From Candidatus Kapaibacterium sp. (GTDB lineage: Bacteria > Bacteroidota > Ignavibacteria > Kapaibacteriales > UBA4661): a stretch of 34,624 nt of DNA. Numbering within the stretch: position 1 is the first letter of the stretch; every line of letters begins with the position of its first letter. Both the position numbers and the translations under genes were made by a program. Shown here piece after piece: positions 1 to 34,624 of this stretch. The DNA lies in assembly GCA_025358765.1 (NCBI GenBank), contig JANYIG010000210.1, positions 1 to 34,624 of the forward strand, written 5' to 3'. The notes beneath the pieces were generated by a model. The model did no database searches, was not told where the DNA came from, and saw nothing but the letters and a program-made list of their open reading frames with translations.

Positions 1-33
1 ACTTGATGGAAAGACAAAAAAAAACTGGACATT

Positions 34-52
34 TGCAATTTACATAATTGCA
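34..52. repeat. 7-bp perfect inverted repeat upstream of the first receptor gene
   Basis: TGCAATT and AATTGCA are separated by TACAT about 180 bases upstream of the receptor start. It could be an operator or part of an upstream transcript. No T tract follows, so it is not a terminator. The function is unknown. Confidence 0.3.
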
Positions 53-145
53 TTGAAACGGCACGAAAGGAAGCCGCCGTACAGTAAAAATGTTAAGACG
101 TAATAATATCAATCAATTTCCTTTCAATGTAATGAACCAAAAGTG

Positions 146-153
146 TATTTTTG
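146..153 (+). promoter_or_regulatory. Possible Bacteroidetes-type -7 element
   Basis: TATTTTTG matches the TAnnTTTG -7 consensus of the Bacteroidetes primary sigma factor, about 77 bases before the receptor start codon. I see no convincing TTG at the expected -33 position, and it is not certain that this lineage uses that promoter type. Confidence 0.25.
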
Positions 154-229
154 CCCTTCTTGATATGTGGAATGTTGGCAATCAATTCCTTCTCTCAATT
201 TTTTATTTTTTTTTCTTACAGGAGTCGTT

Positions 230-3200
230 ATGAAAAGAAGTGTACTGCTTGCTACGGCAGTCGTAGCATTGCTTCTTGCGCTATCACCGTTTGCGGGATA
301 CGCACAGTTTACAACTGGCGCTATGAGCGGTCTCGTTACAGATCAGGACGGCAAGCCGCTTACGGGGGTACGTGTGGTGGCAACACACGATCTCAGCGGC
401 ACGAAATATGGTTCAATTACGAATAGTAGCGGTCGCTACAATTTGCCGGCATTACGAACAGGAGCATCATATTCAGTTCGCTTGAGTGCTCTTGGCTTGA
501 AAGAAGAAGTATTAAACGACATTAGAATCACACTCGGCAATACATATGTGCTGGATGTGAAGATGCAATCAGCGGATGTAAAACTTGCTGAGATTAAAGT
601 CACGGCAAAGAAAAACAACGTATTGAACGAGCAGCGCACTGGTGCTGCTACCAATATAGGCACAGAGATTCTTCAGTCTATGCCGACTCTAAACCGCAGT
701 ATCGCTGATTTTACAAGAACGACCCCGCAAGCAAATGGTCTGTCGTTTGGCGGTCAAGATAGTCGTTACATCAACTTCTCAGTGGATGGCTCGAACTTCA
801 ACAATAATTTTGGTTTGGGTAGCCTGCCTGGTGGTCAGACCAATTCAACACCAATCTCGTTGGATGCTATCGAGGAAATTCAAGTAAATATGGCTCCTTA
901 CGACGTACGTCAAGGAGGTTTCACGGGCGCAGCACTCAACGCCATCACCCGCAAAGGTGACAATCAATTCCGGGCATCTGCATTTTACAACCAACGGAGC
1001 GGCGATAACACGTTTCTTGGTAAAACAGCTGCAGGGACGGATCTTCCGTCAACAGCGCGTCAGTTTAACGTTAAACAGTATGGCGGGCGAATCGGTGGTC
1101 CAATTATTGAAAACAAACTTTTCTTTTTCGTAAATTTTGAAATTGAAAATCGCACCGACCCAGGAACTACAAACCGTGCATCAACGGGTGTTACGGCTGA
1201 TGATGCTGCATCAAATACTGTACGTCGCGGTATTAACTTGGCAGATTCACTTAATCGTTTGCGTGATTTCCTCATTCAAACATATCAATTTGACCCGGGT
1301 ACCTATCAAGATTATACCCTGAATACAAAAAGCTCTAAAGCTACAGCTCGGTTAGACTACAACATTGATGAGGGGCAACGAGTTTCGTTACGCTACAATT
1401 ACCTGAAATCACAACGTGATGTCGGTGCTTCGAGTACCATTCTTGGTAGTGCACAGGGTATTCTCCGTACAGGGCGGAGCAACTTAAACGCGATGAATTT
1501 TTCTGGTTCAAACTATATCCAAAATAATGATTTGAACTCTATTGTTGCGGAGTATAACGGCTCATTTGGAAGTGATTGGTTCGTGAATGCTATAGTCGGT
1601 TATACAGCAACACGTGACTATCGTGCACTTCCTGCAGGCAAAAGTTTCCCCCTTGTTGATATCGCTATCGGCGGTGTCATAGCGACAACTTTTGGTGACG
1701 AACCGTTTACACCGAACAATAAATTGGATACTGACACATGGCAGTTCCAATTAAATGTAACGCGCTTTCTTGCCGATCACACAGTAACGGCAGGGGTGAA
1801 TCTGGATTTCTCTTCCTACAACAATGTTTTTACACCTCAGTTTAGCAGCGTTTACCAATTCAACTCTTTCTCCGATTTTTATGCGGCAGCACGCGGAGAA
1901 AATGTCCGTTTAGCATCGTATAATAATTGGTTCTCAGCAGTACCAGGTGATCCAGCAGCGGCTGCAAAAACCAGTGGCGTTCAAGCTGGATTCTATGTGC
2001 AAGATGAATGGGCAGCATCGCCACAAATTAAATTCACATTGGGATTGCGTGCAGACTTAATTACAATGAGTAATCAAACCCCAACTGTCAATCCCCAAGT
2101 TCCTACAGCACGCTTCATTGGCTTGGATGGCAGCCCAGAATCATACAACACCAGCCAACTGCCATCAGCGCAAGTTTTGTTCTCACCACGCCTTGGTTTC
2201 AACTGGGATGTGGCGGGGGATCGTACAACCCAAGTACGCGGCGGGTTAGGTCTCTTCACTGGCCGTGTGCCATGGGTTATTATCTCGAATATGGTAGGCA
2301 ATACTGGTATGCTTAATGGTGCATTCACACTTGGCAATACGACAACGCTAAACGTGACAACGCTTCCCGGAACGAATACGCCTATCAAGTGGTCACCCAA
2401 AACTGCACCTGGAGAAAATCCTAATATTCCGGCAGATGCTACTACACGGGTTCCGCCAGCATTGTATGAACTGAATTTAATAAATCCAAATTTGAAATTT
2501 CCGCAAATTTTCCGTGCGAATCTCGCTGTGGATCAAGAGCTCCCCTTAGGCATTGTTGGTACGCTTGAAGGTATTTTTAGCAAAAATATCAATCAGATGT
2601 TTTACCGTAACGTAAATCTTCCGTTGGCACCAGGCGCATTCACTGGCGCAGATAACCGTCCCCGTTATCCCGGCTCATACCAAACGGGGAACTCGATTAT
2701 TTCGGGTGTATCGCGTGCAGACTCGTCAAATCGTTTGAATCAAACCATTTCAGCAGCATACGTCTTGGATAACACGAGCCAAGGAAGCTCATACCAATTA
2801 ACAGCACAATTGCAACGCACATTTGATTTCGGCTTGTCCGTGATGGCAGCATACACCTATTCTGCATCAAAAGATTTAGGCGATTATGGTTCCACATTAG
2901 GGGGTACCATTGGTGGTCTATTGAACACTCGTGGGTATAACTACACTGATTTAGCATTTTCGAGCCTGGATATTACAAACCGCTTTATTGCCAATGTTTC
3001 TTATCGCATCAATTGGGCTGACCTTGGCGCACCGAGCTTTATCGGCAAAACATCTATCTCATTGTTCTTCCAAGCACAAAACCAAAACCGCGTTTCATAT
3101 AATTACTCAAATGATATGAATGGTAATGGTATTGGAAGTGACGACCTGCTTTTTGTTCCTGCCGACCAAAGCCAAATCGCGTTCTTGCCGCTTACAATTG

Positions 3201-3652
3201 GTTCTGGAACAAGTGCAAAAGTATTTGATGCAAATGCTCAGTGGGCTGTATTAAATAATTATATCAGCCAAGATGAATACCTGAGTTCTCGCCGCGGGCA
3301 ATACACTGAGCGTAATGGTTACCTACGCTCTATCTTGCCGCGTATTGACCTTTCGATAGCCCATGATTTTGTTCTTGATTTTGGCAAACCGACAGGTGTT
3401 CAGGTTCGATTTGACATCTTTAACTTCACGAATCTCTTAAATAATAGCTGGGGTGTTGCAGATGTCGTCTCATTAGTTGCTCCTTTAGCATACGCAGGAA
3501 CTCCTACTGCTGATGGTCGTCCACAGTATCGCCTCTCGGGTGCTTCGCTGGATGCTAATGGCAATTTAACGTTGCCCTCAACCTTCCGTAAAGGCTTGAC
3601 AGTACTCGATGTATGGCAAGCACAATTAGGCTTCCGAATTACGTTTAACTAA
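230..3652 (+). CDS. TonB-dependent receptor, Oar-like, with carboxypeptidase-regulatory-like N-terminus
   Basis: This is a large outer-membrane protein (1140 residues) for TonB-driven import; the substrate cannot be read from the sequence. The ATG at 230 is chosen because AGGAG lies 5 bases upstream and the next residues form a good signal peptide (MKRS, a hydrophobic core, then GYAQ). Residues ~28-115 form a carboxypeptidase-regulatory-like beta-sandwich (GLVTDQDGKPLTGVRV, then SGRYNLPAL). A plug domain follows (~120-270, including GGQDSRYINFSVDGSNFNN and QGGFTGAALNAITRKG), then a long beta-barrel ending in LGFRITFN. An in-frame ATG at 167 has no ribosome binding site and would spoil the signal peptide. 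The domain order resembles Oar-type receptors rather than SusC. No SusD partner gene is nearby. It is a single-gene unit closed by a strong terminator. Confidence 0.93.
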   Translation: MKRSVLLATAVVALLLALSPFAGYAQFTTGAMSGLVTDQDGKPLTGVRVVATHDLSGTKYGSITNSSGRYNLPALRTGASYSVRLSALGLKEEVLNDIRITLGNTYVLDVKMQSADVKLAEIKVTAKKNNVLNEQRTGAATNIGTEILQSMPTLNRSIADFTRTTPQANGLSFGGQDSRYINFSVDGSNFNNNFGLGSLPGGQTNSTPISLDAIEEIQVNMAPYDVRQGGFTGAALNAITRKGDNQFRASAFYNQRSGDNTFLGKTAAGTDLPSTARQFNVKQYGGRIGGPIIENKLFFFVNFEIENRTDPGTTNRASTGVTADDAASNTVRRGINLADSLNRLRDFLIQTYQFDPGTYQDYTLNTKSSKATARLDYNIDEGQRVSLRYNYLKSQRDVGASSTILGSAQGILRTGRSNLNAMNFSGSNYIQNNDLNSIVAEYNGSFGSDWFVNAIVGYTATRDYRALPAGKSFPLVDIAIGGVIATTFGDEPFTPNNKLDTDTWQFQLNVTRFLADHTVTAGVNLDFSSYNNVFTPQFSSVYQFNSFSDFYAAARGENVRLASYNNWFSAVPGDPAAAAKTSGVQAGFYVQDEWAASPQIKFTLGLRADLITMSNQTPTVNPQVPTARFIGLDGSPESYNTSQLPSAQVLFSPRLGFNWDVAGDRTTQVRGGLGLFTGRVPWVIISNMVGNTGMLNGAFTLGNTTTLNVTTLPGTNTPIKWSPKTAPGENPNIPADATTRVPPALYELNLINPNLKFPQIFRANLAVDQELPLGIVGTLEGIFSKNINQMFYRNVNLPLAPGAFTGADNRPRYPGSYQTGNSIISGVSRADSSNRLNQTISAAYVLDNTSQGSSYQLTAQLQRTFDFGLSVMAAYTYSASKDLGDYGSTLGGTIGGLLNTRGYNYTDLAFSSLDITNRFIANVSYRINWADLGAPSFIGKTSISLFFQAQNQNRVSYNYSNDMNGNGIGSDDLLFVPADQSQIAFLPLTIGSGTSAKVFDANAQWAVLNNYISQDEYLSSRRGQYTERNGYLRSILPRIDLSIAHDFVLDFGKPTGVQVRFDIFNFTNLLNNSWGVADVVSLVAPLAYAGTPTADGRPQYRLSGASLDANGNLTLPSTFRKGLTVLDVWQAQLGFRITFN

Positions 3653-3694
3653 TGCCTAAAAAACGTTGAAGAACACTTGGTTCTTCTGGTACAT

Positions 3695-3735
3695 AAAAAT
3701 CCCCGCTTGTGCAAACACGAGCGGGGATTTTTTTT
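3695..3735 (+). terminator. Intrinsic terminator after the receptor gene
   Basis: ATCCCCGCTTGTG pairs with CACGAGCGGGGAT (one G-U pair) around a CAAA loop. The 5' side is preceded by A residues and the 3' side is followed by eight T. It sits 43 bases after the receptor stop codon, in a canonical arrangement. Confidence 0.93.
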
Positions 3736-3759
3736 GGTTCATTGTAACGACTCTTTTTC

Positions 3760-3942
3760 GGTTCTCCTTGGTTTTAGTTGGAAGTGTTTTGTCATTCCAA
3801 CCCCAGCTGGAGTTCATATAAACTGCGTAGAATCTTGCTTGATTGCTATGGATGCCAACCTCCGTTGGCATGACAGCCATAGTTCATAGCCACAATTTTT
3901 CTTCCTAAAAACTGGTTTCCCAACGAAAACCAATGAAGAACC
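3760..3942. mobile_element. MITE-like element, copy 1
   Basis: This non-coding element has terminal inverted repeats. TTGGTTTTAGTTGG (3768-3781) matches the reverse complement of CCAACGAAAACCAA (3920-3933) at 13 of 14 positions. The inversion continues outward as GGTTCT (3760-3765) and AGAACC (3937-3942). An inner TGTCAT/ATGACA inversion is also present. The last ~80 bases are nearly identical, in the same orientation, to the copy at 5018-5162; the middle is diverged and about 30 bases longer. No transposase is encoded inside. I see no clear target-site duplication. Confidence 0.6.
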
Positions 3943-3964
3943 TCTTTTTCTCTATCGCTGAGAG

Positions 3965-3996
3965 TTATCGCGGTTTCCGACCAAAAACCGTGATAA
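3965..3996. repeat. Hairpin after the DUF2887 gene, possible terminator
   Basis: TTATCGCGGTTT and AAACCGTGATAA form a 12-bp stem with one G-U/A-C mismatch and an 8-base loop. On the minus strand it lies just beyond the stop codon of the DUF2887 gene and may end its transcript, although no T tract follows. Nearly the same sequence (19 of 21 bases) occurs at 5231-5251, where it forms the end of the MscS gene. Confidence 0.5.
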
Positions 3997-4009
3997 GCGT
4001 TGGAGGGCA

Positions 4010-4840
4010 TTAGCTTTGCAGAGAGCCACGAATTTCTTCGACCTTCTCGTGAGGAATGGTGAGTGCCGCAGCGATTTGTTCAACGGTTAAACCTAAGCGT
4101 AATAAATTTGCCACGCCTTCAAGTTTGCCTTCAAGTTTGCCTTCATTGCGTTGTTGATTCCCATATTGCTGGGCATATTGCTGCACAGCAACACTTTCGT
4201 GAATATCATCAAATATTTTCCGTGTATCCATCATGGCACGTATCTCCTCAAGGGTGAGTTGTTTGTATTTGCTCAAGTACAAACTTACGAATAAATCCTG
4301 AAAAAGCCGTTGTTGCTTTGTGTCTGTCATTTCTTCAATCACTGTTCTGAGTTGTTGAGCAATGGCGTTATCCAGCGTGATGTTTGATGGCGTGACCGTC
4401 AACCGCATTAACAGCAGCGCCGCCTCTACTTCGGTATCTGCATTCATCGCTGCTGTTTGCTCATCCAAATAAATCACACGCAGTGTTCCACCAGCAATAA
4501 GGTCTTGCCACACGCCGGCATCGGTATCAATTTCGCGTGAACGCAGGAACAAGAGCATTTGCACGGTGTGAACCGATGGAGTTTGCAGTTTGTAGAGAGC
4601 GGTTTCGCTGACAATGCGGTCATACATTTGTTCATCACGATGAAATTGCACTTCAATGATGACAACGGGCAGCGCGGGATCATCGGGTACAAGAACACCG
4701 TCAATGCGGTGGGCTTTTTCTTTCAGCTCGATGGAAGTAAAATGATAGTGCGTTTGTCCAGAAGTTGGTAGTCCAGCAAGTCTAAGCGCAAGTTCTGGCT
4801 GTTCTTCAAAAAGATTATGAAAGAAAATATCTGTTTTCAT
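4010..4840 (-). CDS. DUF2887/Rpn-like PD-(D/E)XK nuclease
   Basis: A 276-residue protein of the DUF2887 group, related to Rpn recombination-promoting nucleases and putative transposases of the PD-(D/E)XK superfamily. Visible marks are the N-terminal MKTDIFFHNLFEEQPEL start typical of the family, the likely catalytic core RIDGVL (D47) and IIEVQF (E63, Q65), and a helical C-terminus with a GKLEGKLEG repeat before LLRLGLTVEQIAAALTIP, as in many Rpn proteins. Such proteins are linked to DNA cleavage and horizontal spread, but their natural role is poorly known. The start at 4840 has no clear ribosome binding site. The gene stands alone and is flanked by direct copies of a MITE-like repeat, which suggests recent mobility. 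Confidence 0.82.
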   Translation of the reverse strand: MKTDIFFHNLFEEQPELALRLAGLPTSGQTHYHFTSIELKEKAHRIDGVLVPDDPALPVVIIEVQFHRDEQMYDRIVSETALYKLQTPSVHTVQMLLFLRSREIDTDAGVWQDLIAGGTLRVIYLDEQTAAMNADTEVEAALLLMRLTVTPSNITLDNAIAQQLRTVIEEMTDTKQQRLFQDLFVSLYLSKYKQLTLEEIRAMMDTRKIFDDIHESVAVQQYAQQYGNQQRNEGKLEGKLEGVANLLRLGLTVEQIAAALTIPHEKVEEIRGSLQS

Positions 4841-4936
4841 AAAAGGCAGTCGTTTGGAAGATTACGTCAAGGAAGTACCAGAACAGAATACAACAGGTTC
4901 TAAGCACGTGGTCGAAAGTATCTTCAAGTATCGTAT

Positions 4937-4962
4937 CCCCCCTCAATCCTTGTCAAGGGGGG
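4937..4962. repeat. C-rich/G-rich inverted repeat
   Basis: CCCCCCT and AGGGGGG are separated by 12 bases, upstream of the DUF2887 gene. The sequence resembles the dispersed CTCCCC...GGGGAG palindrome at 28793-28810. It is probably a genome-wide extragenic repeat. Confidence 0.5.
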
Positions 4963-5017
4963 AAGCCCGCAGGCAGGGGAATTCTTCGTTTCAAACTATT
5001 ACTGTTCACGTGCTTAA

Positions 5018-5162
5018 TTGGTTTTAGTTGGAAGTGTGTTGCCATGCCAGTCCCAGCCTTCGCTTGGGTGAACTCCGGCTGGCGTTGGCATGACAGCCAT
5101 AGCTCATAGCCACAATTTTCCTTCCTAAAAACTGGTTTCCCAACGGAAACCAATGAAGAACC
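5018..5162. mobile_element. MITE-like element, copy 2
   Basis: This is the second copy of the element at 3760-3942, in the same orientation. The left end TTGGTTTTAGTTGG (5018-5031) is identical to copy 1. The right end CCAACGGAAACCAA (5140-5153) gives 12 of 14 inverted matches. The right arm itself contains a perfect GGTTTCC/GGAAACC hairpin with a CAAC loop. The outer GGTTCT extension seen in copy 1 is absent on the left. Together the two copies bracket the DUF2887 gene. Confidence 0.6.
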
Positions 5163-5228
5163 ATACAATACCGAAAAAGTAGGCAATTTGAAGCAAAAAG
5201 CCGCATATCGTGTTACGTTGAGCAACTA

Positions 5229-6479
5229 CTACGGTTTCCGACCAATAACCGACGTAATCACATTCTTCTCGTTCCCCTCAAAACCTTCACCAAAACTGCC
5301 ATCAAGGTGCAACGTGCGAATAGGCATGGGAATGGTAATGCCTGCCGCGCGAAAACGGTAGTATATTTGCTTCATCACCTCGTGCCGCACCGAAAACTGG
5401 CTGTCAAATGTGTTCACGACAAACATGATTGAAAAATTTAGCGTATAATCTCCAAATGCTTGAAAGCGAACAAGCGGCTCCGGCGTGTGTAATAATCCAT
5501 GAATCTTGCCGTTCGGTTGTTCTTTTGGTGCGGCTTCCTCTGGCGTTGCGTGACCACATTCCTCAATGATGTTTCGCAAAATATCTTCCACTTTTTGCGG
5601 GTCGGTTTGGTAGCTTACGCCCACTGTTGCTCGCACGTAGAGCGTTTCTTTTGGTAAAAAATAATTCGTAACGATTGCTTGTGCAAGTTTATTGTTTGGA
5701 ATCAGCACCGTATTCAGTTCTAACATTTGCATGGTCGTATTGCGCCAGCCAATATCCCGCACAAACCCCTCAAAACCGTCGTTCGTTTTGATGTAATCTC
5801 CCACGCGAATTTGTTTTGCCAACGTGATGTACATACCCGCAAAAGCATTCGCAAGCGTGTCTTGGAGCGCCAGAGCCACTGCCAACCCACCAACACCTAA
5901 GGCAGTGATAATAGCCGTCACATCCACACCAAACGTCCGCAACACCATTACTGCGCCAACGCTGTAAATAACAATCTCCACGATTTTGCGCGTGAGCGAG
6001 ACCGCCGCAACACGGCTGTACTCATTTGCAGCACGGGCTTTAAAAATTTGCCGCAGAATCTGAGCAATTAAAAACGTAAGTAAAATAATAAACCCTGTGT
6101 TGATAGACGGTCGCGCGTAGGGCATAATCGCTAACCGCATAGAGGAGGGAAGGTCGCGTACAGCAATATTGATGCCGATAAGCAGCACGATATACAGCAC
6201 CGTTCGCCGCAGCGCTTCGATAATAATGTCATCGCGGAAGGTTTCGGTCTTTTTAGCAAGGTGAGCGAGCCACCTGCCGCCCGCCCATCGCAAAAAACCG
6301 CCAACGGACAATGCTGCCAAGACAATAGCCATTGGGTGCGTGTACGGATTGTTGAAGAAGCTAACAACGGAGTTATAAATTTGGTCAATCATCTGTTGTA
6401 TGGAAGTTTGAAGGTGTTTGTGCAAAGAATTTAGGGCAACATTAGTATCGAAAAAATAGAGAAATTTAGAAAAATTCAT
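5229..6479 (-). CDS. MscS-family mechanosensitive ion channel
   Basis: A 416-residue inner-membrane channel that releases solutes on hypo-osmotic shock. About four hydrophobic segments occupy the first ~200 residues. The pore helix signature is clear (ALGVGGLAVALALQDTLANAFAG), followed by the MscS beta domain (QIRVGDYIKTNDGFEGFVRDIGWRNT, then VLIPNNKLA) and an alpha/beta C-terminal domain. The annotated start at 6479 lacks a ribosome binding site; the ATG at 6392 is an alternative that drops 29 non-conserved residues. The last residues (VIGRKP) and the stop codon lie in a sequence repeated at 3970-3990, so the C-terminal tail has been shaped by a repeat. There is no operon partner. Confidence 0.93.
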   Translation of the reverse strand: MNFSKFLYFFDTNVALNSLHKHLQTSIQQMIDQIYNSVVSFFNNPYTHPMAIVLAALSVGGFLRWAGGRWLAHLAKKTETFRDDIIIEALRRTVLYIVLLIGINIAVRDLPSSMRLAIMPYARPSINTGFIILLTFLIAQILRQIFKARAANEYSRVAAVSLTRKIVEIVIYSVGAVMVLRTFGVDVTAIITALGVGGLAVALALQDTLANAFAGMYITLAKQIRVGDYIKTNDGFEGFVRDIGWRNTTMQMLELNTVLIPNNKLAQAIVTNYFLPKETLYVRATVGVSYQTDPQKVEDILRNIIEECGHATPEEAAPKEQPNGKIHGLLHTPEPLVRFQAFGDYTLNFSIMFVVNTFDSQFSVRHEVMKQIYYRFRAAGITIPMPIRTLHLDGSFGEGFEGNEKNVITSVIGRKP

Positions 6480-6890
6480 TTTTCATATAACCAATCATTT
6501 CCTTTCAATCGAAAAAAAAATCTTTGCTGGATATTCCCAATGCTCTCATTCCGCACAAGCCAGTATTGGCAAGGACTGGCATGGCAAATTACGAAACTTG
6601 TGGAAAATTTTGTTGGCAAGTTTTCCTCTGTAACGGTTAATTTACTTTCACAGCAGCATAAACAGTCACGCAGTTTGTTATTCCCCTTCCGCGTCATAAA
6701 AAACATCCGTCATACATCGCATATCATCTGGCTTCTGAGGAAATCGGCACGCGTTTTCCTTTAAGCCCGCGAAACGTTTGCGATTGCTTGAACGGTTTTG
6801 TACATTGCGGTTCTGGCAGGAATCACCACTGCTTCAATGTTTGGCATACAAATAACATTTGTTCATCTACACTTTTTGCGGAGTCCTTGT
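6480..6890. other. Intergenic region before nrdJ
   Basis: About 410 bases lie between the divergent mscS and nrdJ start codons. I looked for a cobalamin riboswitch, which would suit a B12-dependent enzyme gene, but found no recognisable B12 box. Small inverted repeats are GCCAGT/ACTGGC (6559-6580) and ACAAAT/ATTTGT (6848-6862). No reading frame here looks coding. Confidence 0.5.
6848..6862. promoter_or_regulatory. Possible operator palindrome upstream of nrdJ
   Basis: ACAAAT and ATTTGT are separated by AAC, about 16 bases before the nrdJ ribosome binding site. It does not match the NrdR-box consensus. The position is right for a regulator, but six base pairs can occur by chance. Confidence 0.25.
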
Positions 6891-9800
6891 ATGAAAATCC
6901 TTCGCCGCTTTACGCAGTCCGGCGTTGCCGTCTATGACCAATTCGAGTACACGTTGCGTTCCTCAACGCTACGGAACACGGATGGTTCGGTTGTGTTCCA
7001 AATGAACGATATTGAGGTTCCGAAGCAATGGTCGCAAGTAGCGACGGATATTTTGGCACAAAAATATTTCCGTAAGGCTGGCATCCCGCAATTCGATGCA
7101 CAAGGACAGCCCATAATGGACGAAAACGGCAATCAAAAACTTGACTCCGAGCGCTCCGCAAGACAAGTGGTTCATCGGTTGGCTGGTTGTTGGCGGTGGT
7201 GGGGTGAACAGCATGGTTACTTCGACAGCACTGAAGATGCACAAGCATTTTACGATGAAGCTGCCTACATGCTGCTCAAACAAATGACCGCTCCGAACTC
7301 ACCGCAGTGGTTCAACACGGGATTAAATTTTGCTTACGGCATCACGGGCAAATCACAAGGACACTATTTCGTTGACCCCACGACAAAAAAGCTGAAACGC
7401 TCAGACGATGCGTACACGCATCCGCAACCCCACGCATGTGCTCGCGCAAGCACACGCCTTTTTACCGATGCTGGTGTGCTGAGCATTGGCGATATTGTCC
7501 GAAACAATCGCACAGGGCTGCGCGTGTTTGATGGGGAGAGGTTTGTGAGCGTTCTTGCTGTTAAAAATAACGGCATTCGTGGCGTGTATCGCGCAACGCT
7601 CAAAAATGGAAACTTCATTGAATTTACGAATGATCATTTGGTCTGGAGTGCTGACAAACGCTCGAAAGATGGCGGATCCTACGCATGGAATGAACTCAAA
7701 ACATTGCTTGGCAAAAAAGTCCAACAAACAACTCTGGTTAATGTTCCAGCATCTGTATTGGCAGGCGCGGATGATGATATTGAGGCCGGAAAGCTCGCAG
7801 AACAGAGTACCTCGCAAAGAAAAATTGCTCAGGCAGCGCTTGCAGGATGGGTTTTGGGCGATGGCTACTACGGCAAATATAATCATAATAACAAAACCAC
7901 ACTCTTCGGGGTGGTTACGATCAATGATGATGAGTACCGATATGTCACAGACCTCTTTATGACGCTCTTCGGTGAGTACAAAGTTGTAACAAAGCCGACC
8001 ATCAGCGAAACCTACCGCATAGTCAAGCGCGATTCCAAACAAGTAGATGCGTTCGTGAATGAGTATGAATTAGACGCTACATCGTTTACGGCGATAGTTC
8101 CGGATCGCATTTTTACATCTAGCACTGCCGAAAAAGCAGCGTTCTTACGGAGTTTATTTCAAGCTGACGGCTGCGTTCGTATTCGCACCGATGAACGTAA
8201 TTCCGGCGATGTCGTTCTCAGCACAATTTCAGAAGACCTCGCTCACGGCGTTCAGATACTGCTTCTGAGCATGGGCATATATTCCAATGTTTCGATGGGC
8301 GTAGATGCACGTCAGAATCGCAAAAATTTGTATCAAGTCAGCATCTCGTACTATTCAGAACGACGGAAATTTGAGCGTGAAATCGGCTTTATCTCTGCTG
8401 ACAAACGCGATAAACTTGCATGGCTCAACAGCGTTGTTATTGGCAAAACAAAGGCTGCGCTCTCCGAAGAAACTATCGTTGCGATTGACTACATCGGCGA
8501 CGAAGAGGTGTTCGATATTCAAACTGAATCGGCGCAATTCGCTGCCAATGGTGTGATAGTTCACAATTGTTTTATTCAGTCCGTCGAGGATGATTTGGTG
8601 AACGATGGGGGCATTTTCGACCTCGTTACCCGCGAAGCACGTATTTTTAAGTACGGTTCCGGCACAGGCACAAATTTCTCTACGCTCCGCGCGGCGGGCG
8701 AAAAACTCTCTGGTGGCGGCACGTCATCGGGTTTGATGAGCTTTCTGAAAATCTACGACCGCGCTGCAGGAGCCGTTAAATCGGGCGGAACAACACGCCG
8801 CGCCGCAAAGATGGTGATTTTGAATGCTGACCATCCTGATATTGAAGAATTTATCGAATGGAAAACGAAAGAAGAGGAAAAAGTTGCTGCACTCGTGGCA
8901 GGCTCAAAGATAACGGCAAAACATCTGCAAGCGGTTATGGATGCTGCGTTGCAAGGCGGCACGAGTACCAAAGAAAACGTGATGCTTGCCAAAGCAATGC
9001 GCGATGCGGCTCAGGCAGATGTTTCCCAAAGCTACATTTTCCGTACGTTGTCGCTGGTGGAGCAAGGTTTTACAACGCTGAATTTTGAAACGTTCGATAC
9101 GCACTATGAATCGGAAGCGTACAACACCGTTAGTGGTCAAAACTCGAATAACACCGTGCGCGTGACGAACAAGTTCATGGAAGCCGTCATCAACGATGAA
9201 TCGTGGAATTTGGTGCGCCGCACAAACGGCACGGTTGCCAAAACGGTGAAAGCACGGGACTTGTGGCAAAAAATCGCGATGAGTGCGTGGAAATCTGCCG
9301 ACCCGGGATTGCAGTACGATACAACGATTAATGAGTGGCACACCTGTCCGGCAGACGGTCCGATTAACGCTTCAAATCCGTGCGTTACGGCAAATACATT
9401 CGTGACTACCCATGACGGTTTGGAACGCATCGGTAACCTTGTAGGGCAATCACGCGGTGTTCGCAGCCTTGACGGTAATATGCACTGGGTAGAAAACATC
9501 TTCTCGACGGGTAAAAAGCCTGTCTATGAACTCAAAACAAAAGCTGGCTACCGTCTGGAGCTTACAGCTGACCACAAGGTATTCACGGAAAATCGTGGAG
9601 ATGTTCCAGCCAATGAATTGACGAAGGATGATGTTGTACGACTTCTGCAAGGCTCATTTGGCAAGACTTCCACGGGTTCAAAGGACATTGCCCAGCTTAT
9701 CGGATTGCTTGTGGGCGACGGCTGCGTGACAAACCTGAACGAAGTGGATGCACAAGGTAATACACGAGAAGTTGGCTTCCTGACAATGAGCAAGGATGAA

Positions 9801-12605
9801 GAATACGTTGTCGAATGGGCAAATAATATTATCAATAGCTTGCGTCCTGAATTTGGCGAGCACAACAAAGCAGGTAATGTTACGGAAACATTGACCACGG
9901 CACGTGCTGTTGTTGGTAGTCCGAGAATTTTAACAATGTTTAAGGACTTTGCGGTCTTGAACGAAGGCAGTAGCAAAAAAGCGTTTCGTGATGCTGCCTT
10001 CCGGTTGAATCAGCAGGAGCAAGCAGCAATGTTGCGTGGTTTATTTACCGCAGATGGAACGGTTGCTAACTACGGCGAAAAAAGCCAGTATGTAGCATTA
10101 GATTCTTCGTCGCTCGAACTGTTGCAACAAGTTCAGCTTTTGTTACTTAATTTCGGCATCAAAGCAAAACTTTACGAAAATCGCCGTGCCGGAAAACTTA
10201 CAGCACTTCTGCCTGACGGCAATGGCAGCACGAAAGAATATGCTGTGGAAGAAATGCACAGTCTTCGCATTAGTCGCAGCTCGCGTGTTATTTTTGAATG
10301 CGAAATTGGCTTTATCGCTAATACGGAAAAAGCCAAAAAACTCCGTGAACTTAATGCTGCTATTAGCACATACAGCGACACATTCACCGATTACGTTGAA
10401 TCATTAACCTATATCGGTATGCAAGAGGTGTTCGACCTCACAGAGCCGGAAACAAGCCATTTCACGGCAAACGGTATTGCTGTCCATAATTGCTCCGAGT
10501 ACATGTTCTTGGATGACACGGCGTGTAACCTTGCAAGCCTGAATCTATCGCATTTTGTTGAGGAAGAAACGGGGTTATTCAAGGTGGACGATTTCCGTCA
10601 TGGCGTTCGCATTTGGACGATGATTCTGGAGATTTCCGTCCTAATGGCACAGTTCCCGTCGAGGCGCATTGCCGAACTCAGTTATGAGTTCCGCACATTA
10701 GGCTTGGGTTACGCGAACTTAGGGACAATCCTGATGACGGCGGGTATTCCTTACGATTCGCCGCAAGGGTTGGCTATCGCTGGCGCTATTTCGGCACTGA
10801 TGACGGGTGAATCGTACGCTACGTCGGCGGAGATGGCGAAGGAAGTAGGCGCATTCCCCGGATTCAAGCGCAACCGTGAACAAATGCTGCGCGTAATGCG
10901 GAATCACCGCCGCGCTGCCTACAACATGGCAGAAAACCAATACGAAGGCTTGACCATAAAACCGATGGGTATTAACCACGAAATCTGTCCGCCAAACCTG
11001 ATGCAAGCTGCCCGCGAAGCATGGGACAGAGCAGTGGAATTAGGCGAAACGCACGGCTACCGCAACGCACAAGTGAGTGTGATTGCGCCAACCGGAACAA
11101 TTGGCTTGCTCATGGATTGCGACACAACTGGCGTGGAGCCGGATTTTGCTATTGTAAAATTCAAAAAACTCGCTGGCGGCGGCTACTTCAAAATCGTAAA
11201 CCAATCCGTCCACAAAGCCCTCACGAAGCTCGGTTACACACCGCAGCAAATTGATGTCATTGAGAAATATTGCAAAGGGCATGGTTCGCTCACGGGCTGC
11301 CCGCATATCAACCGCGCATCGCTCAAAGAAAAAGGGTTCACGACGGACGCTCTTGAAACCATTGAAAAACAGCTTGATGCCGTATTCGACATCAAATTTG
11401 CCTTCAACAAATGGGCATTGGGCGAAGATTTCTGCAAAAATACGCTTGGCTTTACTGATGAACAATTAAACGATTACAATTTCGACATGCTTGTGGAATT
11501 GGGTTTCACAAAACAACATATCGCCGAAGCAAATGATTATATCTGCGGTACGATGACCGTCGAAGGCGCTCCGTTCTTGAAAGACGAGCATTTGCCTGTG
11601 TTTGATTGTGCCAACAAATGCGGCACGAAAGGCGAACGTTACATTGCCTATATGGCACACGTCCGCATGATGGCTGCCGTTCAACCGTTTATCTCCGGCG
11701 CTATTTCAAAAACCGTAAATATGCCCGCCGAAGCAAGCGTAGAAGATGTTGCGAACGTGTACGTAGAATCGTGGAAACTTGGCGTGAAGGCAAACGCGCT
11801 GTATCGTGACGGTTCTAAGCTCTCGCAACCGCTTAACAGCACGAACGCAAGCGAATTGGACGAAATTCTGATGCTCGGTGATGAAGAGACACTTGACGAA
11901 ACCAAAGGTCCAAAAGAAGTACAGTTACAGATTGTCGAAAAAGTCTATCATCGTGCACAACGCCGTCGCCTACCGAAAAAACGCGCTGGTCATATCCGTG
12001 AAGCGTACGTGGGCGGTCATAAGGTATTCCTGCGGACGGGAGAGTTCGAGGACGGAACGCTCGGCGAGATTTTTATTGATATGTACAAAGAAGGTGCATC
12101 ATTCAAAGGTCTGATGAACTGTTTTGCGGTGCTTGCCTCGAAAGCACTTCAATACGGAATGCCGCTCGATGAACTCGTGGAAACGTTCACCTTCACGCGC
12201 TTTGAGCCTGCGGGTTTGGTGGAAGGTCACGAAGCGATCAAAAATTCGACCTCCATTCTGGATTACGTCTTCCGTTCGCTCGGCTACGACTACCTCAAGC
12301 GCAATGACTTTGTCCACGTCAAAGCGGTAGATGAAACGCCTCACGCCGTTGAAGCAAAACCAGCATCACCGGAAATCGTGATTCAGCCTATAGCAAAATC
12401 CGCCGAACCAGCGTTGGAGCTGGCGGAAATGCGTATAGCCACAGGCGGCTCGAATGGAGCCAACGGTTCCGCAGCTCGCATTGTGGAAGCGAAAGCAAAA
12501 GGCTACACGGGTGAACAATGCTTCAATTGTGGCTCCATGCGCGTGAAACGCAACGGCTCTTGCACGGTCTGCGAAGATTGTGGCTCGACGAGCGGGTGTT
12601 CGTAA
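6891..12605 (+). CDS. nrdJ: Class II (B12-dependent) ribonucleotide reductase precursor with two inteins
   Basis: This enzyme reduces ribonucleotides to deoxyribonucleotides using adenosylcobalamin to make a thiyl radical. The start at 6891 has GGAG seven bases upstream; the reading frame is open from 6798, but the upstream part is not conserved-looking. The precursor is 1904 residues and splices to about 1157. Family marks are [18 protein letters not shown] joined to [24 protein letters not shown] joined to [19 protein letters not shown], and [21 protein letters not shown]. The C-terminus is a zinc-ribbon-like tail (CFNCGS ... CTVCEDCG). By comparison with NrdA, CFIQ carries the reducing cysteine, NPCSE the thiyl-radical cysteine with its Asn and Glu, and ACNLAS the partner cysteine. 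All are present. It is a single-gene unit with its own terminator. Confidence 0.96.
7437..8567 (+). other. Intein 1 of NrdJ with LAGLIDADG homing endonuclease
   Basis: A 377-residue in-frame intein. It starts with Cys ([13 protein letters not shown]) after extein THPQPHA and ends with GVIVHN before the extein Cys of [10 protein letters not shown]. The splicing blocks are recognisable: N-terminal Cys, block B with TNDH, block F ([10 protein letters not shown]), and the terminal His-Asn followed by Cys+1. Both endonuclease motifs look intact: [12 protein letters not shown] and [12 protein letters not shown]. Splicing should restore ...PQPHACFIQSV..., the normal NrdJ sequence. The Cys+1 residue corresponds to the N-terminal redox cysteine of the RNR active site (Cys225 of E. 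coli NrdA). Confidence 0.95.
9381..10490 (+). other. Intein 2 of NrdJ with LAGLIDADG homing endonuclease
   Basis: A 370-residue in-frame intein. It starts with Cys ([13 protein letters not shown]) after extein DGPINASNP and ends with GIAVHN before CSEYMFLDD. Block B has TADH. Endonuclease motifs are [10 protein letters not shown] and [11 protein letters not shown]. The Cys+1 residue is the thiyl-radical cysteine of the NPCSE active-site motif, so no active enzyme can form without splicing. It shares its layout and some sequence with intein 1 (FECEIGFIA against FEREIGFIS, followed by a similar Lys-rich helix), so the two are probably distantly related. Confidence 0.95.
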
Positions 12606-12631
12606 AAGTGAAGAAAGCGAAGTGGAATAGC

Positions 12632-12664
12632 AAGGCTGCTCACGGTGTGGGCAGCCTTTTTATT
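12632..12664 (+). terminator. Intrinsic terminator of nrdJ
   Basis: AAGGCTGCTCAC pairs with GTGGGCAGCCTT (one G-U pair) around a GGT loop, followed by TTTTATTA. It begins 26 bases after the nrdJ stop codon. Confidence 0.9.
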
Positions 12665-12708
12665 AGAACAACTTTAGGCGGGATAGTTTGTGTTTATCGC
12701 TACTAAAA

Positions 12709-13458
12709 TCAGCGACCATTGCCAGCTACTGTCATTGGTCGTTCGGTAACAACATGACCGGCTTTGCGGAACATACCAATGAATGCCGACCGTATAGAAT
12801 CGCCGTGCGGCGAAGAAGCAGGCTGAATATAGGTAACGACCCGAATATTTTTGAATGCCGCATTCCACGAACCCATCACGCGCGTTGCACCCTCAATCCT
12901 CTTCTCTATCGGCTCAAAATCTCCCTCGTCCACCTTGCCAATGATATACAACGTTGTGGGTAACGTATCTGCCGTCACGACACCCGCCACATGGGACAGC
13001 AACAGCGCTTGACGCTTGAGAACCTCTGGCTGCGCTTCTGCGAGTGCACGATTTGTTAGATTGCTAAAATCCGCCAACGACATACACCGTTTGTGAACCG
13101 CCGTCCCACCGATAATCATCTGCGTAACGTTAGAATCAGCGCCGACCTCACTTGCAATCTGTTTTGTGATAGCGTTTGCGGTATCAGCATTTACAGGTGA
13201 AAGAACCATAGCAAAAATATTTCGCGTCGCAGGAATAGTACGTTTTGTAACAGGTGCGCTTTTTTTAGGCATTTGGCGGTAAAGGATAATAAACATCAGG
13301 CATAGTGCCGCAATGCAGGCAAGAAACGCATACACTTTGAGCCAATTTTTCTTGTTCGCTGGCGGTAACACATCGCCGTCATCAGTATCGGTTGTCAGGA
13401 TATCAGTATTCATCAGAGGTTTGGAACTATTATATATATGTTGAAAATTGTTTATCAT
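12709..13458 (-). CDS. Membrane-anchored protein of unknown function
   Basis: 249 residues; I do not recognise the family. A short acidic cytoplasmic N-terminus (TDTDDGD) is followed by one clear transmembrane helix at ~43-62 (VYAFLACIAALCLMFIILY) and a soluble ~185-residue domain, presumably periplasmic. The sequence alternates strands and helices (IFAMVLSPVNADTANAITKQI, LYIIGKVDEGDFEPIEKRIEG, IRVVTYIQPASS). The ATG at 13458 lies 2 bases after the stop codon of the release-factor-like gene, which points to translational coupling; ATG 13413 is an alternative start. It is the last gene of the run starting at the Rieske gene. No function should be assigned. Confidence 0.75.
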   Translation of the reverse strand: MINNFQHIYNSSKPLMNTDILTTDTDDGDVLPPANKKNWLKVYAFLACIAALCLMFIILYRQMPKKSAPVTKRTIPATRNIFAMVLSPVNADTANAITKQIASEVGADSNVTQMIIGGTAVHKRCMSLADFSNLTNRALAEAQPEVLKRQALLLSHVAGVVTADTLPTTLYIIGKVDEGDFEPIEKRIEGATRVMGSWNAAFKNIRVVTYIQPASSPHGDSIRSAFIGMFRKAGHVVTERPMTVAGNGR

Positions 13459-13460
13459 TA

Positions 13461-13817
13461 TTAATCACTCTCAACTGCTGGACGGCGGCGAAGTTGTTTT
13501 TTTGCGCCATGCCGCGTTTTGCGGACACCATTCCGAAGTTTGACCGAACGTGAAGCACGAGTAGCAACACGCTCGGCGGGACGATAATTGAGGGCGGCGG
13601 CTTTCAAACGCAGTTTTTTCAAACAACGCTGTTTGTTTTGGTATTGGCTTCGCTCTTCGCGCGACTCAGCCACAATGCCGCTTGGACGATGAATAAGCCG
13701 TACACCACTTTCAACTTTATTCTGGTTCTGACCGCCTTTGCCACCAGAGCGAAACGTCTGTATCTCGCATTCTTGCAAGAGTTCGTCGTCGGTTGGCGGT
13801 AAAAAAATATAAATCAT
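13461..13817 (-). CDS. Release-factor-like GGQ protein (RF-1 domain, ribosome-rescue type)
   Basis: 118 residues with only the peptidyl-hydrolase domain of class I release factors. The catalytic motif is [18 protein letters not shown] (GGQ at 28-30), followed by [18 protein letters not shown] and a basic tail ([13 protein letters not shown]). Codon-recognition domains 2 and 4 are absent, so stop codons cannot be read in the usual way. Small proteins of this plan (ArfB, and mitochondrial MTRFR/C12orf65) release peptidyl-tRNA from stalled ribosomes or free large subunits. I cannot tell which of these it matches best. It lies between the SUI1 gene (29-base gap) and the membrane-protein gene (2-base gap), probably in one transcript. 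Confidence 0.88.
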
Positions 13818-13846
13818 ATCTACGGCTTGCTCGCAGGCTTGGTGAA

Positions 13847-14191
13847 TTATTCCTTAATGCGGAACCCTAATTTTTTTAATTGCATCACAACTTTTGTGCG
13901 GTGGTCGCCTTGAATCTCAATTTCATTATCCAGTACCCTGCCGCCTGCACCACAGCTTTTTTTGAGCGAGGCAACAATATCTTGCAACTCGTCGGGATTC
14001 GACTGAAAACCACGTACAATGGTTACGAGTTTTGTTCCACTTCGTTTTTCGGTTTTGACAACGAGGCTGTACACCTTTCCGTCGTAGCCGGCTTTGAATG
14101 CCGTGTTCAATGCGCCTTCTGTATTTGGCTCTTCGTGTGCGGTTTCGGGCAAAAGCGCTTGCAAATCTGCAAGTGAGGTCAGTTTTTTCAT
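13847..14191 (-). CDS. yciH: SUI1/eIF1-family translation factor (YciH-like)
   Basis: 114 residues, the usual size of bacterial YciH. The SUI1 domain fills the C-terminal two-thirds: [40 protein letters not shown] and VMQLKKLGF are the family hallmarks. YciH can affect start-site fidelity on 30S subunits in E. coli; its normal role is poorly defined. There is no clear ribosome binding site before the ATG at 14191, but the Rieske stop codon is only 29 bases upstream. The next gene is also a ribosome-acting factor, which supports a translation-related role for the pair. Confidence 0.92.
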
Positions 14192-14220
14192 GCTGAAATT
14201 ATTGAGGTATCGTTAAGCTG

Positions 14221-14718
14221 TCACCGCATTACGGCATCATAGACGACAATTTGCCCGTTTTCGTGCTTAATGGTAAGCTCTTCGAGCGGTTTTGTAGGCG
14301 GAATCTTTGCAACGGAACCATCCGCATGAAATTCACCGCCATGACAATGACACACAAATTTCTGCATATTTGGCTGCCACTCTACCGTACAACCCGCATG
14401 AGTACAACGTAGGTTAAATGCTTTTATGCCATCCGCCGAGCGAAGAAGCATCACATTCTTATCGCCAAGTTTCGTTGCAATATAATTTTGTGTAACAAAA
14501 AGCGATTCCGCAGAACCAAGCGCCAGTGGTGAAGCGGGTTTGTGGCGAAATGCTGGAGCCACAAGAAATTGATAGAGTACATACGGAAACGGCGCGGCAT
14601 ATGCAGTGATGGCACCCGCAAGCAACAGCCGTGCGAAACGGCGGCGCTCGTTGGCTTCGTCTTCAGAGACAGATTGCGGGCTGTGTTCAGCATGGTTCGG
14701 TTGTTCGGAGATTGCCAT
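14221..14718 (-). CDS. Rieske [2Fe-2S] protein, QcrA-like
   Basis: 165 residues. The reading frame extends to a TTG at 14724, but the ATG two codons later (14718) is the more likely start. A short N-terminus with a Tat-like motif (ERRRFARLLLAGA, ~25-36) leads into a hydrophobic anchor. The soluble domain carries both cluster-binding boxes: RCTHAGC (C105, H107, C110) and VCHCHGG (C123, C125, H126). The domain would transfer electrons from quinol to a cytochrome or other acceptor. No cytochrome b or c1 gene is adjacent, so its partner must lie elsewhere or it serves a different oxidoreductase. It heads a minus-strand run with the translation factors. Confidence 0.92.
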   Translation of the reverse strand: MAISEQPNHAEHSPQSVSEDEANERRRFARLLLAGAITAYAAPFPYVLYQFLVAPAFRHKPASPLALGSAESLFVTQNYIATKLGDKNVMLLRSADGIKAFNLRCTHAGCTVEWQPNMQKFVCHCHGGEFHADGSVAKIPPTKPLEELTIKHENGQIVVYDAVMR

Positions 14719-14846
14719 GCACAAAATTACGAAAATCCCTGCTTCTGGCGCGGCTTTTTGCGTATATTTCCGAACGATAAACTCTCAACAGCTTCTTTGC
14801 TCACATTCCTCGTTATTTTCCGCTAACTCTATAACTGAAACGCATT

Positions 14847-16133
14847 ATGGCTCTTGCTTCACAACTATCTTCCAAACCGCTTCCGTTCTACAAAACGCTG
14901 TATTTTCAGGTCATTGTTGCTATATGTATTGGTGTCGCGCTCGGTGCGTTCTATCCGGCATTGGGTGAAGCAATGAAGCCGCTTGGCGATGGGTTTATTA
15001 AAGTTATCAAGATGCTGATAGCGCCGCTCATCTTTCTGACAGTCGTCGTCGGTATTGCGGGCATCGGCGATATGAAAAAGCTCGGCAGCGTAGGCGTGAA
15101 GGCGCTTCTGTACTTCGAGGTCGTCACGACCTTTGCGCTCGGCATCGGGCTGATTATCGTCAACCTCGTTCAGCCGGGCGCGGGCATCAATGCTGACGTG
15201 CGAACGATTGACGTATCCTCCATTGCAAAGTTTGTGACAACCGCCAACAACCAAAGCACAGTAGATTTTCTACTGCACATTATCCCGAACACCGTCGTGA
15301 GCGCCTTTGCCGAAGGCGAAATTCTTCAAGTGCTCTTTATCGCGTTGCTTTTTGGTATTTCGCTCACAAAAATGGGTGCAACTGGAGTTGTTATTGTGCG
15401 TGGCTGCGAAAAAGTGGCGCACGTTTTTTTCGGCATTGTAGCAATCGTCATGAAAGCTGCTCCAATAGGCGCATTCGGAGCAATGGCATTCACCATTGGC
15501 AAATATGGCATACAAACCTTGCTACCGCTTCTGAACTTGATGTTGTGCGTCTATGCAACGTGTTTGTTATTCGTGTTCGTGGTTCTGGGCGGGATTGCGT
15601 GGTACAACAAGTTCAGCATCCTCAAGTTTCTGCGCTACATCAAGGAAGAAATTTTGCTGGTGTTGGGAACCTCGTCGTCGGAGTCCGCGCTGCCGCCCAT
15701 TATGCAAAAGCTCGAACGACTTGGTTGCTCAAAGTCGGTGGTGGGTTTGGTAATTCCAGCGGGCTATTCGTTCAACCTTGATGGAACCTCTATTTACCTC
15801 ACGATGGCGGCAATCTTCGTGGCGCAGGCAACAAATACGCCACTAACGCTCACGCAAGAACTGACGCTGCTTGCGGTATTGATGCTCACCTCCAAAGGCG
15901 CAGCAACAGTCACAGGCGGAGGTTTTATTACGCTGGCGGCAACGCTGGCATCCACTGGAACCGTTCCCGTAGCGGGAATAACGCTACTTTTAGGCGTTGA
16001 CCGTTTTATGTCCGAAGCGCGTGCCATTACGAACCTCATCGGCAATGGCGTTGCAACAGTTGTGGTAGCGCGGTGGGAAGGGGAATTTGACGAGCAGCAG
16101 GCAGACACAATCCTCAACAGAAAATCTTTATGA
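14847..16133 (+). CDS. dctA: C4-dicarboxylate/amino-acid:cation symporter (DctA/GltP family)
   Basis: 428 residues, the normal size for DctA, with about eight membrane helices plus two re-entrant loops. Signature motifs are the serine-rich hairpin [17 protein letters not shown], the helix 7 motif [12 protein letters not shown], and the helix 8 stretch [17 protein letters not shown], where the Asp, Arg and Asn residues contact dicarboxylate substrates in this family. The Arg in EARAITN favours C4-dicarboxylates over neutral substrates, but glutamate/aspartate cannot be excluded. There is no obvious ribosome binding site. The stop codon overlaps the next gene's start codon (ATGA), so the two transporters are co-translated. 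Confidence 0.93.
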
Positions 16134-17398
16134 AAAAACGTTATCACGTGCTTGCCGCACTGTTCCTGCTTTCCGTCATCACGTATCTTGACCGTGTGTG
16201 CATCTCGCTTGCCGGACCACGCATGAAATCTGAACTTGGTCTTACGAATGAGCAATTCGGCTGGGTGCTGTCGGCATTTGCGATTGGATATTCGCTATTC
16301 GAGATTCCAAGCGGCGCGTGGGGTGATCGGCACGGCGCACGGCGTGTGCTAACGCGAATAGTAGTCTGGTGGTCAGTATTTACAACGCTTACGGGTTCGG
16401 TGTGGAATTTTATTTCCTTACTGGCAACACGTTTCCTGTTTGGTGCGGGCGAAGCGGGTGCGTACCCAAATGCTTCCATTGCGCTTTCACGCTGGTTTCC
16501 GCTTGCCGAACGCGGACGAGCGCAAGGCGTTATTTGGACGGCAAGTCGTTTGGGTGCTGCTCTTGCGCCGCTCGCAGTCACGCCAATTATGCTAACGTTT
16601 GGCTGGCGAGCAGTATTCCACGTATTTGGTGCAGTTGGACTCGTGTGGGCGGTAGTGTGGTATGTGTGGTACAGGGACGAACCACGTGCTATGAAAGGCA
16701 TTTCTAACGAGGAGGTGGAAGAAATTGAAACACGTCGCCATCTCCAGAACGTCCATCAATCCTTACCTTGGCGGCAGGTGATTGGAAACGCAAATTTTTG
16801 GGCGTTGATGATTGCCTACCACCTCAACATCTGGGGAGCATATTTTTACGTGTCGTGGTTGCCTACGTACCTCCAGGAAGGGCGCGGCTTTACGGAGAAA
16901 GACATGGTGATTTTTGGCACAATGCCCTTTGCGTTAGGAATGGTAGGCAATCTGTTCGGCGGCTACGCAACGGATATCCTCTCGAAGCGTATTGGCTTGC
17001 GCTGGGGACGCAGTATGGTTGCGGCATTGGGGTTGGCTACGTCGGGCATAATCATCCTCGCATCGGCGGCTACGCAGGATAAAATCGTTGCCGTCGTGCT
17101 GCTTTCGTTGGGTTATATGTTCAAAGACGTGGCGTTGCCTGTTACGTGGGCGGCTTCGATGGATTTGGGGCAATCCCACTCTGGTGCGGTCTCCGGCGCA
17201 TTGAATACTGCAGGACAGCTTGGAGCTTCCATTGTGAGCGTTGTTGTGGGATATTTGATAGGCTGGGGAGGCTACAATGCGCCATTAGTGGTGATTGGCT
17301 CGCTGTTGCTGGTCGCAAGTGCTTTATGGCTTCGCGTAGATGTCACGAAGCCGTTATTTGCAGACAACAGTGAAGAAAAACGCCACGATCCCGTATAA
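16130..17398 (+). CDS. MFS permease, anion:cation symporter (ACS) group
   Basis: 422 residues, twelve predicted membrane helices. N-terminal [32 protein letters not shown] is typical of the ACS group, which carries hexuronates, galactonate, phthalate and other organic anions. The loop 2-3 motif [14 protein letters not shown] and [19 protein letters not shown] fit the same group. The particular substrate is unknown. It overlaps dctA by 4 bases, so organic-acid uptake is the likely joint theme. The end of the gene is only 8 bases from the end of the convergent small gene, with no space for a separate terminator. Confidence 0.9.
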
Positions 17399-17405
17399 GC
17401 CTTGT

Positions 17406-17654
17406 TTACACAGACTTCTCCACAGATTTTTCCGCATACTCGTACATTGCTACACGAATATCAAATTCATCGCCCGGTTTGTAAAATTTCGTGTTGTCGA
17501 GCGGGTCAGTAACGCGTACGGTCGCCCAACATCCACCACCATACTTGACGATTTCGGCTTCGTAGGCGGGTGCTTCGTTGTGCAGCAGTGTGTAAACATT
17601 GCCCTTTTGCAGAGAATCTTTCGGGAGTTTTTCGTGGTGCGGTCGTTTTTGCAT
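17406..17654 (-). CDS. Small protein of unknown function
   Basis: 82 residues, predicted cytoplasmic, with no signal peptide. The sequence looks like a small all-beta fold (GNVYTLLHNEAPAYEAEIVKYGGGCWATVRVTD, then FKPGDEFDIR-type strand) with a charged C-terminus EKSVEKSV. I do not recognise the family. It starts 18 bases after the FlgD-like gene and is the last member of the five-gene minus-strand run. Confidence 0.6.
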   Translation of the reverse strand: MQKRPHHEKLPKDSLQKGNVYTLLHNEAPAYEAEIVKYGGGCWATVRVTDPLDNTKFYKPGDEFDIRVAMYEYAEKSVEKSV

Positions 17655-17672
17655 AGTTGTAGAGCAAAAAAG

Positions 17673-18383
17673 TTAGTCAATAGAGATTTGTTTGCGAACT
17701 GTTGTAATATTGCCAATCTGTGCTTCGGCAGCGTAATAACCTCGAGGCACACGTTTGCCTTTGCGATCGTGTGTACACCACACGGTATAGCTGCCCGGTA
17801 TTTGGATACTTTTGAAAATATTCGCCACCGCAATTGCTTGTATTGAATACACCGAAACCGAGACCTCTGCGGTTTGTTCAACGGTATAGGAAATTTTTGG
17901 CGACAGGTCTGGTATCAAGCCTACGTCGGCAAGAAGCTGTTGCCACGAGAACGTTGCCGTTATGCCGCCGCCATTCCTGCCTGTTGAGATGCCGGGTATA
18001 AATGTTGCTTGGGTACGATTGTACTCGCGCTCGAACTGTTCACGGAACGTTGGTATGAGCCAAAACTTTGGTATATCAAGCCAAGCATAATCTTTTGCAT
18101 GTTCCTCAAGAATCTCGATATATTTGGGCGACACACGTTGCAAACTCTGTTGAAACAAGAGCGCTGGTGGAATCCGCAAGCGCCTTACTTCGTTAAGCGC
18201 CTCGTAGAACGCTTTATCTTGTTCGGGTGAATAAGGATAATTGCCGGGCGCTGTTGTTCCGATTCCACCCGTACTGTCAGTTGCTTGGTGCGTTGTAGTT
18301 GTATGCTGCCGCCCTTGAGCATAGACGCTTGTAACAGCATACAACAGCGCAAGACAGGTCATCAAAAAATTAGATTTTCGCAT
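17673..18383 (-). CDS. Secreted protein with FlgD-like C-terminal domain
   Basis: 236 residues. A signal peptide (MRKSNFLMTCLALLYAVTSVYAQ) is followed by a Thr/Gly-rich linker (~25-48), a helical region (LNEVRRLRIPPALLFQQSLQRV, ~60-110) and a C-terminal FlgD-like/Ig-like domain. In that last domain SYTVWCTHDRKGKRVPRGYY and a final strand VRKQISID match the pattern seen in many secreted proteins of the Bacteroidetes-Chlorobi group, where it often serves in sorting or anchoring. The enzymatic role, if any, is unknown. It lies 55 bases after the epimerase gene in the same run. Confidence 0.78.
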   Translation of the reverse strand: MRKSNFLMTCLALLYAVTSVYAQGRQHTTTTHQATDSTGGIGTTAPGNYPYSPEQDKAFYEALNEVRRLRIPPALLFQQSLQRVSPKYIEILEEHAKDYAWLDIPKFWLIPTFREQFEREYNRTQATFIPGISTGRNGGGITATFSWQQLLADVGLIPDLSPKISYTVEQTAEVSVSVYSIQAIAVANIFKSIQIPGSYTVWCTHDRKGKRVPRGYYAAEAQIGNITTVRKQISID

Positions 18384-18438
18384 TGCCGAGTGTTAGTTTC
18401 TGATAACAATTTGCTTTAATAACAGATGGTCACGGTAT

Positions 18439-19566
18439 TCAGACGGGAACAATGCCGATGCCCGGCTTTTCAGGCAATACGATTTTCCCATTCACAACCG
18501 TCATACCCTTGAAGGCATCGTTTTTGATGAGCAAAGCACCATCCATGTCTGCCCAGTCCACCGCAGGTGTCAGGTGTGCAGCGGCGGTAATGCCGCACGA
18601 GGTTTCGGTCATACAGCCAATCATCACCTTCATGCCCAGCCCCCGTGCCAATGCTATCATCTTGTTCGCCTCGCGCAAACCCGTACATTTCATGAGTTTG
18701 ATGTTGATGCCATGATATACGCCCTTCATCTTCGCCACCTGCCCAAAGCGCTTGCAGGCTTCGTCAGTGATAATCGGAATCGGACTGTGTTCAGTAATCC
18801 ATGCGTTGTCGTCCACCATGTCTTTGTGCATAGGCTGTTCGACAAAAAGTACATTCTTGTCCTTGAGCCAATGAATCATGTCAAGCGCTTGAAACTTATC
18901 CTTCCAGCCCTGATTCGCATCAGCAGTGAGTGGCTTATTAGTCACGGAGCGGATAGTTTCTATCATTTCTTTGTCGTTATCGCGCCCAAGTTTTACCTTC
19001 AACACTTTGTATTCCTCGGCTTCCTTGACCTTCTGGCGCACCACGTCTGGCTTGTCAATGCCGATAGTGAACGATGTCATGGGGGTTTTATCTTTCTCGT
19101 AACCAAATATATTGTATAACGGTTGCCCCATAATTTTGCCCACAAGGTCGTGCAAGGCAATATCTACGCTGGCTTTGGCGGCGGTATTGTCGGAAGTAAT
19201 GGCATCTACATCGCCCAAAATCCGCTCCAACTCAAAGGGGTTTTCATACTTGCTTAGATCAACACGCGAAAGAAACGCCATTACACTTTCCTGCGTCTCG
19301 CCCAAATACGGCGGCATGGAAGCCTCGCCATAGCCCACCACACCATCGTACTCAATTTGCGTAAGCACAACGGGCGTTGTCGTGCGGGTACTAACGGCAA
19401 CCGTAAACACATGTTTGAGTTCAAGCGTATAAGGTTTGAACGTGAGCTTGAGTTTTTTCGGCGACGCAGGGCGAGCGATGATGTTCGGAAATGCCGCCGA
19501 TGGAATGAGTGTGGAAGCGGCTCCCAAAGCTGATGCTTTCAGAAACAAGCGTTTTGTAGAATTCAT
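18439..19566 (-). CDS. Dipeptide epimerase (enolase superfamily) with Tat-like signal
   Basis: 375 residues. Enolase-superfamily enzyme of the L-Ala-D/L-Glu epimerase (muconate-lactonising) subgroup, which inverts the second residue of dipeptides, often those from peptidoglycan turnover. All catalytic positions are visible: KVK (K190, K192), D216 in DANQG, E243 in FVEQP, D268 in ITDEA and K290 in NIKLMK. Unlike most relatives it has an N-terminal extension MNSTKRLFLKASALGAAS, close to a Tat signal (one Arg replaced by Lys), then SAAFPNIIARP. The ATG at 19566 has AGAGG close upstream. It begins 12 bases after the lamin-tail gene. Substrate specificity within the family is not certain. Confidence 0.9.
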   Translation of the reverse strand: MNSTKRLFLKASALGAASTLIPSAAFPNIIARPASPKKLKLTFKPYTLELKHVFTVAVSTRTTTPVVLTQIEYDGVVGYGEASMPPYLGETQESVMAFLSRVDLSKYENPFELERILGDVDAITSDNTAAKASVDIALHDLVGKIMGQPLYNIFGYEKDKTPMTSFTIGIDKPDVVRQKVKEAEEYKVLKVKLGRDNDKEMIETIRSVTNKPLTADANQGWKDKFQALDMIHWLKDKNVLFVEQPMHKDMVDDNAWITEHSPIPIITDEACKRFGQVAKMKGVYHGINIKLMKCTGLREANKMIALARGLGMKVMIGCMTETSCGITAAAHLTPAVDWADMDGALLIKNDAFKGMTVVNGKIVLPEKPGIGIVPV

Positions 19567-19578
19567 AAACCTCTATAA

Positions 19579-21243
19579 TTACGATGAAGCAAGAACAAGT
19601 AAAATTTTCTGTGAAAAGGATTGCCCTGTAAGAATATCAACAGCCTCGAACAAAAGGATATAAGCGCCCTGTGGCAACAACCGACTATTTGCACGACCGT
19701 CCCATCGTAGTGTGCCTTCGCTGGCGGAAAATTGATTGTTCGCAACCTCCACGACGGGAACGCCGCTTGTGTCGAAGATTTTTGCAAACAGTCGTGCTTG
19801 CTTGTACGGCAGCGAGTAGTGAATTTCGCACACCTCCGCTCGGCTACGATTGAATGGATTTGGTTCTACAACAACATATCCAGCTGGCGCAATGGACAAT
19901 GCAGCACTGTTCACACGGGTTGGCGTTGATCCCTCTGGTGCGCCACAACTCGCCCATGAACTTCCAAGAACAGAAGGCAATAATGGCGCAATTTTTTCTA
20001 TACTTCGTCCGCGCGTGGATGCAAGTTCGTTTGAGTGCCATTTTGTGCTGTATTCAAGCGAATCTTGTACAAAGCCAGACGGCTCGCAAAGCCTGATATT
20101 GTCTGCATCGTTATTGAGCTGGAACTGCGGTGCATTCACGCAGAATACGTTCGATGCGCCCTTGAGTAGTGGATATTGCCGAAAAAACGCAGAATCGAAT
20201 GCTATGACTGCATATCCGCCCATCGGCACTATAAAATCTTGTGTCGAAAATCTCACTGTATCTGGTCGCCCATCCACCACAAACCACGAAGCAAGGTTCA
20301 AAGGGTGTTGCGAAGTGCTGTTGTTGTACAACTCAATCCATTCTGCGTTGCCAGAAAGTGGCTCAAACATGATTTCATTCACCAGCATAGTTCCGCGTGG
20401 ATACGGCACAAAAACTTGCGTTCGGAGTGTATCGTTGTCGTTGCGTTTGTCGCCTTGCGTTTGGGCGATTGCAATACAAAAAGCTGCTCCATGTTGTAGG
20501 CTTTGGACTGTTGTTAAAACCGTGTGCCGTTCACTGGGAGTGAGGTTCTGTAAGGGTTTCCGAAGAACAAGTTCCGTCGGCTCCGCAAGGGCATTGCCGT
20601 TTGCATCAAGATACAGAGAAATTTCAACGCTTGCAAGCCTCTGGCGACCAACATTTTCGACCGTCACAGCAAGTGAGAGGTCAGGATTCAGGGTGATAGA
20701 TACCATTCGAGCATCCACATCAAGCAGCGCAATACTATTCAAACGTCCGGGTGTGGCTCCGTCCGCCGCTTGCGATGCAGCAAAGTTTGCAGACGATAAA
20801 GCAGGTGTGAGTACGTCAATGCGTTCTAACGACACACCAAACCGCCCCCAGCGCGTGGCATAGAAGGCAGAATCTATCAGCTTTTCGGCGGAGCGCAACA
20901 CGACGGCATCAGAATCGTTATTCAGCGCAGGAAGCTGGCGAAGTTGCACTAATACTGCCTCGTGGGGAATTTTCCTACGAGCAAGTAGTGAAGCGGTGTC
21001 GCGGGTCAGAATAGCATAGCCGTTTGCGGAAAGGCGGAGCTGTGCGGTTGTGACACTATTGCCCGCAAAGTCGCTTATTCGCAAGGTTTGGAGTGTTACT
21101 GAAGTGGTTGAGATATTGTAGAGTTCAATCCATTCTGGCTCTCCGGCAAACGGCACGGCTTGAATTTCATTGATCACCACTTGCGCTGATAACGAGGCGT
21201 TTATCATAAAAACCAGCAACACCAGTAACAGCAGACTTCTCAC
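19579..21243 (-). CDS. Secreted lamin-tail-domain protein with FlgD-like C-terminus
   Basis: 554 residues. The start is the GTG at 21243: it overlaps the stop codon of the upstream gene (GTGA), has AGAGG six bases upstream, and gives a good signal peptide (RSLLLLVLLVFMINASLSAQ). The longer frame to 21351 would bury this signal. Two lamin-tail domains are visible (VVINEIQAVPFAGEPEWIEL near 22-140 and LVNEIMFEPLSGNAEWIEL near 295-430), separated by a CARDB-like beta domain. A FlgD-like domain is at the end (VVVEPNPFNRSR ... LRWDGRANSRLLPQGAYILL). Such proteins are exported surface proteins in this bacterial group; their partners are unknown. Confidence 0.88.
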   Translation of the reverse strand: MRSLLLLVLLVFMINASLSAQVVINEIQAVPFAGEPEWIELYNISTTSVTLQTLRISDFAGNSVTTAQLRLSANGYAILTRDTASLLARRKIPHEAVLVQLRQLPALNNDSDAVVLRSAEKLIDSAFYATRWGRFGVSLERIDVLTPALSSANFAASQAADGATPGRLNSIALLDVDARMVSITLNPDLSLAVTVENVGRQRLASVEISLYLDANGNALAEPTELVLRKPLQNLTPSERHTVLTTVQSLQHGAAFCIAIAQTQGDKRNDNDTLRTQVFVPYPRGTMLVNEIMFEPLSGNAEWIELYNNSTSQHPLNLASWFVVDGRPDTVRFSTQDFIVPMGGYAVIAFDSAFFRQYPLLKGASNVFCVNAPQFQLNNDADNIRLCEPSGFVQDSLEYSTKWHSNELASTRGRSIEKIAPLLPSVLGSSWASCGAPEGSTPTRVNSAALSIAPAGYVVVEPNPFNRSRAEVCEIHYSLPYKQARLFAKIFDTSGVPVVEVANNQFSASEGTLRWDGRANSRLLPQGAYILLFEAVDILTGQSFSQKILLVLASS

Positions 21244-21719
21244 GCCTCGCCTCTTTCTTTTTGTTGTCTGCGAAACACAGAACGATAGATTAGTTTGCGG
21301 TAAGCAAGCGGGAGCATCAACAACGGATAGATGAGCAAATCCAGCCCCCATACCGCTTTAAAGCGAATGTCGTCAATAATTGCCGACGTATCGTCTGGAA
21401 GCCTTGCTATGCCGTGCCGGTGTCGCCAATACGTCAGGAAAAATGGGAGTTGTTTGCCTTCATCAATAAAATACATTTCATCGTTGTACACCTCGTGGTT
21501 GCTGACTTCGCCATCTTCCACAATCACACTTGTCCACTGCTGGTTGAAACCGAAGAAACTCCATTCGATATGCACCTCGTTGCCTTGCTTGCAGCCATCA
21601 AAACGTTTGAGCCTTGAGGGTGGAAAAGGCGGCGCAAGACGTAAAAATAGATCGCGGTCAAACTGGGCGAAGACTTGTTTGTATGACTGCTCAACACGGG
21701 TGGAAAGAAGAATTCGCAT
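21240..21719 (-). CDS. SRPBCC-family protein
   Basis: 159 residues. The opening MRILLSTRVEQSYKQVFAQFDRDLFLRLAPPFPP and FDGCKQGNEVHIEW match SRPBCC (START/Bet v1-like) proteins of Bacteroidetes, which have a hydrophobic ligand pocket. The ligand is unknown. The C-terminus has a hydrophobic stretch (GLDLLIYPLLMLPLAYRKLIY) that may fold onto the pocket or touch the membrane. It heads the five-gene run, and its stop codon overlaps the start of the lamin-tail gene. Confidence 0.8.
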   Translation of the reverse strand: MRILLSTRVEQSYKQVFAQFDRDLFLRLAPPFPPSRLKRFDGCKQGNEVHIEWSFFGFNQQWTSVIVEDGEVSNHEVYNDEMYFIDEGKQLPFFLTYWRHRHGIARLPDDTSAIIDDIRFKAVWGLDLLIYPLLMLPLAYRKLIYRSVFRRQQKERGEA

Positions 21720-21964
21720 GGCTTGACAATCAATTTGGTAGCGTGTGGGAAAACACTGACAGCACTATAAGATACAAAATGCTTTATCATCTATCAAATT
21801 ACCGTTGAACTTTGTTGTCGAAACAATTCCTTCAAAGCATTGATATTTCTCCTTTGCAGGGGACAGTCTTCAAAAAGATTTGCTTTTGCGTTCGAAAAAT
21901 CGTACCTTGAAAAAGACATTCAAACACGACATTTTCTATTGTAATTTTATTTAGCATTTCCACA
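21720..21964. other. Divergent intergenic region
   Basis: About 245 bases separate the SRPBCC gene and the Cys-rich leader. It should hold the promoters of both units. It is AT-rich near the right end (TGTAATTTTATTT at 21940-21952), which could hold a -10/-7 element giving a very short untranslated leader. No convincing promoter pair or coding frame is seen. Confidence 0.4.
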
Positions 21965-22081
21965 ATGAACGCTTCGCTTTACACGGCTCAATCTTCACAA
22001 CGCGCTTGCACCACGCCTTGCGGCGTTCCTTGCACGATGCAAATGTGTATGATGTGCTGCGCCCGCGTACTGCGAAGGTGA
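21965..22081 (+). CDS. Cys/Met-rich leader peptide
   Basis: A 38-codon frame starting at ATG 21965 and ending at TGA 22079-22081. The second half holds six Cys and four Met in 18 codons: CTTPCGVPC then TMQMCMMCCARV. There is no signal peptide and no ribosome binding site, and the AT-rich element just upstream would suit a short or leaderless transcript. It is followed directly by an alternative-pairing segment and a terminator, then by a peroxiredoxin gene. This is how amino-acid-responsive attenuation leaders are built. It could instead be a small metal-binding protein. Coding is inferred from the composition and context only. Confidence 0.6.
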   Translation: MNASLYTAQSSQRACTTPCGVPCTMQMCMMCCARVLRR

Positions 22082-22123
22082 GAATGCTGCTTATACATGA
22101 CGCTCAAAAACAAGCCATTCACC
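22077..22123 (+). promoter_or_regulatory. Candidate antiterminator pairing
   Basis: GGTGAGAATGCTGCTT (22077-22092), which overlaps the leader stop codon, can pair with the left arm of the terminator, AAGCCATTCACC (22112-22123). This gives 12 base pairs with two 2-base bulges. A ribosome at the stop codon would cover the first segment and leave the terminator to form. One stalled at the TGC TGC codons (22055-22060) would leave it free. Worked out by eye; no folding energies were computed. Confidence 0.5.
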
Positions 22124-22154
22124 TTCATCGGTGAGTGGCTTGTTTCTTTTTATC
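22108..22154 (+). terminator. Attenuator terminator upstream of the peroxiredoxin gene
   Basis: AACAAGCCATTCACC pairs with GGTGAGTGGCTTGTT (one G-U pair) around TTCATC, followed by TCTTTTTAT. It lies 26 bases after the leader stop codon and ~80 bases before the peroxiredoxin start. Because nothing but the short leader frame precedes it on this strand, it acts on the leader transcript rather than ending a full gene. Confidence 0.88.
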
Positions 22155-22233
22155 CCGTTTCAAATTGTTTATAACCCGCACAGTTACTTTTTGACGTGCT
22201 TTTTTGTTTCATTATTTTCAAGGAGTTTTTTCT

Positions 22234-22887
22234 ATGAGTTCACAAACCGATATCATCTTGCGTTTAGGCGACCTCGCGCCGAATTTCACCGCCCAAACGA
22301 CGGAAGGTTCAATTGATTTCCATCAATGGCTCGGAACGGGTTGGGGAGTTTTTTTTTCGCATCCCGCCGACTATACTCCTGTTTGCACGACGGAACTCGG
22401 CGTTGTGGCAAAGTACAAAGCGGAGTTCGACAAACGCAATGTCAAGGTGATCGCCCTCAGTGTTGACTCGCTCGATGAGCACAAGAGCTGGATTCACGAC
22501 ATCAACGAGACGCAAAACACGACGGTCAATTTCCCGCTTATTGCCGACCCAGACCGTCAGATTTCACTTCTTTACGGGCTGATTCACCCGAATGCGTCGG
22601 AAAATGCGACCGTCCGCTCGGTGTTTGTCATTGGAGCCGACAAAAAAATCAAACTCATCATCACGTACCCCGCTTCGACAGGTCGCAATTTCGAGGAGCT
22701 TTTGCGTGTGATTGATTCGCTACAGCTCACCGCAAACTACGGCGTAGCAACGCCCGCAAACTGGAAAAATGGAGAAGATGTGGTTATCGTACCGGCAGTG
22801 AAGGATGAGGAAATTCCGGCACGATTCCCCAAAGGTGCAACGTTCGTGAAGCCATATCTGCGAATCACACCACAACCGAATCTTTAA
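22234..22887 (+). CDS. Peroxiredoxin, Prx6 (1-Cys) type
   Basis: 217 residues, the normal length for Prx6. It reduces peroxides with a peroxidatic cysteine in the cytoplasm. The active site is SHPADYTPVCTTELG with C51, and the supporting Arg is in VRSVFVIG. C51 is the only cysteine, so resolution must come from an outside thiol. The extended C-terminal domain (NWKNGEDVVIVPAV, RFPKGATFVKPYLR) is typical of this class. The start at 22234 has AAGGAG eight bases upstream; the frame extends to 22204 without support. It sits behind the Cys-rich leader and terminator, and is followed 33 bases later by DUF4395. Confidence 0.95.
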   Translation: MSSQTDIILRLGDLAPNFTAQTTEGSIDFHQWLGTGWGVFFSHPADYTPVCTTELGVVAKYKAEFDKRNVKVIALSVDSLDEHKSWIHDINETQNTTVNFPLIADPDRQISLLYGLIHPNASENATVRSVFVIGADKKIKLIITYPASTGRNFEELLRVIDSLQLTANYGVATPANWKNGEDVVIVPAVKDEEIPARFPKGATFVKPYLRITPQPNL

Positions 22888-22920
22888 TTTATAAGCTCAA
22901 ATCTGAAAGGACACTTATTC

Positions 22921-23373
22921 ATGGCTTCCGAAGGGAATAATTATACCCCGCAACCAAACGATATTCCTGTACCCATTGTTACGTTCAGCCGATGGTTGTA
23001 TGCCCTCACGCTTGGCGGGGCGTTTGTTGTGCAACAACCGCTCATTACGACTGCTTTGCTGCTCATTGTGCTGGTGTCGGTGTTTGGCGGAAAGCGATGG
23101 AATCTTATCAGTCGTATCGGGCGAATACTCTTCTCCAAGCAGATTGCCGTTGGGAAACGCGAAGATTATCGGCTCATTCGCTTTAACAATCTGATTGTTG
23201 TGGCGCTACTGGTTATTGCTCAAGTGGGGTTCGTTGTGAATGCTTCGGCTGTTGCATGGGTGTCCGTCATTGCCATTGTTGTGGCGAGCAGCCTTGCGCT
23301 GGCAGGTTTTTGTGTAGGGTGCGTGTTGTATTATCAGTTTAAACTTCAGCGCTTCCGGCTTTTGGGGCAATAA
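22921..23373 (+). CDS. DUF4395 membrane protein
   Basis: 150 residues with about four hydrophobic segments in two hairpins. The C-terminal GFCVGCVLYYQF with its CxxC is typical of DUF4395. The family often occurs near thioredoxin-like, sulfurtransferase or other sulfur-metabolism genes, but its function is not known. The ATG at 22921 has AAAGGA nine bases upstream. It is evidently co-transcribed with the peroxiredoxin, so the leader attenuator would control it too. The membrane CxxC could take part in thiol exchange; this is only inference. Confidence 0.85.
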   Translation: MASEGNNYTPQPNDIPVPIVTFSRWLYALTLGGAFVVQQPLITTALLLIVLVSVFGGKRWNLISRIGRILFSKQIAVGKREDYRLIRFNNLIVVALLVIAQVGFVVNASAVAWVSVIAIVVASSLALAGFCVGCVLYYQFKLQRFRLLGQ

Positions 23374-23401
23374 TCTAAAAGAAAGATGCGCCTAAAAACA
23401 A

Positions 23402-23445
23402 AATTGGACGAGGCTTGTATGATTTTTGCGCGGCTTCGTCCAATT
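23402..23445. terminator. Bidirectional terminator between DUF4395 and the LytTR regulator
   Basis: AATTGGACGAGGC pairs with GCTTCGTCCAATT (one G-U pair) with an 18-base loop. On the minus strand it is followed by a T-rich run (TTTTGTTTTT), so it ends the receptor-kinase-regulator transcript well; on the plus strand the T tract is weaker (ATTATTTG). Confidence 0.8.
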
Positions 23446-23465
23446 ATTTGTCATCGTTTTCGCGG

Positions 23466-24212
23466 TTAGCTTTTGCCAAACAGCGATTTCACATCATTCG
23501 CACGTCGCCGCGCCACGGGCAGCTGTGTGCCGTCGTCTAATTTGAGGCAATATGTTCCTGAAAACCAAGGGATGATTTCTTTCACAGCCTCAATCCGTAC
23601 CAGATGCGAACGATGAATCCGAAGAAACTGTTCACGATGCAAACGCTCCTCTAATTCGTCGAGCGTAAAATCTGTTCGATAACGACCGTCGGGCAGATAG
23701 ACGAACACAAGTTTATTTTCCGCTTCGATCCTGCGAATTTCAGGCAGATTCACGACGCGCAAACGCTGCCCAACGTGAACAGTGAGCCGTGAAAGCGGCA
23801 GATGGTCACGTTCTTTGCGAAGTGCATCAAGATTGGTGGTAGCTTGCTGGACGATGTGTATTTGGGACAGATGGTGCAGCGCCCTGTCCAAACGTTCCAA
23901 TCGAACAGGTTTTGTCAGATAATCTAAGGCATGAACCTCAAACGCTTTGAGCGCATATTCATCATATGCTGTGACGAAAACAATGTGTGGACGCGGCTTG
24001 GCAAGTAAGTCAACAACCTCAAACCCGGATAGCCCGGGCATTTGGATATCCAGAAAGACAACATCGGGCTTAACATCGTAAATCATGGGAATGGCTTTGG
24101 TACCACTTTCCGCTTCTCCAACGATTTCAACATCGCAATCGGTTTTGCCCAATAACGAGCGAAAACGTTCGCGCGCCAACGGCTCATCATCTACGAGAAT
24201 ACAGCGAATCAT
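23466..24212 (-). CDS. LytTR-family response regulator
   Basis: 248 residues. An N-terminal receiver domain (~1-120) has the acidic pair D8/D9, phosphoacceptor D55 in FLDIQMPGLSG and Lys in YLTKPV. A LytTR DNA-binding domain follows (~145-245: LTVHVGQRLRVVNLPEIRRIEAENKLVFVYL ... FLRIHRSHLVR). Such regulators bind direct repeats upstream of their targets. The ATG overlaps the stop codon of the kinase gene by 4 bases (ATGA), so the pair is co-translated. The presence of a TonB-dependent receptor in the same run suggests the receptor is a target or that its cargo is sensed. Confidence 0.95.
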   Translation of the reverse strand: MIRCILVDDEPLARERFRSLLGKTDCDVEIVGEAESGTKAIPMIYDVKPDVVFLDIQMPGLSGFEVVDLLAKPRPHIVFVTAYDEYALKAFEVHALDYLTKPVRLERLDRALHHLSQIHIVQQATTNLDALRKERDHLPLSRLTVHVGQRLRVVNLPEIRRIEAENKLVFVYLPDGRYRTDFTLDELEERLHREQFLRIHRSHLVRIEAVKEIIPWFSGTYCLKLDDGTQLPVARRRANDVKSLFGKS

Positions 24213-25306
24213 AGTGCAACGCTTCCTTTTGCCAATGGTTTATACGCTGTCTCGGTCACAGGTTGGTGTGGAAAGCGCAATGTGATGCCGTGCGACTCTA
24301 TTTGCATCGCGCCCGTATTAGGAAATAGCAAAAGCAAACGGTCACGCACGTTCGCAAGCCCTGTACCTTTGGCAAAGAGATCTTCGCCTAAAGAAAGGTT
24401 GAAACCATTGCCTGAATCGCGCACGGAAATTGCAATCGTTCCTTCACGTTCGGCAGCAAGGATTTCAATCAGAAAATTGCCCTCCACGATGTTTGCGCCG
24501 TGTTTGATGGCATTTTCAACAAGTGGTTGCAATAGCAAACTCGGCACAGCCGCATCAAAAAGATGTTCAGGAACATCAATACGAACACACAAACGGTCAC
24601 GAAACCGTGTGAGTTCAATCGAAAGGTACATTTGCACCGATTCCATCTCTTCTTCGAGCGTGACCAACGGCGTTTTCGAGGCGCGTAAGCTGTAGCGAAA
24701 TAAGTCTGCAAGCTGTTCTGTGACCTGTTCCGCTTCGTCAGGACGAATGCGAATCAGCGCGGCAATAGAGTTCAGCGCATTAAACAGAAAATGTGGATTG
24801 ATTTGTGCACGTAATGCTTTCAGCTCCGATTCAAGCGCGGCTTGCTCCGCAGCTCGCAGCTGCCGATATAACGCGAACAAATAATATCCCGTATTACCTA
24901 TCAATGATAGAATCATGGCAACTACACTGATAATCATCATCATATCGCTGTGGAGGTTACAAAAACCGAACAAGAGTATCTCGCACTGCCGAGCAAGGAG
25001 AAGCGCCCCTACTGCCGAGACTGCTTGAATGAAGACATGGAGAACAGCAGCTAATTTCGAGCGCAATGGCAGCAAGCGATTCACCATTTCGCCTGTAAAC
25101 AACTGCGTCATGATAATAATGGAGGTGTATAACAACGATAGCACCCACGGTTGCCACCATGGCAAGGTATCGGGAACATGCAGCCCCATTTTGAAGGCAT
25201 TGATAATTAGTTGTGCCACAACGGCAAAAAGAACAATATACAATGCCGTATGCTTCCACTGTTGCGCGGTGCGTGGAAATGCTTGAATGTGAATCTGCGT
25301 TCTCAT
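24209..25306 (-). CDS. LytS-type sensor histidine kinase (His_kinase family)
   Basis: 365 residues from the ATG at 25306, which has a weak GGAA upstream; the longer frame to 25384 starts with non-conserved residues. Four membrane helices lie in the first ~150 residues, with almost no extracellular loop, so the signal is probably sensed in or at the membrane. A short coiled coil (AAEQAALESELKALRAQ) leads to the phosphoacceptor motif NPHFLFNALNSI (H172). The ATPase domain has LVENAIKHG and DSGNGF, and the G-box GTGLANVRDRLLLLF. It overlaps the LytTR gene by 4 bases and lies 164 bases after the receptor gene. Confidence 0.93.
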   Translation of the reverse strand: MRTQIHIQAFPRTAQQWKHTALYIVLFAVVAQLIINAFKMGLHVPDTLPWWQPWVLSLLYTSIIIMTQLFTGEMVNRLLPLRSKLAAVLHVFIQAVSAVGALLLARQCEILLFGFCNLHSDMMMIISVVAMILSLIGNTGYYLFALYRQLRAAEQAALESELKALRAQINPHFLFNALNSIAALIRIRPDEAEQVTEQLADLFRYSLRASKTPLVTLEEEMESVQMYLSIELTRFRDRLCVRIDVPEHLFDAAVPSLLLQPLVENAIKHGANIVEGNFLIEILAAEREGTIAISVRDSGNGFNLSLGEDLFAKGTGLANVRDRLLLLFPNTGAMQIESHGITLRFPHQPVTETAYKPLAKGSVAL

Positions 25307-25470
25307 AGTTACTTCCAGTATTTCAGCGTAATAATGTCGGTTGTGTTCCGCCAAACAAAACAATATTGTATAGGTGGAACACAACCGTAAAAGACTCTCT
25401 CATTCTCTGGCAAACATAAAAAACCTATGCACCAAAAACAAAGTCACCGTTGGTTAGTGCGTGTGCATTG

Positions 25471-27888
25471 TTAGAACGTATAGCGAAACGTAGGCACAGG
25501 GAAAAAGGCTTGCTGATATTGTGTCCCGATGCTGTTTGTACGGCGATTGTATGATTGCAAAAAGACATTTTTATTATTGGTCACGTTTTGCAAATCTACA
25601 GAGAATTCCATGGTGCTTGAGCCAAATTCTATGCGATAGGCAATTTTTGCATCCATACGGAAGTATGGTGTTTGACGCTCGGAAAAGGCACGGGATTCAT
25701 CATAAACCGCATTCTGTATTTGTGAGGATGCCGCAAAGTCAAGCGGCGTAAGATAGCGCCCGCCAGTGGTGGAGACTTTTAGGCTCAGTGCCAGCACGTT
25801 ATTGCCGAGCTTAAATTCTTTGCCCGCCAGCGCATTCACCACGTATTGCGAGTTGAATGCGGTGTTGCGCTCTACGCCGTCCGAACCTTTATATTTCGAG
25901 TCAAAGAGTGAACCGGTAAAGAGCAGATAGAATCCATCGTTGAAAAACCGCTCCAACGTGAGTTCCAAACCTATGTTGCGGGCAGTGCCTTCATTCACAA
26001 GATTTGGCTCTGATGTCGGGTCAAAAGAATTACCCGAGTTAATGAGAGAAAAGGTTGGTTTGGCAAGGCTGATAGGAATACCAAACAGCGATTGATAATA
26101 CGCCTCAGCTTTGATGCGCCAATTTTCGGCAAATGTCCAATCATAACCCAGAACAAGGTGGTGGCTGCGCGTAAAACCCATATTCTTGTTTGTTGTGAGA
26201 ATGCTGCCATCCGACATTTTTGACTCAATAAAGTAATTATAAATATTCTGTGCTTGGCTGTGCAAGCCATATCCAAGCGATACCGTTTGATTATCACTTA
26301 TCATGTACTGCACACTGGTACGTGGCTCCACAACAAAAGAGCTTCCAAGCGAATACTGTTGGGCATGAGCGCCAAGAACAACCGAAAGTTGGTCGCTAAA
26401 GCGGTGTTTCCACTGCGCGTAGCCTTGCGTCAGCGTCGCACCGTCTTCAATGTTCACGTGAACACGGTCAATTTTGCCAGCATTTACGATGCTTTTGTCG
26501 AACAAATGAAACTGCTGACGGTCAACTGTAAAACCAGCTGCAAGCGAGTTTTGTGAATCAAATTTATGGCGAATCTGCCCTACGGCAGAGTACTTCTGTG
26601 TGGTGAAGAGTACATCGCGGCTCGGATAAGCAATGCGCGTCCGCACGTCAATTGAGTCGCCATGAAAAAACTGTTCCGTTGCACTTGCTCCCAAGGTGAA
26701 TTTGACAAATGTTTGCTGCGAAAGGTTCGTTTCGTAGCTTGCACCGGCAATACCTGTTTTGAATTTGGATAACCCATTTTGGTTTTCATCTCCATAAAAA
26801 TTTGCCTTTGTCGTGTCAGCATCGTTGCCCAAGAACTGAATATCGCTCATACCGCCCACGCCAAAGACCGTAAAACGGGCGTTTTCGCCGATGGGAAGAT
26901 TTAGTTTGAACGTAGCGTCTTGATAATTCGGTACTGCCGAACCCGTGCCGAAATTGACACCAAGCGCTTTGAACAACCCCAGCGTAGAGTAGCGATAATT
27001 GACAATATAGGATGCGCCGGACTCTTTGGAAAGCGGACCTTCAGCGCCAAGTTCAAAACCGTTGAAGCCTATCTGCCCCAAAAATTCAGTTTTTTCATTG
27101 TTGCCATTCCGCAACCGCAGGTCGAATGCGCCCGCAAAAGCATTGCCGTATTGCGCGGGAAATGCGCCGGAGAAAAAATCGGATTTGTCAAGGATGTTAT
27201 TATTCAACATGCTCACTGGTCCGCCTGTTGTACCGATGGCGGCGTAGTGATTGGGGTTGGGGATGTTCAAACCTTCTAATTGCCAGAGCATTCCTGCCGG
27301 CGAGTTGCCGCGCACAACGATATCGTTCCGCGAGTCGTTTGCGCCGACCACGCCCGCAAAATTTTGCGCCATCCGCGAAGGATCGCCGAGCGAGCCGGCG
27401 TATTTTTTGGTGTCTTCGATGTTGAACGCCCGCGAACTGACGGAAGCATATTCGTTCACCGTATTAATTTTTTCAGCGGAGCGATCGTAATTCACGCTCA
27501 CGTCCGCCATTTTTACGACTTTTTCCGTCATGGTCACGTCTAATACCGTTTCTTTGCCAGCGCTGACTTGTACTTCGGGAATTGTTTGCTCTTGATAGCC
27601 AAGTCCGGAAATTTTGACCGTCTGGCGACCAAGCGGAACGCCGCTGACTTTGAATGCGCCGGAACGGTCGGAAACCGCACCACGCCGTGCGCTGTTTTCT
27701 AAAAGAACAGTCACAGTGATGCCTGGAATCGGAGCGTTCGATTCAGCATCGGTGATACGACCACGAATTACCTGTGTTTGCTGGGCGTTTGTTTGTTGTC
27801 CAGTTGGAGTTTGTGCCATTACTGGAAGTTGCGTTGCAAGTGAACCCACGAATATCCACAACAAAAATGGAAAAATTAAAGTACGCAT
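25471..27888 (-). CDS. TonB-dependent receptor with carboxypeptidase-regulatory-like domain
   Basis: 805 residues. A signal peptide (MRTLIFPFLLWIFVGSLATQLPVMAQ) is followed by a Gln/Thr-rich linker, a carboxypeptidase-regulatory-like domain (~40-120: VIRGRITDAESNAPIPGITV, SDRSGAFKVSGVPLG), a plug (~150-260: RNDIVVRGNSPAGMLWQLEG, FPAQYGNAFAGAFDLRLRNG) and a beta-barrel ending in the aromatic FRYTF. Cargo is unknown; iron chelates or peptides are common for this type. There is no Shine-Dalgarno sequence before the ATG at 27888. It is unlike the 1140-residue receptor at the other end of the window. The LytS/LytTR genes follow on the same strand and probably share its transcript or are regulated with it. 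Confidence 0.93.
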   Translation of the reverse strand: MRTLIFPFLLWIFVGSLATQLPVMAQTPTGQQTNAQQTQVIRGRITDAESNAPIPGITVTVLLENSARRGAVSDRSGAFKVSGVPLGRQTVKISGLGYQEQTIPEVQVSAGKETVLDVTMTEKVVKMADVSVNYDRSAEKINTVNEYASVSSRAFNIEDTKKYAGSLGDPSRMAQNFAGVVGANDSRNDIVVRGNSPAGMLWQLEGLNIPNPNHYAAIGTTGGPVSMLNNNILDKSDFFSGAFPAQYGNAFAGAFDLRLRNGNNEKTEFLGQIGFNGFELGAEGPLSKESGASYIVNYRYSTLGLFKALGVNFGTGSAVPNYQDATFKLNLPIGENARFTVFGVGGMSDIQFLGNDADTTKANFYGDENQNGLSKFKTGIAGASYETNLSQQTFVKFTLGASATEQFFHGDSIDVRTRIAYPSRDVLFTTQKYSAVGQIRHKFDSQNSLAAGFTVDRQQFHLFDKSIVNAGKIDRVHVNIEDGATLTQGYAQWKHRFSDQLSVVLGAHAQQYSLGSSFVVEPRTSVQYMISDNQTVSLGYGLHSQAQNIYNYFIESKMSDGSILTTNKNMGFTRSHHLVLGYDWTFAENWRIKAEAYYQSLFGIPISLAKPTFSLINSGNSFDPTSEPNLVNEGTARNIGLELTLERFFNDGFYLLFTGSLFDSKYKGSDGVERNTAFNSQYVVNALAGKEFKLGNNVLALSLKVSTTGGRYLTPLDFAASSQIQNAVYDESRAFSERQTPYFRMDAKIAYRIEFGSSTMEFSVDLQNVTNNKNVFLQSYNRRTNSIGTQYQQAFFPVPTFRYTF

Positions 27889-28101
27889 AGAATTAGGAGG
27901 AGGGTGAATAAAAAATAAAACCTTTTTCGTATCAAATTATTGCATTATTTCTGATGCAAATTTCGGAAAAAAGTGAGAGGAAATGCTCCCATTCGGCGTG
28001 AATGGCTGTAATTACGGACGAGCGGTCGTTTTTTGAGGATGAGCGGTGGGAAGATGGTGTAGTATTTTCGTCTATGGTGCAAGGAAGCTTTGCAAAACAG
28101 C

Positions 28102-28144
28102 AAACGGAGCCATCAATAGCTGGTAAAAGCTCATAGCTCCGTTT
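28102..28144 (-). terminator. Hairpin after the rhodanese gene, probable terminator
   Basis: AAACGGAGC pairs with GCTCCGTTT (9 bp), with an inner AGCT/AGCT pairing that lengthens the stem. It lies 32 bases beyond the rhodanese stop codon on the minus strand. The T tract is short. Confidence 0.55.
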
Positions 28145-28175
28145 CTTATAGCATCAATATTCCATTAGAACGCTG

Positions 28176-28493
28176 TTAGTATTTCGTGAGCGACGGGTCT
28201 ATTTCATCCGCGTACGCAAGGATACCGCCAACGAGATTGTACAAATTCGTAAAGCCGTGTTCTTGTTCAAGCTCTTCAATCGCTGTTCCACTTCGTTTAC
28301 CGCTGCGGCAATAGACAATCACTTTTTTGTCGCGCGAGAATTTATCAGCATTGGCAGGCACAACTCCAAGCGGAATGCTTTCGCCGCCAATTGTGGCAAT
28401 ATCACGTTCGTAGGGTTCGCGCACATCAATCAGTTGAAAATCCTCATTTGCGTCAATCATCGCTTTGAGGTCTCGGACGGTTATTTCTTGCAT
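28176..28493 (-). CDS. Single-domain rhodanese-like protein
   Basis: 105 residues from the ATG at 28493; the frame reaches a TTG at 28508, which is less likely. The fold is a single rhodanese domain: FQLIDVREPYERDIATI, then the active-site loop YCRSGKRSG with C62, and NLVGGILAY near the end. Such proteins move sulfane sulfur to thiol acceptors. The loop CRSGKRS is typical of GlpE/PspE-like small sulfurtransferases. It stands alone, downstream of a repeat-rich gap shared with metZ. Confidence 0.92.
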   Translation of the reverse strand: MQEITVRDLKAMIDANEDFQLIDVREPYERDIATIGGESIPLGVVPANADKFSRDKKVIVYCRSGKRSGTAIEELEQEHGFTNLYNLVGGILAYADEIDPSLTKY

Positions 28494-28518
28494 TATGATT
28501 TGATACAAAGTAGAGTTT

Positions 28519-28654
28519 ATTCCGAATACTTTTTATGTCATTCCCGCGAAGGCGGGAATCCATATCGCAAGCGACCTCTGGACACCCACCAGAGTTTACT
28601 CCATCGAAGGCTGGGTCGGGTGTGACAGACCTGTAGATAATTCGGAATACATTC
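28519..28654. repeat. Dispersed extragenic repeat with GCGGGAAT hairpin
   Basis: ATTCCCGC and GCGGGAAT form a perfect 8-bp hairpin with GAAG loop (28540-28559). It sits inside a larger inverted layout: TGTCA (28536-28540) with TGACA near 28622-28626, and ATTCCGAAT (about 28520-28528) with ATTCGGAAT near 28639-28647. The TGTCATTCC start resembles the inner part of the MITE-like copies at 3760 and 5018. No protein is encoded. Confidence 0.5.
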
Positions 28655-28733
28655 TAGTGAACAAAAACCAGTATTTTATGATTCCGAAAAATACCATTTA
28701 ATCCTTTTTATAGCAATCGGTATTTTTGAATTG

Positions 28734-28877
28734 AAGTTTAGATAAATTCCTGAAAATCGCATCAAACCTTACGCGCAAGAACCCTACTCAATCTCCCCTT
28801 ATAAGGGGAGAAGCGAGACGTGAAGCGGATTACAGAGGGGTGATGCGCTTGAGGGGTAGTCAAGATTATCTAAACTT
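28734..28877. mobile_element. Putative 144-bp miniature element with 12-bp terminal inverted repeats
   Basis: AAGTTTAGATAA (28734-28745) and TTATCTAAACTT (28866-28877) are perfect inverted repeats. Between them lies the 18-bp palindrome CTCCCCTTATAAGGGGAG (28793-28810). No reading frame is present. It lies 56 bases before metZ, so it would be in the metZ leader or promoter. It could be a MITE or simply two nested extragenic repeats. Confidence 0.45.
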
Positions 28878-28933
28878 AAACTTGAAATCATGTAGTAATT
28901 AACATTCTTCTATCCAGATTTTACGCCATCTCT

Positions 28934-30118
28934 ATGGAACCATTGCATCAATTCGATAATTTTGAAACGAATGCTATTCGCATCCAAAACGAACGCGGCG
29001 AACGCGAACATTCCACACCGATTTATTTCACGTCGAGCTTTGTGTTCGAGGACGCAGAGCAAGCACGGGCAATGTTCGCAGACGAGATTCCGGGCAATAT
29101 TTATACGCGATTCTCGAACCCGAACAACAACGAGTTAGTGGAAAAGCTCTGCGCTTTAGAAGGCACGGAGGACGGTATTGCAACGGCTTCGGGCATGGCG
29201 GCGATGTTCGTGAGTATGGCTTCATTGCTTCGTTCTGGCGATCACGTTCTGGCATCACGCTCGCTATTTGGCTCTACGCACCAGATTCTGACGGTGCTGT
29301 TGCCACGATGGGGAATTACCCACACATATGTGGACATCACGAATCCTGACGAGTGGGAATCGAACATTCAGCCGAATACGAAGATGATTTTCGTGGAAAC
29401 GCCGTCCAATCCTGCGTTGGATGTGATTGACCTCGAATGGCTTGGCAAACTCGCCCGCAAACACAACGTGATTCTAAACGTGGATAATTGTTTTGCAACG
29501 CCGTATCTACAAAACCCCGCAAAGTACGGCGCACACTTGGTCACACACTCGGCAACAAAATTTATTGATGGGCAGGGACGGACGATTGGTGGTGCGATTT
29601 TAGGAACAAAGGAACTCATCAAAGAAGTACGTTTTTTTGCGCGGCACACCGGACCGTCGCTCAGTCCTTTTAATGCTTGGATTCTCTCGAAAAGCCTCGA
29701 AACGCTTGCCGTCCGCATGGAACGCCACTGTCAGAGTGCTCTTGCGATTGCTACGCGATTGCAAGGCAATCCCAGCATTACTACGGTGAAATATCCGTTT
29801 CTCGCTTCGCATCCGCAGCACGACTTGGCACGGCGGCAAATGCGCTTAGGCGGCGGTGTGGTGACATTTGAACTTAAAGGCGGTATTGAACAAGGGCGGA
29901 AATTCTTGAATGCACTGCAAATGCTCTCGCACACGGCAAATTTGGGCGACACGCGCACTATTGCCACGCACCCAGCATCCACAACACACTCAAAACTGAA
30001 AGAAGAAGAACGGATGGCGGTCGGCATCACGCCCGGCTTGATTCGTGTATCGGTAGGATTGGAACATGTGGATGATATTTTTCGCGATATTGAGCAAGCG
30101 ATTGAAGCCTCGAGATGA
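28934..30118 (+). CDS. metZ: O-succinylhomoserine sulfhydrylase
   Basis: 394 residues, the normal size for the Cys/Met-metabolism PLP enzymes. It makes homocysteine from O-succinylhomoserine and sulfide, in the direct-sulfuration route to methionine. PLP-binding Lys is K209 in SATKFIDGQG. Other marks are YTRFSNPNNNELVEKLCALEG, ETPSNPALDVIDL, NVDNCFATPYLQNP and the C-terminal SVGLEHVDDI. MetZ is favoured over cystathionine gamma-synthase or O-acetylhomoserine sulfhydrylase from its overall sequence (TETNAIRIQ-like N-terminus, GQGRTIGGAILG). There is no ribosome binding site. I found no SAM riboswitch upstream, only the miniature element. Confidence 0.9.
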   Translation: MEPLHQFDNFETNAIRIQNERGEREHSTPIYFTSSFVFEDAEQARAMFADEIPGNIYTRFSNPNNNELVEKLCALEGTEDGIATASGMAAMFVSMASLLRSGDHVLASRSLFGSTHQILTVLLPRWGITHTYVDITNPDEWESNIQPNTKMIFVETPSNPALDVIDLEWLGKLARKHNVILNVDNCFATPYLQNPAKYGAHLVTHSATKFIDGQGRTIGGAILGTKELIKEVRFFARHTGPSLSPFNAWILSKSLETLAVRMERHCQSALAIATRLQGNPSITTVKYPFLASHPQHDLARRQMRLGGGVVTFELKGGIEQGRKFLNALQMLSHTANLGDTRTIATHPASTTHSKLKEEERMAVGITPGLIRVSVGLEHVDDIFRDIEQAIEASR

Positions 30119-30202
30119 GTTCAGAATGTTTATTCGCCGAATACTGCTTGTTTTTAACCCCGATTTCTTGTAGCCGTTTGCAATTCATTGTACGCGGCTT
30201 TG

Positions 30203-31252
30203 TCATTTTTCGGCTGTTTGAACTCTGATGGGTACTGCCTCGCAGATGAGGTTTTTCATCCGTTTATAGGTAGGAAGAATGGTTTTTAACGGTGTTCGCG
30301 TGGAAAGAATACCTATCATGCCGCGTTTTACATCAATCCAAGGGCTAAAACCGTAGCGCCCTTGCGAATTCAACTCAATCAGTTCGCCTGTCAGAGCATT
30401 GCTGATGCGCCAAACACCGAAGCCATAATTCGCTTTCTCTGGCGGCACGTGCGGCACAAGTTTATTCTCTTCCACCAGCATCACAGGAATGCCGTTTGTT
30501 TGGTCTTTGTGCATTTCGGCAATGGCAGTTTCCGAGAGAATACGTTTGCCATTCCAGACACCTTTATTCATAAGCATTTGCAAGAAACGCGAAAATTCCC
30601 GCGCTGAAGATTGTGCTCCACCACCAAGTAAAGGATTATCGGTCTTTCCAAGCGCATAAAAATTGGTATTCACCATCCCAAGTGGTTTGGCAATTCGTTC
30701 GTCAAAAAGTGTTTGCCACGCTTTTTGTCCTGATGCAATTTCCATCACACGCCCCGCAATCTGCATTCCACCACCGCCATAAAGAAACGCTGATCCAGGC
30801 TTGTACAGTAATTTTTCGGAACCGATTTTTTGCGCGGCAAGTTTCATGGTAAGCGTCAAATTACGCATGGCAGACACTTCGCCCGGCAATCCCGACGTAT
30901 GCGAAAATACGTGACGAAGCGTGATGCAGGCTTTGTCGTCGGTGAAATATGGCAGGAATTTCCGAACAGAATCCTTTGGTGAAAGCCTTCCTTCGTCGCA
31001 AAGCGTCATAAATACTGCTCCAGCAAGCCACTTTGAAGCAGAGGCAATAGGAATAACGGTATCTGCTGTGTAATGTCCGAAATTCTTCTCGTACATTATT
31101 TTGCCATCTTGCATTAATAATAGCGAACAACCGCCGTCAAACTTGCTCAACGAATCACGAAGGAGCTTTTCGACAGAGGAAAAGTCGTACTGTGCCTGAA
31201 GCCGAACGCTCCATGCTATCATTCCAAACACTATGACGAACACACGTATCAT
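30203..31252 (-). CDS. Secreted serine hydrolase, beta-lactamase/esterase fold
   Basis: 349 residues with a signal peptide (MIRVFVIVFGMIAWSVRLQAQ). Member of the class C beta-lactamase-like family, which includes esterases, DD-peptidases and transpeptidase relatives. The catalytic SxxK is S71-A-S-K74 in IASASKWLAG. Where most members have YxN, this protein has FLYGGGGMQIAGR (Y158), a change shared by one esterase-like subgroup. The third motif is degenerate (QGRYGFSPW). True beta-lactamase activity is therefore unlikely, and the substrate is unknown. It stands alone, convergent with metZ. Confidence 0.87.
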   Translation of the reverse strand: MIRVFVIVFGMIAWSVRLQAQYDFSSVEKLLRDSLSKFDGGCSLLLMQDGKIMYEKNFGHYTADTVIPIASASKWLAGAVFMTLCDEGRLSPKDSVRKFLPYFTDDKACITLRHVFSHTSGLPGEVSAMRNLTLTMKLAAQKIGSEKLLYKPGSAFLYGGGGMQIAGRVMEIASGQKAWQTLFDERIAKPLGMVNTNFYALGKTDNPLLGGGAQSSAREFSRFLQMLMNKGVWNGKRILSETAIAEMHKDQTNGIPVMLVEENKLVPHVPPEKANYGFGVWRISNALTGELIELNSQGRYGFSPWIDVKRGMIGILSTRTPLKTILPTYKRMKNLICEAVPIRVQTAEK

Positions 31253-31399
31253 GGTTTCACTGTCATGTTTTTGTCATGAGTCATTATTCTACCACTAACA
31301 TTGATTGTTCTAAAAGAATCATAAACCGAACCCTAATCACAGCCAACAACATATCATTCTCATATGTGGAATCAGGCGTAATATACAAAACAAAATAAT

Positions 31400-31434
31400 T
31401 TCGCCGTTACGTGACTTGAGTACGCAACGGCGAA
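31400..31434 (-). terminator. Terminator of the leucine-rich-repeat gene
   Basis: TTCGCCGTT pairs with AACGGCGAA (9 bp), and CGT/ACG continues the stem inside after a single mismatch. On the minus strand it is followed by ATTATTTTGTTTTG. It lies 48 bases after the stop codon. Confidence 0.85.
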
Positions 31435-31482
31435 TATAGGTTTTTCAAAAGGCTTTTCAATTCGGCTGAACTTCGGTGATGA

Positions 31483-32610
31483 TTATTTGTTCTTCACATC
31501 CCGCTCAATAATCGTCCGCTTTTTAACTAATGGATAGACACGGCGCGAAAGCTCGCTGTCGTCTTGAACCCTGTTATCTGTCATTTTCAGGCGTTTCAGA
31601 TTTTCTAACTTGCCGATGTCTGCCGGAATCATCACGATTTGATTGTTGCTGATGTTCAACTGCCGCAATGTTGTCAAGTTACAAACTTCATCGGGCAACG
31701 CTTTGAGCCTATTAAAACTTACATCCAAATCAGTCAGACCTTTTAAACGACCGATTTCAGGGGGTAATTCTTTAAGTTGGTTCAGTCGCATATCTAGCGT
31801 TTCCAACTTGTCTAACCACGCAATATTGGACGGCAAGGCTTTCAAGTGATTATTACTTACATCTAATTGTCGCAAGTTTGTCAACTTATTGATGCCCGAT
31901 TGCAATTCAATCAGGCGATTCCCATTCATATACAGCGCTTGTAGGCTCGGCACACTCAAGATAGCCTTCGGGATTCGTATGAATGTGTTGCCCGAAAGAT
32001 TAATCGTTGTTAAGTTTGTCAGTTTGCCAATTTCTGTCCATAGTACTCTGAGTTCTTCGCCCGCGTCTTCCTCATCATCTTGGGGAATAGGCATATCTTC
32101 CTCACGTGGACGATAAGTGATCAGAGACAGTACTTGCAGGTTTTGCAGCAAACCCATTTCGCGGGGGAACCGAATAAATTTATTACGATCCAGGATAAGC
32201 ACTTGCAAGTTCGTCAACTTACCAATTTCCGGTGGAAGCGTTGTAAGTTCATTGCTCGCTAAGGATAATTCTTGTAAATTAACAAGTTTACCGATTTCCG
32301 GCTTCAGAGATTTTAATCCAGCTTCATCCAAGCGTAGTTTATATACTTTATCAGGACGCTTTAAGGCTTCTTCTAATGAAGAAAACGTGATTTGAATAAG
32401 CAACTGAGCCGAATCCAGCAATGACGTTTGCACCACCGGGATTTCTATCGGTGGAGGAGGCTGTTTTTGCGCCGCTGATTTCTGGGTGGGCTGTTTTTTG
32501 GGCGGTGACGGTTGATTCGATGATGTCTTTTGGGCATAAAGATTCAATCCGACGATGTGGTGTATCATTACAATACCGAGCGTTGCGATAACGATTTTGA
32601 CGCATTGCAT
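31483..32610 (-). CDS. Secreted leucine-rich-repeat protein
   Basis: 375 residues from the ATG at 32610, chosen because AGGAG lies 10 bases upstream and the next residues form a signal peptide (MQCVKIVIATLGIVMIHHIVGLNLYAQ); the frame continues to 32652. A Pro/Lys/Gln-rich linker (~30-55) is followed by about ten leucine-rich repeats of 23 residues with the pattern LxxLxLxxNxLxxLPxEIGxL. One repeat is broken by an acidic insert (REEDMPIPQDDEEDAGEEL, ~170-190). The protein ends in a basic tail (VKKRTIIERDVKNK). It is likely a periplasmic or surface binding protein; its partner is unknown. It is divergent from scpA. Confidence 0.87.
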   Translation of the reverse strand: MQCVKIVIATLGIVMIHHIVGLNLYAQKTSSNQPSPPKKQPTQKSAAQKQPPPPIEIPVVQTSLLDSAQLLIQITFSSLEEALKRPDKVYKLRLDEAGLKSLKPEIGKLVNLQELSLASNELTTLPPEIGKLTNLQVLILDRNKFIRFPREMGLLQNLQVLSLITYRPREEDMPIPQDDEEDAGEELRVLWTEIGKLTNLTTINLSGNTFIRIPKAILSVPSLQALYMNGNRLIELQSGINKLTNLRQLDVSNNHLKALPSNIAWLDKLETLDMRLNQLKELPPEIGRLKGLTDLDVSFNRLKALPDEVCNLTTLRQLNISNNQIVMIPADIGKLENLKRLKMTDNRVQDDSELSRRVYPLVKKRTIIERDVKNK

Positions 32611-32652
32611 ACTGCCTGTACTCCTCATAGTTTTTACTGTAAGACACCGCAT

Positions 32653-32806
32653 ATCCGGTAAAATGTTTAACGGGAAGGGCTAAAGAGAACTGTTGTGGAA
32701 TGATTGAACCTAATCTAAATTTTTTTAGTAACAAAGCCAATGCAAAATTGCGTCGGGTGTACTTTTTCCTCTTTTCCATGCTTTTTCCATCTAATGAAAT
32801 CATACC
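32653..32806. other. Divergent region between the LRR gene and scpA
   Basis: 154 bases that must hold promoters for both genes. A short palindrome CTAAATTTTTTTAG lies near 32715-32728. No firm promoter was recognised. Confidence 0.35.
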
Positions 32807-33568
32807 ATGTATAATATCCAATTACCAAATTTTGAGGGTCCGCTTGACCTCCTTTTATTTTTTATCAAGCGCGACGAACTTGATATTCACGACATCCCCA
32901 TAGCCCGTATTACATCTGAATTTTTGGACTATACACGAATGATTGAACTGCTTGATTTGGAAGTTGCTGGTGAGTTTATCGTGATGGCATCCACACTTAT
33001 GCAAATCAAAGCAAAAATGTTGCTTCCAAAGGAAGAAAACCCAGCCGAAGAAGACCAAGAAGAAGACCCACGCGCAGAGCTTGTGCGCCGTTTGCTTGAA
33101 TACAAACGCTACAAAGAAGCCGCAGAGCAGCTTTCAGGCATGTCGGAATCGCAGTATTATCGGTACTATCGTCAATTTTTTGAGGCGGATGTAAAACAAT
33201 CATCTGAACCAGACGATGAATTCCGTAACGTGACACTGTTTGACCTTTTGGCAGCATTCTCGAAAGCGCTCAAAAAGGTTCCCAAAGCACCAACAATTCA
33301 CAATATTATTCGCGAAGCCGTTACGATTGAGCAGCAATCGCAATACATTCTTGCGCTTTTTCGGTATCGCACAGAGATTTGTTTTTCTGAACTCATTACC
33401 ACCGATGACCGAACAATTATTGTCACAACATTTTTGGCGCTGTTGGAACTCATCCGCAACCGTTCTATAGCCGTGCGCCAGAGTGAGCATTTTGGTGAAA
33501 TCGTGATTTGCCAGCATACAGAAGCCGATGAACCTATCGAGGGCGTTTTGTTGGAAGAACAATCGTAG
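32807..33568 (+). CDS. scpA: Segregation and condensation protein A
   Basis: 253 residues, typical for ScpA, the kleisin that joins SMC and ScpB in chromosome condensation and segregation. The N-terminal SMC-binding part is standard: LPNFEGPLDLLLFFIKRDELDIHDIPIA, then GEFIVMASTLMQIKAKMLLP. An acidic linker (NPAEEDQEEDP, ~80-90) follows, and the C-terminal winged-helix part includes FSELITTDDRTIIVTTFLALLELIRN. No scpB is adjacent in the window. No ribosome binding site is visible before ATG 32807. It is convergent with the PgpH-type gene, 14 bases apart. Confidence 0.93.
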   Translation: MYNIQLPNFEGPLDLLLFFIKRDELDIHDIPIARITSEFLDYTRMIELLDLEVAGEFIVMASTLMQIKAKMLLPKEENPAEEDQEEDPRAELVRRLLEYKRYKEAAEQLSGMSESQYYRYYRQFFEADVKQSSEPDDEFRNVTLFDLLAAFSKALKKVPKAPTIHNIIREAVTIEQQSQYILALFRYRTEICFSELITTDDRTIIVTTFLALLELIRNRSIAVRQSEHFGEIVICQHTEADEPIEGVLLEEQS

Positions 33569-33582
33569 CAGATGAAATAGAA

Positions 33583-34624
33583 TTACGTTTGCTCATCCGG
33601 CGTAGGTTCGTCCTCTTCTTTCGGAATGGGTTTATATTTCACCCGCTGATGTCCTGTGCCGAGTAGATTTTTCACAAACGATTCTTTGATGAGGTTTAAG
33701 TCCCGCATGGTCAGATCGCACTCGTCGAGCTGTTTATCTAACAGACGCTCCTCGAAGATGCGATCAATAGCTTGTTCTAATTCTTCGCGGTTGTTCGTAT
33801 CAATCGTACGCGACATAGATTCCACAGCGTCGGCAAGCATAAGAATTCCCGTTTCTTTGCTGTTTGCCTTTGGTCCGGGATAGCGAAAATCTTCTTCATC
33901 CACGCGCTCACGCTGGTCGCCTGCATCATCGAGCGCTTTAACGTAGAAATAACGAATAAGCATCGTTCCGTGGTGCATAGGGATAAAATCCACAATACGC
34001 TGTGGGAGTTTATATTCCTTTGCTAATTCAATGCCCTCTGCCACGTGCTGGCGGATAATACTCGCGCTTTTGGTGGGCGGCAATCTGTCGTGTTTGTTGG
34101 CAATATTGATTTGATTTTCCACGAAATACTCTGCCTTCCGCATCTTGCCAATGTCATGGAAATATGCCCCTACTTTAACGAGAATTGGGTTTGCCTCTAC
34201 TGCAAGGGCAGCGCTCTCTGATAGGCGAGCAACCATGAGTGTGTGCTGGTATGTGCCGGGTGCTTTTTCGTTCAATTCCGTTAAAAGCGGATGATTAATA
34301 TTGTCGTACTCCAGCAGCCGCAAGTCGGTTGTGATGTTCAGTACGCGCTCAATCACAAAAAGCAATCCTAAGGTCGTAATCGGGCTAAACGCGGCGGTAA
34401 TGGCTGCAAACGCCAGTTGTGATAGAACATCCGGCAACGCAGTCGCGTTCTTAATACCAATCGCAATAGTCGGAGCTGCATAACCAAGAAAGATAAATCC
34501 GATGGATTTGAAAATCTGTGTTCTGCTCCGAAGATCGCGTACAGTATAGCCAGCAAATGTTCCCGCCAATAGCGCACCAATAGCCGTTTCGTAATCATTA
34601 CCACGAACGCTTGCCATCATTAGC
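33583..34624 (-). CDS. pgpH: PgpH-type 7TM-HD phosphodiesterase (C-terminal part, cut by the window edge)
   Basis: The C-terminal ~346 residues are present; the frame runs open through the right edge, so the N-terminal extracellular domain is outside. The visible part starts with several membrane helices (GALLAGTFAGYTV, IGFIFLGYAAPTIAIG, AFSPITTLGLLFVIERVL), then an HD domain with APGTYQHTLMVARLSE, VGAYFHDIGKMRKAEYFVENQ and IPMHHGT, and the tail QLDECDLTMRDLNLIKESFVKNL typical of PgpH. PgpH in Listeria hydrolyses cyclic di-AMP; the same activity here is inferred from family membership. All metal-binding His/Asp residues of the HD motif appear present. The C-terminal end is acidic (KEEDEPTPDE). 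Confidence 0.9.
   Translation of the reverse strand, partial: LMMASVRGNDYETAIGALLAGTFAGYTVRDLRSRTQIFKSIGFIFLGYAAPTIAIGIKNATALPDVLSQLAFAAITAAFSPITTLGLLFVIERVLNITTDLRLLEYDNINHPLLTELNEKAPGTYQHTLMVARLSESAALAVEANPILVKVGAYFHDIGKMRKAEYFVENQINIANKHDRLPPTKSASIIRQHVAEGIELAKEYKLPQRIVDFIPMHHGTMLIRYFYVKALDDAGDQRERVDEEDFRYPGPKANSKETGILMLADAVESMSRTIDTNNREELEQAIDRIFEERLLDKQLDECDLTMRDLNLIKESFVKNLLGTGHQRVKYKPIPKEEDEPTPDEQT

Follow-up and report, generated by a model that had tools for sequence, protein, structure and literature searches.

Bacterial methionine regulation is usually credited to riboswitches (the SAM classes), T-boxes or repressors, and our search of the open-access literature found no leader attenuator built on Met codons. 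Among ribosome-dependent devices, the attenuators of the trp, his, thr and ilv type have a leader ORF carrying regulatory codons, at the end of which an antiterminator competes with a terminator. Actinobacterial Cys leaders, which precede cys operons and cbs, have Cys codons in runs towards the end of a small reading frame and lack terminator hairpins, and an involvement of Rho has been suggested (PMC1262725, PMC4633059). The uORFC-8-2 motif of Rhodobacterales places tandem Cys codons in a short ORF, together with an intrinsic terminator, before cysS (PMC8632094). A survey of premature terminators yielded no Met or Cys leader when searched for them (PMC2965389).

The locus described here lies in a window of 34,624 nt (contig JANYIG010000210.1, Candidatus Kapaibacterium sp.), where a short Met/Cys-rich ORF and a terminator precede the operon of a Prx6-type peroxiredoxin (prx6). 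Its layout is that of the trp/his/thr/ilv-type attenuators, and in the window's family the targets of the device likewise include genes that make the amino acids encoded in the leader; it differs from them in coding for two sulfur amino acids, Met and Cys, in counting a peroxiredoxin operon and a tRNA-Cys gene among its targets, and in that no conserved protector hairpin was identified. Like the actinobacterial leaders it precedes sulfur genes and has its Cys codons in runs close to the stop of a small reading frame, but it forms a complete intrinsic attenuator, has Met mixed in and belongs to an unrelated lineage. With uORFC-8-2 it has tandem Cys codons and an intrinsic terminator in common, but the target of that motif is a cysteinyl-tRNA synthetase in alphaproteobacteria, and the description consulted reports no Met run (PMC8632094). 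The SAM-I riboswitch (RF00162) is found in front of metY, one of the leaders' target genes, throughout most of the class and, unlike the leaders, binds SAM directly; it is absent from the tested metY upstream regions of the window's order, where the leaders stand instead. We propose, with a probability of roughly 0.85, that the prx6 leader is a ribosome-mediated transcription attenuator that would read the supply of Met and Cys, and that the prx6 operon was probably recruited to a device mainly serving methionine-synthesis genes. Neither a Met/Cys leader attenuator nor any such leader before a peroxiredoxin gene was found in the open-access literature, and its novelty is provisional.

Parts of the proposed attenuator and its predicted switching

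An initial annotation had described a leader, a terminator and an antiterminator before the peroxiredoxin gene, an anatomy borne out by the ORF listing, a terminator scan and folding. The parts and the genes discussed below are as follows.

21879..21909, + strand: promoter-like site TTTG-N20-TACCTTG (Bacteroidota type) 5' of the leader; consensus match 9/9, 20-nt spacer
21965..22081, + strand: leader ORF, 38 aa, Met/Cys-rich, from the ORF listing; frame and Met/Cys richness kept in six relatives
22037..22060, + strand: regulatory codons ATG CAA ATG TGT ATG ATG TGC TGC (MQMCMMCC)
22074..22086, + strand: antiterminator 5' strand GAAGGTGAGAATG, overlapping the stop codon (22079-22081); pairs with 22116-22126
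22108..22123, + strand: terminator left arm, also most of the antiterminator 3' strand (22116-22126); AAGCCATTCxxCTTC conserved
22130..22151, + strand: terminator right arm and T tract, from the terminator scan and folding
22234..22887, + strand: 1-Cys peroxiredoxin, Prx6 type (Pfam AhpC-TSA 2.1e-29, 1-cysPrx_C 2.8e-9)
22921..23373, + strand: DUF4395 membrane protein with a conserved CxGC (Pfam 7.6e-20)
28176..28493, - strand: rhodanese (ORF; Pfam 5e-13)
28934..30118, + strand: MetZ-like O-succinylhomoserine sulfhydrylase (PF01053 2.5e-130)

The leader peptide, MNASLYTAQSSQRACTTPCGVPCTMQMCMMCCARVLRR, starts at an ATG, stops at the TGA at 22079-22081 and contains six Cys and four non-initiator Met, all within residues 15-32 of its 38 aa; these counts agree with the initial annotation, whose placement of all ten in the second half of the frame fails for C15 and C19. 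Comparable Met/Cys richness occurs in 3 of the 3414 short ORFs on both strands of 1.08 Mb (the window plus other prx6 loci), and the three include the window leader itself and one leader of the distant prx6 locus L088; such richness exceeds chance expectation. The promoter-like site 5' of the leader recurs 5' of the prx leaders in G003, G005, G007, G008 and G009, and its type, like the gene content and the relatives, is that of Bacteroidota.

The terminator (22108-22145) is a 16-pair stem with 7 G-C pairs, a 6-nt loop and a T tract, at -25.4 kcal/mol when folded alone, and the 291-nt leader region as a whole folds more stably than chance would give (z = -4.3). The segment over the stop codon does pair with the terminator left arm, as had been claimed for it: together with its extension GCTT (22089-22092) it forms 15 bp at -14.8 kcal/mol. 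The antiterminator is much the weaker of the two structures, so that the switch must depend on which of them forms first and not on their equilibrium. The window's Cys-Cys codons end 14 nt before the antiterminator, and the stop codon lies within it. A candidate protector pairing, GCATTTCCAC with GTGAGAATGC, can be drawn in the window and was not seen on reading the relatives' sequences; across the window and these sequences, no conserved protector hairpin was identified, an element that would hold the operon silent in the absence of leader translation. Neither a SAM riboswitch nor any other Rfam family matched in the window or in L115, L138, L172, L177, L215 and L238, and the same sequences contain no T-box match at the gathering threshold.

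From the parts, conservation, paralogous copies and target genes seen in the sequence, we infer promoter use, translation, stalling, termination and a starvation response of the following form. RNA polymerase would start at 21879-21909, and a ribosome would follow it through the leader ORF. With charged tRNA-Cys or tRNA-Met scarce, the ribosome would stall in MQMCMMCC, short of 22074, and GAAGGTGAGAATG would be free to pair with the terminator left arm once this is made; no terminator would then form, and prx6-DUF4395 would be transcribed. With both charged tRNAs plentiful, the ribosome would reach the stop codon and cover the antiterminator, and transcription would end near 22150. The device in the window would be one copy of a Met/Cys leader with metY and metY-metX as its main targets, to which the prx6 operon was presumably recruited.

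Conservation of the device and its copies before methionine genes

Leader, antiterminator and terminator are kept in all seven prx6 loci of the family (the window's genome and six relatives). The relatives' leaders are Met/Cys-rich, as in MTNSAFHSNLASSMMMMNACMMPQMCCMMMCCYNPHRR, and most prx and metY leaders have a QMC(x)MM(M)CC core in common, outside which the peptides vary freely; the reading frame and its Met/Cys codons are conserved, where a lack of conservation of the frame or its Cys codons had been named as one observation that would speak against the device. The other, a main promoter after the terminator, is not borne out either, as the conserved promoter-like site lies on the near side of the leader. 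In the antiterminator 5' strand, 12 of 13 positions are invariant in the seven prx loci despite differences in frame and stop position: the stop codon precedes the antiterminator in G001, whereas the G007 ORF continues across the antiterminator in a different frame. The CTTC of the terminator left arm is likewise invariant (7/7), though it falls in the terminator loop of most relatives, as expected if CTTC must pair with the antiterminator GAAG. In six of the seven prx leaders the first of the tandem Cys codons begins 16-20 nt ahead of the antiterminator; in G001 a lone Cys codon occurs at 19 nt. A ribosome stalled at this distance would just leave the antiterminator open. This ribosome geometry, with the tandem Cys codons at that distance and the stop codon inside the antiterminator, fits the attenuation put forward in the initial annotation; the device is kept in relatives and repeated before metY.

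A covariance model built from the prx attenuators and run against the family found further copies of the device. They precede 8/8 complete metY genes (O-acetylhomoserine sulfhydrylase) of the family, most with the core MMQMCMMMCC(C), and their antiterminator is changed but still pairing. The lower-scoring matches in the family and the order were mostly ordinary terminators without a Met/Cys ORF and were set aside. Because a single joint alignment (A3) misaligned the antiterminators, the prx and metY sets were counted apart. In the metY set, antiterminator pairs are retained by way of U-G, C-G and U-A, with 63/63 cells paired vs 24-60% when the strands are slid. The terminator shows one two-sided change in the prx set and one in the metY set; most pairs are constant, which leaves little covariation in either set, and the antiterminator did not exceed the shuffle control.

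The window's own genome carries a second copy of the leader (L215, G000:C20:15259-18355), with the peptide MNQNRFNIAPATPMMAGMTVKQTMMQMCMMMCCMCMDAHGRETDS and a weaker antiterminator, followed by a metY remnant, a DUF1684 gene and metX. The remnant comprises residues 390-435 only (the last ~46 codons, 83% identical) and is either a real deletion or an assembly error. The remaining PF01053 genes of the family that were checked showed no Met/Cys leader.

In L140 (G007:C1:106400-109700), a Met/Cys leader and terminator at 427-738 are immediately followed by a divergent tRNA-Cys gene, the second of this genome, and by the gene of a TonB-dependent receptor. This leader would control the supply of the very tRNA that it reads. 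Among the family genomes read, no canonical tRNA-Cys gene has such a leader; only this second tRNA-Cys of G007 does.

The window Prx6 is 77-79% identical to those of the other family members, and both Cys and the Gly of the DUF4395 CxGC motif are invariant in six proteins. In all six relatives prx6-DUF4395 is followed by the gene for a MetZ-like sulfhydrylase, with a rhodanese gene between them, third in the operon, in G003, G008 and G009 (operon order in L165, L166 and L170); in G005, G007 and G001 the ORF listing did not resolve one. The relatives' prx genes sit in a sulfur operon and do not form an oxidative-stress operon of their own. In the window the operon has shrunk to prx6-DUF4395, the only two genes that directly follow the leader. 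Its rhodanese gene is displaced and, with the MetZ-like gene, lies 5-7 kb from the prx operon (~6 kb for the MetZ-like gene, which scores 9e-152 with the NCBIfam O-succinylhomoserine sulfhydrylase models, just under their cut-offs); no Met/Cys leader was found 5' of either displaced gene. In G007 and G008, a family 2A encapsulin gene and a cysteine-desulfurase-like gene come after the prx-MetZ operon. L165 3439-6669 and L169 3469-6723 (reverse complement) hold this pair of genes 3' of the prx-MetZ operon, and the cysteine-desulfurase-like protein is extended by a long N-terminal part.

The probable signal read by the leader

Because the paralogous leaders control methionine- and cysteine-synthesis genes and the regulatory codons specify Met and Cys together, the likeliest signal is a shortage of sulfur amino acids. 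The coded amino acids are those made by the controlled genes, namely metY, the metY remnant-DUF1684-metX cluster and, in the relatives' prx operon, the gene of the MetZ-like enzyme.

The initial annotation had called the device a cysteine-responsive attenuator. Its identification as an attenuator stands; a signal confined to cysteine, with the Met codons incidental, appears unlikely, as the regulatory codons are Met as well as Cys. Tandem Cys codons are indeed the last regulatory codons before the antiterminator in six of the seven prx leaders, the distant leader of L034 has CCCC with a single neighbouring Met before cysH, and a second tRNA-Cys gene follows one G007 leader; against these observations, Met is enriched as much as Cys, the family's metY leaders contain 7-11 Met each, the G001 prx leader has eight Met and only two Cys, and several class-level metY leaders (L256, L285) are almost all Met.

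The peptide might instead act as a nascent chain that senses oxidants or a soft metal, e.g., Cu(I), in the exit tunnel, with ribosome stalling or release as the outcome, so that the operon would answer oxidative or metal stress in place of amino-acid supply. No residues are more prone to oxidation or to binding Cu(I) than Met and Cys, copper-responsive Cys-containing upstream peptides are known in proteobacteria, and the downstream gene here encodes a peroxidase; however, Met and Cys change freely in spacing and order (CCCC, CCMMCC, MCMCMCM, MMINMMML) although their total stays high, which is unlike a defined binding site and suits codon reading better than a ligand-binding peptide, and it is metY and metX, and no metal or stress genes, that follow the paralogous leaders. 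We therefore consider such a sensor improbable. The oxidative or thiol-stress signal earlier suggested for the window leader is unproven. It is very doubtful, too, that the mixed leader is a two-input sensor of amino-acid supply and redox state (the latter through nascent-chain oxidation or metal binding) that would join sulfur assimilation to peroxide defence.

Least credible is an ordinary terminator of an upstream transcript beside a chance ORF, with the prx6 promoter 3' of the terminator, where a promoter-like match does occur at 22191-22218: we reject this match as the main start because it is weak and not conserved, whereas a conserved promoter-like site precedes the leader; the ORF, antiterminator and terminator are kept in seven genomes, no more than 45-88 nt separate the terminator from the start of prx6 in the six measured loci, and the upstream gene of the window is on the other strand, so that nothing else needs this terminator.

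An attenuator reading Met and Cys supply would place Prx6, the uncharacterised DUF4395 protein and, in two genomes, the family 2A encapsulin and the cysteine-desulfurase-like gene inside a sulfur-amino-acid regulon, and this placement offers a testable clue to the function of all four.

Distribution at distant prx6 loci and across the class

Among the GTDB prx6 loci having upstream sequence, 2 of 78 show a Cys-rich leader followed by a terminator. One is L034, whose next gene is cysH; the other is L088, where two Met/Cys leader-terminator units stand in series before prx6 (2638-2950) and the next genes encode a sulfite reductase and a tetrapyrrole methylase. A third locus, L087, satisfies only the leader rule; it lacks a terminator and is regarded as a chance case. 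At phylum level 0/27 prx6 loci pass the rule, and these two counts rule out prx6 leaders as a general feature of Bacteroidota. CysH, sulfite reductase or MetZ genes were found beside other prx6 loci only in L034, L088 and L099; the link between sulfur genes and prx6 is supported but not proven, because the query genes came partly from those loci.

Class-level leader counts were made with a simple Met/Cys ORF rule on a single sample of 294 genomes; shuffled controls of the metY upstream regions never passed this rule. A Met/Cys-rich leader precedes metY in 8/8 family cases, in 6/6 from the other families of the order and in 20/60 from the remainder of the class. A SAM riboswitch occurs in 40 of the 66 metY upstream regions that the class has beyond the family, none of the 40 in the window's order, and in the rest of the class the leader is present in 9/40 regions with the riboswitch and in 11/20 without it. 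Counted among these 11 are L292 and L293, in which Cys runs (CCRCCCSC, CCCCCCSC) lie within longer, 54-codon ORFs ~420 nt before metY, without a SAM riboswitch, and which are less certain members. Leader-terminator pairs stand in tandem before metY in L238, L252, L285 and L290, and in L251, L263 and L277 the leader lies upstream of a SAM riboswitch. Within one bacterial class, Met/Cys leaders replace, double or precede SAM-I riboswitches at the same gene, which provides a natural series in which to study how one regulator comes to supplant another. A different conserved small ORF, approximately NLHLFYACRPVxxHLSxYFxGNFLCC, lies between the SAM riboswitch and metY in L240, L246, L248, L249, L250 and L254.
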